Shown: positions 1 through 64,000 of the stretch, in pieces | Layout of the letters: every line of letters starts with the position of its first letter | Position numbering within the stretch: position 1 is the first letter of the stretch | Assembly: GCF_026802175.1 (NCBI RefSeq) | Contig: NZ_CP113797.1 | Location: 5,619,026-5,683,025, forward strand | Direction of reading: 5' to 3' | Source: Thermocoleostomius sinensis A174 | GTDB taxonomy: Bacteria > Cyanobacteriota > Cyanobacteriia > Elainellales > Elainellaceae | DNA: 64,000 nt | Translations under genes and position numbers: made by a program | Notes under the pieces: generated by a model | What the model saw: only the letters and a program-made list of their open reading frames with translations | Database searches by the model: none | What the model was told of the DNA's origin: nothing

Positions 1-112
1 CTCCATTCTGGTATAGAAACTCCATTATAAGAGCAATTGCTAGGCTGATAGAAATATTGAACCAGAGGTGGTACTTGGTATAGAACAAGATTATGACTAA
101 CTTGTAAACGTG

Positions 113-134
113 AGCTGGAATTAAGCTGGAATTA
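113..134. repeat. 11-bp perfect tandem duplication
   Basis: AGCTGGAATTA occurs twice in direct succession. It is one of many two-copy duplications found in the spacers of this window. Confidence 0.85.
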
Positions 135-751
135 AAAGGGAAAAAATTTGACTGGAATGGAATAGTATCGAGGATATAGTGCCGCAGAGTTTATCGCTAC
201 GAGCAAATTAAGCGAACTAACAAAATTTCCCCGTTTCTATAGATCACTTAGTTCGATCGGTGACATCAATACGATCGCCAAAATACAATTGCCAAGCGGG
301 TCCCAATTAGGTTGCACCGGATGCCGATCTCTCCCAATCCCCCTTTAACTAGGGGAGATGCTGCTGGAGTCGGGTGAATGCAAGACCGCATGACAGAGAC
401 TGAATATAAACCAGAATCTGAATGAAATATTTCATTTCACAAATATTACTTGCACAAACTCACGTGGAATGTATTTAGATAGTTGAGTTATCTCTATGAC
501 TGGAATTAAAAATTTCTAAGAAAAGTCATTATCGATCATTAAATTATTAAGATTCATTGAAATCACTGGAAAATGTTGCTGTGTCTTGATCACAGCATTC
601 ACTTTCAAAAATCATTGAATGTTTCGTTTTATAAAAAAATCTCAATGATGCACCATTTTTTTGCTGATGACGCGCCCAAAAACCTGGTGGATCAAGCGTT
701 TGCCAATTTGAAATATTGTTAACCTACTTCATGATGGTTTGAATACAGTTC

Positions 752-757
752 TATAAT
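752..757 (+). promoter_or_regulatory. Candidate -10 box of psaA promoter
   Basis: A perfect TATAAT lies 228 bases before the psaA start. The -35 region (around 729-734) does not match TTGACA, as is common for light-regulated cyanobacterial photosystem promoters. The predicted start of transcription is near 764. No experimental support is available. Confidence 0.5.
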
Positions 758-985
758 GCTCGTCAGTACCTCCCCAAGCCGCGAACACTGTTCTGATTTG
801 TTTCGGGCTGTTGTTCTGTGGATTCCCTAGTTAAATAAGGCGGAGTCTAGATCTTTTAGACGCTCCCATCTGGTCTCATTACGCCTCTTTATCATTCCTC
901 GCCTGGTTTTCAGGTGAACTTCCAGGGAAACCGGCTGCTTGGGTCAAGGCTACTCGTTCCTTGTCTAGAGAGAGGAGAGTCTCTA

Positions 986-3262
986 ATGACAACTTCCCCA
1001 CGGGAGCGAGAGGCGGCAACACCGAAGGTTAGAGTCGTGGTCGATAAAGACCCCGTGCAAACTTCTTTCGAGAAGTGGGCACAACCTGGTCACTTCGATC
1101 GCACCCTCGCTAAGGGTCCAAAAACGACGACTTGGATCTGGAACCTTCACGCCGACGCTCACGATTTTGATAGCCATACCAGTGACCTAGAAGATATATC
1201 CCGAAAAATCTTCAGCGCCCACTTTGGTCACTTAGCCGTTGTGTTTGTTTGGCTCAGCGGCATGTACTTCCACGGCGCGAAGTTCTCCAATTATGAAGCG
1301 TGGTTGGCTGACCCCCTGCACATCAAACCCAGTGCTCAGGTGGTTTGGCCGATCGTTGGTCAAGAAATTTTGAATGCGGATGTTGGTGGTGGTTTCCAGG
1401 GAATTCAAATCACCTCTGGATTTTTCCAACTCTGGCGTGCATCTGGCATCACTAATGAGTTTCAGCTTTACTGCACCGCGATCGGTGGTTTGGTGATGGC
1501 TGGGTTGATGCTATTTGCAGGCTGGTTCCACTATCACAAGCGTGCTCCGAAGCTGGAGTGGTTCCAGAATGTGGAGTCGATGATGAACCATCACCTAGCA
1601 GGTTTGCTAGGGTTGGGTTCTCTGGGCTGGGCGGGGCATCAAATTCATGTCTCGCTGCCCATCAACAAGCTGTTGGATGCTGGGGTTCCCATTCGGGATA
1701 TTCCCCTACCGCATGAGTTCATTCTCAATCCCAGCTTGATGAAAGATCTCTATCCCAGTGTTGATTGGGGAATTCCCAGCGGTATTATTCCTTTCTTCAC
1801 CCTCAATTGGGGAGTCTACTCTGACTTCCTTACCTTCAAGGGGGGCTTAAACCCTGTCACAGGGGGGCTGTGGTTGTCGGATACAGCTCATCACCATGTG
1901 GCGATCGCTGTACTATTCCTCATTGCAGGGCATATGTACCGCACCAACTGGGGCATTGGTCACAGCATGAAGGTGATCCTAGAGAACCACAAAGGCCCCT
2001 TCACTGGCGAAGGCCACAAAGGTCTTTATGAGATTCTCACCACCTCTTGGCACGCACAGTTGGCAATTAACCTAGCCATGTTGGGTTCGTTGACTATCAT
2101 CGTGGCCCAGCATATGTACGCGATGCCGCCGTATCCATACCTGGCTACGGACTATCCCACGCAGTTGTCCATCTTCACGCACCACATGTGGATTGGTGGC
2201 TTCCTGATTGTGGGAGCGGGTGCTCATGCATCCATCTTCTTTGTGCGGGATTACGATCCAGCTAAGAATGTGAACAATTTGGTAGACCGAGTGCTTCGTC
2301 ACCGCGATGCCATCATTTCTCACCTCAACTGGGTTTGTATTTTCCTCGGCTTTCACAGCTTTGGTTTGTACATCCACAACGATACGATGCGAGCGTTGGG
2401 TCGTCCTCAAGACATGTTCTCGGATACGGCGATTCAGCTTCAGCCTGTGTTTGCTCAGTGGGTACAGAACTTACACACCCTTGCACCTGGCAATACGGCA
2501 CCGAATGCGTTAGCTCCCGCTAGCTTTGCCTTCGGCGGCGATATTGTTGCAGTGGGTGGCAAAGTAGCGATGATGCCGATCGCCCTGGGTACGGCAGATT
2601 TCATGGTGCACCACATCCATGCGTTCACCATTCACGTAACGGTGTTGATTCTGCTCAAGGGCGTATTGTTTGCCCGTAGCTCTCGTTTGATTCCAGATAA
2701 GGCCAACTTGGGCTTCCGCTTTCCTTGCGATGGACCCGGTCGGGGCGGCACCTGCCAGGTTTCTGGGTGGGATCACGTCTTCCTAGGTCTGTTCTGGATG
2801 TATAACTCCTTGTCGATCGTGATTTTCCACTTCAGTTGGAAGATGCAGTCGGATGTCTGGGGTACGGTGAACGCCGATGGAACGGTGTCTCATATCACAG
2901 GCGGTAACTTTGCTCAAAGTGCGATTACCATTAACGGCTGGTTGCGCGACTTCTTGTGGGCGCAGGCGGCTCAGGTAATTGGCTCTTATGGCTCGGCTCT
3001 GTCTGCCTATGGCTTGTTGTTCCTGGGTGCTCACTTTGTTTGGGCGTTTAGCTTGATGTTCTTGTTCAGCGGTCGCGGCTACTGGCAAGAGTTGATCGAG
3101 TCGATCGTCTGGGCCCACAACAAGCTACGAGTTGCTCCTGCGATTCAACCTCGCGCTCTGAGCATTATTCAGGGACGCGCAGTTGGAGTGGCGCACTATC
3201 TGTTGGGCGGAATTGTCACTACGTGGGCATTCTTCCTAGCTCGGATCATTTCAGTAGGCTAG
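986..3262 (+). CDS. psaA: Photosystem I P700 apoprotein A1
   Basis: Large core subunit of photosystem I in the thylakoid membrane. With PsaB it binds the P700 special pair, most of the antenna chlorophylls and the FX iron-sulfur cluster. The protein is 758 aa, close to the usual 750-755. The FX-ligand loop [19 protein letters not shown] and the C-terminal [19 protein letters not shown] stretch are intact, and sequence recognition along the whole length is unambiguous. The ATG at 986 is chosen because it follows the purine-rich AGAGAGGAGAG and gives the conserved N-terminus ([10 protein letters not shown]); an upstream in-frame TTG at 914 would add 24 unlikely residues. It is followed after 221 bp by psaB, the standard cyanobacterial order. 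No sign of a far-red paralogue was noticed. Confidence 0.99.
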
Positions 3263-3483
3263 CATTGGCTTCAAAGGTTCTCTCTAGATGGTTTGGGCAC
3301 GGCTTTGGCTGTGCCTGCCGAGACCCTAGCAAGGTTGGCTGAGGTAATCAATGGCATAAGATTTTTAACTAAAAGATCGCCGCGCTGATTACATCAGCTT
3401 CTAAAATCCACCTTCTAAACTTCGGTACACTAGAGTCGAACAGCGCAAAGCTAATCGCTAATTGAGTTCATCAATTAGGACTT

Positions 3484-5712
3484 ATGGCAACAAAATTCCC
3501 CAAATTTAGCCAGGACTTGGCCCAAGACCCGACTACTCGTCGGATCTGGTACGGGATTGCCACTGCCCATGATTTCGAGAGCCACGATGGCATGACGGAA
3601 GAAAATCTTTACCAAAAGATTTTCGGTACTCACTTCGGTCATCTGGCAATCATTTTCCTCTGGACTTCCGGCAACCTCTTCCACGTCGCTTGGCAAGGTA
3701 ACTTCGAGCAGTGGGTCAAAGATCCGCTGAATGTCCGTCCCATCGCCCATGCGATTTGGGACCCCCACTTCGGTCAACCCGCTGTGGATGCTTTCACTCG
3801 AGCAGGTGCAACGAATCCGGTTAACATTGCCTACTCTGGTGTCTATCACTGGTGGTATACGATCGGCATGCGCACCAATGGCGATCTATATCAGGGTTCC
3901 ATCTTCTTGATGATCCTGGCGGCTATCTTCCTGTTTGCAGGATGGTTGCACCTTCAGCCTAAGTTTCGCCCCAGCTTGTCTTGGTTTAAGAACGCAGAAT
4001 CTCGTTTAAATCACCACTTGGCAGGTCTGTTTGGCGTTAGTTCGTTGGCTTGGACAGGTCACTTGGTTCACGTGGCTATCCCTGAATCGCGTGGTCAGCA
4101 TGTAGGTTGGAATAACTTCCTCACCACGCCGCCCCATCCCGATGGTCTGCTGCCCTTCTTCACAGGTAACTGGGGAGTGTATGCGGCTGATCCCGATACT
4201 GCCAATCATGTGTTTGGTACAGCTCAAGGTTCGGGAACGGCGATTCTCACCTTCTTAGGTGGTTTCCATCCTCAAACTGAGTCGCTGTGGTTGACAGATA
4301 TCGCTCATCACCATCTGGCGATCGCGGTGCTGTTCATCATTGCAGGTCACATGTACCGCACCAACTTTGGTATCGGTCACAGCATCAAAGAAATGCTGGA
4401 CTCCAAAGCAGGTTTGTTTAGCCCTCGCAGTGAAGGTCAGTTCAATCTGCCTCACCAAGGCCTGTACGACACCTACAACAACTCGCTGCACTTCCAGTTG
4501 GGCATTCACTTGGCTGCCCTGGGTGTGATCACCTCACTGGTGGCTCAGCATATGTATTCGCTGCCGCCCTATGCTTTTATGGCACGGGACTACACAACGC
4601 AGGCAGCCCTATATACCCATCACCAGTATATTGCTGGCTTCATCATGGTGGGTGCGTTTGCTCACGGTGCGATCTTCTGGGTACGGGATTATGATCCGGC
4701 AGCCAACAAGGGCAACGTGCTCGATCGCGTGTTGAATCACAAAGAGGCGATTATTTCTCACCTAAGCTGGGTGTCCCTCTTCCTTGGATTCCATACCTTG
4801 GGTCTGTATGTACACAACGATGTCATGCAAGCCTTTGGTACACCTGAAAAGCAAATTCTGATCGAGCCTGTGTTCGCTCAGTTCATCCAAGCCTCCCATG
4901 GTAAGGTGCTATATGGTTTCGATACCTTATTGTCGAATCCTGACAGCATTGCATCTACGGCTTGGCCAAACCACGGTAATGTCTGGTTAGGCGGCTGGTT
5001 AGATGCCATCAACGCCGGTAATAATTCGCTGTTCCTGACTATTGGACCTGGCGATTTTCTGGTGCACCATGCGATCGCGCTAGGTTTGCACACCACCACT
5101 CTGATTTTGGTGAAAGGTGCATTGGATGCGCGTGGTTCTAAGCTGATGCCTGACAAGAAAGACTTCGGCTATGCCTTCCCTTGCGATGGACCCGGTCGTG
5201 GCGGTACTTGCGATATCTCTGGTTGGGACTCGTTCTACTTAGCCATGTTCTGGATGCTGAATACGATCGGTTGGGTGACGTTCTACTGGCACTGGAAGCA
5301 CCTAGCAGTGTGGAGTGGTAACGTGGCTCAGTTCAACCAGTCGTCTCCAACGATCATGGGTTGGTTGCGCGATTATCTCTGGCTCAACTCGGCTCAGTTA
5401 ATTAATGGCTACAACCCATACGGCATGAATAATTTGGCGGTCTGGGCCTGGATGTTCCTGTTCGGACACCTGGTTTGGGCAACTGGATTCATGTTCTTGA
5501 TTAGCTGGCGTGGTTACTGGCAAGAGTTGATCGAAACGTTGGTTTGGGCGCACGAGCGCACACCTCTGGCAAACTTGATTCGCTGGAAGGACAAGCCCGT
5601 AGCCATGTCGATCGTTCAAGGTCGTTTGATTGGTCTAGCTCACTTTACGGTTGGCTACGTCCTCACTTATGCGGCCTTCCTGATAGCCTCAACGGCAAGT
5701 CGATACGGTTGA
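3484..5712 (+). CDS. psaB: Photosystem I P700 apoprotein A2
   Basis: Second large core subunit of photosystem I and partner of PsaA in the P700/FX reaction centre. It is 742 aa, in the normal range for PsaB. The FX-binding loop [18 protein letters not shown] and the conserved ends ([16 protein letters not shown] at the start, IASTASRYG at the end) are present. It follows psaA on the same strand and is closed by a strong hairpin terminator, so psaA-psaB is very likely one dicistronic transcript. No truncation or odd residue was seen. Confidence 0.99.
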
Positions 5713-5745
5713 TCGATCGTTTAGACATATCTGTTAGATAATTGA

Positions 5746-5775
5746 CTCCCCTGCCAAAAGGCGGGGGATTTTTGT
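5746..5775 (+). terminator. Intrinsic terminator of psaAB
   Basis: CCCCTGCC, loop AAAA, GGCGGGGG (one T-G wobble) followed by ATTTTTG, 35 bases after the psaB stop. Confidence 0.85.
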
Positions 5776-5912
5776 ATTTATCAAACTCAAAATTAACAAT
5801 CCGACAAAAAGTAACGCTTCGTTGCGCACTAAAATACGAGTAACCCGCAATATGTTACGTTCAATAGCAATACTCGATCGTCTTGTTGAACTTTTGAGAG
5901 AGGGAAACTATC

Positions 5913-6116
5913 TTGGTTGCTAATTTTCATCCACACGTTTCAAATCCTTATTCCCGTGAAGATTTTAGCGAGTACGTAGCTCATCTCCAGCTTCACATGG
6001 CGTTACAAGCCCGTAAGTTAGTGCCAACCTTGACTCAAACGTCAGACAGCCGAGAGCAACTGCTGCACCAAACCCAAGCTGATTTTGAAAAATTTGTTTC
6101 TCGACAAGTGCTGTAA
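5913..6116 (+). CDS. Small conserved-looking hypothetical protein (67 aa)
   Basis: I do not recognise a family. The reading frame starts with TTG at 5913, preceded by AGAGGGAAA at a suitable distance, and ends just before a good intrinsic terminator. This supports a real short gene. The product is soluble, rich in Gln, His and Leu, with no membrane segment or signal peptide; it is probably mostly helical. It stands alone between the psaAB terminator and an opposite-strand glyoxalase-like gene. Function unknown. Confidence 0.6.
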   Translation: MVANFHPHVSNPYSREDFSEYVAHLQLHMALQARKLVPTLTQTSDSREQLLHQTQADFEKFVSRQVL

Positions 6117-6171
6117 GAGGAACACGAACGAGATAAAATCCAAAGTATTCAAGCTTAATATCAACCTTGTG

Positions 6172-6205
6172 AAGGTCGGAATCCTGTAGCGATCCCGACC
6201 TTTTT
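6172..6205 (+). terminator. Intrinsic terminator after the 67-aa gene
   Basis: AAGGTCGG (6172-6179) pairs with CCGACCTT (6195-6202), and the run of five T residues begins at 6201. It lies 55 bases after the stop codon. Confidence 0.8.
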
Positions 6206-6238
6206 GTTGACTTGCTCTTGTTTGTTGACTTGCTCTTG
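6204..6238. repeat. 17-bp unit repeated twice with 18-bp period
   Basis: TTGTTGACTTGCTCTTG occurs at 6204-6220 and 6222-6238, directly after the terminator hairpin. Confidence 0.85.
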
Positions 6239-6268
6239 TTGGGTGGCTCGATCGAGCGTAACTGAGAT

Positions 6269-6637
6269 TTAGTGGGCCACACTTGCCACTGGCGCAGGTT
6301 CATACAGGTACTCAAACCAGTTGCCTTCTGGATCGCGTCCATAGAAAGAGGCAGTGCCGTCTCGATGCTCGTGGATGGGTGTAATGTGAACGCCATCAGC
6401 TTTCAAGCGCTCGTAGGCTGCATCCACTTCTGAACGATCGTTGAAAATGAAGCCAAAGTGCGGACCAGCTTGAGCATAGCTGGGGCTAAGCAGAGCTAAC
6501 CCATCCTCTCCAGCTTTCAGGTAAGCCCAATCGGGATCTTTCCATACCAACTCCATGCCCAGCGTTTGATAAAACTGGGCTGCGCGATCGAGATCTTCTA
6601 CACAAATGGCCACATGACCAATCCGTTTGAGTTTCAT
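6269..6637 (-). CDS. Glyoxalase/VOC-superfamily protein
   Basis: Single-domain vicinal-oxygen-chelate protein of 122 aa. It has the beta-alpha-beta-beta-beta signature: IGHVAICVEDLDRAAQFYQTLGM at the N-terminus and DPEGNWFEYLYEP near the C-terminus, with likely metal ligands His (HVAI) and Glu (WFEYLYE). Family members include lactoylglutathione lyase, fosfomycin/bleomycin resistance proteins and ring-cleavage dioxygenases; the exact substrate cannot be told from sequence. The ATG at 6637 is preferred over the in-frame TTG four codons upstream because it gives the normal family start (MKLKRIGHVAI). No clear ribosome-binding site was seen. It is convergent with the 67-aa gene and monocistronic. 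Confidence 0.85.
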   Translation of the reverse strand: MKLKRIGHVAICVEDLDRAAQFYQTLGMELVWKDPDWAYLKAGEDGLALLSPSYAQAGPHFGFIFNDRSEVDAAYERLKADGVHITPIHEHRDGTASFYGRDPEGNWFEYLYEPAPVASVAH

Positions 6638-6935
6638 GATGTGAGACAAGAGTGAAATAAAAATTAAAAAACTTTTCGCTTTCCCCAGTTCTATTTTAAG
6701 CCAGCTATTTTAGGTGTAGCGAGTATGCAAGTCTAGTACAGGATTCGGGAATCCTGGGTGTGAGTTGTGATGATCTCCATGTTGCTGCTCTCGCTAGTTA
6801 GTTTGTCGCTTGAATTGCTTTAATTTGAGTTGAGTTTAAGCCTTGATATTGAAGCACTTGATGTTGAAGCATTAGTCTTCTCGCTTTTCGATCGAGTTGT
6901 TCTCGCTTTATTTACCTCTTCACGTCTTAACAGCA

Positions 6936-7622
6936 ATGCCCCTCTTTGATCTTGTGAACCTGCCGTACTGGATTCTTTTGGGCTTGGGCATCCTGTTGTT
7001 TTTAGTTGTCATTGTCTCTGGTGGTGGCAATGATGATACAGATCTCGATGTGGATGCCGATGTAGATGCCGATATGGATGCCGACGCGGATGCTGAAGCA
7101 GATGGCATGAGTTTCATGCAAGCGCTTAGTTGGCTCGGCTTTGGCAAAGCTCCTTTAATGCTGCTTTTAGCGATCGATCTCAGCCTTTGGGGATTGCTGG
7201 GATGGATGCTAAACGTCTTCGTAGGTGGCGTTTTGGGTAGATTTCTGGGTGGCTTCGTCGGGGTCATTATCTTAGTAGGATCATTCATCCTAGCCTTAGT
7301 CATCGGTAGTCAAATTGCAAATCCAGTCGGCAAAATCTTTGAATCCTTTGGCGAAGACACCAGCAGCGATCGATTAATTGGTTGCACGGGTCGAGTTAGC
7401 ACCGTGCGCATTCCCGCCATCATCGAAGGCACCATCGGACAAGTAGACGTAATCGACTCGGCCCGCAATTTAGTTACCGTCAACGCCATACTGCCTGACT
7501 GGGCTACCATCACACCCAAACGCGGCGATCGAATCTTAGTCATCGAGCGATTGCCCCAAGGCTACCTCGTCATTGCCAAAGATAGTCCCGATCAGGATCG
7601 GTGGCTGAATCAACCGTCGTAA
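6936..7622 (+). CDS. YqiJ-like membrane protein with NfeD-type OB domain
   Basis: About 228 aa. A first transmembrane helix (roughly residues 7-25) is followed by an Asp-rich stretch built from D-V/D-A dipeptides (about residues 30-55), then two further membrane segments (about 70-115), and a C-terminal OB-fold-like domain (RLIGCTGRV ... ILVIERLPQGYLVIA). This is the layout of YqiJ/NfeD proteins, which are partnered with flotillins and are thought to organise membrane microdomains. The next gene is a flotillin, which supports the call. The ATG at 6936 is preferred; an upstream TTG at 6897 would add 13 residues without gain. The acidic repeat is coded by near-repeating GATGCC/GATGTG hexamers, suggesting slippage expansion. 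Confidence 0.8.
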   Translation: MPLFDLVNLPYWILLGLGILLFLVVIVSGGGNDDTDLDVDADVDADMDADADAEADGMSFMQALSWLGFGKAPLMLLLAIDLSLWGLLGWMLNVFVGGVLGRFLGGFVGVIILVGSFILALVIGSQIANPVGKIFESFGEDTSSDRLIGCTGRVSTVRIPAIIEGTIGQVDVIDSARNLVTVNAILPDWATITPKRGDRILVIERLPQGYLVIAKDSPDQDRWLNQPS

Positions 7623-7702
7623 ACAAACGATGAGGGCAATGCAGGATTCACCTCTCGCTTTCAGACAGGCATCCATCGCGTTAGTCACGGCTGTTGCCAT
7701 TC

Positions 7703-7757
7703 TCCACTCCCGACTCCCGGCTCCCGACTCCCCACTTTCTACTCCCCACTCCTAACC
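7703..7757. repeat. Short tandem heptamer-like repeats (STRR type)
   Basis: Degenerate ACTCCCG / ACTCCCC / GCTCCCG units in a row between the YqiJ-like and flotillin genes. Such heptamer arrays are typical of filamentous cyanobacterial spacers; a similar one occurs at 40583-40632. Confidence 0.75.
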
Positions 7758-7767
7758 CCTTTTACCT

Positions 7768-9780
7768 ATGCTTTACTGGCTAACCTTTCTCCAATCCTTA
7801 CCCACAATTTCAACTGAATTAACCTCGATCGCAAACCGAGCCGAGTCCGATTCTCAGATTGATTCCAATCCAGACGTGAATGCAGAGTCGGTATTAGTGG
7901 CGCAAACGGTAGTATCTCCTGACATCGCGACGTTGCGGAGTGTGCCGCCGTCCCCGGTGCTGGGGCAGTTGAACGGGTTGCTGATTTTTCCTGGTGTGAT
8001 TGCTGGGTTGATTGTGCTGCTGTTGCTCAGTGTGTGGGCCTACACGCGGGTGTACACAATTACGCCCAACAACGAAGCCTTTGTGCGTACAGGCGGGGTA
8101 TTTGTCAAACGCAAAACAGTGATTCTTAACGGGGGCTGTGTAGTGCTGCCGGGATTTCACGAATTAACGCGAGTACCGCTGCGAGAAATTTCGATCGACG
8201 TAGAACGTACTGGAAAGCTGGCTGTGCGCACTCGCGATTATTTACGAGCCGACATGCGCGTCACGTTTTATGTCTGCATCAACGCTACCGAAGAAGATGT
8301 GCTGACAGCAGCAGCGCGGTTGTCTCAGGGCAATAAGATTACCCCAGAAGACATCAAGAATGCGTTGGAAAAACGAGCCGATGACGCCATCCGAGCGGCG
8401 GCCAAAACCAAGAGCCTAGCCGAAATTGATTCTGACAAGTTGGGATTTGCCCAAGAAGTGCTGAATTTGGTGCAGCAGGACTTGAACAAAGTGGGGCTGA
8501 CGCTGAATAATATTGCGATTTCTGAAATTCAGGAAAGCGACACCTACGATACGAACAATTTCTTTGATGCGCAGGGTGTGCGACTGCGGACGGAAACAAT
8601 TCAGCAATCGATTCAGCAAAAGCGAGAGGTTGAACTGGCGACACAGGTAGCAATCGAACAAAAGGAACTAGATGCCCGCAAGCGATCGCTATACATTGAG
8701 CAAGAAAAAGAAGCGGCTCGATTGGAGCAACAGTTACAGGTAGAAGCCTTGAAAGCTCAGCGAGAACGGGAAATTCAGGAAGCGAAGGAACGGGAAACAG
8801 CCGCCACCCAGCGCACCAAAATTTTGCAGCAAAAATCTGTGGAAGAAGAGGAAATTCGGCGACAGTTGAGCATTAAGCAAAGTCAAATTGATGCAGATAT
8901 TGAACTAGAGGAACGCAATAAGCAGCTAAAGGTCGCAAAAGCGTTGCAGCAGCAAGAATCAGAGGTGGCCGAAATCAATCGCAAGAAAATTGTTGATGCC
9001 TCGCAACTAGAAGCGCAAGTACAAGTGGCTGAAGCAGAACAACTTGCCCGGTTGGCTCAAGAAAATGTAGCGATCGCCATCGCTGCCAAACGCAAAGAGA
9101 GTTTTGAAGCCGAAGCCCAGCGCGCCAAAGCGGAAGCTTCAGTCTCTACAGCAACAGAGATTGAAGTGGCAGAAAGACAGCGGCAACTGGCCGTCATTGC
9201 AGCACAACGAGCGGCAGAAGAACGTCGCATTGCCGATCAAAACGTGGTGGAAATTGAAGTGTTTCGGCGGCGGCGGCAGGCAGAAATTGCTAGGCAGACA
9301 GCGGAACTAGAGGCCGAAGCTGTTCGCACCCTAGCAGAAGCTAACAGAGATAAAGCATTAGCGGAAGCGGAAGGACTGCAAGCGCAAGTGGAAGCCAAAA
9401 ATCAGCTAAGCCATGCTCGTCTGCTGGCGGAAACGCTGATCACGATTTGGCCAGAACTATCCGAGAAACTGCCAGAACTGATGCAAGCCCTAGCTCCTCA
9501 ACCCGGCGTGATTGGCGATGCACGGGTCTATGCTTTTCCGGGCGCGAATGGTAGCAATGGCAATGGCAATGGCAACAACAACAGTACTGGAGACATCAGT
9601 AAAATTCTCCTATCCACTAGCGGTTTATCGGTTGTCAATGCCCTACTAGAAGACGGCAAGCTTGGCTCGCTCTTGGGGCAAGTTGGGCAGTTGGTGCGGC
9701 AGGAACCCGTGCGGCAAGAACTCATTGATCAAGATTCGTCCCGCTGCAACAGCGATGGGGAGCAATCCGGGGTAAGCTGA
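7768..9780 (+). CDS. Flotillin-like SPFH-domain protein (YqiK type)
   Basis: 670 aa. After a variable N-terminal segment there is one membrane helix (about residues 68-92, GVIAGLIVLLLLSVWAY), an SPFH/Band-7 domain (about 95-270), and a very long Glu/Ala/Gln/Arg-rich coiled coil (about 270-565, many EAE, QAEIARQ-like heptads), followed by a Gly/Asn-rich linker and a C-terminal tail. Flotillins oligomerise on membranes and scaffold microdomains. The upstream YqiJ-like OB-domain protein is the classic partner, and a small exported protein follows after 15 bp, so these three probably form an operon. ATG at 7768 is the first plausible start. The N-terminal 65 residues look unusual for the family and might be over-extended. 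Confidence 0.9.
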   Translation: MLYWLTFLQSLPTISTELTSIANRAESDSQIDSNPDVNAESVLVAQTVVSPDIATLRSVPPSPVLGQLNGLLIFPGVIAGLIVLLLLSVWAYTRVYTITPNNEAFVRTGGVFVKRKTVILNGGCVVLPGFHELTRVPLREISIDVERTGKLAVRTRDYLRADMRVTFYVCINATEEDVLTAAARLSQGNKITPEDIKNALEKRADDAIRAAAKTKSLAEIDSDKLGFAQEVLNLVQQDLNKVGLTLNNIAISEIQESDTYDTNNFFDAQGVRLRTETIQQSIQQKREVELATQVAIEQKELDARKRSLYIEQEKEAARLEQQLQVEALKAQREREIQEAKERETAATQRTKILQQKSVEEEEIRRQLSIKQSQIDADIELEERNKQLKVAKALQQQESEVAEINRKKIVDASQLEAQVQVAEAEQLARLAQENVAIAIAAKRKESFEAEAQRAKAEASVSTATEIEVAERQRQLAVIAAQRAAEERRIADQNVVEIEVFRRRRQAEIARQTAELEAEAVRTLAEANRDKALAEAEGLQAQVEAKNQLSHARLLAETLITIWPELSEKLPELMQALAPQPGVIGDARVYAFPGANGSNGNGNGNNNSTGDISKILLSTSGLSVVNALLEDGKLGSLLGQVGQLVRQEPVRQELIDQDSSRCNSDGEQSGVS

Positions 9781-9795
9781 GAGATAAAGAGATTT

Positions 9796-10242
9796 ATGAT
9801 TCAACGTATGGGATTCAGGTTATTAGGAATTGCGATCGCCACTTGCTGCCTCTGGCTTAGTAGTTGGGTTGTTACACCGCCCGCTTCGGCACTCACCCAA
9901 ATTCGCTTGTTTGACCTGTCTTACCAGGATTGCCCCACCGAACTAGCGGAGGGAGCTATTACAGCCGGGGGTAGTAGTATGCCTGCCAACTGCTTCATCA
10001 TCACAGGCAAAGCCGACAACAAATCTGGAAAACCTGTACAGAATGCGGATATTTTCGGACGCATTTTTGATGCCAATGATAATCCTGTGATTCAAAACCG
10101 CACTCGGTTGGGGTCGATCGATGAAGTACCGCCGGGTATCAGTGATTTTGAGTTACGCATTTCGGTTCCTGCCAATCAACCCACGCCATTAAAGTTGAAG
10201 CAATTCAAGGCATCTGGCTTTACAGGTGTCGTGCGTCGTTAG
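9796..10242 (+). CDS. Exported protein with immunoglobulin/FxLYD-like fold, function unknown
   Basis: 148 aa. An N-terminal signal peptide is clear: charged start, hydrophobic core (LLGIAIATCCLWLSSWVV) and an Ala-rich cleavage region (PPASA, about residue 32). The mature part is about 115 aa with two Cys (probably a disulfide) and beta-strand-like segments such as NCFIITGKADNKSGKPVQNA and GSIDEVPPGISDFELRI, reminiscent of FxLYD-type domains (tentative). Proteins like this are widespread in cyanobacteria and are sometimes misnamed biotin carboxylase; nothing here suggests carboxylase activity. It begins 15 bp after the flotillin gene, suggesting co-transcription. Confidence 0.75.
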   Translation: MIQRMGFRLLGIAIATCCLWLSSWVVTPPASALTQIRLFDLSYQDCPTELAEGAITAGGSSMPANCFIITGKADNKSGKPVQNADIFGRIFDANDNPVIQNRTRLGSIDEVPPGISDFELRISVPANQPTPLKLKQFKASGFTGVVRR

Positions 10243-10664
10243 CCATAGAGGCAGCGTTGAGTTTAGAGTTTCCATCATTGAGTCGCGATCATTCTGATAA
10301 ATGTTCGGCCCAACATTCTAGTTTTTATTGCCAACTTTTATTGTCAACAATTACCTACTATTCGGTCTATTGCTGGGGCAGTGGCAGTATTAGTTGAACT
10401 CACAAGTGATACCAATTTAAATTGAGAACGTGGCAGATCGGATAAGGGCGATTCGCGATTCGCCCTTACGAGCAGTTCATCTGTCGCAGAGATAGTTTAA
10501 AGCGGTATGAGATATATTCTCGTGGTTCCAAATTGAGTTGGAGGATCTAAAAGCGGTACGGGCAGGACTATACAGGACTATAATTCACTCAAACATTGCC
10601 GCGCCCGCTTCACAAATCGCTCCAGGGCGATCGCCCCACCATTAAGCTGCGAATATAGGCTCAA
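10243..10664. other. Intergenic region with palindromic repeat
   Basis: No gene seen. Contents are a palindromic element at 10443-10468 and a 10-bp tandem duplication (CAGGACTATA twice, 10563-10582). Confidence 0.7.
10443..10468. repeat. Dispersed palindromic element (GGGCGATTCG family)
   Basis: TAAGGGCGA and TCGCCCTTA form a perfect 9-bp stem with an 8-nt loop. Related palindromes are at 42553-42572 and, with a different core, 30478-30500. Confidence 0.7.
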
Positions 10665-11021
10665 TTACCGCAACGCCCACAGTCGATATTGCTGTTGCTC
10701 GAACGTTTTTTCTGCGTTCGTGTGGGTGTAGTAGCGAGTTTCAATCCACTCCCGCATTTCGTCTTCTGAGCCACGAGTGACAAATTCGCCAGAAACCGGA
10801 TCATAGGCTTGCCAATACAGTTGCCCACCTGCTCCAGTTCTCTGCCAAACCCGGAGTTCTGTTTTGCCACTGAGAGATTGCATAAAGCGCTGCCAAAGCT
10901 GGCTGAACCAGTTGGGGTGGGTCGTTTTTCCTTGAGCTTGGCCGCTTCCTTGAGCGCGATCTGCTAGTTGAAGACGCAAATCCCACCCGTGGCGCTCCAG
11001 ATAGTGCTTAGAGGTTTTCAT
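10665..11021 (-). CDS. Hypothetical protein (118 aa)
   Basis: I do not recognise a named family. The protein is soluble and basic in its first half, aromatic-rich (many Trp and Tyr), and ends with a motif-like stretch WQAYDPVSGEFVTRGSEDEM then REWIETRYY. The ATG at 11021 is chosen because GGAGG lies nine bases upstream; an ATG three codons earlier overlaps that site. It is monocistronic, divergent from the LysR gene. The composition suggests a conserved cyanobacterial protein rather than a chance frame, but no function can be given. Confidence 0.7.
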   Translation of the reverse strand: MKTSKHYLERHGWDLRLQLADRAQGSGQAQGKTTHPNWFSQLWQRFMQSLSGKTELRVWQRTGAGGQLYWQAYDPVSGEFVTRGSEDEMREWIETRYYTHTNAEKTFEQQQYRLWALR

Positions 11022-11262
11022 GGATAGCATCCTCCAAATTTGTTACTCTTCTAACGTATCGTTTTGTAAAATCAGTAACAAATCATTACATCGATGGATG
11101 GTATGTACGGAATTCATACCTTGATGATTGACGTTTCATACGATCGGGCGACTGTAGGATACACCGATCTTTGGCAGCATGTTGACATGGCTTCGTGTGC
11201 CCATCTCTGCTGATTCACGATCGTCTCAACTTTTGACCTGAACTTTACCAAGCCATCGTGCC

Positions 11263-12189
11263 ATGAATTTATCTCAGCTTCGGGCCGTTGTGGCGGTTGC
11301 CGATCGACAAAACTTTAGTGAAGCTGCCTTAGCTTTGGGCGTGAATCAATCCACTGTCAGCCACGCGATCGCCGCGTTGGAAGAAGAATTGGGTGTACCG
11401 TTGTTTGTGCGGGGACGACGAGGAGCCATCCCTACCCCAGCCGGAGAGCAAATTGCTGAGTATGCGCGTCAAGCCCTTCAGCTTTTGGACTTGATTGAGC
11501 GGGAAGCTAATCTACACAAAAGTTCGCGGGGTGGAAAAATTCGAGTTGCTGCCTTTCGTAGTGTGGCTACCCATGTGCTGCCGACGGTGATGGCTCAGTT
11601 TCGCCAACGGTTTCCTGGTGTCACCGTAACGATCGTGGATTGTCCAGATGAAGTGCGGGCTGAACAACTGCTGCGCGATGGGCGGGCAGATTTGGGTTTC
11701 ACCTATTTACCCACAGAGGCAGACTTTGAAGCGTGGGAAATTCTCCGAGATGAATATGTCGTGCTATTGCCCCCATCGATGGCGCTTAAGTCCGATCGGC
11801 TCACTTGGGCAGAACTAGCTGCCCTGCCGCTGATCTTGCCGCCAGCGGAACAAACTTGCGACGTAGGATTACACCAACACCTGACTGCTCATGCCGGTCG
11901 CCTCAATATTGTTTACAAAATTAACCAGGACTCCACGATCGTCGGGATGGTGATGCAGGGCTTGGGCGTGGGAATTTTACCGCGTTTGGCTGCGGAACCC
12001 TTACCCGAAGGCATTCAAGTGCAGAGCTTACCTGTGCCCTATGAGCGGGTAATTGGAGTAATCTTGTTATCGACTGCCCTGCATGTGCCTGCCGTCTTTG
12101 CGTTTTTAGACATGCTCAAGCAGGTTTACCAACTGCCTACAACATCATTCCCCCACTCAGCAAATTCGACTACTTTGCGATCGGTTTAA
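11263..12189 (+). CDS. LysR-family transcriptional regulator
   Basis: 308 aa, the usual length. A winged helix-turn-helix occupies residues 1-60 (FSEAALALGVNQSTVSHAIAA, then LGVPLFVR), followed by a periplasmic-binding-protein-like effector domain (about 90-295). The effector is unknown. LysR proteins usually control a neighbouring or divergent gene; here the divergent 118-aa gene lies 240 bp away and the AraC-type regulator follows 82 bp downstream, which may make it the target. The ATG at 11263 gives the canonical MNLSQLRAVVAVAD start. Confidence 0.95.
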   Translation: MNLSQLRAVVAVADRQNFSEAALALGVNQSTVSHAIAALEEELGVPLFVRGRRGAIPTPAGEQIAEYARQALQLLDLIEREANLHKSSRGGKIRVAAFRSVATHVLPTVMAQFRQRFPGVTVTIVDCPDEVRAEQLLRDGRADLGFTYLPTEADFEAWEILRDEYVVLLPPSMALKSDRLTWAELAALPLILPPAEQTCDVGLHQHLTAHAGRLNIVYKINQDSTIVGMVMQGLGVGILPRLAAEPLPEGIQVQSLPVPYERVIGVILLSTALHVPAVFAFLDMLKQVYQLPTTSFPHSANSTTLRSV

Positions 12190-12271
12190 GCGGGATTGTG
12201 GTGCGGCGCTATGAAGACGCAGAAGTGCTGATGAGAATATTGATTCACTGTTTGACAGATGGAGTCACAAA

Positions 12272-13240
12272 ATGAGTTGCATTGAGGCAAGCGACGATGG
12301 ATTTAGACCTAGGCAACACTTGTCTGCCACCCTCTTAGACTATCGCCAAGAGAATGCTTCGGATCAGATTGTTCCCAAACCTGCTGTTCTACAAAGTTCG
12401 GGATGGACTGGACTGCATTTTGAACTGCATCAGCAACCTGCTTTTGCCACCGATACTCATCAGCATACAATGCATGTGCTGGCTGGCGGGTTGATTGGTT
12501 CATCTAACCGAAATGCCCCCGGTACTCGATCGCTCGATGGCAAACGATCGCGAGAAAGACGGGACGCCAACGATATTGCGATTATTCCAGCAGGAATCTC
12601 CCATTCTTGTAGCTGGGATGTTTCGGCCCAATTTATGGTGCTGGCTATTGAGCCAATTCTGCTGCAACACATGGGGCAGGACTGGGTGAACCCTGATCAG
12701 ATTGAACTGCGACCGCAGTTTATGAGCGAGTCGGATGCGTTCATTCAAGGTATCTTTGCTACCCTCAAAGCAGAAGCAGAGATCGGGGGAATGGGCAGTT
12801 TCTTGTTAATTGACAGTCTCAAAACGTCCTTAGCGATTCATCTACTCCGGCATTATTGTGCCACGCGCCCCAAACTCTTCCAGAGTTCTAACGGCTTATC
12901 TCAAGCCGCGTTAACGCGGGTGAAAGACTACATCAATGAGCATTTGCATCAGGTGTTGAACCTGAGTAAGATCGCCGCGATCGCCCAACTTAGCCCCTAT
13001 CACTTTCTACGCTTGTTTAAGCAACGCATGGGAATCACGCCGCATCAATACATTTTGCAATGCCGGCTAAATCGAGCCAAATATCTGCTGCAACATAGTG
13101 AGTTAAGCATTGTCGAAATTGCTGCTCAGACAGGATTTTGTGATCAAAGCCATTTGACTCGATCGTGCAAACGCATCATGGGTATGACGCCTAAGCAACT
13201 CATGCAATGGCGATCTGGTTCTCGCAACAGGGTGGAATGA
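12272..13240 (+). CDS. AraC-family transcriptional regulator
   Basis: 322 aa. The C-terminal about 100 residues hold two helix-turn-helix motifs of the AraC/XylS type (LNLSKIAAIAQLSPYHFLRL and SIVEIAAQTGFCDQSHLTR). The N-terminal part has a cupin-like sensor layout (HQHTMHVLAGG, DIAIIPAGISHSC) with possible His metal or ligand contacts. GGAG lies seven bases before the ATG at 12272. It follows a LysR regulator and precedes a MAPEG membrane protein, all on one strand, so a small regulatory/detoxification unit is possible but unproven. Confidence 0.93.
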   Translation: MSCIEASDDGFRPRQHLSATLLDYRQENASDQIVPKPAVLQSSGWTGLHFELHQQPAFATDTHQHTMHVLAGGLIGSSNRNAPGTRSLDGKRSRERRDANDIAIIPAGISHSCSWDVSAQFMVLAIEPILLQHMGQDWVNPDQIELRPQFMSESDAFIQGIFATLKAEAEIGGMGSFLLIDSLKTSLAIHLLRHYCATRPKLFQSSNGLSQAALTRVKDYINEHLHQVLNLSKIAAIAQLSPYHFLRLFKQRMGITPHQYILQCRLNRAKYLLQHSELSIVEIAAQTGFCDQSHLTRSCKRIMGMTPKQLMQWRSGSRNRVE

Positions 13241-13352
13241 TACTTCGCTACGCTGTAAGCGATCGCAAGAATATCCCAAACCTCCGCAACTTTCTTCTAG
13301 AGCCTGAAGGCACTCCTTTTTTACAGTAGGAGTGGAGTTCAGAGGAAAGAAA

Positions 13353-13811
13353 ATGCAACTTGAGCACAGTACAAATTTGGCAATTGGCCACAGCGTATCC
13401 ATCCTACCCATGACGGCTCCGCTGTGGGGACTGGTCATTTTTATGCTCTGGACGATCGCTGTTGTAGTTCTCTTACTAATAGTAAGAATTCGGCATTTAG
13501 CGGCAGGAGGTAGCCCCAAAGACTTCGGAGTCATGGATAATGACAATTTAATGTGGCGGTTATTTCGTGTTCAGTCAAACTTGATCGAAAATTTACCATT
13601 ATATCTAGGTGTTGTTCTTCTTCTAATACTTCGAGGAGTAACTGGGGTGATAGTTGATGGGTTAATCAGCGTCTATATTATCTTCCGGCTATTACACTCG
13701 ATTGTTCATATTATAGGTGCCGATCCAAGGTTGCGAATAGCTAGCCTAGCGATTCAATTTAGTTGTCTCATTGCATTAATCGAACTTGCAATCTTTTATC
13801 GATCCCATTGA
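13353..13811 (+). CDS. MAPEG-family membrane protein
   Basis: 152 aa with four predicted membrane helices. The signature stretch RVQSNLIENLPLYLGVV matches the MAPEG family (membrane-associated proteins in eicosanoid and glutathione metabolism), which includes microsomal glutathione transferase-like enzymes. In bacteria the substrate is generally unknown; a role in detoxifying lipophilic electrophiles is an inference from the family. The ATG at 13353 follows AGAGGAAAG; an in-frame GTG at 13332 is less likely. It lies 112 bp after the AraC-type regulator. Confidence 0.85.
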   Translation: MQLEHSTNLAIGHSVSILPMTAPLWGLVIFMLWTIAVVVLLLIVRIRHLAAGGSPKDFGVMDNDNLMWRLFRVQSNLIENLPLYLGVVLLLILRGVTGVIVDGLISVYIIFRLLHSIVHIIGADPRLRIASLAIQFSCLIALIELAIFYRSH

Positions 13812-13887
13812 CTGTAAAAGCACAGTATGCCCCCATCAAATCTTAGGGATATGCCGATTTCTGACCCATAACACACAGTTGAATAGG

Positions 13888-14778
13888 TTATTCAGCATAC
13901 TCCTTCTGAATGTCACGTAAAGCTTGCTGAAGATCGGGACTGTGCAACCAGCCTACAAATCCTGCATAAAGGCACTGTTCGTCAGCCGCTGCTACAAAAA
14001 TATGATCGATACCTGCCCAGTTTTTCCAAACGCGAATCGTACTGCCGTCAGGTAAGGTAATCATTGGTTTTGCTTGCTGAAAACCGCGCCAATGACCATC
14101 GGTGATACCTGGAATTGCTCGAATGCGTTGAATGATATCGTGTAAACGTAGAGAAGTACAGATGTTAAAATCTTCCCAAAAATCGCGAATGGTGGAAACC
14201 ACTAGTGGATGATTGCGTAATGCTGGGTGCGACAAATCAGTGAGGCAGATAAATCGGGCGTGGGAAAATTGGGTACAGGCGATCGGAACTGTGCCATCAC
14301 TACCTTGATCATAGTCACCGGCAATTACTAGGGTTGGGATGGCAGCCGCGATTACTTCAGCGATAGATTTGCGATCTTTCCCCAGATCTCTGGCAATACC
14401 AATCCCTAAGTTAAATGGATCAATCATCCGTCCCAAATCGGCTCCACCAACAGGTGAAGCGATTAGTACCAGCGAATGTACCTTGGGCCACCATTCGGGA
14501 TGTCGATGCAACACCTCCAACCAAATTAGCCCTCCCATCGAGTGACCAATGATTTTGAAGGGGACCTCTGGATATTGCGCTAGATTGTCTTGAGCGATCG
14601 TTTCAACTGTTTGAATAAAGGGCGCGATTCGAATCCAGGTTTGGATGTAGCCCAGATTTGGAGCAATAATCCGAGTCGAAGCGTCCACCAACTGATGCGC
14701 TAAGGCAATCATGGCGCGATTGTCATCAGCCCAGCCGTGCTGTACAAACAACAGGAAGTCGGGTGTAATGGAAGCCAC
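13888..14778 (-). CDS. Alpha/beta hydrolase
   Basis: 296 aa. The nucleophile elbow GHSMGG (about residue 80) and the N-terminal FVQHGWADD oxyanion-hole-like segment mark the alpha/beta-hydrolase fold. A plausible acid is Asp in VIAGDYDQGSDG and a plausible catalytic His is in DLSHPALRNHP. The last about 80 residues form an extra domain of unknown role. Substrate cannot be predicted; lipase, esterase and thioesterase are all possible. The gene is isolated and convergent with the MAPEG gene. Confidence 0.85.
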   Translation of the reverse strand: MASITPDFLLFVQHGWADDNRAMIALAHQLVDASTRIIAPNLGYIQTWIRIAPFIQTVETIAQDNLAQYPEVPFKIIGHSMGGLIWLEVLHRHPEWWPKVHSLVLIASPVGGADLGRMIDPFNLGIGIARDLGKDRKSIAEVIAAAIPTLVIAGDYDQGSDGTVPIACTQFSHARFICLTDLSHPALRNHPLVVSTIRDFWEDFNICTSLRLHDIIQRIRAIPGITDGHWRGFQQAKPMITLPDGSTIRVWKNWAGIDHIFVAAADEQCLYAGFVGWLHSPDLQQALRDIQKEYAE

Positions 14779-14840
14779 GCGGCAACCCTCAAAACCACAT
14801 CACTCAAACTTACATCTTCAGGCTAGCCGTAAGCTCTCGC

Positions 14841-14887
14841 AGTAAAAAAGAGGGAATTGTCCAAGGCATGAACCATGATCCCTCTTT
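14841..14887 (-). terminator. Intrinsic terminator of the 75-aa gene (minus strand)
   Basis: AAAGAGGGA and TCCCTCTTT form a perfect 9-bp stem; read on the minus strand, a T-run (TTTTTTACT) follows. It lies just after the stop of the gene at 14922-15149. Confidence 0.75.
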
Positions 14888-14921
14888 CAAACCCAACAAA
14901 AAAGGAAAGCAACCCGTAGCT

Positions 14922-15149
14922 TTACTTTCCTCTAATGAAATGATTTTCTATCGTAGCCTGAGGCATCAAATCGATTGGGCAGTTCTCAAACCCGCCTTCT
15001 ACTTCTAAGGCAACACAACCTTTGTGCTCAAACTCATAGTCTTGCGATCGCCGGATTGCTTGCTGCCTTGGGTTCCATCCTCCTTCAACGCTGTTTATAC
15101 CCACTAGATGCATAGAGTCGTCATACTGACAGGAGGTCCACTTCTTCAT
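14922..15149 (-). CDS. Small hypothetical protein (75 aa)
   Basis: Unrecognised. The ATG at 15149 has AGGAGA eight bases upstream, and the gene ends close to a good terminator, so it is probably expressed. The product is soluble, with three Cys (CQYDD, GCVALEVEG, NCPIDL) and acidic patches. No motif allows a function to be proposed. Confidence 0.6.
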   Translation of the reverse strand: MKKWTSCQYDDSMHLVGINSVEGGWNPRQQAIRRSQDYEFEHKGCVALEVEGGFENCPIDLMPQATIENHFIRGK

Positions 15150-15376
15150 AGGACACATCTCCTAAAAGAGCGAAAGAATATTCTTTAGTATATAAGATTA
15201 CCTTAACAAACACATAAGCGAATTTAAACAATCGTTAAGCTGAGACATGCAGCAATTAGTCTGTTCAGCAAGCTGATTCGCTAGTTTCATACTGATACGT
15301 CATAAACCAATTACCCTATTTCAATGCTAAAAAGTCAACAGCGGGTAGTGCTGCTGACTAGTTGCATTGAAACAAG

Positions 15377-15727
15377 TTAGGATTTGAGCGGATCATGTCC
15401 CCAATTCATCAGTGAGTAGCGCCAGCGCGTGGCTTGAATGTCGCCAGCCGGACGCTGGGCTGAATGACGATGAATGTAGGCAATTACTTTTTTCATGTGC
15501 GATATATCATCTTCGCTGTAATCAGCCTGCTTTGTGTGCAATAGCTCGACAATGCGACGACCAGACTGATGCCCTATCGATTCACTGTCACCGTCTTTTT
15601 GTCCTACTTGCTGTGATTCTTCGGTCTTTAGCCATGACTCCAATTCTTTAGGCGTCATATTCACCACATCTTTGAATTCTTTGATGGTGGCGCGATCGCT
15701 CTCGGTGATGCTTTCTGTCTTTGCCAT
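15377..15727 (-). CDS. DUF3140 family protein
   Basis: 116 aa, highly charged. The N-terminal VVNMTPKELESWLKTEES and the histidine-rich middle segment (VIAYIHRHSAQRP) are typical of DUF3140, a family of small stress-associated proteins without known biochemical function. It lies 13 bp downstream of the DUF2945 gene on the same strand, a pairing often found in bacteria, so both are probably one operon. Confidence 0.85.
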   Translation of the reverse strand: MAKTESITESDRATIKEFKDVVNMTPKELESWLKTEESQQVGQKDGDSESIGHQSGRRIVELLHTKQADYSEDDISHMKKVIAYIHRHSAQRPAGDIQATRWRYSLMNWGHDPLKS

Positions 15728-15740
15728 ACAGGCTCCTAAA

Positions 15741-15953
15741 TCAATCTACCTTGTCTAAAGATTCTGGCTTATGAGCAGCCTGCTTGCCGCTTTTATCGCT
15801 TTTGACTAGATATTCTGGATTATCTTTGGATGCCGCTACATGATGTCCTTTGATGTCTATTGGTTCGGTCAATTTCTTTTCAACGGTTCCTTCCGTTTTG
15901 CCGTGTGATGTTTTCCACTCCACATGATCTCCCTTTTTGAATTGCTTTGCCAT
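15741..15953 (-). CDS. DUF2945 (HVA1/TUDOR-like) protein
   Basis: 70 aa. The start MAKQFKKGDHVEWKTSHGKT and the core GTVEKKLTEPIDIKGHHVAA match the small SH3/Tudor-like family first named hypervirulence-associated protein. The biochemical role is unknown. The ATG at 15953 is preferred over an upstream frame start at 15989 because it yields the canonical N-terminus. It heads a two-gene unit with DUF3140. Confidence 0.9.
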   Translation of the reverse strand: MAKQFKKGDHVEWKTSHGKTEGTVEKKLTEPIDIKGHHVAASKDNPEYLVKSDKSGKQAAHKPESLDKVD

Positions 15954-16248
15954 AAAACATGTCCTATCGCTGTAATCGGTTTGCGCCAAGGTTGATATAT
16001 GATTAAATTCTGTTAACTAATTTAATAAGAACTGCTAAGAAAATAATCTGACTCAAGATTGAAATATTGGGACTGAAAACAGGGTTGCACTCAATCGTCG
16101 CTAGATGTAATGGCTCAGGAAAGGCATGAAACAGCCTAAAAATTGCTATACCTGAGAAGTAGATGGATATAAAGGCGAAGCAACTCTCTTGCGGCAACAT
16201 CATCAAACATCCCGAACTGTTCTAGCACCTCCTTCTTTGTTCACTTCT

Positions 16249-16848
16249 ATGCCAACTCAAACCCGTCAACGGGCTACTTCAAACAAGTCCAGACGGGTCT
16301 GGCTAATACGTTGGCTTTGGCCGGTACTGGCCTTAGGCATTACCGGTTGCGAACCGTTGTCCCAGTGGGTAGAACAGCTTCCCGATTTGCCTGATTTACC
16401 AACGGCTGAATCGCCCCAAGTTCCTGCTCCTGTTCAATCGCCAGAAACAGCCGAAATTGAAGCCCAAATTCGGCAACGCATTAATGAGATTCGGCTAGAG
16501 CAAGGGCTAACAGATTTGCAGCAAAACGATCGCTTAGCCGAGGTTGCCCGCCGCTATAGCCAACGCATGGCTGAACAAGCGTTTTTTAGCCACACTAGCC
16601 CCGATGGTGACACCCCAGCCCAACGAGTGCAATCGGCTGGAATTCGCTACTGGATGGTGGGCGAAAATCTGTTTAGAAGCAGCAATATTCCTCGACCCGT
16701 TGATGCTGCTGTGGAAGGCTGGATGGAAAGCCCCGGACATCGAGAGAACATTCTACGAGCAGAATATCGCGAAACTGGGATTGGTGTTTGGCGTCATGGC
16801 AGTGACTATTACATCACCCAACTATTTCTGCGATCGTTCAGTTTTTAA
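16249..16848 (+). CDS. CAP/SCP-domain lipoprotein
   Basis: 199 aa. A basic N-terminus, hydrophobic segment and lipobox-like LGITGC suggest a lipid-anchored exported protein; a proline-rich linker follows. The C-terminal 120 residues are a CAP (SCP/PR-1) domain: INEIRLEQGLTDLQQND, SHTSPDGDTPAQRV, GENLFRS and SPGHRENIL are all seen, including the two characteristic His residues. Bacterial CAP proteins are of uncertain function. The ATG at 16249 is chosen because the 20 residues upstream (from 16189) would hide the signal sequence. Confidence 0.88.
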   Translation: MPTQTRQRATSNKSRRVWLIRWLWPVLALGITGCEPLSQWVEQLPDLPDLPTAESPQVPAPVQSPETAEIEAQIRQRINEIRLEQGLTDLQQNDRLAEVARRYSQRMAEQAFFSHTSPDGDTPAQRVQSAGIRYWMVGENLFRSSNIPRPVDAAVEGWMESPGHRENILRAEYRETGIGVWRHGSDYYITQLFLRSFSF

Positions 16849-16891
16849 GCGCCTAGTTACTAGGGTGCAGTTAAGCGCTGATGGAAGAACG

Positions 16892-17317
16892 TTATCTACC
16901 GGGTTCAGGTTGCTGCGAATGATCAAGCAATGCCCGAATCGCAACCATTAATTCTTGAATATCCAGCGGTTTTGACAAATAAGTTTCAAACCCCGCTGCC
17001 AGGATTTGCGATCTTTCTTCTTCACCAGTAAACGCAGTCAATGCAATGCTGGGAAGTTGCCAACCTTCTGTTGCGGTCAGTTGCTTTACTCGACGAATCA
17101 GAGAGTAACCATCTTCTCCAGGCATATTGACATCACTAATTAGCAGTGCCGGACGGATCTGGGAAAGTTGCTGAAATGCCTCAGACGCCGATCGTGCCTG
17201 AATGACTTCAGCTTGACATTGTTCTAGGATGAACGTCATCAATTCCAACGAGTCTTCATTATCGTCAACGACAAGGACTTGTAATCCCTCCAGATCTGGA
17301 AAATCGTCCATGGACAT
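16892..17317 (-). CDS. Single-domain response regulator (receiver only)
   Basis: 141 aa, CheY-like. The acidic pair (VVDDNED), phospho-acceptor Asp (LLISDVNMPGEDG), Thr/Ser switch (ALTAFTG) and Lys (LSKPLD) are all present. There is no output domain and no histidine kinase next to it, so it is an orphan receiver that probably acts by protein contact. It is convergent with the CAP lipoprotein gene (44 bp between stops). Confidence 0.93.
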   Translation of the reverse strand: MSMDDFPDLEGLQVLVVDDNEDSLELMTFILEQCQAEVIQARSASEAFQQLSQIRPALLISDVNMPGEDGYSLIRRVKQLTATEGWQLPSIALTAFTGEEERSQILAAGFETYLSKPLDIQELMVAIRALLDHSQQPEPGR

Positions 17318-18566
17318 AGTCGGTTCTTCTCTTGAAGCTGCAAGGTTTTCAACGGCGTTTCATTGTTCAATTCATTTACAGAGCAAAGCGCTTGATGGAC
17401 TGCCTGAGAGGATAGGTTGCGCAATCGTCGGCATGTCGAGGCTGGACTGGTACGGAACCTTAGCCATGGCGACAAACGCTGTGTTCACAGCATCAGCCAA
17501 CGGACAATCAATCCGCCGATGCACGGAGAGTGGTTCGAGAGCAACCTTGATCTTCGACCTTGATCTAATTCAGTACTTTGACCAAAGATTAACGTGAGGT
17601 TGTCTAGCAACCAGTAGTGAACCTAAACTCAACCTGGACTCAAATCAGTCAGACTTTAATCAGTCAGACTTTAAAAAGTTGAGCAATCACCAGCCAATCA
17701 ACACAACTGAATGCTTCAAGAGTAACCTTACTGTTGTCAGCTTCCAGGAATAAAACGAAATTGTTGGGTGGAATTTAGTCGTATTAGTTGTGTCAAGAAG
17801 TAAACAGCAGAATCCTAAATAGAGAAGCTTGAATTCAATTCAAACCATCACACGCAAGCAAAATTCTATATAACTAAAAAGCTATTAACGACTCAATGAT
17901 TTATCACTAGGCTGAAGCATAGAAATCCTTTTCTGGCACTGATCTCAGGACTCTTGTATCCTAGCATTTGCTGCTAAGAGTGTGTGCCAAATAAGAGACT
18001 CAAATTGATAGCATTTGTTCGATTGAGATTGCATAGGATTTAATTGAATGGCAGTTTATTAAGTGGCAGTTTAAAGTCCAGTTATGTGCTGATTAAAATT
18101 AAGACCTGCTTGACGGGAGTCACTTGAGCCAAATTGACAGTTGAGTGGTATCAAAGTAGGTAATAACCGATGGCTACTATTGAATGATTACTATTGATTG
18201 CTCAAACTCTGGGAGTAGGGGGCGATCGCTAAACCGATAGAACGATTGCAATCCCCCATCGATTTGCGAACTTCTCATCCCCATGCTTTGTCATGCGGCA
18301 TCGTATTCATCCCACTGCCGATGGCTCCTCCCATTGCCAAGGGAAGGTTGGGAGGGGTTGGCATCCTGTGTAACCGGATAGAGAATGGACATCAGCAATT
18401 TTTAGGTTTGGACTTAACATGTACTGACGATTTGCTGACTCTACCTTTCGATAGATAGTCAACCCCTACAGGGATCTCTATCATCTTGCTAAGATAGCCC
18501 CTAGATGTACGACGCTTTGTCTAATTTTTATCTGCTCACTATTAAATTGCGATAGGAACGAACACT
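17318..18566. other. 1.25-kb region without a supported gene
   Basis: No reading frame here has a credible start or protein-like composition. The region contains a perfect 15-bp tandem duplication (17643-17672) and an imperfect one (TTGAATGGCAGTTTA / TTAAGTGGCAGTTTA, 18044-18073). Part of it must be the promoter and leader of the debranching-enzyme gene. Confidence 0.6.
17643..17672. repeat. 15-bp perfect tandem duplication
   Basis: AATCAGTCAGACTTT occurs twice in direct succession in non-coding DNA. Confidence 0.9.
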
Positions 18567-20696
18567 ATGCATGTCGCCCTCTGGCCCGGTGATGTTTATC
18601 CTCTGGGTGCCTACTGGGACGGTAAGGGAACTAACTTTGCCTTGTTCTCGGAAAATGCGACAGGGGTTGAATTGTGTTTATTTGAAGAAGATGATGAAGA
18701 AACTCGCATTCCCCTGACAGAAGTCAGTAACTTTGTCTGGCATGGTTATCTGCCGGGAATTGGCCCAGGACAACGCTACGGGTTTCGAGTTCATGGACCT
18801 TACGAACCCGAGCAAGGACATCGGTTCAACCCCAATAAGCTGTTAATTGATCCCTATGCCAAGGCGATCGATGGCGATGTGGTAAGTGATCCAGCTATCT
18901 TTGGCTATGCTTGGGTGGAAAAAGATCCTGATTTAACATTTTCCGAGTTGGATAGCGCTCAGTTTGTGCCAAAGTCCGTGGTTGTGGACGAGTCATTCGA
19001 TTGGGAAACCGATGAACTCTTGCGCACACCGTGGCACGAAACTATCATTTATGAGCTACATGTCAAGGGATTTACGAAACTGAATCCCAATATTCCGAAA
19101 GAATTACGCGGCACTTATGCCGGATTGGCACATCCAGCGGCGATCGAACATCTACAGCGGCTAGGAATCACAGCAGTTGAACTGATGCCCGTCCATCATT
19201 TCTTGGCGCGTCCTGGCTACCTAGCAGAAAAGGGATTAAGCAATTATTGGGGCTACGATTCGCTGAATTATTTTGCTCCTTACTCTGGCTATAGCTCAAG
19301 TGGTTCGTTGGGACAACAGGTCAACGAGTTCAAGGAAATGGTCAAAGCCTTGCATCGGGCAGGTATTGAGGTCATCCTAGACGTTGTTTACAACCATACG
19401 GGAGAAGGTAATCATCTGGGGCCAACCTTGTCGATGAAGGGCATTGATAACGCCACCTACTATCGCCTAGTTGATGAGATGCCCCGCTACTATATGGACT
19501 TCACAGGTTGCGGCAATTCGTTAGGCGTGCGGCAACCGCAAGTTCTGAAGCTGATTATGGATAGCTTGCGCTACTGGGTGCTGGATATGCATGTCGATGG
19601 CTTTCGCTTCGATCTGGCTTCGGCTCTGGCGCGGGAGTTGTATGAAGTCAATTGTTTGGGTGCGTTTTTCAACATCATTCACCAAGATCCTGTCATTGCC
19701 GATGTGAAGCTGATTGCCGAACCGTGGGATGTGGGTGAAGGCGGCTATCAAGTGGGCAATTTTCCGGTGCTGTGGTCTGAGTGGAATGGGCGCTACCGCG
19801 ATACCGTCCGAGATTTTTGGCGCGGTGAAGAACAGACCTTGGGCGAGTTTGCATATCGGTTAACGGGTAGCCCTGACGTGTATTACCAAACGAATGGGCG
19901 CAGACCCAATGCCAGTATCAATTTTATTACCGCACATGATGGCTTCACTCTCAATGATTTGGTTAGCTATAACGAAAAGCATAATGAGGCGAATGGCGAA
20001 GATAATCGTGATGGAGAAAGCCATAACCGATCGTGGAACTGTGGAGTTGAAGGAGAGACAGATGAGCTAGATGTATTAGCGTTGCGCGAACGGCAACGAC
20101 GCAATTTTTTAACCACCTTGATGTTGTCACAGGGAATTCCCATGATCGTCAGTGGAGATGAACTGGGACGCACTCAGAAAGGCAATAATAACCCCTACTG
20201 CCAGGATAATGAACTCTCGTGGCTGGATTGGGATCTAAAGGATGCGAATCGAGATTTGCTCAACTTCACCCGTGAATTGATTTATTTTCGACGACAGCAT
20301 CCTGTGTTTCGACGACGCAAATGGTTTCAAGGACAAGCCATTCGTGGCACTGGTGTCACAGACATTGGCTGGTACAATCCGGATGGCGGCGAAATGACGG
20401 ATGAACAGTGGGAAATTGGCTATGCCAAGTCAATCGCCGTTTTTCTCAATGGCAATCGCATCCCCAGTCCCGGACCCCAAGGACAGCGCATCAGCGATGA
20501 TAGCTTTCTGATGTTTTTTAATGCCCATTACGAGACGATCGAATTTACCCTCCCAGTTGAGTTTCAGTCCTATGCTTGGAGTCTGGAAATTGACACGAAG
20601 GAACCTCGGTTTGTGACGGATCAACGGCTGTTTACAGGGACTCAAGCGGTTCCTGTGATCGGACGATCGATCGTAGTATTGCGACGATTGGAGTAA
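18567..20696 (+). CDS. glgX: Glycogen debranching enzyme (GlgX/TreX isoamylase type)
   Basis: 709 aa GH13 enzyme that hydrolyses alpha-1,6 branches of glycogen or limit dextrins. An N-terminal CBM48-like domain (GDVYPLGAYWDGKGTNFALF, residues 5-25) precedes the TIM-barrel. Catalytic features are visible: VDGFRFDLASAL (nucleophile Asp), LIAEPWDVGEGGY (acid/base Glu) and NFITAHDGFTLNDLVSYNEK (transition-state Asp). It lies 86 bp upstream of the trehalose-synthase-type gene treY, hence TreX is an equally good name: it may supply linear maltooligosaccharides to TreY. ATG at 18567 gives the normal family start. Confidence 0.93.
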   Translation: MHVALWPGDVYPLGAYWDGKGTNFALFSENATGVELCLFEEDDEETRIPLTEVSNFVWHGYLPGIGPGQRYGFRVHGPYEPEQGHRFNPNKLLIDPYAKAIDGDVVSDPAIFGYAWVEKDPDLTFSELDSAQFVPKSVVVDESFDWETDELLRTPWHETIIYELHVKGFTKLNPNIPKELRGTYAGLAHPAAIEHLQRLGITAVELMPVHHFLARPGYLAEKGLSNYWGYDSLNYFAPYSGYSSSGSLGQQVNEFKEMVKALHRAGIEVILDVVYNHTGEGNHLGPTLSMKGIDNATYYRLVDEMPRYYMDFTGCGNSLGVRQPQVLKLIMDSLRYWVLDMHVDGFRFDLASALARELYEVNCLGAFFNIIHQDPVIADVKLIAEPWDVGEGGYQVGNFPVLWSEWNGRYRDTVRDFWRGEEQTLGEFAYRLTGSPDVYYQTNGRRPNASINFITAHDGFTLNDLVSYNEKHNEANGEDNRDGESHNRSWNCGVEGETDELDVLALRERQRRNFLTTLMLSQGIPMIVSGDELGRTQKGNNNPYCQDNELSWLDWDLKDANRDLLNFTRELIYFRRQHPVFRRRKWFQGQAIRGTGVTDIGWYNPDGGEMTDEQWEIGYAKSIAVFLNGNRIPSPGPQGQRISDDSFLMFFNAHYETIEFTLPVEFQSYAWSLEIDTKEPRFVTDQRLFTGTQAVPVIGRSIVVLRRLE

Positions 20697-20782
20697 GGTT
20701 TCTTCCCTCCAGTCATGCTGGCGGATGTTCGTTTTCCTTCCGCTGTTTCTTTTAACCTCTAATTCCCTCTTCTATCAACTCT

Positions 20783-23566
20783 ATGCGAATTCCTACTGCC
20801 ACCTACCGAATTCAGTTCACCTCTGAATTTGGCTTTGATGCTGCTTGCGCCATCACCAACTATTTGTCTGACTTGGGTATTTCTGACCTCTATGCTTCAC
20901 CAATTTTCAAAGCGCGATCGGGCAGTACGCACGGATACGATGTGGTTGATCCAACTCAGCTAAACCCTGAATTGGGTACGCCAGAGGCTTTTGAAATGCT
21001 GGTACAAGCACTACAGCAGCAGCAAATGGGCTGGCTTCAAGATATTGTGCCCAACCACATGGCTTATGACAGTGCCAATCGCTGGTTGATGGATGTTCTA
21101 GAAAATGGCCCTAGTTCTAACTATGTGGATCACTTTGACATTGCTTGGAATTCGCCGTTTGACAGCACACAAGAGCCGATTCTGACGCCTATGTTGGGCA
21201 ATTTTTACGGCGAATGTTTAGAGAATGGCGATCTTCAACTCAAGTATGACGAGAGCGGATTGAGTGTTAACTACTACAGCCTCCGTGTGCCCTTGAAGTT
21301 AGAGTCTTATGGTACCTTTCTCACCTATAACCTGGGCCAACTAGCCAGAACCTTAGGACGCAAGCATCCAACCGTGATTCGGTTACTCGGCATTCTCTAC
21401 ATGCTGAAAAATGTGCCGCCAGAGCTTGCCAGTAAACAACGGCAAGATCAAATCGATTTTGTCAAAGGGTTACTATGGGAACTGTATGCTGATCCAGACG
21501 TTAAACGTTTTATTGATGACAACATTCAAGCGTTTAATGGCACAACGGATGATCCAGAAAGTTTTAACCTACTCGATAAGCTATTGGGCGAGCAATTTTT
21601 TCGCTTGTCTTATTGGAAGGTGGGAGCCGAGGAAATTAACTATCGCCGATTCTTCACCGTCAATGAATTAATATCGGTGAAAGTAGAAGAACTGCGCGTG
21701 TTTCACAATACACATTCCCTTATCTTTAAGCTTGTGGAAGAGGGCAAGTTTACAGGGTTGCGCATCGATCACATTGATGGCTTATACAATCCAACGGAAT
21801 ATCTCGATCGCCTCCGTGAGAAAACCGGGGACACCTATATCACGGTTGAGAAAATCCTTCAGCCCGGAGAAGATTTGCCTCCCGTTTGGTCAGTGCAAGG
21901 AACCTCTGGATATGATTACCTGAACTACGTGAATGGACTGTTTTGTAGAACCGATCACGAAGAGAAATTTGAAGAGATTTATCAAAGCTTAACTGGACTA
22001 ACGACACCCTTTGAAGAAATGGCTGTTCAGAAGAAACAACTAATTCTGGACAACGATCTGGCTGGCGATCTGGATAATTTGGCCCATTTCCTCAAGAAAC
22101 TATCTAGCAAATATCGCTACGGTAATGACTTTACGATCAACGGTCTGAAGGGCGCACTTGCTGCGGTTCTAACTCAGTTTCCCATCTATCGCACCTATGC
22201 AAACCAAGATGGATTAGTGGAGGGCGATCGAGAGTACATTCAGCAGGCTATTCAAATTTCAAAAGATCATCGCCCCCGGTTGCACAATGAGTTGAACTTT
22301 ATCGAGAAACTGTTGTTATTGGATTATGACAGCACGCTGACTCAAGCTGAGAAAGATCAATGGCTTTATTTGGTGATGCGGGTGCAGCAGTACACTGGTC
22401 CACTCATGGCCAAGGGGGTGGAGGATACGGCCCTCTATGTTTACAATCGATTGCTGTCGCTAAATGAAGTTGGAGGTGATCCAAGTCATTTTGGCATTTC
22501 CCTGCCAGAGTTTCATGCCTTTAACCAAAATCGCCAGGCAAAGTGGACTCATGCCATGAGCGCTACCTCCACCCACGATACCAAGCGAGGAGAGGATGTG
22601 CGAGCACGGCTGAATGTACTGTCGGAAATCCCCGATGAATGGCAACAGCAGGTGCAAACGTGGCAGCAACTGAATCAACAATACAAGACCACACACAAAC
22701 AACAAACTTGTCCCGATCGCAACGATGAATATGCGCTATACCAAACCTTAATAGGAGCATATCCCTTTGCCGAAACTGAATTGGATACCTTCGTCGATCG
22801 CGTCAAAGATTATCTGCTGAAAGCGATTCGAGAAGCAAAAGTGCATACAACGTGGCTACAGCCAAATGCCGCTTATGAAGATGCCTGTACCAACTTTGTT
22901 AAGTCAATTCTGGAGCGATCGGACACCAATGAATTCCTCAAAGCATTTCTGCCATTTCAACAGCGTATTGCTTTCTATGGTGTTTTCAATTCGCTGTCTC
23001 AAACGCTGCTGAAGCTAACATCACCGGGTGTGCCTGATTTCTATCAAGGTACAGAATTGTGGGATCTCAGCTTGGTCGATCCTGACAACCGCCGCCCTGT
23101 AGACTTTGACCAACGAAAGACCTACTTGCAAGACATTCGATCGCAGCTAAGCAGCAACGTCCTAGACCTAATTCAGGAATTGCTGCATCAGCCAGCCGAT
23201 GGTCGCATCAAGCTGTTTCTAATTCTGCAAACTCTGCACGCTCGGCAGCAATATAAAACGGTGTTTCAAGGAAGTTATATTCCGTTGGAGGTGTCGGGGG
23301 CGCTCAGTCATCATGTGGTGGCGTTCGCACGACAACACAACTCAACAACCCTGATCACGATCGCTCCTCGCTTTTTTACTCGCTTGATTCAGCCTGGCGA
23401 AATGCCGTTGGGACAAGACGTTTGGCAAGATACCACCATTCAGTTACCCACTGGCATGGCCACCACTTGGCAGGATGCAATCACTGGACATTCCTTGAAT
23501 ACCTCTGATCGCTTGGTCGTTGGACAGGCTCTCTCACACTTTCCAGTGGCACTACTGGTGGGTTAA
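20783..23566 (+). CDS. treY: Maltooligosyl trehalose synthase
   Basis: 927 aa GH13 enzyme that converts the reducing-end alpha-1,4 bond of maltodextrin into the alpha,alpha-1,1 bond of trehalose. The diagnostic start RIPTATYRIQFTSEFGF and SDLYASPIFKARSGSTHGYD are present, as are GLRIDHIDGL (nucleophile region), TVEKILQPGEDLP (acid/base Glu) and SATSTHDTKRGEDVRARL (third Asp). Trehalose release needs TreZ, which is not in view. With the upstream debranching enzyme it points to glycogen-derived trehalose or maltooligosyl-trehalose, usually a desiccation or osmotic response in cyanobacteria. Confidence 0.96.
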   Translation: MRIPTATYRIQFTSEFGFDAACAITNYLSDLGISDLYASPIFKARSGSTHGYDVVDPTQLNPELGTPEAFEMLVQALQQQQMGWLQDIVPNHMAYDSANRWLMDVLENGPSSNYVDHFDIAWNSPFDSTQEPILTPMLGNFYGECLENGDLQLKYDESGLSVNYYSLRVPLKLESYGTFLTYNLGQLARTLGRKHPTVIRLLGILYMLKNVPPELASKQRQDQIDFVKGLLWELYADPDVKRFIDDNIQAFNGTTDDPESFNLLDKLLGEQFFRLSYWKVGAEEINYRRFFTVNELISVKVEELRVFHNTHSLIFKLVEEGKFTGLRIDHIDGLYNPTEYLDRLREKTGDTYITVEKILQPGEDLPPVWSVQGTSGYDYLNYVNGLFCRTDHEEKFEEIYQSLTGLTTPFEEMAVQKKQLILDNDLAGDLDNLAHFLKKLSSKYRYGNDFTINGLKGALAAVLTQFPIYRTYANQDGLVEGDREYIQQAIQISKDHRPRLHNELNFIEKLLLLDYDSTLTQAEKDQWLYLVMRVQQYTGPLMAKGVEDTALYVYNRLLSLNEVGGDPSHFGISLPEFHAFNQNRQAKWTHAMSATSTHDTKRGEDVRARLNVLSEIPDEWQQQVQTWQQLNQQYKTTHKQQTCPDRNDEYALYQTLIGAYPFAETELDTFVDRVKDYLLKAIREAKVHTTWLQPNAAYEDACTNFVKSILERSDTNEFLKAFLPFQQRIAFYGVFNSLSQTLLKLTSPGVPDFYQGTELWDLSLVDPDNRRPVDFDQRKTYLQDIRSQLSSNVLDLIQELLHQPADGRIKLFLILQTLHARQQYKTVFQGSYIPLEVSGALSHHVVAFARQHNSTTLITIAPRFFTRLIQPGEMPLGQDVWQDTTIQLPTGMATTWQDAITGHSLNTSDRLVVGQALSHFPVALLVG

Positions 23567-23591
23567 CGGAGATTTGGCTAGCCAATCCTTG

Positions 23592-23628
23592 CTCCCTAAC
23601 AATGGCGTAGAAAGTCAATGTTAGGGAG
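23592..23628. terminator. Bidirectional hairpin between treY and pilD
   Basis: CTCCCTAACA and TGTTAGGGAG form a perfect 10-bp stem with a 17-nt loop. It overlaps the last codons of pilD and lies 26 bases after treY. No strong T-tract follows on either strand. Confidence 0.6.
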
Positions 23629-24430
23629 TCAGCCATAGCTGCTGATAGGCGGAGACGATCGTAGGTCCCCAAAAGACAGTTAGAACCGCACCAAGTGCTA
23701 AAAATGGGCCAAAGGGCATGGGTTGACGACGATTAATTAATTGCAACGCCAATGCACCACTCCCAATGATTGTTCCCAATACACAAGCCAAAAAGCCAGC
23801 CAGAAGTAGCTGTTGCCACCCCAACCAGGCCCCCATCATCGCCGCTAACTTAGCATCGCCCCCGCCCATCGCGGTTTGCCCAAGGACGATCGATCCCACT
23901 AGCGTGATGAGATCAAAAAGCCAGATGCCGACCACGGCTCCTATCAGCCCACGCCAAAGCTGTTCCGTCGTTCCGGCGATCGTGCCACTATCAGTCCAGC
24001 CCAACATTGCTTGAAATACCAAGCCTGCCACCAGCCCAGATTGGGTCAATGCGTTGGGCAATGTCATTGTGTCTAGATCAATCAGCGCTAATGCTATTAA
24101 CCAACTGAAGAAGACCCAGTAGCCCAACAGCGGCATTGATGGGGAAAATGCCCAGAAAGTGAAGACAAATAAAGCACCCGTGGCAACTTCCACGAACACG
24201 TATCGGCAGGCGATCGGATGTTGGCAATATCGACAGCGTCCCTTCAGCTTCAACCAGCCCCAAACAGGTACATTGTCATAAATTTTCAAGCATTTGCCAC
24301 AGTGAGGACAGTGCGATGGCGGATGTAGCAACGATAATTCAATTGGAAGCCGATAAATCACCACATTGAGAAAGCTCCCAACAGACGCTCCTAACGCAAA
24401 AATGACGAGAACCACAATCAGTGCAGCCAT
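23621..24430 (-). CDS. pilD: Prepilin peptidase / type IV leader peptidase
   Basis: 269 aa, polytopic inner-membrane aspartic protease that cleaves and N-methylates type IV prepilins. The methylase-associated zinc motif is present as CPHC ... CRYC (early third), and the two catalytic Asp are in IALALIDLDTMTLP and MGGGDAKLAAMMG. GASVGSFLNVVIYRLP near the N-terminus is diagnostic. ATG at 24430 is chosen so that the first membrane helix starts at the terminus; an in-frame start at 24487 is possible. It is convergent with treY and is not grouped with other pilus genes here. Confidence 0.95.
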   Translation of the reverse strand: MAALIVVLVIFALGASVGSFLNVVIYRLPIELSLLHPPSHCPHCGKCLKIYDNVPVWGWLKLKGRCRYCQHPIACRYVFVEVATGALFVFTFWAFSPSMPLLGYWVFFSWLIALALIDLDTMTLPNALTQSGLVAGLVFQAMLGWTDSGTIAGTTEQLWRGLIGAVVGIWLFDLITLVGSIVLGQTAMGGGDAKLAAMMGAWLGWQQLLLAGFLACVLGTIIGSGALALQLINRRQPMPFGPFLALGAVLTVFWGPTIVSAYQQLWLTP

Positions 24431-24559
24431 GACTGAAGCCCTGAGTCCAGGCACAAGGGGAGAAACGACACAAACCAGACTGATCACCGCAGACCTTAGC
24501 GTCTACAGTGCAGAGTTAGCTTACCCACCTGTGCCTTGCCCATGCGCAACGCATCCAAA

Positions 24560-25003
24560 TTAAGCAGACTGAATATTGGGGCAGATAGTTTGAGCAATGC
24601 GATCGCTGGGTGGCTGATCTTGCCAGCCCGACAAAATGCCTTGCAGTTCGGCTTTTAAGGTTTGCAGGGCTTCAATCTGCTGATTAATTTCGGATACTTT
24701 GGCTTCTAAATGTTGCTTCACTTCGCCGCAGGGCAATTGACCATTATCATGCACTACCAAAATTTCTTGTACCTCATTCAGGCTCAGCCCCAGTGCTTGC
24801 GCTCGCTTGATAAATGCTAGTCGGTTTAAGACTTGCGATCGAAACAAGCGATAACCTGCCTGCGATCGCTCCACCGTTGGGGCAAGTAGCCCAATTTCCT
24901 CGTAGTAGCGAACGGTCTTCACAGGCAACCCACTCATAGCTGCAACTTCACCAATCTTCAATCGCTGTTCAAGAGCAGTTGCTATACTGGCTGTTTTATT
25001 CAT
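24560..25003 (-). CDS. MerR-family transcriptional regulator
   Basis: 147 aa. The winged-helix DNA-binding domain (LKIGEVAAMSGLPVKTVRYYEEIGLL) is followed by a long dimerisation helix (EVKQHLEAKVSEINQQIEAL). A Cys before the helix (LPCGEVK) and one near the C-terminus (QTICPN) sit where metal-sensing MerR members (MerR, ZntR, CueR) have ligands, so heavy-metal sensing is plausible but unproven. No metal-export gene is adjacent. The ATG at 25003 is preferred over a TTG three codons upstream. Confidence 0.9.
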   Translation of the reverse strand: MNKTASIATALEQRLKIGEVAAMSGLPVKTVRYYEEIGLLAPTVERSQAGYRLFRSQVLNRLAFIKRAQALGLSLNEVQEILVVHDNGQLPCGEVKQHLEAKVSEINQQIEALQTLKAELQGILSGWQDQPPSDRIAQTICPNIQSA

Positions 25004-25027
25004 CTTTCTCAAGTCTCTAATGAACGG

Positions 25028-25315
25028 CTAGTCTCGCTTCTTGGATGGAGTCAAGGTTGGTAGCGAAGGACGAGAAGATTGAGACGGCAAGTAGCGAATG
25101 ACTGATCCTGGTATGGGTTGAGCTTGTTTCTGCTGACTGACCCACCAACGCAACACAATCCCTACAGTCGCGGCTGTCAGTCCTAGGATTGCCAGTGCCC
25201 AATGGCTATCTACTCCACCAATGACTGCATTCACTGCTCCAGCTGTCAGTAAAAAGCTGGAAAGCGGTTCTTTGCGATAGGCAGACTTCAGCGATCGAAT
25301 CCACGAACGATTCAT
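25028..25315 (-). CDS. Small membrane protein, function unknown
   Basis: 95 aa. Two likely membrane segments (FLLTAGAVNAVIGGVDSH and WALAILGLTAATVGIVLRWW) are followed by a basic Ser/Pro-rich tail. The ATG at 25315 is the most natural start; the frame continues upstream to 25381. It ends 24 bp before the MerR gene on the same strand, so the two may be co-transcribed. Confidence 0.6.
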   Translation of the reverse strand: MNRSWIRSLKSAYRKEPLSSFLLTAGAVNAVIGGVDSHWALAILGLTAATVGIVLRWWVSQQKQAQPIPGSVIRYLPSQSSRPSLPTLTPSKKRD

Positions 25316-25817
25316 AGAATACGCACTCTTGAGGGGCAGGTTTAAGCGAACACGACATTCAGCAAACCACAGCGCCAGCATGGCAACTATTGTTCAATTA
25401 GTGTTCAATTAGCACCAGTTCAAGCGGGCTGGGTTACCTTCTAATGTAGCTCGAAACTCCTGGTAGCAAGGTTCGGAGATCCTCACAGGTGATGGCATGG
25501 ACTGGCTTTATGTAACATTTGTCTTGCAAAAATTAATAAAACTTGGCAAAGTTTCCGCTGTAAACTCAGCCAATTCTTAATGAAAAACATAGAATTACGA
25601 TCGATCGCCCATAAAGTCAGACCTTTCGAGTTTGCTCAACCCTGCAATTTCAGCAGGAGGGGATGAAAAATTCGGGAGAGTGTCTGTATAATGAATGCAC
25701 GGTAAAGAAAAGTAAACTCTGTTCACTTTCCATTGCGTTTCTTGCCAATTCGTGGCAGATCGTTATGGTGGGAATAGAAGAACTCATTGTATATATCTGT
25801 TTTCGGAGATTTACGCT
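25316..25817. other. Leader and promoter region of psbD
   Basis: No gene seen. It contains an 11-bp tandem duplication (TGTTCAATTAG twice, 25391-25412), a TATAAT box at 25687-25692, and the psbD 5' leader with CGGAGA eight bases before the start codon. Confidence 0.6.
25687..25692 (+). promoter_or_regulatory. Candidate -10 box of psbD
   Basis: Perfect TATAAT 126 bases before the psbD ATG, with no clear -35 TTGACA. The predicted leader is about 120 nt. Confidence 0.5.
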
Positions 25818-26876
25818 ATGACCATAGCAATGGGACGAGCGCAAGCAGAGCGAGGATGGTTCGACGTCCTCGACGACTGGCTCAAGCGCGACCGATTCGT
25901 CTTTGTCGGCTGGTCGGGACTTTTGCTGTTCCCGTGCGCCTACCTGGCTCTGGGCGGCTGGCTGACTGGCACCACCTTCGTCACCTCCTGGTACACCCAC
26001 GGCATCGCCTCGAGCTACCTGGAGGGCTGCAACTTTCTGACCGTGGCAGTGTCAACGCCCCCCAACGCACTCGGACACTCCCTGCTGTTTCTGTGGGGAC
26101 CTGAAGCCCAGTGGGACTTCACCCGCTGGTGCCAACTGGGCGGGTTGTGGACGTTTGTCGCCCTGCACGGTGCGTTCGGACTGATTGGCTTCATGCTGCG
26201 GCAGTTTGAGATCGCTCGCTTGGTGGGCATCCGCCCGTACAACGCCATCGCCTTTTCGGCGCCGATTGCGGTGTTTGTCAGTGTGTTTCTGATGTACCCG
26301 CTGGGACAGTCGAGTTGGTTTTTTGCCCCCAGCTTTGGGGTAGCGGCGATATTCCGGTTTCTGCTGTTTTTCCAAGGGTTCCACAACTGGACGCTGAATC
26401 CGTTCCACATGATGGGAGTTGCCGGAGTGTTGGGCGGTGCGCTGTTGTGTGCGATTCATGGTGCGACCGTGGAGAACACGCTGTTTGAGGACGGCGAGGG
26501 TGCCAACACCTTCCGCGCCTTCGAGCCGACCCAAGCGGAAGAGACCTACTCGATGGTGACAGCGAACCGCTTCTGGTCACAGATATTCGGGATTGCCTTC
26601 TCGAACAAGCGGTGGTTGCACTTTTTCATGTTGTTCGTGCCGGTAACGGGCTTGTGGATGAGTGCGGTCGGTGTGGTCGGACTTGGGTTGAACCTGCGGG
26701 CGTATGACTTTGTGTCGCAGGAGATTCGAGCGGCAGAAGACCCGGAGTTTGAGACGTTCTACACCAAGAACATCTTGTTGAACGAGGGCATCCGTGCTTG
26801 GATGGCTCCTCAAGACCAACCCCACGAAAACTTTGTATTCCCTGAGGAAGTTCTGCCTCGCGGTAATGCACTGTAA
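25818..26876 (+). CDS. psbD: Photosystem II reaction centre protein D2
   Basis: 352 aa, exactly the usual D2 length. D2 pairs with D1 to bind P680, the pheophytins, QA and the non-heme iron. Conserved landmarks are present: [20 protein letters not shown] at the start, [50 protein letters not shown] (His ligand), and [14 protein letters not shown] at the end. It is monocistronic with its own terminator and no psbC overlap, as in the stand-alone second psbD copy of other cyanobacteria. Codon use is noticeably richer in G/C at third positions than in psaA/psaB, especially in the first 300 bases. Confidence 0.99.
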
Positions 26877-26914
26877 GCTTGAGACGCGAATATTGCTAAG
26901 TATCGCTTGAATGT

Positions 26915-26942
26915 AGCCCCTGCCACTGGCAGGGGCTTTTTC
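26915..26942 (+). terminator. Intrinsic terminator of psbD
   Basis: AGCCCCTGCC, loop ACT, GGCAGGGGCT: a perfect 10-bp stem followed by TTTTTCG. Confidence 0.92.
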
Positions 26943-27654
26943 GTTGTGTTTTCCTGATTGGTTGCCTTGACCTTTGAAAGGAAAAGTGAAGATATAGCAA
27001 CGGCAGAAGAGGTTAGGGTCATCTCAGGTGGCTGACACCTGAAGCGACTAAGTTTGGCACGACAAAACCTGACATTCTGAAGGGGGCTTCAATCCAGAAT
27101 GTCTGCTGCCAATCGAATCACTACCTCAGCCGATCGCCTTGTAAAGTTATCTGTCGTGATCGATTGGGTTCGTATGCATTGCGTAAAACCATCTGACCCA
27201 GGTGATAAATCACTAGTTCTTTAACCATCACCCCGTGATAGATCGGTTATGACTCCGTCTGAGCCTGACTCACTCATCCATTACAAACAGCCAAACAGAG
27301 CCGCCAAACAGTGCAATAAGATCCATGCGATCGGGACACTGAATATTTCTGCCCGATTTCCTTTTGATCGAGACCTCATCTTCAACAGATTTACTGAGAA
27401 ACAGAAATCAATTTCACACGACTATACCGGAGAACTTCCGGACAACATCTGTCTATGCCACTTGATGCCAATCGTGTTACCGAAATCATCATTTTTATTG
27501 TTGTAGTGGCATACAGAGGCATAAAATCGCGATTTCAGTTGAGTTTGTAAATTATTAACCTCTCTACAATGCACTGACTGCACAGGTTAGGTTAAGCAAC
27601 CCTTCCCATTTTGGGGTTCCATAAAAAGTCCTGTTGAATTACTCTAAGCCCCCC
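26943..27654. other. Intergenic region between psbD and LuxR-type gene
   Basis: No supported gene. A perfect 9-bp hairpin (GACATTCTG / CAGAATGTC) lies at 27071-27103. An open frame at 27249-27506 has no ribosome-binding site; it contains TATACCGGAGAACTTCC, a 17-base sequence that recurs inside the following gene at 27763-27779. Confidence 0.55.
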
Positions 27655-28329
27655 ATGTTGAACACTGTTGTATATCCTCACGGTCAATTTGCGCATTCTA
27701 TTTCATCGTCACGTTCACTGAAATCCTCCACTCAAGATGCTGATTCCAAACACCGATATACCGGAGAACTTCCAGTTCTGCTTCAGAGTGTTATGGAAAG
27801 CTTAATTGACGGCATTATGTTGTTGAACGAACAGGGTGAATTGCTGTTTGCAAATGCTTGTGCCAAACGCATTTGTCACCAACTAACCCAAAATATTTCA
27901 CAAAACATTTCGCAGAGTCTTACCCGCCATAATTCGGTTCCTCGCCAGATTTTGCGCAGTTGCCAAGCACTTGTCAAAGGTCGGCAAGAATTGTCTCAAC
28001 GGTCTGTCATTATCGAAGACGAAATTAGAACCGAAGAAACAGGCACGATTCGGATTCGGGCCCAGTGGTTGAACCTAAACACCGTTGAGTGTCCCTGTTT
28101 ACTAGTGACCTTAGAAGATCGGCAACAGTCAGCCCAACATAAAGCGATCGCCGAAGCCCAGAAATATGGCTTAACCGAGCGCGAAACCCAGGTGTGGCTA
28201 TTACGGCAGTCTGGATACAGCTACAAAGCAATTGCCTTGGAATTGCATATCGCCGATGATACTGTGAAAAAACACATTAAAAGCATTCACACCAAACGCA
28301 ATGGCGCAGAGTGGCTAGAGGAAGAATAA
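27655..28329 (+). CDS. LuxR/NarL-type regulator with PAS domain
   Basis: About 224 aa. An N-terminal PAS-like sensor (LLQSVMESLIDGIMLLNEQG, then ELLFANACAKRI) is followed by a C-terminal LuxR-type helix-turn-helix (YGLTERETQVWLLRQSGYSY then KAIALELHIADDTVKKHIKS). It lacks a receiver domain, so it probably senses a ligand or redox cue directly. The start is uncertain: ATG at 27655 is used; a TTG lies 21 bases upstream, and neither has a clear ribosome-binding site. It is the only gene between psbD and the RTX gene and ends before two hairpins. Confidence 0.85.
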   Translation: MLNTVVYPHGQFAHSISSSRSLKSSTQDADSKHRYTGELPVLLQSVMESLIDGIMLLNEQGELLFANACAKRICHQLTQNISQNISQSLTRHNSVPRQILRSCQALVKGRQELSQRSVIIEDEIRTEETGTIRIRAQWLNLNTVECPCLLVTLEDRQQSAQHKAIAEAQKYGLTERETQVWLLRQSGYSYKAIALELHIADDTVKKHIKSIHTKRNGAEWLEEE

Positions 28330-28409
28330 GAAGAATAAAGGATATTAAGGAGAAAAATACCCGAACTTTGGTTGAACAACTCAAGACACCCACTCTTGCA
28401 ATGAAGTTG

Positions 28410-28430
28410 AATGGGGCTGACTACCCCATT
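28410..28430 (+). terminator. Hairpin downstream of the LuxR-type gene
   Basis: AATGGGG and CCCCATT form a 7-bp stem with a 7-nt loop; the T-tract is weak. Confidence 0.45.
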
Positions 28431-28456
28431 GAGTATCTTTGCGTCAGCCCTATCGA

Positions 28457-28500
28457 TAAGAGAGTGGCTCTTGATTGATCCACTCTCTTATTTGTCGTTT
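28457..28500 (+). terminator. Strong hairpin terminator
   Basis: TAAGAGAGTGG (28457-28467) and CCACTCTCTTA (28480-28490) form a perfect 11-bp stem, followed by TTTGTCGTTT. It separates the convergent LuxR-type and RTX genes. Confidence 0.75.
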
Positions 28501-28547
28501 AGTTTCTTCTAAACCTAGGAATTTAGGGAGAAAGAAAAGCTAACTCA

Positions 28548-28579
28548 TTCGTGTGAACTCACGTTCGTGTGAACTCACG
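28548..28579. repeat. 16-bp perfect tandem duplication
   Basis: TTCGTGTGAACTCACG occurs twice in succession, two bases beyond the stop codon of the RTX gene. Confidence 0.9.
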
Positions 28580-28581
28580 AT

Positions 28582-29967
28582 CTAGCCCACGATGAAGTTT
28601 TGAGGTTTCACAGTATCCACTGATACACCTTGCAGAACGGCGATCGTTGTGAACTCAGTGCCGCTACCATTGAGGTCAGAGTCTACTCGAACTTCGGTGT
28701 TCGCACCAATTTGCACAACTTGTACAAACTGGTTGTATCGATCGCTCTTGCTAACGTTGACCAATTCCGGCGTGTTAAAGATGGCTCGGAGGTCGATCAG
28801 ATCATCGGTAGTGCTGAAACCAACGATCGTGTCTGTTCCTTCAGTCAGACTGTTGAAGACATAAGTATCACGCCCAGCGCCACCAATTAAGGTATCATTG
28901 CCAGCGCCACCAACCAATACGTCGTTGCCAGCTCCGCCAGTCAGCTTGTCATTGCCAGCCCCACCTTTCAGGAGATCGTTACCAGCCCCGCCAACTAGTC
29001 TGTCGTTGCCAGCGCCACCATCGAGTTGGTCATTGCCAGCCTTGCCCTTGAGAACATCATTGCCGCCTTTGCCTCTAAGGATATCGTTACCACTAGTGCC
29101 CGGTAGCTTGTCGTTAGACTTACGTCCCTTCACCGTTTGACCCGGTTTACCCTGCTCGAAGTCGATCGGTGCTAACGGCTCTGCCGTTTCTACAGGTACA
29201 GGAACTGGAGTTGGATTCGGGGTTGGGTTAGGACTGGGAATAGGTGATGGGTTGGGATTGGGCGACGGAAGTGGTTCTGGTCCTGGTGTCGGAGTTGGAT
29301 TGGGACTGGGAGCCGGCATCGGATTTGGATTCGGCGTCGGCATCGGCACCGGCATTGGATCGGGTCCCGGCGTTGGCGTGGGGCTGGGCCCAGGGGTCGG
29401 ATCAGGACCCGGTGTCGGAGTCGGACTAGGACCCGGTGTCGGATCTGGGTCTTCACCCGGGTCTTCTGGGTCTTCTGGGTCTTCACCCGGGTCTTCTGGG
29501 TCTTCTGGGTCTTCACCCGGGTCTTCTGGGTCTTCTGGGTCTTCACCCGGGTCTTCTGGGTCTTCTGGGTCTTCACCCGGGTCTTCTGGGTCTTCTGGGT
29601 CTTCACCCGGGTCTTCTGGATCTTCTGGGTCTTCACCCGGGTCTTCTGGGTCTTCCGGGTCTTCACCCGGGTCTTCTGGATCTTCTGGGTCTTCACCCGG
29701 GTCTTCTGGGTCTTCTGGGTCTTCTGGGTCTTCTGGGTCTTCTGGGTCTTCACCCGGGTCTTCCGGGTCTTCTGGGTCTTCTGGGTCTTCCGGGTCTTCT
29801 GGGTCTTCTGGGTCTTCCGGGTCTTCCGGGTCTTCACCCGGGTCTTCCGGGTCTTCCGGGTCTTCACCCGGGTCTTCTTGCTGAAGTTGTTCTAGCTGTT
29901 GCAGATTATCTTCCTCTAGTTGCTGAAACTGTTGCTGGCGAAGTAGTTCTTGCTGCTGTTTTTTCAT
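28582..29967 (-). CDS. RTX (hemolysin-type calcium-binding) protein with EDP minisatellite
   Basis: 461 aa, four zones. (1) A Gln-rich N-terminal helix (residues 1-30). (2) About 140 residues of (EDP)n with interspersed Gly, strongly acidic. (3) A Pro-rich linker of PTPGPSPTP and PNPNP type (about 172-270). (4) A calcium-binding RTX domain with about nine GGxGNDxLx nonamers (about 290-375), followed by a beta-rich C-terminal end ([16 protein letters not shown] ... NFIVG) typical of type I secreted proteins. There is no N-terminal signal peptide, consistent with C-terminal secretion. Calcium binding is expected from the family; the partner ABC exporter is not in view. Likely a surface or extracellular matrix protein. 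ATG at 29967 follows AGGTAA. Confidence 0.88.
29446..29878. repeat. Coding minisatellite, 9-bp unit (27-bp higher order)
   Basis: On the plus strand GGGTCTTCT-type 9-mers are repeated over about 430 bp, regularly interrupted by GGGTCTTCACCC. On the coding strand this reads Glu-Asp-Pro with Gly insertions. Copies differ mainly at silent positions (TCT/TCC, GGG/GGA), indicating repeated slippage or unequal exchange under selection for the peptide. Confidence 0.95.
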
Positions 29968-34333
<4,366 letters not shown>

Positions 34334-34399
34334 TCAATGTAGGGTGAGGGATGAAGGCTGAATCACCTCCTTGATCTCTCACTGTTACCTTTTTCTTTT

Positions 34400-34433
34400 G
34401 TTCCCCCTGATCTCAGCCGATTGGGGGAACTTT
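34400..34433 (+). terminator. Intrinsic terminator of apcE
   Basis: GTTCCCCC and GGGGGAAC form a perfect 8-bp stem with a 15-nt loop, followed by TTTGTTATT. Confidence 0.75.
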
Positions 34434-34467
34434 GTTATTGCTCGGAGTTCGTTATTGCTTGGAGTTC
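34434..34467. repeat. 17-bp tandem duplication (one mismatch)
   Basis: GTTATTGCTCGGAGTTC is followed directly by GTTATTGCTTGGAGTTC, between the apcE terminator and the opposite-strand oxygenase gene. Confidence 0.85.
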
Positions 34468-34497
34468 TTGAAGTTATTGCTTAGATGTCGCAGCCAC

Positions 34498-35949
34498 TTA
34501 AACCGATCGCCAAATGCCGTGAAAACTAAACGGAATCACCTGCGGCAACCCCAACCGGCAAACGGGTTCGTCGGTTAACCGATCACTATCTAAGATCCAC
34601 AGTTCGCTGCAATTAAGATTGCCGTCGTATACCACCGTTAAAATCCAGCCGCGATCGGGATTTTCAGGATCAGGTGCATAGATCGGTTCTGAAGGGTAGC
34701 GACCCGTACCAAAGTCCGCTTCGGTAAGAGTATTTGTGGCGTAATCCACGCGAGCAATGCAGCCAAATAGCTCTTGGGTTGGATCAACGCCAGCCCGATG
34801 CACGTTGAGGTACGTGTGTCGCCACGCTTGCCCAACCTGATGAGGAGGAATCACCGGAAATTCGCAAGAGCGATCGACAACAGGTTGCAGATCAAGAATC
34901 TTTCCCGTTTGTGGATTTAGCCGCACGCGATACAATTGTCCTTGACTGTGGGTCTGGGGTTGCCCCGTAGGAACTTCCCGCAGAAATTCATTGGTTTCGG
35001 TGAAACTATCGAAGCGAACAAAATCCAGCACTATCATGCCATCCGGATCAACCGCGCCGTTGCCAAAATGCCACTGAAACCATGGGTTGGCTTCGCCACG
35101 ACTGACCACTGCCAGCGTTTCGCGATCGACCACTAAGATTTGCGTGGGTTGCTGCGGTTGCCACTCCAAACACTCGCTGTAGCTGCTTGTTCCTAACAAT
35201 ATGGGCAACACATTTAACTTCAGCGGCGGCACAAAGAAAATTAAGTATCGACCTGCCAAAGCGAAACTGTGTAAAAATGGAGCCTCTTTTAGCTTAATGG
35301 TCGCTTTATTCTGAATGATGCCGCGTCGATCGCTGCGATAGAGGTGCAATTGAGATTGCGTATCCACTCCAATATTGAAAATTTCTCCTGTCTGTGGATC
35401 TTGACGAGGATGAGCCGAGTAAGGTTGATTCGCGGCTAGCCCGCCATTCAAATCATCTAGCCCCTGTGTTTGTAACGTTTCCAAGTCTAGCGCATGGGGT
35501 TTTCCTGCTTCCCACAAAGTCAACAGGCGATCGGGAAGCGCAAACACAGACGTATTCGCCGTATTTTTCAGCGTATTGGCATTGGTCATTAGACTGAACC
35601 AATAATTCCACAACGGCCCCGGCGGCTTCATTCCATAATTGCTGTACAAAAACTCACCCACTTCAGACTCAGCCAAATAGCCCGCCGTATTGACATAGCG
35701 ATACAATCCAGTAGCGCCAGCTTCGGTTAGGTGCACCGCCAAAACGGCACCATCGCCATCAAACCAATGGCCGACTGGTTGCCCGCCCCGTTCCAGCCGC
35801 CCTGGGCCATTACGATACAGCGTACCCCGCAACCGATCGGGAATTGTTCCCGACAACACTGTCAACGGCGTCTTAGCGAATTCTTTAGCAGGTTTGGCAA
35901 AAGCCTTAGCCCACGCACGGCGATCGAGGGAAGTAGAGAGTGCTGTCAT
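34498..35949 (-). CDS. Carotenoid (apocarotenoid) cleavage oxygenase
   Basis: 483 aa member of the carotenoid cleavage dioxygenase family, beta-propeller enzymes with iron held by four His. The four expected His contexts are present: YSAHPRQDP, FLHSFALAGRY, FQWHFGNGAVD and PFSFHGIW at the very C-terminus. The length and RGTLYRNGPGRLERGG near residue 40 fit cyanobacterial apocarotenoid-15,15'-oxygenase and related enzymes; cleavage position and substrate cannot be deduced. It is convergent with apcE and divergent from murD. Confidence 0.93.
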   Translation of the reverse strand: MTALSTSLDRRAWAKAFAKPAKEFAKTPLTVLSGTIPDRLRGTLYRNGPGRLERGGQPVGHWFDGDGAVLAVHLTEAGATGLYRYVNTAGYLAESEVGEFLYSNYGMKPPGPLWNYWFSLMTNANTLKNTANTSVFALPDRLLTLWEAGKPHALDLETLQTQGLDDLNGGLAANQPYSAHPRQDPQTGEIFNIGVDTQSQLHLYRSDRRGIIQNKATIKLKEAPFLHSFALAGRYLIFFVPPLKLNVLPILLGTSSYSECLEWQPQQPTQILVVDRETLAVVSRGEANPWFQWHFGNGAVDPDGMIVLDFVRFDSFTETNEFLREVPTGQPQTHSQGQLYRVRLNPQTGKILDLQPVVDRSCEFPVIPPHQVGQAWRHTYLNVHRAGVDPTQELFGCIARVDYATNTLTEADFGTGRYPSEPIYAPDPENPDRGWILTVVYDGNLNCSELWILDSDRLTDEPVCRLGLPQVIPFSFHGIWRSV

Positions 35950-36091
35950 ACCCGAATCCTAAGATTAAGAACTGTATCTTGCTCTCATTGTGACGCATTC
36001 TAAAGTATCAAGCGAAACAGCCCCACTCCCCGTTCCCTACTTCCTATTCCCTAGTAGGATAAAGAGTGCTCAATCGTGCTTTGTGACCCTC

Positions 36092-37456
36092 ATGCCAAAC
36101 GCCTACGTCATCGGTCTTGGAAAATCGGGAATTGCGGCCGCACGCCTCCTGAAGCGTCAAGGTTGGCATGTCACCGTCAGCGATCGAGGGAATTCAGCCA
36201 CACTTCAGCAGTTGCAGCAAACCCTGGCAGCCGAAGGAATTACCGTTCAATTAGGGCATACATTGCAGCCCAATCCGGCCAAGATGCAGCAAATTGTGGT
36301 CAGCCCGGGGGTGCCGTGGGATGCTCCCCCTTTGCAACAAGCTAGAGACCTGGGGATTGAAACCATTGGCGAAACCGAACTAGCGTGGCGATCGTTGCAG
36401 CAAATTCCCTGGATTGGCATTACGGGCACAAACGGCAAAACCACCACCACTGCTTTGATCGCTGCCATTTTTCAAACTGCCGGATTCCACGCCCCTGCCT
36501 GTGGCAACATTGGCTATGCTGTTTGTGAATTGGCGCTTCAAGAAGCCACAGATTCCCAGTCTCCTCCACTCGATTGGATCATTGCCGAACTCAGCAGTTA
36601 CCAAATTGAAGCATCGCCTACGATCGCACCCAAAATTGCTGTTTGGACAACCTTCACGCCCGATCACCTCAGCCGTCATTACACCCTAGAGAACTACTAC
36701 CGCATCAAAGCCCAGTTATTGCAGCAAGCCCAACTGCTAGTCATCAACGGGGACGATCCCTATTTGCGTCAACACGCGGTCAACCAGTGGCCAAGGGCCT
36801 ATTGGACGAGCACCACCGGAAAAGCCAACTTACCGAATGGGCAGGGTGCTTTCATTGAAGAGGGATGGGTTCACGTTGGAACCGATCGCCTTCTTCCCGT
36901 CTCAGCGTTGCGGATGGTAGGCGCACACAACCAGCAAAATCTGTTGATGGCAGTGCTAGCGGCCCGACTCGCTGGAATTGATCAAACCGCCATTGCCGAA
37001 GCGATCGCCACCTTTCCAGGAGTACCCCATCGATTAGAGCACCTTGGGACTTGGAACGGACTGCAATTCATCAACGACAGCAAAGCGACAAACTACGACG
37101 CCGCACAAGTTGGGTTATCGTCTGTGGAAGCGCCAGCTATTTTGATTGCTGGGGGAGATGCCAAAGCTGGTGATGACACAGGTTGGATTGCCACGATTAA
37201 AGCCAAAGCCGCTGCCGTCTTGCTGATTGGCAGTGCTGCCCCAATCTTTGCTCAACGTCTAGAGCAAATGGGCTACACCAAGTATGAAATTGTGGAAACG
37301 ATGGATCGAGCAGTTGTTCGGGCGGCTGAATTAGGACAATACCATCAAGCCAAAGTGGTGCTTCTATCTCCCGCTTGCGCCAGCTTTGACCAATACTCCA
37401 ACTTTGAAGAACGGGGGGATCATTTTCGGCAATTGTGCCAGCTATTACTTGATTAG
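36092..37456 (+). CDS. murD: UDP-N-acetylmuramoyl-L-alanine--D-glutamate ligase
   Basis: 454 aa cytoplasmic ligase of peptidoglycan synthesis. A Rossmann-like N-domain ([17 protein letters not shown]), the ATP loop [28 protein letters not shown] and the C-terminal [19 protein letters not shown] are all diagnostic of MurD. The ATG at 36092 gives the canonical start; the frame remains open for 34 codons upstream, but these lack family similarity. It stands alone, not in a mur/fts cluster. Confidence 0.97.
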
Positions 37457-37527
37457 CTAATTTGACAAATTGTAGTCATTACGAGTACGCTTTTAGAGAT
37501 TTTGTTGTTAGCGTATAGGAGTTGCCG

Positions 37528-38259
37528 ATGCTATCCAATCGAGAAGGGCAGAGAGTGCCAGACGTTACATTTCGCGTCCGCAAAGATAGTAATTGGCTGA
37601 GTGTCACCACCGATGAACTGTTTACCGGAAAAACCGTGATTGTGTTTTCTTTGCCCGGTGCTTTTACCCCTACCTGTTCCTCGACCCATGTGCCCGGCTA
37701 CAACGATCTGGCCCCGGTGTTTAAGGAAAATGGCGTAGATGATATCGTCTGCATTTCAGTTAACGATGCATTTGTCATGAACGAGTGGGCAAAGGATCAA
37801 AAGGCTGATGAAATTACGTTTATTCCCGACGGTAACGGCGAGTTCACCGATGGTATGGGCATGTTGGTTGATAAGACCGATCTAGGCTTTGGTAAACGAT
37901 CGTGGCGCTACTCGATGTTGGTAAAGGATGGCGTCATTGAAAAAATGTTCATTGAACCCGACGAACCGGGCGATCCCTTCAAAGTATCCGACGCAGAGAC
38001 GATGCTGCGCTATATTAACCCTGATGCGCAGAAGCCGATGTGCGTCACACTATTTACGAAAGTAGGATGTCCCTTCTGTGCACGGGCAAAGTCCATGCTG
38101 CAAGAGCGAGGTTTGGTTTACGACGAAATCGTTTTAGGGCGCGATGCGACGATGCGATCGCTGCGGGCTGCTACTGGAGCTAGTACGGTTCCCCAAGTTT
38201 TTATTGATGGTCGGTTAATTGGCGGATCGGAAGCCTTGGAAAAACATTTAAGTGCCTAG
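37528..38259 (+). CDS. Hybrid peroxiredoxin-glutaredoxin
   Basis: 243 aa. The N-terminal 160 residues are a Prx5-type peroxiredoxin with the peroxidatic Cys in [15 protein letters not shown] (about residue 49). The C-terminal 75 residues are a glutaredoxin with active site GCPFCARAK and the cis-Pro [10 protein letters not shown]. Such fusions reduce peroxides using glutathione directly. The ATG at 37528 has AGGAG at optimal distance; a TTG six bases upstream is less likely. It lies 71 bp after murD but is probably separately regulated. Confidence 0.95.
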
Positions 38260-38277
38260 ATGAGGGCATAGGGAAAG

Positions 38278-38319
38278 AGGTGAGGAACTCTGGAGGCAAC
38301 TGTCTGTAGCTCCTCACCT
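38278..38319 (+). terminator. Hairpin after the peroxiredoxin-glutaredoxin gene
   Basis: AGGTGAGGA and TCCTCACCT form a perfect 9-bp stem with a 24-nt loop; no strong T-run follows. It also lies beyond the 3' end of the convergent GntR gene. Confidence 0.5.
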
Positions 38320-38371
38320 TGTGTCGTTCCCCTCTATCTGCGATTGTTTCAGGTCGTACCTATCGTGTTTA

Positions 38372-39076
38372 TCAAGTCATGTACAACCGTGCTACTCCCT
38401 CTTTAATCACCTCCACCAACTGTTCCTGCCGCAATGTCACATGGGCCGACATACAATTCACCGCCGCTTCAGAATTGCGATCGCAAATTGCCTGCAAGAT
38501 CAGGTGATGTTCAGCGCAGGTAGTGCGACGGTAATGATCCTGCTCCATCGAGATTAAACGTAAATAATGGGCGCGGGCGTTGATATTTTGTAGCGTATGC
38601 AGGAGTTCGCTATTGCGGGAGAGTTGGGCGAGTTGCTCATGGAACCGCTCATCACACCGGGCACACTCCACCGGGGTGAGGGTGCAAAACGACTCCGCCG
38701 CCTGTTTCCAAACGTGCAGCAAATCCTCAATCTCTTCATCGGTAGCTCGTTCCGTCGCCAGTCGGGCACTCATCATCTCTAATCCGCACCGGACTTCGTA
38801 GAGATCGAATACGCGCTTCGTGTCCAGGGGTTTACAGGAAAAGCCCTTGCGGGGGACAAAATCCAGCAGTCCTTCTGCCACCAGCCGATTCAGCACCTCT
38901 CGCAGGGGGGTTCGGCTCACCTCAAAGGATGCTGCCAATTCCACCTCATTCAGCGGCTCACCGGGACGAAACTGATAGTTCATCGCCATCTGCTTCAATT
39001 GCTCATAGATGCGATCGACGCTACTGCCGGATTTTTTTTGACTCGTCTTAGGGGACTGGGATCTGACTTTAGCCAC
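38372..39076 (-). CDS. GntR-family (FCD subfamily) transcriptional regulator
   Basis: 234 aa. An N-terminal winged helix (VDRIYEQLKQMAMNYQFRPG; ELAASFEVSRTPLREVLNRL) is joined to an FCD-type ligand-binding helical bundle with the metal-ligand pattern DERFHEQLAQLS and later AEHHLILQAI / CMSAHV. Such regulators respond to small acids or catabolic intermediates. GTG at 39076 is chosen because GGAG lies seven bases upstream and the resulting length fits the family; the frame runs on upstream to 39325, but that part is not GntR-like. It is divergent from the ABC/oxygenase cluster and is probably its local repressor. Confidence 0.9.
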   Translation of the reverse strand: MAKVRSQSPKTSQKKSGSSVDRIYEQLKQMAMNYQFRPGEPLNEVELAASFEVSRTPLREVLNRLVAEGLLDFVPRKGFSCKPLDTKRVFDLYEVRCGLEMMSARLATERATDEEIEDLLHVWKQAAESFCTLTPVECARCDERFHEQLAQLSRNSELLHTLQNINARAHYLRLISMEQDHYRRTTCAEHHLILQAICDRNSEAAVNCMSAHVTLRQEQLVEVIKEGVARLYMT

Positions 39077-39159
39077 GGGAAGACTCCAAAAACTGCGACA
39101 GAAATTCAGCAATGGTAGCTGAGGATACAGAAGTCGCTGGGTAAAGCCGCTAACTTCTG

Positions 39160-39212
39160 TTGTATACAAGGTTGAATGCAAAAAGATATTCAAACTTGTA
39201 TGTCTAGTATAC
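39160..39212. promoter_or_regulatory. Two candidate GntR operators in the divergent promoter
   Basis: TTGTATACAA (39160-39169) is a perfect palindrome matching the GntR consensus yGTMKACr. A second GTATAC core lies at 39207-39212, 45 bp (about four helical turns) further. Both are between the divergently transcribed GntR and transporter genes. Confidence 0.5.
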
Positions 39213-39342
39213 GCCAACTTTCTAGCCCCAGATATAAAGCTTTGCGCCTTTTTCTGGGAAGCCCGTTCACCGCTTCGATCGCTTTGTTTTCGCTTGATTC
39301 CGACTGTATTTCGACTGTTCCTCAACCACAGGATTTCTGATC

Positions 39343-40413
39343 ATGATGTTTTCTCGCAATTCCGCACCTTTCCAACTGAATCGGCGACGTTTTTTGCGCT
39401 ATGGTTCCCTGGCAGTGGGAACAACGGTGCTGGCAGCCTGTACGAATGCTCCGCGCAATGCAACGACCTCCAATTCGGGTGCAACGACTACTGCTGGCAG
39501 CCTGGATCGGATCACCTTTGGCACAAGCTGGTTTGCCCAGGCCGAACATGGTGGGTTCTATCAAGCGGTCGCCACCGGAATTTATGAAGAACATGGACTG
39601 GATGTCACCATTCGCATGGGAGGGCCCCAGGTCAACGGCAACCAGTTACTCATGGCTGGAACGACGGATTTTAAGATGGGCTACGCCATTGATGCAATTA
39701 ATGCGATTCAGGAAGGCTTGCCCAAGGTGACGGTGGCGGCCATCTTCCAGAAAGATCCTCAAGGTTTATTAGCCCATCCCAATGTTGGCATTAACTCCTT
39801 TGAAGACCTTCGGGGGAAAACGATTCTGCTCTCCACCAGTGCCCACACAACCTTCTGGCCGTTCCTGAAGGCGAAGTACAACCTGAGCGATGACCAGATG
39901 GGGGTTTACACCTTCAATGTGGGGCCCTTCGTGGCAGATAAAAATCTGGTACAGCAAGGGTTTATCACCTCTGAACCCCATGCCATTCAAACGGAAGGCG
40001 GATTTGAGCCAGTGATTCTGTTAATGGCGGATCATGGCTATCCCAACTATTCCTGCACGATCGAAACCCGACGGGAAATAGTAGACAACAATCCTGATCT
40101 AGTGCAGCGATTTGTTGATGCATCGATCAAGGGTTGGTACAGCTATCTGGAGAATCCGGCTCCTGGAAATGAATTGATTAAACAAGACAATCCGGAAATG
40201 AGCGATGAGCAACTCGCCTTTAGTCTAGCCAAGCTGAAGGAATATGGCATTATCACCAGTGGCGATGCCGAAACCCTGGGAATTGGAGCCATGACGGACG
40301 ATCGCTGGCGGGAGATTTTCACCACAATGTCTGAACTGGGTGTGTTTTCCAATTCAGTGAACTATGAAGCGGCTTACACTCTAGAGTTCACAAATCAGGG
40401 AAAACAGGCTTAA
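39343..40413 (+). CDS. ABC transporter substrate-binding lipoprotein (NMT1/THI5-like)
   Basis: 356 aa. The N-terminus combines a twin-arginine-type motif (NRRRFLRYGS) with a lipobox (TVLAACTN), so it is probably exported folded and lipid-anchored. The mature part has the SsuA/THI5/NMT1 layout: FGTSWFAQAEHGGFYQAVAT, NGNQLLMAGTTDFKMGYAID. Family members bind thiamine pyrimidines, riboflavin, taurine/sulfonates, nitrate or other organics; the ligand is not predictable. It starts the plus-strand cluster with the ATPase, permease and two Rieske oxygenases. ATG at 39343 or the next ATG (39346). Confidence 0.92.
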   Translation: MMFSRNSAPFQLNRRRFLRYGSLAVGTTVLAACTNAPRNATTSNSGATTTAGSLDRITFGTSWFAQAEHGGFYQAVATGIYEEHGLDVTIRMGGPQVNGNQLLMAGTTDFKMGYAIDAINAIQEGLPKVTVAAIFQKDPQGLLAHPNVGINSFEDLRGKTILLSTSAHTTFWPFLKAKYNLSDDQMGVYTFNVGPFVADKNLVQQGFITSEPHAIQTEGGFEPVILLMADHGYPNYSCTIETRREIVDNNPDLVQRFVDASIKGWYSYLENPAPGNELIKQDNPEMSDEQLAFSLAKLKEYGIITSGDAETLGIGAMTDDRWREIFTTMSELGVFSNSVNYEAAYTLEFTNQGKQA

Positions 40414-40582
40414 CAAGGCTAATGATAGTAGATTGGCATAAATAGGAGATCTTGCGATCGTCTAACCGTTCAACTGACAGGCAAGGTGACTGCGCTACGG
40501 ATGGTGAGAACCTGTTCACGAAGCCAATCAAAATCTAATGTTTTTGGAGCGATAGGTTCATCCTTCAACTCATTTACCCTTT

Positions 40583-40632
40583 CTCCACACTCTCCATTCC
40601 CGATTCGCTACTCCCGATTCCCGATTCCCTAT
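40583..40632. repeat. Short tandem repeats (CCCGATT type)
   Basis: Degenerate heptamers such as TTCCCGA and CTCCCGA recur in the spacer between the binding-protein and ATPase genes. Confidence 0.7.
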
Positions 40633-40651
40633 CCTGAGAGGATGTCGCCAA

Positions 40652-41482
40652 ATGTCTGCTTCATTAATTTCAACTTTATCCAAACCTAATTCACTTAATT
40701 CAATCGCAATGGAGTCTTCGCCGATGCTGACCTTAGAGCATGTGGGCAAAACTTACGCCAATGGCACTGTGGCGTTGCAAGATTTTAATCTGGTGGTGGA
40801 ACCCGGAACCATTACCAGTCTGGTAGGGCCATCGGGCTGCGGTAAGAGTACGGTGCTGCGAATTATTTCTGGTTTGGGGGATCTGAATACGGGGCGGATG
40901 TACTGGGGAGATCATCGTCCTTCCCATCGGCTGGCCTATGTTTTTCAGGAAGCGGCTTTGATGCCCTGGGCTACGGTGATGGATAATGTGCGATTACCAC
41001 TGAAACTGGCGGGAGTCCCCAAGCGACCATCGATGGAACTGGTGTCGGAGGCGATCGCCCAGGTGGGGTTAGAAGGGTTTGAGCGGGTGTATCCCAGGGA
41101 ACTGTCTGGCGGTATGAAGATGCGTGTTTCGATCGCCCGGGCCCTGGTGACTCGTCCCAATATTCTGCTCATGGATGAACCCTTCGGCGCGTTGGATGAG
41201 ATGACCCGCAGTAAGCTCAACCAGGATTTGCTCACCCTCCAGCATCAGCGACAACTCACGATTTTGTTTGTCACCCACAGTATTTATGAAGCGGTGTATT
41301 TAGCGCATCGAGTGGTGGTGATGGCAGCGAAACCGGGACGAGTGGTGGCGGAGATTGAAATTGATAGCCCCCATCCCCGCGATCCAGACTATCGCACCTC
41401 TGCTCAATTCAACCGCTACTGTCGGGATGTTTCCCACTGTTTATCTGAAGCGATGGGAGAATCCCTGGTTCCGTCCCTCTAG
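40652..41482 (+). CDS. ABC transporter ATP-binding protein (SsuB/TauB type)
   Basis: 276 aa. Walker A is GPSGCGKST, the signature is LSGGMKMRV and Walker B is NILLMDEPFGALDE; the switch His is in FVTHSIYEAVYL. It energises the importer formed with the neighbouring binding protein and permease. The start may be 40652 or a later ATG at 40709, nearer to the usual N-terminus (MLTLEHVGKTY). Confidence 0.96.
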   Translation: MSASLISTLSKPNSLNSIAMESSPMLTLEHVGKTYANGTVALQDFNLVVEPGTITSLVGPSGCGKSTVLRIISGLGDLNTGRMYWGDHRPSHRLAYVFQEAALMPWATVMDNVRLPLKLAGVPKRPSMELVSEAIAQVGLEGFERVYPRELSGGMKMRVSIARALVTRPNILLMDEPFGALDEMTRSKLNQDLLTLQHQRQLTILFVTHSIYEAVYLAHRVVVMAAKPGRVVAEIEIDSPHPRDPDYRTSAQFNRYCRDVSHCLSEAMGESLVPSL

Positions 41483-41513
41483 GAAGCAAACTGAACACCC
41501 TGAACCTCTTGTG

Positions 41514-41534
41514 GGGTGGGCATCTTGCCCGCCC
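41514..41534. repeat. Hairpin repeat in spacer (GGGCATCTTGCCC)
   Basis: GGGTGGGCA, TCT, TGCCCGCCC: a 9-bp stem with one wobble. This hairpin is familiar from cyanobacterial spacers. It lies between the ATPase and permease genes. Confidence 0.65.
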
Positions 41535-41606
41535 AGTCAACAACGCAGAAGCTCTGCAACAGATCATTTAACCCTAACTCTGACCAGTGAATCCGGAAAT
41601 TAAACC

Positions 41607-42443
41607 ATGCTGACTCCTGCCCTTAAACAACCCCAAACTTTGCCCCGCTGGTCGCGATCGCTCCTTTCAGCCGATGTGTTGGCTCCTGTGATTGTAGGAC
41701 TGCTGATACTGACAAGCTGGGAACTGGCGGTGCGCTTGACCCATACCCCTGCTTACCTCCTGCCTGGCCCCATTCTGATTCTGCAAACCCTGGCGAGGGA
41801 CTGGCCGCAGCTTTTGCCGTCCTGGTGGGTCACGATGAAAATTGCCTTCACGGCTCTGGTGTGTGCCACTGTATCTGGACTGTTCGTGTCCATCCTGTTT
41901 TCCCAAAGCAAGTGGATTGAACGCAGCTTCTTTCCCTATGCCGTCCTGCTGCAAACCACGCCGATCGTTGCAGTGGCTCCCCTGATTATCATCTGGCTTA
42001 AGAACAACACCTTTGCTGCGCTGGTGGTCTGCGCTTGGATTGTCGCCTTCTTTCCGATCGTCTCGAATACCGTACTGGGACTGAACAGCACCGATCCGTC
42101 GCTGGTGAATCTGTTCAAACTGAACCGAGCCAATCGCTGGCAAACCTTAAGATACCTGCGTCTACCGGCTGGATTGCCCTACTTTTTGGCAGGACTGCGA
42201 ATTAGTGGCGGTCTAGCATTAATTGGAGCCGTTGTAGCGGAGTTTGTCGCGGGTACAGGTGGAACCCAATCGGGATTGGCTTATCAAATTCTCATGGCAG
42301 GATATAACCTGCAAATTCCCCGGATGTTCGCCGCCCTGGTACTGATCACCATTTCTGGCATCGGCATTTTTGTTGCCCTCTCCGCCCTCTCCCACGCCCT
42401 CCTCAAGGATTGGCACGCCAGCGCAGTCCGTCATGAAAACTAG
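41607..42443 (+). CDS. ABC transporter permease (SsuC/TauC type)
   Basis: 278 aa, about six membrane helices. The EAA-like loop is seen as NRANRWQTLRYLRLPAGLPY, followed by GLRISGGLALIGAVVAEFVA. It belongs to the binding-protein-dependent permeases of the sulfonate/nitrate/thiamine-precursor class, matching the neighbouring ATPase and NMT1-like binding protein. Confidence 0.95.
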   Translation: MLTPALKQPQTLPRWSRSLLSADVLAPVIVGLLILTSWELAVRLTHTPAYLLPGPILILQTLARDWPQLLPSWWVTMKIAFTALVCATVSGLFVSILFSQSKWIERSFFPYAVLLQTTPIVAVAPLIIIWLKNNTFAALVVCAWIVAFFPIVSNTVLGLNSTDPSLVNLFKLNRANRWQTLRYLRLPAGLPYFLAGLRISGGLALIGAVVAEFVAGTGGTQSGLAYQILMAGYNLQIPRMFAALVLITISGIGIFVALSALSHALLKDWHASAVRHEN

Positions 42444-42552
42444 GGGCGATCGGGTGTTTATTGGAATGCCCCAATCAAAACTGATGATCCTCCTCCACTC
42501 CTCACTCCTGCGGGCTACGCTCACGCTCCGCGAACATTCCTCACTCCTGTAC

Positions 42553-42572
42553 GGGCGATTCGCAAATCGCCC
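42553..42572. repeat. Dispersed palindromic element (GGGCGATT family)
   Basis: GGGCGATT, loop CGCA, AATCGCCC: perfect 8-bp stem, preceded by the reiterated GCGGGCTACGCTCACGCTCCGCGA-like segment (42510-42534). It lies 30 bases before the first Rieske gene. Confidence 0.7.
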
Positions 42573-42602
42573 CTTCACTCACTCACTCACGGAGAAAACC
42601 CC

Positions 42603-43694
42603 ATGCTGACTACTCAACAACCCGTCCTGCGTCGATTCTGGTATCCCGTTATCCCCTTAGAGAACCTGCTAAATGGCCCGCAATCCTTCACGCTATTAGA
42701 ACAACCCCTCGTACTGTGGCTGGATCAAAACGGGAAGCCGGCTGCCTTAGCCGATCGCTGTTGTCATCGGTCTGCCCAACTGTCGAAGGGAACCATTAAG
42801 AACGGTTGTGTTCGCTGTCCTTACCACGGTTGGGAATTTGACGGGAATGGCTCTTGCACGACAGTCCCTCAGCTTGATCCCAATACTGCGATTCCCAAAA
42901 CCTATCGGGTGACTGCCTTTCAATGTGTTGAGCGGTATGGCTACGTTTGGGTTTGCTTAGATGACCATCCCCTCCAACCGATTCCCGACATCCCCCAATT
43001 TGCCGATCCCAATTTTCGGTTTATCCACGAATTCTATGAACCTTGGAAGGTGGGCGGATTACGGGCGATCGAAAATTCGTTTGACAGTGCCCACGGTCAC
43101 TTTGTCCATGCCAGTTCCTGGGGCGATCAGTCCAATCCCCAACCCCCGCCGATCGATGAGGTGACAGAAACCGACTTTGGCTTCGTCATGCAGCACTGGT
43201 TAGAAGTCCTCAACCCTGATCTGCAAAAGAAAAACCTGGGTATCGCCGCCGAGAAAACCATCCGCACCAACGAGCGCACCTGGTATATGCCCTTTGCCCG
43301 CACCCTGAGAATTCAATATCCCAATGGACTGGAGCATTTGATCTTTACTGCCTACACTCCCATTGATGACCAGCATTCCCAGGTAATCCAGTTTTGCCTG
43401 CGAAACGACACCGAAGCGGAAGCCAAAGCCGCTGACATTATCGCCTTCGATCGCCAGGTGACGTTAGAAGATCGGGTGATTTTAGAAGGAACAGACTATG
43501 ATGCACCGCTCAGCTTGTCTGAAGAACAGCACATGGCCAGCGATCGTCCTGGTATCCTCATGCGCCGACGATTGGCAAAACTCCTCCGCGATCATGGTGA
43601 AGTGGAACAGCGACGATCGGATCTTTCTCAAAAGCGGTTGGTTGCCCCTATAGAAAAGCCAGTTCGCAATCTGGAGCAGACCGCTTTCTCCTGA
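42603..43694 (+). CDS. Rieske [2Fe-2S] oxygenase, first paralogue
   Basis: 363 aa. The Rieske centre is complete: CCH in ALADRCCHRSAQLS and CPYH in CVRCPYHGWEFDG. The mononuclear iron site is in AIENSFDSAHGHFVHASSWG, with bridging Asp and two His. The layout resembles pheophorbide a oxygenase-like and N/O-demethylating Rieske enzymes. No dedicated reductase gene is adjacent, so electrons probably come from photosynthetic or cellular ferredoxin. A second paralogue follows 81 bp downstream and a transporter lies upstream, which indicates that the substrate is imported. Which bond is attacked is unknown. Confidence 0.93.
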   Translation: MLTTQQPVLRRFWYPVIPLENLLNGPQSFTLLEQPLVLWLDQNGKPAALADRCCHRSAQLSKGTIKNGCVRCPYHGWEFDGNGSCTTVPQLDPNTAIPKTYRVTAFQCVERYGYVWVCLDDHPLQPIPDIPQFADPNFRFIHEFYEPWKVGGLRAIENSFDSAHGHFVHASSWGDQSNPQPPPIDEVTETDFGFVMQHWLEVLNPDLQKKNLGIAAEKTIRTNERTWYMPFARTLRIQYPNGLEHLIFTAYTPIDDQHSQVIQFCLRNDTEAEAKAADIIAFDRQVTLEDRVILEGTDYDAPLSLSEEQHMASDRPGILMRRRLAKLLRDHGEVEQRRSDLSQKRLVAPIEKPVRNLEQTAFS

Positions 43695-43778
43695 CCAATT
43701 ACATCCGTAACTTTGATTGCTCTTCCTTGCAATAGCCTCTGAAGTATCAAATCACTAAGATTATCTGGAGATTGTTTG

Positions 43779-44810
43779 ATGTTATCCACTCAAGAGCCTG
43801 TCTTGCGCCGTTTCTGGTATCCTGTGCTGCCGATTGCTGATCTTAGCAATTCTCCCCGCTCCTTCACGCTGCTCGGACAACCGTTAGTGCTATGGATCAC
43901 CGATAATGGAGCGCCTGCCGCTCTCGCCGATCGCTGCTGTCACCGTTCTGCCAAACTCTCATTGGGGATTGTTCAGCAAAACTGCATACGCTGTCCGTAT
44001 CACGGTTGGGCATTTGACAGTGCAGGAATCTGTACCGATGTGCCTCAACTCGACCCTGAAACAGCAATTCCGAAAACCTATCGTGTGCCTTCCTATTTGT
44101 GCGAAGAACGCTATGGCTATGTCTGGGTTTGTCTGGATGATGACCCGATATTGCCCATTCCCGAAATTCCAGAAGCAAACGTATCCGAGCATCGGCTGAT
44201 TCCTCAGTTCTACGAAGTATGGAACTGTAGTGGACTACGATTGATGGAAAATTCCTTTGACAATGCTCACCTGAGTTTTGTCCACGCTGCCTCATTTGGC
44301 ATGGAAGATCAGCCTAAGCCCGCTAGCTCTGAACTGATTCCTCAGGAATTGGGGCTTAAAGTCTATTCAACGATTCCCGTTGTGAATCCGCCTGCCCAGC
44401 AGCAAAACCTCAACATTCCAGATAGTTTAACGGTGCGCCATATTGAATCAACCTGGTATCCTCCCTTTATTCGCACGCTCAAGATCACTTACCCCAACGG
44501 CTTGCTTCACCTGATCTTTACTGCTGCCACGCCGATCGACGATCGCACCTCGCAAATTGTTCAATTCTGCATTCGCAACGATACTGAAGCCGATGTTAGC
44601 GCCGAGTCAATCGTAGCCTTCGATCGCCAGGTTGTTGAGGAAGACAAGGTGGTGCTGGAATCCACCGACTACGACACCCCCCTGGATTTGACGGTTGAAC
44701 AGCATATGTCCTCAGACCAGCCCGGTATCGTCATGCGGCGGCAACTGGCGGCACTGATCAAGTCCTATGGGGCAGGTCAGCCGAAGGGTCAGGTGTTGGC
44801 AGAGATATAA
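43779..44810 (+). CDS. Rieske [2Fe-2S] oxygenase, second paralogue
   Basis: 343 aa, clearly a tandem duplicate of the preceding gene: both share QPVLRRFWYPV- and GYVWVCLDD-type stretches. Rieske ligands are CCH (ALADRCCHRSAKLS) and CPYH (CIRCPYHGWAFD); the catalytic iron site is LMENSFDNAHLSFVHAASFG. The divergence in the C-terminal half suggests different substrates or a two-subunit enzyme, as in paired N-demethylases (NdmA/NdmB), although this analogy is only an inference. ATG at 43779 follows GGAG at eight bases; a TTG immediately upstream is possible. Confidence 0.93.
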   Translation: MLSTQEPVLRRFWYPVLPIADLSNSPRSFTLLGQPLVLWITDNGAPAALADRCCHRSAKLSLGIVQQNCIRCPYHGWAFDSAGICTDVPQLDPETAIPKTYRVPSYLCEERYGYVWVCLDDDPILPIPEIPEANVSEHRLIPQFYEVWNCSGLRLMENSFDNAHLSFVHAASFGMEDQPKPASSELIPQELGLKVYSTIPVVNPPAQQQNLNIPDSLTVRHIESTWYPPFIRTLKITYPNGLLHLIFTAATPIDDRTSQIVQFCIRNDTEADVSAESIVAFDRQVVEEDKVVLESTDYDTPLDLTVEQHMSSDQPGIVMRRQLAALIKSYGAGQPKGQVLAEI

Positions 44811-44827
44811 GGGCTAAGAGCAGTGCT

Positions 44828-44848
44828 ACCGCTGAGGCGGTGAATTTT
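44828..44848 (+). terminator. Weak hairpin with T-tract after the Rieske genes
   Basis: ACCGC, TGAG, GCGGT followed by GAATTTTTC. The stem is short (5 bp), so termination may be partial. Confidence 0.45.
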
Positions 44849-44881
44849 TCAGCAAGTCATGCAGTGGCTGAATTAATTGCG

Positions 44882-45184
44882 TCAGATCACACGAATCATA
44901 TCCTCTAAAACAGGGGTTCGCAGGTGTTCTTTCAGCGCGTCCACCGTACCCAAATCGATGGAGCGCTGAAGCACATCTTCCAAGAAATATTGGATATCAA
45001 AGACCTGGAAAAAACCCACTGGTTTAGAGAATTCCACCAAAATATCTACATCACTGTCAGCATTCGCCTCATTCCGGGCAACAGAACCAAATACCCCAAG
45101 CGACTTCACCCCCATCGCTTCCAGGGTCATCCGATGCGCCCTGATCCGGTTAACAACCTCATTTTGATCAACGCCTGTAGACAT
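44882..45184 (-). CDS. Minimal nucleotidyltransferase (MNT/MntA-like), no HEPN partner
   Basis: 100 aa. The nucleotidyltransferase motif GSVARNEANADSDVDILVEF (GSx10DxD) is complete, with a typical C-terminal end. MNT proteins usually form MNT-HEPN toxin-antitoxin pairs, in which MntA AMPylates the HEPN toxin. Here no HEPN gene is adjacent; downstream on the minus strand lies the 3' end of a Rieske gene. It is therefore an orphan, perhaps a remnant. The ATG at 45184 gives the family-like start MSTGVDQNEVVNRI. Confidence 0.85.
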   Translation of the reverse strand: MSTGVDQNEVVNRIRAHRMTLEAMGVKSLGVFGSVARNEANADSDVDILVEFSKPVGFFQVFDIQYFLEDVLQRSIDLGTVDALKEHLRTPVLEDMIRVI

Positions 45185-45269
45185 AATCCATCGCCAAAAG
45201 GTATCTAGCTCTACTGTACCAATGCCCCAGTCCTCTCTCCAAAACCCAAAATTTAAAACCCAAAAGTCT

Positions 45270-46673
45270 ATGCAAACCCTGATCCAATCCGTCCTTACCC
45301 TCCAGCACAACAGGCTCCAAACCGTCGATGTCCTTCTGGACGATGAGCAGATTCATACCATCGCCCCTGCCGGAACCCTCTCCCCATTGCCTCAGCAGCA
45401 GGTGATTTCAGGACAGGACAAATTGCTCCTACCGGGATTCGTCAACGGCCACACCCACTCCTCCCAGGTCTGGCAGCGAGGGCTGATTCCCCAACTGCCC
45501 CTGGAACTGTGGCTGGCGAATGTATTCGACTCTACGCCCCAACAGGTTGAACAGTTTTACTGGGGGGCAGTGAGTACCGCAGTCGATACCCTGCTGTCTG
45601 GGGGCACTTGCCTGATGGATCATGCCTACCTCATTCCTGGTCAAGAGAGGGAAACGATCGATGCCTTGGTACGAGGCTATCAGGATGTGGGAATTCGCGC
45701 CGTGATCGCGCCGTTGATTCAAGATTTACCCTTCACCGCCGGACTGCCCTCCGGGTGTTTACTACCCCAATCGTCATCACCTCGGTCTGCATCCCAGTGG
45801 CTGGACTTAATGGAGATATTGATTGCAGAATTCCATGATCCCGATTGCGGTATCTACATCGGGCTGGGGCCCACTGGCTTTCACCGTTGTTCCGATGAAC
45901 TGCTTCAGGGTTGTGCCGAACTGAGCGATCGCCACCAGCTTTGTTATCACACCCATCTCCTCGAAACCCGCGCCCAGCACCAACTGGCTCAGGAGCGTTA
46001 TGGCATCAGTGCAGTAGAGCATCTCTACCAATTGGGTTGTCTGGGATCACGCACCTCTCTGGCTCACGGGGTGTGGATTGACGATACCGATATTGAATTA
46101 CTGGCATCCACAGGGGCGACTCTGGTACACAATCCCGTTAGCAACCTGCGTCTGGGCAGTGGTTTGGCTCCGGTTCTCAAAGGTTTACAAGCGGGGTTAA
46201 ACATTTCCTTTGGCTGTGATGGAGCAGCCAGCAACGATGCCCAAAACCTGTTGGAGGTGATTAAGTTAGGCACGATCCTGCATACAGTGTCTGACCCGGA
46301 TTACAAAAACTGGCTGACCCCAGAGCAGGCATTGCAAATGGCAACAGTGGGCGGAGCAAAGGGCGTGAATTTGAGCGATCGCACGGGTAGCCTTACTCCA
46401 GGAATGGACGCTGATCTGGTACTCTATAATCTCAACCATCCCTCTCTGTTGCCCCGAACCAATCCCCTGCAACTGCTGGTGCTGGGACGACCCACCGAAG
46501 TCGTGGAGTCCGTTTGGGTGAAGGGTAAACCGATCGTTAAGCAGGGACAGATGATGACCATAGACATCCATACACTGCACAATGCGTTGCGTCACCACGC
46601 TGTAGAAATCAGCTTGTTCTCACCTCAGCATCGAGCAGTTGAATCCCACTATCATCAAGTGATGCTGCACTAG
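45270..46673 (+). CDS. Metal-dependent amidohydrolase (TrzA/SsnA/AtzB-like deaminase)
   Basis: 467 aa. The amidohydrolase metal site is recognisable: GFVNGHTHSSQ (HxH), CYHTHLLETRAQH, LAHGVWIDD, and GCDGAASNDAQN (catalytic Asp). Members deaminate or dechlorinate N-heterocycles (guanine, cytosine, s-triazines, melamine, 8-oxoguanine, pterins). Its position behind an importer and two oxygenases suggests removal of an amino group from the same compound. The HTHSSQVWQRG pocket residues differ from standard guanine deaminase, so the substrate is open. ATG at 45270 is assumed; no clear ribosome-binding site. The spacer to the MNT gene, on the opposite strand, is 85 bp. Confidence 0.9.
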   Translation: MQTLIQSVLTLQHNRLQTVDVLLDDEQIHTIAPAGTLSPLPQQQVISGQDKLLLPGFVNGHTHSSQVWQRGLIPQLPLELWLANVFDSTPQQVEQFYWGAVSTAVDTLLSGGTCLMDHAYLIPGQERETIDALVRGYQDVGIRAVIAPLIQDLPFTAGLPSGCLLPQSSSPRSASQWLDLMEILIAEFHDPDCGIYIGLGPTGFHRCSDELLQGCAELSDRHQLCYHTHLLETRAQHQLAQERYGISAVEHLYQLGCLGSRTSLAHGVWIDDTDIELLASTGATLVHNPVSNLRLGSGLAPVLKGLQAGLNISFGCDGAASNDAQNLLEVIKLGTILHTVSDPDYKNWLTPEQALQMATVGGAKGVNLSDRTGSLTPGMDADLVLYNLNHPSLLPRTNPLQLLVLGRPTEVVESVWVKGKPIVKQGQMMTIDIHTLHNALRHHAVEISLFSPQHRAVESHYHQVMLH

Positions 46674-46874
46674 GATGCTGACGTAAGTTGCCTTAAAAGG
46701 ACATAGCCAGAACAAACAGCCGTGAGCTAACAGACTGATTATCGACTGATTTTTATGGACTAATTATTTTTGATCGCTTCCAACTGTTCTGTGGCAATCT
46801 CTGGCAATCTATAGTTGATGCCACAAAGCCTTAACTAGCATAAAGGCAATATTAACTGCTCACGATCTAACCGT

Positions 46875-48263
46875 ATGGATTTATGGTCTAGTCCTCAACC
46901 ACCCTCTCGCAGCGCTGGTCCTAGCACGCCGCAAGGCGATCGCCAAGTTGCCGGGAAAGCCCTGCGTCAAACCGTACCGCGTTCTGCCCATCGTGACTGG
47001 CACCCGAACAGCGATCGTCCTGACCCACTAGAATTACTCGCAAAATCTAACCAACAGCGCATTCCAGATCTGATTCCGATTCGGCATTGGCGCATGATGC
47101 AGTCTCCGTTTACCTTTTTGCGCGGCAGTGCCATCATCATGGCAGCAGATTTGGCCACAACTCCGACGACTGGCATTCAAGTTCAAGCCTGTGGGGACTG
47201 TCATTTGCTCAACTTTGGCGGGTTTGCCACGCCCGAACGCAATCTCATTTTTGATCTAAATGACTTTGATGAAACGCTGATGGCTCCATGGGAGTGGGAC
47301 GTGAAGCGGCTTGTCACCAGTTTCATCTTAGCGGGTCGAGACTTGCAGTTGTCAGATCAGTCCAGTTCAGAAGCGGCACAGGCGGCTGTTCAAGCCTATC
47401 GATTGGCGATCGCTCAGTATAGCCAGATGCGAACGCTGGATGTGTGGTACGCCCGTCTAGATGCCGATGTGCTAATCGATCACGCGCCCGATGAAGACAC
47501 GCGCAAACATTGGGAAAAAATGGCCGCCAAGGCGTTTAACCGCACCCTAGACCAAGCCGTAGCCCAATTAACCGAAGTGGTGGAAGGACAGCGCCGCTTC
47601 ATCGATAATCCACCGCTCATCTATCACCTGCCCAATCAAGCCGAGTATTTTGAGCAAATTAGCAGTTTGTTTGAGCAGTACCGGGATACGCTTCAGGTCG
47701 ATCGCCAGTTCTTGCTCGATCGCTATCGTCTGGTAGATGTGGCCTTGAAAGTGGTGGGCGTTGGCAGTGTGGGGACGCATTGCGGCGTTGCCCTGTTGCT
47801 AGATGATAACGACGATCCGCTGCTATTGCAGTACAAAGAAGCCCGTCCCTCAGTGCTGGAACCCTATGCAGGCAAGAGTCCCTATCCCCACGAAGGACAG
47901 CGCATTGTCAGCAGACAGCGGTTGATGCAAGCCGCCAGCGATATTTTTCTGGGTTGGACTACAAATGTGGAAGGGCATGACTTTTATTTCCGGCAACTAA
48001 AAGATATGAAAACTGCCATCAAGCTCAAAGGGATGTCTGCCCGTAGCTTGGAAGATTACGCCGAGATTTGTGGCTCTGCCCTAGCGCGTGCCCATGCCCG
48101 CACAGGGGACTCTGCTCTGATCAGCGGCTACTTGGGCAAAAGCGATGCTTTTGATCAGGCCGTGACGGATTTCGCCGTGGCCTACGCTTACCAAGTGGAG
48201 CAGGACTATCAAAGGTTGGTGGAAGCGGTGCAGTTTGGTCACGTTGAGGCAAAACTGGGGTAG
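46875..48263 (+). CDS. DUF2252 family protein
   Basis: 462 aa. RIPDLIPIRHWRMMQSPFTF, followed by GDCHLLNFGGFATPERNLIF and DLNDFDETLMAPWEWDVKRL, is characteristic of DUF2252, a family with a protein-kinase-like (aminoglycoside-phosphotransferase-like) fold whose substrate is unknown. The HLLNFG and DLNDFDE motifs look like the catalytic and metal-binding loops of that fold. It stands alone after the amidohydrolase, with a 201-bp spacer, and may be unrelated to it. Confidence 0.9.
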   Translation: MDLWSSPQPPSRSAGPSTPQGDRQVAGKALRQTVPRSAHRDWHPNSDRPDPLELLAKSNQQRIPDLIPIRHWRMMQSPFTFLRGSAIIMAADLATTPTTGIQVQACGDCHLLNFGGFATPERNLIFDLNDFDETLMAPWEWDVKRLVTSFILAGRDLQLSDQSSSEAAQAAVQAYRLAIAQYSQMRTLDVWYARLDADVLIDHAPDEDTRKHWEKMAAKAFNRTLDQAVAQLTEVVEGQRRFIDNPPLIYHLPNQAEYFEQISSLFEQYRDTLQVDRQFLLDRYRLVDVALKVVGVGSVGTHCGVALLLDDNDDPLLLQYKEARPSVLEPYAGKSPYPHEGQRIVSRQRLMQAASDIFLGWTTNVEGHDFYFRQLKDMKTAIKLKGMSARSLEDYAEICGSALARAHARTGDSALISGYLGKSDAFDQAVTDFAVAYAYQVEQDYQRLVEAVQFGHVEAKLG

Positions 48264-48520
48264 GGCATATCGTGAAGTTCAACCCAATGCGACTATGTGG
48301 GTAGATTGCACAAACAATCTTGAAACCATCTTAAGTGATCTAGTTCTATGGGGTGACTATGAGTTCTGCCTTAAGACCCTCCTAATTTAGCCGTCAGAGT
48401 TGCTAGATTGTGATCACTGAAATTGATGGGCATTTAAGTTTTGTGCTTTACCGAAAGCATTAGCGGGATAACTTTTAACGTGCCAAGCTGAACCTGATTT
48501 GGGTTGGACTCCCTGGCTAA

Positions 48521-48550
48521 TTTGTTATCTAAATGTTTGTTATCTAAATG
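48521..48550. repeat. 15-bp perfect tandem duplication
   Basis: TTTGTTATCTAAATG twice in succession; the second copy supplies the possible ATG of the following small gene. Confidence 0.9.
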
Positions 48551-48856
48551 TTGTCTAATAAGGTTGCAAATGCAACTTCCTGTATGAATTCTGAGTTTAT
48601 GGATTCTGATTCCGATGACCCTTTTCCGAGCTTGTTTCGCCAATTCCTTCTGGTGTTGCTCAGTCTTTTTGATGATGCCTTAATCGTCGGACTTTCCAAA
48701 CTGGGTTGTGAAGTTCCTTGTCTTAAAGTCCTTTCTCCAATTGTGCTCAGCGGTACGGCTCTGTACCTAGTAGTTCAATTTTGCAAGCATGGCATTCCCG
48801 GCTTAATTGCAATTTTGCAAGCATTCCAGCAGGAACCCGAAGGTACGGAAGCGTGA
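48548..48856 (+). CDS. Small hydrophobic hypothetical protein (up to 102 aa)
   Basis: Unrecognised. An acidic N-terminal part (DSDSDDP) is followed by hydrophobic stretches (FLLVLLSLFDDALIVGLSKL and VLSPIVLSGTALYLVVQFC) that could form membrane helices. The start is uncertain (48548 or an ATG at 48584), with no clear ribosome-binding site. It may be genuine but is weakly supported. Confidence 0.4.
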   Translation: MLSNKVANATSCMNSEFMDSDSDDPFPSLFRQFLLVLLSLFDDALIVGLSKLGCEVPCLKVLSPIVLSGTALYLVVQFCKHGIPGLIAILQAFQQEPEGTEA

Positions 48857-49000
48857 AACGATTAGGTTCATACTAGTAATTAATGGATAGATAGCGATTA
48901 GGGAAGGTGCAACACAAGTTTGTGCTTCTCTAGACAGTCGAAACAATAATTTGACTGTAAGCAGCATGAGGTAACCGTTTACCGATGGTGGGAACAAGAG

Positions 49001-49031
49001 TAAAAGAAAACTGGGGGCATAACACCCCCAG
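49001..49031 (-). terminator. Intrinsic terminator of the mgtA-mgtE cluster
   Basis: CTGGGGG and CCCCCAG form a perfect 7-bp stem with a 7-nt loop. Read on the minus strand, TTTTCTTTTA follows. It lies 14 bases after the mgtE stop. Confidence 0.85.
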
Positions 49032-49044
49032 CAGAAACTGTGAA

Positions 49045-50421
49045 TCAAGTTTGAATGCCTAACAGTAAGGAAACCAGATAAAAGTAGAGCAGTAGCCCGG
49101 TAAAGTCCTTGATGGTGGTAATGAACGGATCGGCAGCCGGACCATGATCAAAGCCGAATCTCAGTAGAATCCAGGGCAAGAGGGCACCCAAGACCGCTGC
49201 TAAGGTGACGACCGCGAACAGAGAAAGGCCAACAGCGATGCCAAGTTGGGGTACTTCATTGGGGGCACCCTGCCAGAAATAGGCGATCGTTCCCCCTGCT
49301 AGACCTAAAATCGCGCCCATGATTAGACCAATACGGAATTCCCGGAACAAGTAACCTCCGTAATGCCGAATGTCGATATGTTGCCATGCCAGTCCACGGG
49401 CAAACACAGTTGTGGATTGGGTTCCAACATTTCCACCCATGTCCATCACCACAGGAATGAAAATCGCCACCACAACGACGGCTTCCAAAATTTCCTCAAA
49501 GTTCTGGATCACACCCCCGACAACCATACCGCCAATCAGGGTAATAATTAGGCACAGAATCCGAAGTTGAACGGCATAGCGAATCGGCCCTCGAACTAAC
49601 TTTTCACTCCACGCTTGGTCACGGGTTAACAGCCCCCCGACCCCCGCCTGAGCCAGAGCCGCGCTGGAGGCTTCTTCTTCGATCAGGTCAATTACATCGT
49701 CAAAGGTAAGATCGCCCACAAGCCGCCCCTCGCTGTCTAGTACCGGAATGGCAGGCAGGTCATAATCTTTCAGCAAACGTGCCGCTTGCATCTCAGGAGC
49801 AATGGCACTGATAGCAATGTCCCGACCATCTGCCAACTGCTCAATCAGCAGTTCTGGGTTGGCTTTAATCAAGCGCACTGTGCGGACAAAGCCTCGATAC
49901 ATCCCCTGGGGATCAATGATGAACACTAAATCCAGGTCGTTGTCTCCAAGTTGAGATTCGCGCACAGATGCCAATACGGCACTGACTTTTGAACCTTCTC
50001 GCACTGCCAAATAGCGCAGGTTCATCCGCCGCCCAGCACTGCCTTCGGGGTAGCCCAGCAGCAAATCGACGGCCTCACGTGAGGTAGGTCTCAGTTGGCT
50101 GAGCAGACGCTTGGTTACTTTGGCGGGTAGCTCTTCAAACAAACGGACTCGTTGTTCAGGTTCAAGGGCTTCTAAGATTGGTAGGATTTCAGGATCGGTC
50201 ATTTGCCGAATCAGGTCAGCTTGCTCGTCCGGACTGAGCATTTCAAAGACCGCGATCGCCTTGTCCTTATCCAACAATCGAAACGCCAGAACCCGCTGGG
50301 GTGGATCAATTTCTAGCAACGATCGTACCAGTTCAGCTACGCTGAGTTGATTAGCTGTTAACTTGGCAGCACCTAATCCCTTGGGTTGATTGAGTAATTC
50401 TTTGAATGCATTCTGTGCCAT
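49045..50421 (-). CDS. mgtE: Magnesium transporter MgtE
   Basis: 458 aa Mg2+ channel/transporter of the inner membrane. The cytosolic N-domain (about 30-135, with repeated LL..LDP..R.AFRLLDKDKAIAVFEML-type helices), two CBS domains (about 140-265, including AARLLKDYDLPAIPVLDSEG) and five membrane helices (about 285-457) are all seen. The pore motif MDMGGNVGTQS is intact. AGGAGG precedes the start. The N-domain and CBS pair gate the pore in response to cytosolic Mg2+ in well-studied relatives. It is the last gene of the cluster, 94 bp after a detached MgtE-N-like gene. Confidence 0.97.
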   Translation of the reverse strand: MAQNAFKELLNQPKGLGAAKLTANQLSVAELVRSLLEIDPPQRVLAFRLLDKDKAIAVFEMLSPDEQADLIRQMTDPEILPILEALEPEQRVRLFEELPAKVTKRLLSQLRPTSREAVDLLLGYPEGSAGRRMNLRYLAVREGSKVSAVLASVRESQLGDNDLDLVFIIDPQGMYRGFVRTVRLIKANPELLIEQLADGRDIAISAIAPEMQAARLLKDYDLPAIPVLDSEGRLVGDLTFDDVIDLIEEEASSAALAQAGVGGLLTRDQAWSEKLVRGPIRYAVQLRILCLIITLIGGMVVGGVIQNFEEILEAVVVVAIFIPVVMDMGGNVGTQSTTVFARGLAWQHIDIRHYGGYLFREFRIGLIMGAILGLAGGTIAYFWQGAPNEVPQLGIAVGLSLFAVVTLAAVLGALLPWILLRFGFDHGPAADPFITTIKDFTGLLLYFYLVSLLLGIQT

Positions 50422-50515
50422 GAAAAACCTCCTCTCGTTTACAACAGTTGAAGCTGAGTAGTTACCATTTGCCTAAGTCAGTAAGGTTTCCTCCTTTTCT
50501 GATTGATGACAGTGC

Positions 50516-50908
50516 TTACACGGTGCGAACCATGATGCCTCGCAGGGCAGCGGTGGCGCGACAAAATTCACTCGCCATTGTGGACACAAATTCCTCGCGC
50601 ATGGCAGTCGGCAAATTGGCAAAAATCTGGTGACGATCGATCGGACGCAGTGCAGTCAGCAACCAGATCGCTTCTGGCAAATCTATCTCCTGAAATAGCT
50701 TTGTCTGCTCACTCACCTGAAGCTGCTTGAAGACTGAAATAGCTTTGTCTTTTTGGAGCAGTAATAGGATCAATCCCTGGCGATGAAGGGGAATCTTGGG
50801 CAGCGATCGGGCGATCTCCGCTACACTGAGATGGTTAACTTGGCGTTCCATCGCATCTAGTTGGGTCAGGTTTTCTAACAAGATGTCCAAAACTGTGCAA
50901 GACATCAT
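50516..50908 (-). CDS. Stand-alone MgtE N-domain-like protein (130 aa)
   Basis: Contains the helical repeat pattern of the MgtE N-terminal domain: SVAEIARSLPKIPLHRQGLI, LLQKDKAISVFKQLQVSEQT and LLTALRPIDRHQIFANLPT parallel the same region of the neighbouring full MgtE. There is no CBS domain or membrane segment. The MgtE N-domain helps lock the channel at high Mg2+; a free version might bind the channel, the ATPase or another partner. This role is an inference. AGGTG precedes the ATG. It lies between another domain-only gene and mgtE. Confidence 0.8.
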   Translation of the reverse strand: MMSCTVLDILLENLTQLDAMERQVNHLSVAEIARSLPKIPLHRQGLILLLLQKDKAISVFKQLQVSEQTKLFQEIDLPEAIWLLTALRPIDRHQIFANLPTAMREEFVSTMASEFCRATAALRGIMVRTV

Positions 50909-50971
50909 TCACCTCTCTGTATTGAAAAATTAAGAAAAAAATTGAAAACTATTACTGTTGTTGTTCCAAAA

Positions 50972-51412
50972 TTAATCACCGCAATCATCGATCTCCCACC
51001 AATCGGGATAATCATCATTAGAGTCATCGGTGAATGACGCTGTTGGTAGTTGCGGGATGTTCAACAGTTCGTGAACAGCCGCTTGAAATTCTTCGTGTAA
51101 TTTGGCAATCAGTCCATCAATCGCCTCAGTGGGCAAACCAGCTAGGAGTTGCTGTCGGTCTTCGGGTCCCATTGCTTCTAGGACTGGTATCAGCGCTGCG
51201 GCATCCATGGATTGCAGTAACTCCATCTGAATTGGAGGTGGAAGATAAGTAAGAACTGCGATCGCCAATCCTTCTCCCAATAGCTCAAAGGCAAGCAATC
51301 GTTGTTCCGGATCAATTTCAGCTAGCGATCGTGCCCGCTCTTCAATGCGTTGAAGTTGACTAAAGACGGCTGAAATTTCTGGTTGTAATGGGGGCAAGGC
51401 GTTGTCAGCCAT
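50972..51412 (-). CDS. Second stand-alone MgtE N-domain-like protein with acidic tail (146 aa)
   Basis: The core repeats the same pattern: SLAEIDPEQRLLAFELLGEG, VLTYLPPPIQMELLQSMD, VLEAMGPEDRQQLLAGLPTE. It then extends into an acidic, Trp/Asp-rich C-terminal tail (DDSNDDYPDWWEIDDCGD) that could bind divalent cations. No CBS domain or membrane helix is present. A strong AGGAGGTGA precedes the ATG. It is more divergent from mgtE than the next gene. Proposed regulatory partner, unproven. Confidence 0.8.
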   Translation of the reverse strand: MADNALPPLQPEISAVFSQLQRIEERARSLAEIDPEQRLLAFELLGEGLAIAVLTYLPPPIQMELLQSMDAAALIPVLEAMGPEDRQQLLAGLPTEAIDGLIAKLHEEFQAAVHELLNIPQLPTASFTDDSNDDYPDWWEIDDCGD

Positions 51413-51575
51413 TGTTCACCTCCTGAATCACTTCTGGAATGAAACGTCATTCGGTCATCGGACAAAGGCGCAGGATTATCCTTGCGAAGAATCGTTTGCT
51501 ACAGCAAAGGCATGAGTGAGGGCGCAGCAATAGGCAGACTAGGGTGAAATGCCTCGCTTCAAATACTTCAAATTG

Positions 51576-51929
51576 CTAATGGTCAACGCTGATAAGTTGA
51601 AGGCATCGGCGCGTCACCCGTTTTTCCTGCCACTTCAGCCAGAGCATCGTGACCCGAAAACCACAAAACAGCAGGAACCGTCGCCACAGAGAATCGCTGG
51701 AGGCAGGTTCATCAGGTACAGGCAGATTCAGACGCAATAAACGAATGGCATCGGCTGCGGCTGAGCGTTCCGCGTTCCGGGCAAGCATCAAGAGAATCTC
51801 CTGACGAGATTTCAACGTTTCACGATTTGCCAGAGCACAATAGAGATGGAATGCCAATCGCTGGCTGCAATAACGCTGCTGCAAAACCATGCCCAGTTGA
51901 GAGCGCTGCAATGAGAATTGGGTCGCCAT
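51576..51929 (-). CDS. Hypothetical helical protein of the magnesium cluster (117 aa)
   Basis: Not recognised with confidence. The first 75 residues have the spacing of a ferritin/rubrerythrin-like helix pair (QRYCSQRLAFHLYCALANRE; EILLMLARNAERSAAADAIR), but the usual Glu/His iron ligands are mostly missing. A basic, hydrophobic C-terminal stretch (FLLFCGFRVTMLWLKWQEKR) could associate with membranes. GGGGAAGG precedes the ATG, and the gene starts 12 bp after the previous stop, so it is probably translationally linked within the operon. Confidence 0.65.
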   Translation of the reverse strand: MATQFSLQRSQLGMVLQQRYCSQRLAFHLYCALANRETLKSRQEILLMLARNAERSAAADAIRLLRLNLPVPDEPASSDSLWRRFLLFCGFRVTMLWLKWQEKRVTRRCLQLISVDH

Positions 51930-51941
51930 CCTTCCCCTCCC

Positions 51942-52274
51942 CTAATCGGCATCCAGGGCAGGGGGAAATGCGCTGTTAGCCAAGTTATCTATTGTCATCA
52001 GGGCATTGAATGCAGAATGACAAGATATTGGGCTAGAAGGAATGTGATTGCTATCGGCGATTAAGGACAGATAGGGCTGTAATTCGTCCCAAAGGGTCAG
52101 CAATTGCTGATAGGTTTCATGGGTTGGGAGTTTGCCACCCGTATGCAACCCAGCAAGAAGGGATACCCGATAGGCAAAGGACTGAAGATGAATGTTAAAT
52201 TCCTGGCTGAACTGGTTCTTGTCGCCCCGATAACGGGCGATCGGGCAGGCAAACTGTTGAAGTTGAGTTTTCAT
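51942..52274 (-). CDS. Hypothetical protein of the magnesium cluster (110 aa)
   Basis: No family recognised. Soluble, Leu/Gln/His-rich, probably helical (FNIHLQSFAYRVSLLAGLHT, ETYQQLLTLWDELQPYLSLI). The ATG at 52274 is preceded by GGAGG with six bases spacing. It is in the middle of the minus-strand unit, 109 bp after the 45-aa membrane peptide and 12 bp before the next gene, hence presumably related to magnesium handling. Confidence 0.65.
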   Translation of the reverse strand: MKTQLQQFACPIARYRGDKNQFSQEFNIHLQSFAYRVSLLAGLHTGGKLPTHETYQQLLTLWDELQPYLSLIADSNHIPSSPISCHSAFNALMTIDNLANSAFPPALDAD

Positions 52275-52383
52275 GATCGCCTCCAAAGATACGTAGCTTG
52301 GTTTACTGAAGATGCTTCGCTTGAGCAGTTTTTGGGCAACGCTTGAAGAAGATCCGGCTGCCCGTAGACATGAATAGTAGACA

Positions 52384-52521
52384 TTAATATCGGGGTTGGC
52401 GCTGTTGGGGAACGCCCTGTTTCATCATCACCACGACGATGAAATAAACGAGGGCATAGTATCCAATGAAGATGGCAGCAACGGCGAGGAGCGCTGCCCA
52501 GACATTTTCTAATACCAGCAT
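52384..52521 (-). CDS. Single-helix membrane micropeptide downstream of mgtA (45 aa)
   Basis: One membrane helix (about residues 7-32: ALLAVAAIFIGYYALVYFIV) and a short polar, basic tail. GGAG lies nine bases before the ATG at 52521. Tiny single-helix proteins that stabilise or regulate P-type ATPases are known (MgtS/MgtR with MgtA/B, KdpF with KdpB); this one sits directly after mgtA and may play a similar role, although it is not a sequence match that I can claim. Confidence 0.65.
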   Translation of the reverse strand: MLVLENVWAALLAVAAIFIGYYALVYFIVVVMMKQGVPQQRQPRY

Positions 52522-52662
52522 GGAACAAATCTCCAAATCATAAATGGGAATCGATCGAAACATCAAAAAAACAGGTAGGAATCCGAAGTAGGAAAGGTGC
52601 CAGCTACATTCGCTTCCTGAGTATTGCAGGCAGCCAGCACCAGCGAGAGGAGAGTCTTACCC

Positions 52663-55401
52663 CTATAACCACTTACCAAAGGTGCGGATATAGAACCCTT
52701 TGAGATATTGAGTCAGTAGACAATAGGAACCCAAGATCAACCACAGCCAGATAAAGTAACTGGCAGGTAGGGGAACCATGCCCAATCCCGCCCCGATTGG
52801 GGTAAAGGGCAGGATCATGCCCACAATGATGGCTGTTCCGGTTGAGAGCAACACGGGCAGCGAGGGCCAGCTTTGCAAAAAGGGAACGCGAGCCGTCCGC
52901 AACATATAGACCACCAAGGTTTGGGAAAGCAGCCCTTCCACAAACCAGCCTGAATTAAACAGTTGCACCTCATCTGGTGTGTTTGCACTAAAGACAAACC
53001 ACATGACGATGAAGGTGGCATAGTCAAAGATGGAGCTAATCGGGCCAATGAACAGCATGAACCGCCCGATGTTGGGTACATTCCACTTCTGGGGTTTGCG
53101 GAGAAAATCCTTATCCACGCTGTCGAAGGGAATCGTGGTTTGGGACAGGTCGTAGATTAGATTCTGGGTGAGTAGTTGAATCGGCTGCATGGGCAGGAAG
53201 GGCAGCACCGCACTCGACCCCATCACGCTGAAGACATTGCCAAAATTGGAACTGGCGGTCATGTTCAGATACTTGAGAATGTTGGCAAAGGTGCGCCGTC
53301 CTTCAATCACCCCTCGCTCTAGCACCATCAGGTTCTTTCCCAGCAGAATAATATCCGCCGATTCCTTGGCAATGTCTACGGCCGTATCCACAGAGATGCC
53401 TACATCCGCATCCCGCAGGGCTGCCGCATCGTTAATGCCATCGCCCATGTAGCCCACAGTGTGCCCTTGGTTCCGCAACAGACGAACAATGCGGGCTTTT
53501 TGCAGAGGAGAAACTTTGGCAAAGACTGTGGTGGTATCCAGTTGGGCTTTTAGTTCCTCATCGCTCATCCGCTCAATCTGGCTCCCTACTAGCACCCCCT
53601 GAACGTCTAGGTTCACCTCTTTGCAAACTTTGCGGGTGACAATGTCGTTGTCGCCAGTGATCACTTTCACAGCAACGCCATTGTCCTGGAGGGCGGCGAT
53701 CGCCTCAATGGCACTATCCTTGGGCGGGTCAAGGAAGGCCAGATAGCCCACCAGAATTAGGTCAACTTCATCCTGGGCGTTGTAGGTGGGAACCGTATCC
53801 AGGGGAATGGGGATTTCCTTATAGGCAACGGCAATTACCCGAAAACCATCTTCGTTCAGGCTTTGCGTCACCCGTTGCCCTTCCATCCGCACAAACTCAC
53901 TCATGGGCACAATTGCGCCCCGATATTTGGCATGGGAGCAAACGTTGAACAGTTCCTCCACCGCTCCTTTGCAAATCAGAATGTGCTTGCCCGCTGCCTG
54001 ACCAACCCGCGACTCTACCACCACCGACATCCGCCGCCGCACAAAGTCGAAGGGAATTTCATCGACCTTGGCATAGTTTTCCGCTGGTTTGAGTGCTGTC
54101 TTCAACTCCACATGCTCCAGCACCGCCACATCCAGCAAGTTTTTTAAGCCGGTTTGGTAGTAGCTATTCAAATAGCCATATTCCAGCGGTTGATTATCCT
54201 CGTAGCCGTGGATATCCACATGCCGTTCCAGGACGATTTTATCCAGCGTTAATGTACCGGTTTTGTCGGTGCAGAGAATATTCATTGCGCCAAAGTTTTG
54301 GATAGCATTGATACGCTTCACCACCACTTTTTGATTTGCCATGACGACTGCTCCCCGCGCTAGGTTTGCGGTCACAATCATGGGTAGCATTTCGGGGGTC
54401 AGCCCCACCGCAATGGACAGGGAAAACAGCAGCGCATCTAGAAAATTGCCTTTGGTAAGCAATTGAATCAAAAAGACGATTGGCACCATCACCGCCATGA
54501 AGGTAATCAACAGGTAGCTGACCCGGTTGACGCCTTTTTCAAAGCTGGTGAGAACCCGCTTACCGACAATGTTTTTTGCCAGAGAGCCGAAGTAGGTGCG
54601 ATCGCCTGTAGACACCACCACTGCCGTCGCTGCGCCGCTGACCACGTTAGTGCCCATAAAGCAGACAGTGGGAATATCTAGCGCACTCACCTGATCTTGA
54701 TTCATCTGTACATCTGCCCGCTTTTCCACCACACTGCCCAGAGTGTCATACTTTTCCACGGGCAGAGATTCACCCGTCAGCACCGCCTGGCTGACGAACA
54801 AATCCTTTGAGGTCAACAGTCGCACATCCGCCGGAATCATATCTCCGGCAGATAACGCCACCACATCGCCCGGAACCAACTCGCTCAGGGGAACCTCTCG
54901 GCGAGATCCGGGGGTGTCCAGGCGATCGCGGCGAATCACCGTTGCCGTCGTACTGACCAGTGCTTTCAGCTTTTCCGCCGCCTGGGTGGAGCGGTATTCC
55001 TGGAAAAACCGCAGGAAACCACTGACCAGCACCATGACAGATAAGATAGTCACCGCCGTCAGGTCTTTATCTTCTGGTTCAGCCAAGGCATAGTCTAGAA
55101 CATACGAAACAACCGCTAGCCCTATCAATACCCAGACAAAGGGATTGTTGAACGCCTTGAATAGTTGCGCGTACCAGGTTGGCGGCTTTTCGTGACTGAC
55201 TTCGTTTTTGCCATACCTTCGCAGGCGATCGCGGGCATCGGCTGCGGTCAAGCCTTTGCGGTTACTGTTGAGCGATCGCAACACTTGGTCTATGTTGTTG
55301 CCCGCTTCTTCTAAGGCACGTAGCGACAGTTTGGCGCTTTCCAGAGAGCGATCGCTGGCAGTAACTCGTCGCCGATTCGTTGGCGTTGGGGTATTTTGCA
55401 T
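52663..55401 (-). CDS. mgtA: Magnesium-translocating P-type ATPase
   Basis: 912 aa P3B-type ATPase importing Mg2+. A cation-ATPase N-terminal domain (about 45-105) precedes the actuator motif LTGESLPV, phosphorylation site CTDKTGTLTLDK (about 380), KGA(VEELF) nucleotide loop, TGDN, and hinge GYMGDGINDAAALRDADVGI. The late membrane part contains NLIYDLSQTTIPFD, typical of MgtA/MgtB. Length and domain order are normal. GAGAGG precedes the ATG at 55401. It is the second gene of the cluster, 60 bp after the 59-aa gene. Confidence 0.96.
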   Translation of the reverse strand: MQNTPTPTNRRRVTASDRSLESAKLSLRALEEAGNNIDQVLRSLNSNRKGLTAADARDRLRRYGKNEVSHEKPPTWYAQLFKAFNNPFVWVLIGLAVVSYVLDYALAEPEDKDLTAVTILSVMVLVSGFLRFFQEYRSTQAAEKLKALVSTTATVIRRDRLDTPGSRREVPLSELVPGDVVALSAGDMIPADVRLLTSKDLFVSQAVLTGESLPVEKYDTLGSVVEKRADVQMNQDQVSALDIPTVCFMGTNVVSGAATAVVVSTGDRTYFGSLAKNIVGKRVLTSFEKGVNRVSYLLITFMAVMVPIVFLIQLLTKGNFLDALLFSLSIAVGLTPEMLPMIVTANLARGAVVMANQKVVVKRINAIQNFGAMNILCTDKTGTLTLDKIVLERHVDIHGYEDNQPLEYGYLNSYYQTGLKNLLDVAVLEHVELKTALKPAENYAKVDEIPFDFVRRRMSVVVESRVGQAAGKHILICKGAVEELFNVCSHAKYRGAIVPMSEFVRMEGQRVTQSLNEDGFRVIAVAYKEIPIPLDTVPTYNAQDEVDLILVGYLAFLDPPKDSAIEAIAALQDNGVAVKVITGDNDIVTRKVCKEVNLDVQGVLVGSQIERMSDEELKAQLDTTTVFAKVSPLQKARIVRLLRNQGHTVGYMGDGINDAAALRDADVGISVDTAVDIAKESADIILLGKNLMVLERGVIEGRRTFANILKYLNMTASSNFGNVFSVMGSSAVLPFLPMQPIQLLTQNLIYDLSQTTIPFDSVDKDFLRKPQKWNVPNIGRFMLFIGPISSIFDYATFIVMWFVFSANTPDEVQLFNSGWFVEGLLSQTLVVYMLRTARVPFLQSWPSLPVLLSTGTAIIVGMILPFTPIGAGLGMVPLPASYFIWLWLILGSYCLLTQYLKGFYIRTFGKWL

Positions 55402-55461
55402 CGTTAGCCTCTCGCCGATGGGATTGATCGATGGGATTGATCTCAGAAAACTAGATTTCGA

Positions 55462-55641
55462 TTAGGTCGAAGGCAGCAGGCAAGGCTCACTGGGTTGTTC
55501 CTCCTGGACAGCTTTGCGAGTAGCCGCACGCTTCATCCAGCCATCAATCCAGCGCCCAAACAGCACTTTGAGAAACTGTCCGCAAACAATTGCCAGCACA
55601 TCATCAATATGATCGAGAACAAATTCAAACAGTACGAACAT
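55462..55641 (-). CDS. Small protein leading the mgtA cluster (59 aa)
   Basis: Starts at ATG 55641 after an almost perfect ribosome-binding site (AAGGAGG with eight bases spacing). The N-terminal 35 residues are hydrophobic and amphipathic with an acidic patch (FVLDHIDDVLAIVCGQFLKV), followed by a basic segment (KRAATRKAV) and a Pro-rich tail. It could be a membrane-associated regulator of MgtA or a translated leader. No homologous family is recognised. Confidence 0.65.
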   Translation of the reverse strand: MFVLFEFVLDHIDDVLAIVCGQFLKVLFGRWIDGWMKRAATRKAVQEEQPSEPCLLPST

Positions 55642-56114
55642 GACAATCACCTCCTTGGGCGGCTGAAACTTGCAATCTAAAGCTAATTTGTAGAGAAAAG
55701 CAGCACAATTTGAGGGACTAAACTTTCAACTTTAAAACATAGAAAGTCAGCCCGTTATAACACCGCAAATGGGTGATTTGAAACAGGAACAATACCAAAT
55801 TTTTCAATAGAAACTAGTCTGCTTTTGCTGGCTATCAAATAGCAAATAATTGATCCTTGCAAATCAATTTATTTGATTGCCGCGATCAATCATCAGCCGT
55901 TTAAATTACCGCAAACCAGAAGCTATTTCTATTCAACTTGATTTTGATCAGCACAACATCTTGTGAACTACTACAGTGAACCAAATGCCTACTGTCAGTT
56001 CAACTCGAAATGCTCATCTGCTATCGAGGTAGGGATCTAAAGTCTTTAATCGTTCATCTCCTTTATCAGTACAATCGCCGTGTCCAGCGGCGATCAGGAA
56101 ATGAACCTGGGACT
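55642..56114. other. Upstream region of the magnesium cluster
   Basis: No gene. This AT-rich stretch should contain the promoter and leader of the minus-strand unit. I looked for the conserved blocks of the Mg2+-sensing M-box (ykoK) leader and did not see them; another type of Mg2+ control remains possible. Confidence 0.5.
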
Positions 56115-56264
56115 CTAAGCCAGAGTCACGTCGGACAGATTCATCAAAACGATCGCCCCCAGACCACGCGCCGGATGAGGGTCAGAATCTTTGTCAGAGA
56201 CTTGATCAGACATCAGAGTTTCTTGAGTTGTTGCAACGCTGCAACTACTGCCAGAAGCCTCCAT
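56115..56264 (-). CDS. Possible micropeptide with strong ribosome-binding site (49 aa)
   Basis: ATG at 56264 is preceded by AAGGAG at seven bases. The peptide begins MEASGSSCSVATTQETLMSD, is polar in the first two thirds and ends with GLGAIVLMNLSDVTLA. No family is recognised. The ribosome-binding site is the main support. Confidence 0.4.
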   Translation of the reverse strand: MEASGSSCSVATTQETLMSDQVSDKDSDPHPARGLGAIVLMNLSDVTLA

Positions 56265-56775
56265 TAATGAACTCCTTAAAACAATGAGAGAATAATGAGT
56301 AAACAATTAAATTGCGATGCTGTCATCGCCGTTTACAACTATAGCCTTAGAACTTTTTTTATGTCAACCAATTTAATCCTAATCAATGCGAATAATGTGA
56401 AAACATGAATAACAGAAATTTTGTTCAAAAAACCTCAAAAAATTGCTTAGGGAGGGTGTTAAGGTACAAGTCACCTTTGTACTCTCGTCTAAATCTTTCT
56501 CCCAAAACAGGAGAGGAACATTGAAGCCTTTCTTCCCTGTTCTCACACATAGGAGTAGGGATTGGGAGATGAGGGCAAATTAACTGATAACCCTCGATGA
56601 CCCTCACTCTAAATCCCCCTCCTAGAGCCGGAGAGGGACGTTGAAGACTATTCGATCGCTTCGACTGCCCGTCCCCTCTTGTGGAAGCAGGCGTTTACCT
56701 TGAATGACATACGGAAAAAGGTCGAGAGGAACGCTGATTATCCTTTCGCCTTTTCCCTCATCTTTCACAGATGCT
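56265..56775. other. Intergenic region with duplicated element
   Basis: No gene seen. Two 39-base related copies (56488-56526 and 56608-56646) of a CTAAATC...GAGAGG.AC.TTGAAG element lie 120 bases apart. Part of it is downstream of the minus-strand NTRC gene. Confidence 0.55.
56488..56646. repeat. Two copies of a 39-bp element, 120 bp apart
   Basis: Both copies start TCTAAATC and end ACATTGAAG/ACGTTGAAG, with an internal CTCC...GGAGAGG hairpin-like core. Related elements are common in cyanobacterial spacers. Confidence 0.7.
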
Positions 56776-58176
56776 CTACAACGCAACTGGAGTGGCTACA
56801 TGCTCTTCAATCATCTGGCGATACTGGCTCTTGGGCTTCACGCCTTTCATCTCGCCAACTAGGGCCTTGTTTTTAAAGAACTGAATGGTAGGAGTTCCAA
56901 CCACGCCAGCCGATTCGGCAATTTCTGGATCTTCGGTGATGTCGATTTCCACATAGTGGACGCGATCGGCAAACTCATTCACCACTTTCTCTAGAATGGG
57001 CTTCAGTGTATGACAGGGACCACAGGTAGGAGAGGCATATTTGACGATGATCAGGCGATCGCTTTCGTGATAAAGCTTGCGCAAGGCATAGCCACCTGCA
57101 TGATGAGTACGAGCGATGTCAAATTCGGCCACTTGTTCCTGCTCGGTTTTGCGCTGAGGCTCGACAGTCGGTCGTTCAGACGCCTCAGTTTGATGGAATT
57201 CTTGCAGTAGTCCGTTTGAAGACAGCCAACGCTCGGCTAACATGGCCGCCATACAGCCTGTTCCTGCGGCTGTAATCGCCTGACGAAACTCATGATCTTG
57301 GACATCGCCAGCGGCATAGACACCTTCAACATTTGTTTCCACGTGGTTGCGCGTCACCACATAGCCAACATCATCCAATTCAATTTGTCCTTTGAACAGA
57401 GACGTGTTGGGGGTGTGACCGATCGCATAGAATAGCCCCTTTGCTGGCAAGTCAGCTTCTTCCCCTGTTCGTACATTTTTGATTCTGACGCCCGTCATCC
57501 GATCGTTCTCGCCAAATACATCGACGGCTTCAGTGTTCCAGTGCACCGTAATTTTGGGATTTTTCAAGACGCGATCTTGCATGGCCTTGCTGGCGCGCAT
57601 TTTTTCACCCCGCACCAACATATGGACGTGAGAGCCGTATTTCGTTAGATAAACCGCTTCTTCGGCTGCCGAGTCGCCTCCGCCAATTACCGCCAGATCT
57701 ACATTTCGGAAAATGGGGGTAGCTCCATCACAGATGGCACAGGCGGAAATCCCTCGACTCCAAAACTGTTTCTCACAGGGCAAGCCCAACCGCTTAGCCG
57801 TAGCTCCGGTGGCAATGATGATACTGTGGGTCCGCACTTCGCGTTCGTCCGATCGAACCACAAACGGGCGTTGGCTCAGATCTACGTGCGTCACGTCCTC
57901 GGTAACAAGCTCGGCTCCCCAGCGCAAGGCCTGCGCCTTCATTTGATCCATCAAGTTTGGTCCGGTGATGCCGTCTGGAAACCCGGGAAAGTTTTCTACC
58001 TCCGTCGTGGTCATCAATTGCCCACCCGGTAGCCCTCCCGCCTGAAAGCCCTCAAACACAAACGGCTTCAGGTTTGCGCGTGCCGCATAAATCGCAGCGG
58101 TATAGCCTGCCGGGCCAGAACCGATAATGACAACGTTCTCTACCGTTGGGTTTGTCATAGCTGTAGATAAACTCAT
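56776..58176 (-). CDS. NADPH-thioredoxin reductase fused to thioredoxin (NTRC)
   Basis: 466 aa. An FAD domain ([19 protein letters not shown]) and an NADPH domain ([17 protein letters not shown]) flank the reductase dithiol CAIC (about 146-149); a C-terminal thioredoxin domain carries [13 protein letters not shown] (about 385). NTRC transfers electrons from NADPH to 2-Cys peroxiredoxins and other targets, and is typical of cyanobacteria and chloroplasts. The start may be 58176 or the ATG at 58158. A second thioredoxin-type gene lies 136 bp upstream on the same strand. Confidence 0.97.
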
Positions 58177-58312
58177 AACGACTACGCTTAATATAGCTTA
58201 TCATACTTTCATTCCATTCCATCAGCAAATTTTCGATGGGGCGAGTTTACCAGTCGGTTGAATCACGGCAGTTTACTTCAGCAGTTTTAATCGATCGTCC
58301 TACATTGCTGAT

Positions 58313-59131
58313 TTAGTAAAGTGTCAGAGTCAATTGTTTACGATAGTGTTTGGTTAATGGATGATCATCTCCCAGCAGCGTGAAGATCAAAAGCATGGTT
58401 TTGCGAGCACCATCACCTCGGTAGGTTCGATCGGTACTAACAATTGCCAACAGCCCTTGTAACGCCATTTCGTAGTCTTCTGCCACTATCTGTTCAATAG
58501 CTGCAAAAAAGGCAGGGTCTAACTCGTGCTCCGGTGGTTTTTCGCTTTCTAACGTCAGTTGAATTAAGTGCCCCAATGCTTCGGCTTGGGCATAAAATTC
58601 TCGTTCGTTTGGTTCAATGGACGCTAATAACCCTTCAGCGGCGGCTAGCTCATCCTGCTGAATCAAAAACTTGGCATAGGCAATCGCAATTTTGCGATCA
58701 TGCGGATGTTGTTCCAACAACTGAGCAAACACCGCCTTAATTTTCTGACGATCGCCCGTTGCTAGAACGGCCCTGGCGGCTTCAAGCCCCAGGTCTGCTT
58801 TAGATTTCAGATTCAGCCTCGATAACAGTTCCCGCAATTGAGGCTCTGGTAGCACGCCTACAAAGCCGGAATACATTTGCCCCTGATGCACAACGCGGAC
58901 ATCGGGTACGCCCTCGACATGATAGATACTGGCTAAATCGGGATTGCGATCGATATCAACCTTGGCAAGAACGAAATCGTATTCTGTCACCAGTTTTTCC
59001 AGCATGGGCTTTAACATTTGACATGGCCCACACCATTGCGCATAAAAATCTACCAACACAGGTCGTTGATGCGATGCTTCCACAACATCGGTCATAAAGT
59101 TGCTGCGATCGACTTCTACAGAACTGCCCAT
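58313..59131 (-). CDS. Thioredoxin-TPR protein (CnoX/YbbN-like)
   Basis: 272 aa. An N-terminal thioredoxin domain with intact WCGPC active site (YAQWCGPCQMLKPMLEK, about residue 33) is fused to a C-terminal TPR-like helical region (LLEQHPHDRKIAIAYAKFLI, DPAFFAAIEQIVAEDYEMAL). E. coli CnoX lacks the second Cys and acts as a chaperone; here both Cys are present, so redox activity is expected. GGGAGGT precedes the ATG. It lies 5' to NTRC on the same strand, so the pair may be functionally linked. Confidence 0.93.
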   Translation of the reverse strand: MGSSVEVDRSNFMTDVVEASHQRPVLVDFYAQWCGPCQMLKPMLEKLVTEYDFVLAKVDIDRNPDLASIYHVEGVPDVRVVHQGQMYSGFVGVLPEPQLRELLSRLNLKSKADLGLEAARAVLATGDRQKIKAVFAQLLEQHPHDRKIAIAYAKFLIQQDELAAAEGLLASIEPNEREFYAQAEALGHLIQLTLESEKPPEHELDPAFFAAIEQIVAEDYEMALQGLLAIVSTDRTYRGDGARKTMLLIFTLLGDDHPLTKHYRKQLTLTLY

Positions 59132-59294
59132 CTATGTGACCTCCCGTGGCAACACTAGTTTTTAGTGTAGTGTGCAGGTTTAACCGCCGGGTGCATCCAT
59201 TGCCATGAATTAATCCGGAGAAGTTCATCCTCTCGGCATTGACCAGAAAACTCAGAGAAAAACTTGATCTCTTAAGAAATTTGAAAGCCTTTTT

Positions 59295-59308
59295 GTATAT
59301 TCGAATAC
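59295..59308 (+). promoter_or_regulatory. NtcA-binding site of glnA
   Basis: GTA-N8-TAC in perfect form: GTA at 59295, TAC at 59306, inside an extended palindrome (TTGTATATTCGAATACAA). The spacing to the -10 box is 22 bases, as in class II NtcA-activated promoters. Confidence 0.9.
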
Positions 59309-59330
59309 AAAACGTCGTCGAGCGTGTTTC

Positions 59331-59336
59331 TACGAT
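59331..59336 (+). promoter_or_regulatory. -10 box of glnA promoter
   Basis: TACGAT fits TAN3T and lies 22 bases after the NtcA palindrome. Confidence 0.75.
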
Positions 59337-59557
59337 GATTCAGATGTGTCAAGATCCGGTTCATTCACTTCTATATGGCGCATTCTTACCTAACTGGAAT
59401 CCTTGTTACTTTCCGGTGACAGCGAGCCTGGGAAGATGTCTTATACAAACGCGCTTGAAATTCATACGCTGTAATTGAACCGACACATTTTTCTTGTCCT
59501 TTTTTGTCCTTAACAGACTTCAATTAGCAGATAGCTCAGACGATCAAGGAGTTGTTC

Positions 59558-60979
59558 ATGGCTCAGACCCCGCAAGACGTTTTGAACTGGATTAAAAACG
59601 ATGGCATTGAACTGATTGACCTCAAGTTCATTGACCTACCTGGAATTTGGCAACACTTAACGGTTTGTGCTAACCAAATTGATGAAAGCAGCTTCACCAA
59701 TGGTGTGGCCTTTGATGGCTCCAGCATTCGGGGTTGGAAGGCCATCAATGAATCGGACATGACGATGGTGCTTGATCCAACGACGGCTTGGATCGATCCC
59801 TTCATGGCAACTCCCACCCTCAGCGTTATTTGTAGTATCAAAGAACCTCGGACGGGCGAATGGTATTCCCGCTGTCCACGTGTTATTGCTCAAAAAGCTG
59901 TGGATTATCTGACCGTAACGGGCATTGGTGACACCGCTTTCTTTGGTCCTGAAGCTGAATTCTTCATCTTTGATGATGTCCGCTTTGACCAAAATCAGCA
60001 CGAAGGCTACTATCACGTTGATTCGATCGAAGGTCGCTGGAACTCGGGTAAGGTTTATCCGGAAGGTAATCTGGGCTACAAGCCTCGCTATAAAGAAGGG
60101 TATTTTCCCGTTGCTCCCACAGACACCTCGCAGGATATGCGATCGGAAATGTTGCTGACGATGGGTAAAGTTGGCGTGCCGATCGAGAAGCACCACCACG
60201 AGGTCGCAACGGGTGGACAGTGCGAACTGGGAATTCGCTTCGACACCCTGGTAAAATCCGCTGACAACTTGATGATTTACAAGTACTGCATCAAGAATGT
60301 AGCGCGCAAGTACGGTAAAACTGTAACCTTCATGCCCAAGCCTGTGTTTAATGACAATGGTTCTGGGATGCACACTCACCAATCTATCTGGAAGGATGGT
60401 CAGCCCTTGTTTGGTGGAGACGGTTACGCTGGACTAAGCCAGATGGCACTTTGGTACATTGGCGGCATTCTAAAGCATGCTCCAGCTCTGCTTGCTTTCA
60501 CTAACCCTACAACCAACTCCTACAAACGCTTGGTTCCAGGGTTCGAGGCTCCGGTGAACTTGGCCTACTCTCAGGGCAACCGATCGGCTTCTGTACGGAT
60601 TCCCCTATCGGGTGACAGCCCCAAGGCCAAGCGTCTAGAGTTCCGTTGTCCTGATGCAACCTCAAATCCCTATCTCGCATTTGCTGCAATGCTCTGCGCA
60701 GGGATTGATGGCATCAAGAACCAGATCGATCCAGGTGAACCGCTTGATGTCGATATTTATGACCTCAGCCCTGAAGAATTGGCCAAGATTCCGTCTACGC
60801 CAGGTTCGTTAGAAGATGCGCTGGAGTGCTTAGAAAAGGATCACGACTTCTTAACGACGGGCGGTGTCTTCACGGAAGACTTGATCAATACCTGGATTCA
60901 ATACAAGCTGGACAACGAAGTCAACCCCATGCGGCTGCGTCCGCACCCTTACGAATTCGCCCTCTACTACGATTGCTAA
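59558..60979 (+). CDS. glnA: Glutamine synthetase type I
   Basis: 473 aa dodecameric enzyme that makes glutamine from glutamate and ammonia, the entry point of nitrogen assimilation. Landmarks: [25 protein letters not shown] (metal ligands), [39 protein letters not shown] and [14 protein letters not shown]. The adenylylation-loop region reads [13 protein letters not shown]; cyanobacterial enzymes are usually controlled by small inactivating factors instead. No gifA/gifB gene is in view. The ATG at 59558 gives the standard [13 protein letters not shown] start. Confidence 0.99.
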
Positions 60980-61010
60980 CTTGTAGGCTAGCGGATGACA
61001 ACGGAAGGAC

Positions 61011-61094
61011 ACTCCAAGTCCAACACGCTCTAATAGGAAACGAATCCACGAAATACTTTCACGGTTCGGTCTACAGCTACAGATGACTTGGAGT
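61011..61094. other. 10-bp perfect inverted repeat downstream of glnA
   Basis: ACTCCAAGTC and GACTTGGAGT are separated by 64 bases, so the glnA 3' UTR can fold into a long-range stem before the terminator. It could protect the mRNA end or belong to a small RNA; neither is shown. Confidence 0.55.
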
Positions 61095-61117
61095 TTCAAG
61101 GATTCAGGATTAATGGT

Positions 61118-61143
61118 GAGGCACGATTGGGTGCCTCTTTTTT
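61118..61143 (+). terminator. Intrinsic terminator of glnA
   Basis: GAGGCAC, six-base loop, GTGCCTC followed by TTTTTT. Confidence 0.92.
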
Positions 61144-61369
61144 GTGTTAATTGTTGGTGGGTAGGGAATGGGAGTCGGGAATGGAGATGTTGTTCATTGA
61201 ATGTTCGAATTCTTTGAAGGTGAAGTTATAACAGAAACTTTATCCGATTCATTCTTTTTTATGTTCGTATAGATGTTACTAGTCGTTTCTTTCCTAGTCT
61301 CGATCGCATCGCATCTTGATTCAGCGAGTTGGAATTGATGGGGAGTTTGACGATGGAAGGACAATTCAT

Positions 61370-61397
61370 ATTTGGTAAGCAACATTTGGTAAGCAAC
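61370..61397. repeat. 14-bp perfect tandem duplication
   Basis: ATTTGGTAAGCAAC twice in succession, just past the stop of the methylase gene on the other strand. Confidence 0.9.
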
Positions 61398-61408
61398 TAG
61401 GTCCTTTT

Positions 61409-62284
61409 CTAGTAATTCATCACTAGGACTTCATCAATCTTGCCGCGCTTGAGCACGTTGGAATTGATCGATCGGGCGGCGGTGACTTTCTCTATACGGT
61501 AGGATTGATATAACTCCACGATGAAGCTAGTGTAAGCGTTGCTCAATAATACATAGCACCCCCGATCGCTCAGCGCATCAACCGTTAACTTCAACCGAAT
61601 CTGCTCGTCCTTGTTAAAACCATTGGCTGCATAACTGGTGAATGAGGCCGTTTCCGAAACCGGATCATACGGCGGATCAAAATAAATAAAATCTCCTGGT
61701 TTTGCTGTTTTAACGGCAACTTGAAAATCATCGTTCAAAATTTTTAGGTTAGAACGATTAAGATATTGGCTAACAGCCCTTAAGGTTGTTTCGTTAACAA
61801 TATTAGGATTGCGATAACTGCCAAACGGCACATTAAACTGTCCTTGAGAATTGACTCTAAATAGACCGTTGTAGCAAGTGCGATTAAGAAACATAATCCG
61901 GGATGCTCGTTCGATCGGCGTTCTTTCTTTAAACTCCTGGGTTCTGTCCCAAGCTCTAATTTGGTAATAATAGTCTGCTTGGTTTTTATGCTGGCTCAAA
62001 TACTCAATCAACTCTTCTACAGAATCCCTGATTACTTCATAGCAATTAATCAATTCCGAGTTGCTGTCATTAACGATAGCTTGGTGTGGTTGCAGCTCTA
62101 GAAACAGCGCTCCAGCTCCCAAGAAAGGTTCATAGTAGGTATTGTAGACCTTAGGCAAATAGTTGGCGGTAATGGTAGGCACTAATTGCCTTTTTCCACC
62201 TGCCCATTTAAGAAAGGGTTTGACTAGCTGCTTGGATTTCGCTAGCGTCTGGTTCGCTGATTCTACTAGCTGCTCTGTGCCCAT
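61409..62284 (-). CDS. DNA adenine methylase (Dam type)
   Basis: 291 aa. The order of motifs is that of the alpha group, as in Dam: KPFLKWAGGKRQLVP (S-adenosylmethionine site) and later FIYFDPPYDPVS (catalytic DPPY). Dam-type enzymes methylate the adenine in GATC. No restriction endonuclease is adjacent, so it is an orphan methylase. GATC is the centre of the HIP1 octamer, which is abundant in this sequence. ATG at 62284 is used; there is no clear ribosome-binding site. Confidence 0.93.
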   Translation of the reverse strand: MGTEQLVESANQTLAKSKQLVKPFLKWAGGKRQLVPTITANYLPKVYNTYYEPFLGAGALFLELQPHQAIVNDSNSELINCYEVIRDSVEELIEYLSQHKNQADYYYQIRAWDRTQEFKERTPIERASRIMFLNRTCYNGLFRVNSQGQFNVPFGSYRNPNIVNETTLRAVSQYLNRSNLKILNDDFQVAVKTAKPGDFIYFDPPYDPVSETASFTSYAANGFNKDEQIRLKLTVDALSDRGCYVLLSNAYTSFIVELYQSYRIEKVTAARSINSNVLKRGKIDEVLVMNY

Positions 62285-62375
62285 GAAGCTACCAAATGCT
62301 ATCTAAAAAAATGACAACAAGTGTTTTTAAACAACTCTTTTTTTAGTCTATAGTAATTAAGATCACCCGTACTAT

Positions 62376-62403
62376 GAATTTTCAACGACGAATTTTCAAC
62401 GAC
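62376..62403. repeat. 14-bp perfect tandem duplication
   Basis: GAATTTTCAACGAC twice in succession, in the divergent spacer between the methylase and the next gene. Confidence 0.9.
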
Positions 62404-62519
62404 GGCTCCTAACTAGCTCCTCACTAATTAAGCACTGGTTCTCAGTCAAGACTGGAACTGCCTATGCAAACTACACATGGTTCCTGAAACCAACCTGCTA
62501 AAACTGTCTTGCTAAATCT

Positions 62520-63716
62520 ATGCTGAATCGCGTCGGTCTCTTTTACTTTTTCTGTGCCCTGTTGATTAGTCTGGCGATCGGGGGATCTCCACTCGCTCAT
62601 CAAACCCCAACGAGTTCATGGCCCAACCCCAACGAAGTTACAGTATCCACCGCTTCCACTGCTTCTGCTGTAGCAACCACACCTGCGGTTTACCAAGCGA
62701 TCGATGAATATCATCGTCCCCGTTTCAGCGTTGATGGGCATCAGGTGATGCGTACAGGCAGGCTGCCGCGTGTTGAGTTGCGCTTCAACGAAACTGACTT
62801 GCTGACTGTTCTGCAAAATACACAGGCCTATTTCCAAACCTATGGCGAGGAAAATGCAGAGGTGCAGCGAGAGGGTATTCTGGGGGCGCAGGGGGTAACG
62901 ATAGCAGATGTGTTAGATACACTGGAGTTCATGATCGCGACGCTTCAGGAAGACCTACGCCATCAGCAGCCTACTCGCCTCAAAGATCCGAACTTCATTA
63001 ATACTCACTTTCGAGTCATAGAATGGTCGGCTTATGATCCGGCCAATTTAAGGGAGAAACAGGTGCGCCTGACCAAATACGCTGTGTTTACCCATCCTGG
63101 TTCTCGGTCTCCCACAGCGGTGTTCACTGTCCCGCTCTATCAACTCCCAGATGATGCCGAAACCGATCGGTTCTACCTCAACTACACTAAACAAGAGGTT
63201 CTAGCGGGCATTTACGAACCGGGAGGCGCAGAATTTGGCCGAGTCGAACCGCTGGCATATTTGACGCGAGATAGCTTTGAAGATGCTCTGATGCAAGGAA
63301 CGGTACTGGTAAACTTTACGGACGGCTCATCCGCTTTCTTTAATGTCGATCGCAATAATGGCATTGCTTACGATACGAATATTTCACCCTATCGCCAAGG
63401 GCGCTATTGGTACTTCAAACCGGTTGATGCGATCAAAGGCTATGGACATACATCCGAAGCAAAAATTTCTATTAAACCTGGTGTCACGTTTGCTGGCGAT
63501 GTACTGAATATTGGGTTAGGACGCATTGTGGTGTTAGCCGCTCCATCGGGAACTGCACAACTAGGCGTCATTGCCGATACAGGCGGAGCTTTTTTACCCA
63601 ACCTGCATCAGCTAGATTTTTTGGCGGGTGTATTTCGCGATCGAGATGAGTTTTATACCCACATCAGCCAATTGCCAGAATATGCAAATGCATACATCTT
63701 GATTCGTAAGCCCTAG
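62520..63716 (+). CDS. Exported protein of unknown function, possible double-psi barrel
   Basis: 398 aa with an N-terminal signal peptide (LFYFFCALLISLAIGGSPLA) and a Ser/Thr/Ala-rich linker. The middle part contains VEPLAYLTRDSFEDALMQGT. The C-terminal part IADTGGAFLPNLHQLDFLAG resembles the 3D/MltA-like Asp-rich loop found in lytic transglycosylases, but this similarity is only a visual impression; the protein may be periplasmic with another function. No neighbour helps. It is divergent from the Dam-type gene. Confidence 0.7.
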   Translation: MLNRVGLFYFFCALLISLAIGGSPLAHQTPTSSWPNPNEVTVSTASTASAVATTPAVYQAIDEYHRPRFSVDGHQVMRTGRLPRVELRFNETDLLTVLQNTQAYFQTYGEENAEVQREGILGAQGVTIADVLDTLEFMIATLQEDLRHQQPTRLKDPNFINTHFRVIEWSAYDPANLREKQVRLTKYAVFTHPGSRSPTAVFTVPLYQLPDDAETDRFYLNYTKQEVLAGIYEPGGAEFGRVEPLAYLTRDSFEDALMQGTVLVNFTDGSSAFFNVDRNNGIAYDTNISPYRQGRYWYFKPVDAIKGYGHTSEAKISIKPGVTFAGDVLNIGLGRIVVLAAPSGTAQLGVIADTGGAFLPNLHQLDFLAGVFRDRDEFYTHISQLPEYANAYILIRKP

Positions 63717-63754
63717 AGCCATGGAACCTAACAGCTTCCGCTAAGAAATGGTAC

Positions 63755-64000
63755 TCATCCCAAAATCAGCCCTGTTCGGGGTGGAATCTCCAAAAACAAG
63801 TTGTCGGCAGTCCAAAGAATCGAAGTGTGTTTTTCAGCGTCGGCATTGGTGCTATAGAGAATTTGGCTAGGCTGTGCATGTAAACGCATTCCAACGGTTT
63901 CCAGGTCGATGCGGGCTGGAATATCATCGGAGTTTACCGCCACAATCAATACATCTCCTTCCCAAAGCCGAGCAAAGACATACGCTAGACCTTCGGCTCC
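63755..64000 (-). CDS. C-terminal end of a probable GH13 glycosidase (partial)
   Basis: About 81 residues are visible; the gene continues beyond the window. The sequence AEGLAYVFARLWEGDVLIVA, then VNSDDIPARIDLETVGMRLH, and LFLEIPPRTGLILG at the end looks like the beta-sandwich C domain of alpha-amylase/neopullulanase-type enzymes. Substrate unknown; a maltodextrin-active enzyme would fit the glgX-treY pair elsewhere in the window. Confidence 0.6.
   Translation of the reverse strand, partial: GAEGLAYVFARLWEGDVLIVAVNSDDIPARIDLETVGMRLHAQPSQILYSTNADAEKHTSILWTADNLFLEIPPRTGLILG

Follow-up and report, generated by a model that had tools for sequence, protein, structure and literature searches.

A conserved leader in front of an eight-gene Mg2+ unit of Thermocoleostomius sinensis A174 suggests that this cyanobacterium switches on Mg2+ uptake when ribosomes fail on an acidic leader peptide. 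We regard it as probable that a leader-peptide attenuator controls the Mg2+-uptake operon; what we infer here is that Mg2+ is the signal and that ribosomes drop off, as well as the kind and direction of the output and the functions of the small proteins. The leader, about 470 nt before the p59 gene, consists of a promoter-like site, a 49-codon upstream open reading frame (uORF) and a hairpin right after the uORF stop. In the window (the whole stretch of 64,000 nucleotides analysed from this 5.8 Mb genome) the features, in the direction of transcription, are:

56338-56367, minus strand: promoter-like site TTGACA-18-TATAGT, 11 of 12 consensus matches
56115-56264, minus strand: uORF1, encoding the 49-aa leader peptide MEASGSSCSVATTQETLMSDQVSDKDSDPHPARGLGAIVLMNLSDVTLA, with profile homologues in several families
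56136-56145, minus strand: uORF segment GATGAATCTG, able to pair with the hairpin 5' arm (56109-56100) in an alternative fold
56052-56106, minus strand: hairpin that follows the uORF stop, with AAGGAG (56063-56058) in the 3' arm
56021-56050, minus strand: possible, doubtful second tiny ORF, with an ATT start here and ATG in several relatives
55462-55641, minus strand: p59, small amphipathic/hydrophobic protein, no family above curated cut-off
52663-55401, minus strand: MgtA, Mg2+ P-type ATPase, 912 aa, TIGR01524 at 1273 bits (cut-off 611)
52384-52521, minus strand: p45, single-helix membrane micropeptide, 45 aa, no family above curated cut-off
51942-52274, minus strand: DUF7219-like protein, 110 aa, PF23856 at 6e-13
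51576-51929, minus strand: p117, orphan protein, 117 aa, predicted helical with low confidence, no family above curated cut-off
50972-51412, minus strand: N146, solo MgtE_N protein, 146 aa, PF03448 at 7e-15, above cut-off, as sole match
50516-50905, minus strand: N129, solo MgtE_N protein, 129 aa, PF03448 at 6e-12, above cut-off, as sole match
49045-50421, minus strand: MgtE, full-length Mg2+ channel, 458 aa, TIGR00400 at 295 bits, aligning with the solved MgtE 2yvx
49010-49032, minus strand: intrinsic terminator 3' of mgtE, a 10-pair stem and a T run

All eight ORFs reported on the minus strand by a preliminary description of this DNA are present and match the identities given there. Most have good Shine-Dalgarno sequences, as had been stated, and the clear terminator placed after mgtE is the 10-pair stem at 49032-49010. 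The start of the unit had been set at 55650, which overlooked the conserved leader at 56367-56052 that also belongs to it. The intergenic gaps across the eight genes measure 12-163 nt and contain no terminator-like site, the sole intergenic one being that after mgtE. The eight genes are presumably transcribed as one unit. MgtA matches the equivalog model TIGR01524 over its full length, which places it in the MgtA family. The maximal 19-residue hydropathy of p45 is 2.47, as expected for the one membrane helix of an MgtS-like micropeptide, and its conserved core AALFAVAAIFIGYYALIYFIVVV is found 3' of mgtA in six other loci (L066, L100, L103, L104, L105 and L110). The p59 protein is 85-88% identical in L051, L100 and L102, and 54% identical over a partial span in L104. 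The small genes keep 80-90% identity in other genomes and are therefore not chance ORFs. The single-sequence AlphaFold model of p117 is poor (pLDDT 58).

The genome encodes a second MgtA (G000:C1:3939791-3942418, 54% identical) and three further copies of MgtE. Just upstream of the unit, at 56776-59131 on the minus strand, lie genes for a protein resembling a thioredoxin reductase-thioredoxin fusion and for a 272-aa thioredoxin-like protein, both judged by sequence only. On the other side, a DUF2252 gene (46875-48263, plus strand) is convergent with the Mg2+ unit. A clearly similar protein is encoded at 10987-12414 on the minus strand of L066, also convergent with the cluster there (genome G208). 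The DUF2252 gene is possibly a further accessory gene.

The cluster had been proposed to form an integrated Mg2+ unit, to be checked by conservation of its gene order. The small genes do accompany mgtA and mgtE in other families, and this comparison of genomes supports the proposal in part; the complete eight-gene order is seen in this genome only, and elsewhere the genes form a reshuffled or partial set. The order is leader-mgtA-p45-mgtE-DUF7219-soloN-p117 in G208 (L066), leader-p59-mgtA-p45-DUF7219 followed by the start of p117 in L100, and the same five elements with a short N129-like match in L104. Shorter versions are leader-mgtA-p45-DUF7219 (L110), leader-mgtA-p45 (L103 and L105) and leader-mgtE-DUF7219 (L099, L113 and L114). 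In L051 (G024) the leader, p59, p45, DUF7219 and p117 are present without mgtA. A second p59-sized ORF precedes p59 in this locus (4617-6847), and the mgtA and mgtE genes of G024 are on another contig. At many leader loci the gene after mgtA or mgtE is the DUF7219-like one; among the control genomes, DUF7219 was found in Synechococcus elongatus only. The p117 gene is present in five of the 370 genomes of the class, plus G208, and each copy found has mgtA or mgtE as a neighbour, adjoins these accessory genes (L051) or is about 1.2 kb away from corA (L242). Among the matches listed in a scan of genome contigs for MgtA, most came from distant bacteria, and the L119 sequence of Cyanocohniella sp. 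LLY was the only close named relative. Since its genes recur across families in partial or reshuffled form, the Mg2+ gene unit is, as far as gene neighbourhood tells, a genuine but loose functional module.

Two of the proteins had been said to resemble the MgtE N-terminal domain alone, and N146 and N129 indeed match PF03448 and nothing else. The CBS pair and the membrane domain were searched for in both proteins and neither was found, so that N146 and N129 are solo N domains and not channels. One clade (support 98/94) unites the N146-type sequences from the window, L065, L066 and L243, which on this phylogeny are a conserved family. The N129-type sequences from the window and L065 group together (support 98/93), on long branches for which attraction is possible. 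L065 (9052-10608) encodes, behind two solo N proteins, an MgtE of 208 aa that is reduced to its membrane part; L243 (6727-8139) encodes an MgtE of 312 aa made of CBS and membrane parts, with a solo N protein and p117 encoded behind it. A soluble gating role is plausible because MgtE lacking its N domain adjoins solo N domains in these two loci. Gene neighbourhood and domain loss thus point to N146 and N129 as putative subunits that gate or tune MgtE in trans. The solo MgtE_N proteins could instead be decaying or selfish mgtE duplicates without a gating role, as might be suspected from their long branches, from the full gene order in a single genome and from the lack of these genes in most relatives. 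We find this somewhat unlikely, because the N146-type clade spans distant genomes with intact ORFs that are always beside mgtE, and because the neighbouring MgtE in L065 and L243 has no N domain of its own. When Mg2+ is removed from the solved MgtE, its N domain moves away from the CBS domain (PMC8104411). It is debated whether the N domain holds the channel closed or is required for opening (PMC3435302). Its natural separation from MgtE offers a direct test of the function of the debated domain.

A peptide profile was built from seven uORF sequences; homologues were found in other families, and their downstream genes were checked. About 25 leader loci from about ten cyanobacterial families were collected and, where the sequence suffices, they precede mgtA, mgtE or the module. 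The first genes lie about 300-1000 nt or more beyond the leaders, each with its own ribosome-binding site, and nearly every aligned leader has a TTGAC-type -35 element about 100 nt 5' of its uORF. In the window the peptide reads MEASGSS...SDKDSDPHP, with an AAGGAG ribosome-binding site in front. Nearly all peptides begin with M(E/D)xxGSS and, in the first 30 residues or so, continue with an acidic, proline-containing stretch like SDEDP. The acidic residues are retained in L229 and L230, where the motif has no proline, and the peptides of L067 and L236 are shorter and without the usual motif. The latter two belong to a weak leader variant before mgtE (L067 at 7316, and L236; genomes G100 and G037), with a short uORF MRCYSEMDDPGGSHYC... 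whose acidic residues lie close to what may be an inner start; the mgtE gene of G100 is interrupted. Peptide or RNA matches in L112, L115, L117, L118 and L231-L235 were rejected as chance, no mgt gene being nearby, and the G004 leader does not precede mgtA but is situated after it, at a contig end. In close pairs of leaders pS is mostly larger than pN (0.43 versus 0.11 for L103/L106, for instance), and indels in the uORF preserve the reading frame. By this substitution pattern, the uORF is under coding selection.

This peptide could in principle report something other than Mg2+ through translation, namely the availability of particular amino acids, the activity of EF-P or of ABC-F proteins, or ribosome stress in general, with the transporters as just the output. 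Ser, Asp and Pro are recurrent in it, and E. coli has an ABC-F protein, EttA, that works on acidic motifs (PMC11282234). However, the collected leaders precede Mg2+ transporter genes or the module and not amino-acid genes, and the acidic character is constant while codon content varies, so that we judge such a signal unlikely.

Covariation supports two RNA folds that involve the uORF and exclude each other. The hairpin, aligned in 21 sequences with 18 pairs, is 91.7% paired with a covariation of 0.271, versus at most 0.147 for slid controls. The covariance model R1 built on it found leaders on which it had not been trained, upstream of mgtE in G088 and in G145 and upstream of mgtA in Cyanocohniella sp. 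LLY (L119). In the A174 genome the leader model finds only one leader. The alternative pairing, first spotted on six of the sequences later scored, is 87.3% paired over 24 leaders with a covariation of 0.304, versus at most 0.163 when slid, and none of 500 shuffles reaches covariation this high. Pairing is kept in L109, where C-G replaces T-A at the cost of one adjacent pair, and in L116, where GATGA:TCATC has become GGTGA:TCACC. The alternative pairing is absent or weak in L104, L119, L229 and L230. Because the segment GATGAATCTG doubles as codons for Met-Asn in most leaders, part of its conservation comes from coding constraint. A leader RNA that works as a Mg2+ riboswitch or as a protein-binding site, with a uORF incidental to sensing, would fit the conserved hairpin and alternative pairing and the survival of the GATGAATCTG-type RNA segment in L048, though the uORF has already stopped there, but it is quite improbable given that the uORF has coding selection and frame-keeping indels and that the pairing logic passes through it.

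In the leader-peptide attenuator that we propose, ribosomes would translate the uORF through to its stop when Mg2+ is ample. This would open any pairing of the uORF end, the hairpin would form and expression would be low. At low Mg2+, the acidic/proline stretch (about codons 20-31) would make ribosomes stall or drop off; the freed uORF end could then pair with the hairpin 5' arm, the hairpin would be blocked and the transporter genes would be expressed. The products would be an ATP-driven importer with p45 as its micropeptide partner, and a channel possibly tuned by solo MgtE N domains. The response to Mg2+ is likely since the shared leader has an MgtL-like acidic/proline uORF. As for the output, Rho is absent from this genome (best match 21 bits versus a cut-off of 509), and the output is thus not Rho termination here. 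A search for an intrinsic terminator common to the leaders did not find one. Both results count against the attenuator, as do the deviating peptides of L229, L230, L067 and L236, the leaders in which the alternative pairing fails or is weak, the Met-Asn coding of its segment, and the distance of the first genes with their own ribosome-binding sites. In several mgtA-type leaders, the AAGGAG of the hairpin 3' arm is followed by the second tiny ORF, which reads MKGFRSLPR, MKSLKSPFW or MNKFQSTS in relatives. This element may be the output, but in the window the tiny ORF starts with ATT.

Mg2+ sensing by ribosome destabilisation on a leader peptide has been worked out mainly in enteric bacteria, with Rho as the output, and photosynthetic cells require much Mg2+ for chlorophyll. 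No Rfam family and no known Mg2+ element was found in the window or in the leaders of the relatives examined. The literature covered, which leaves aside most subscription papers, gave no description of these leaders. The leader is widespread in cyanobacteria and apparently undescribed. More tentatively, a Rho-independent attenuator based on ribosome destabilisation at low Mg2+ might have evolved independently in cyanobacteria, with the MgtE N domain detached as trans-gating subunits in some lineages; this combined reading is possible, and we do not hold it with confidence. If true, a sequence-unrelated leader that follows the same logic in Rho-less photosynthetic bacteria would mean that ribosome-based sensing of Mg2+ arose by convergence; it would also pose the question how such an attenuator works without Rho.

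In E. coli, ribosomes fall off MgtL at EPDP in low Mg2+, the RNA refolds and Rho termination is prevented; acidic stretches are effective in the first 30 residues (PMC11282234). The cyanobacterial leader resembles the mgtL leader of enterobacterial mgtA in its short uORF with early acidic/proline codons, present upstream of a Mg2+ transporter in the window and in most leaders, and in its exclusive RNA folds. In contrast to mgtL, the peptide is longer and the motif lies at about codons 17-31 instead of 2-5, no sequence relation is seen, Rho-dependent termination is not the output in this Rho-less genome, and the leader also precedes mgtE. Acidic codons are used similarly in Salmonella mgtQ (PMC8092293), where a small ORF and alternative stem-loops also govern a Mg2+ transporter (mgtC-mgtB); mgtQ is intergenic and near the mgtB start, whereas the cyanobacterial leader lies hundreds of nucleotides upstream of the first gene. 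Like the MgtS and KdpF micropeptides of P-type pumps, p45 is a tiny single-helix membrane peptide linked to such a pump, but it is encoded directly behind mgtA, matches no annotated family and is a putative partner. Finally, the MgtE of the window is a full member of the family of channels with N, CBS and membrane domains, and the solo proteins share the N domain with it; the difference lies in separate N-domain proteins encoded in the same operon and, elsewhere, beside an MgtE without its N domain.
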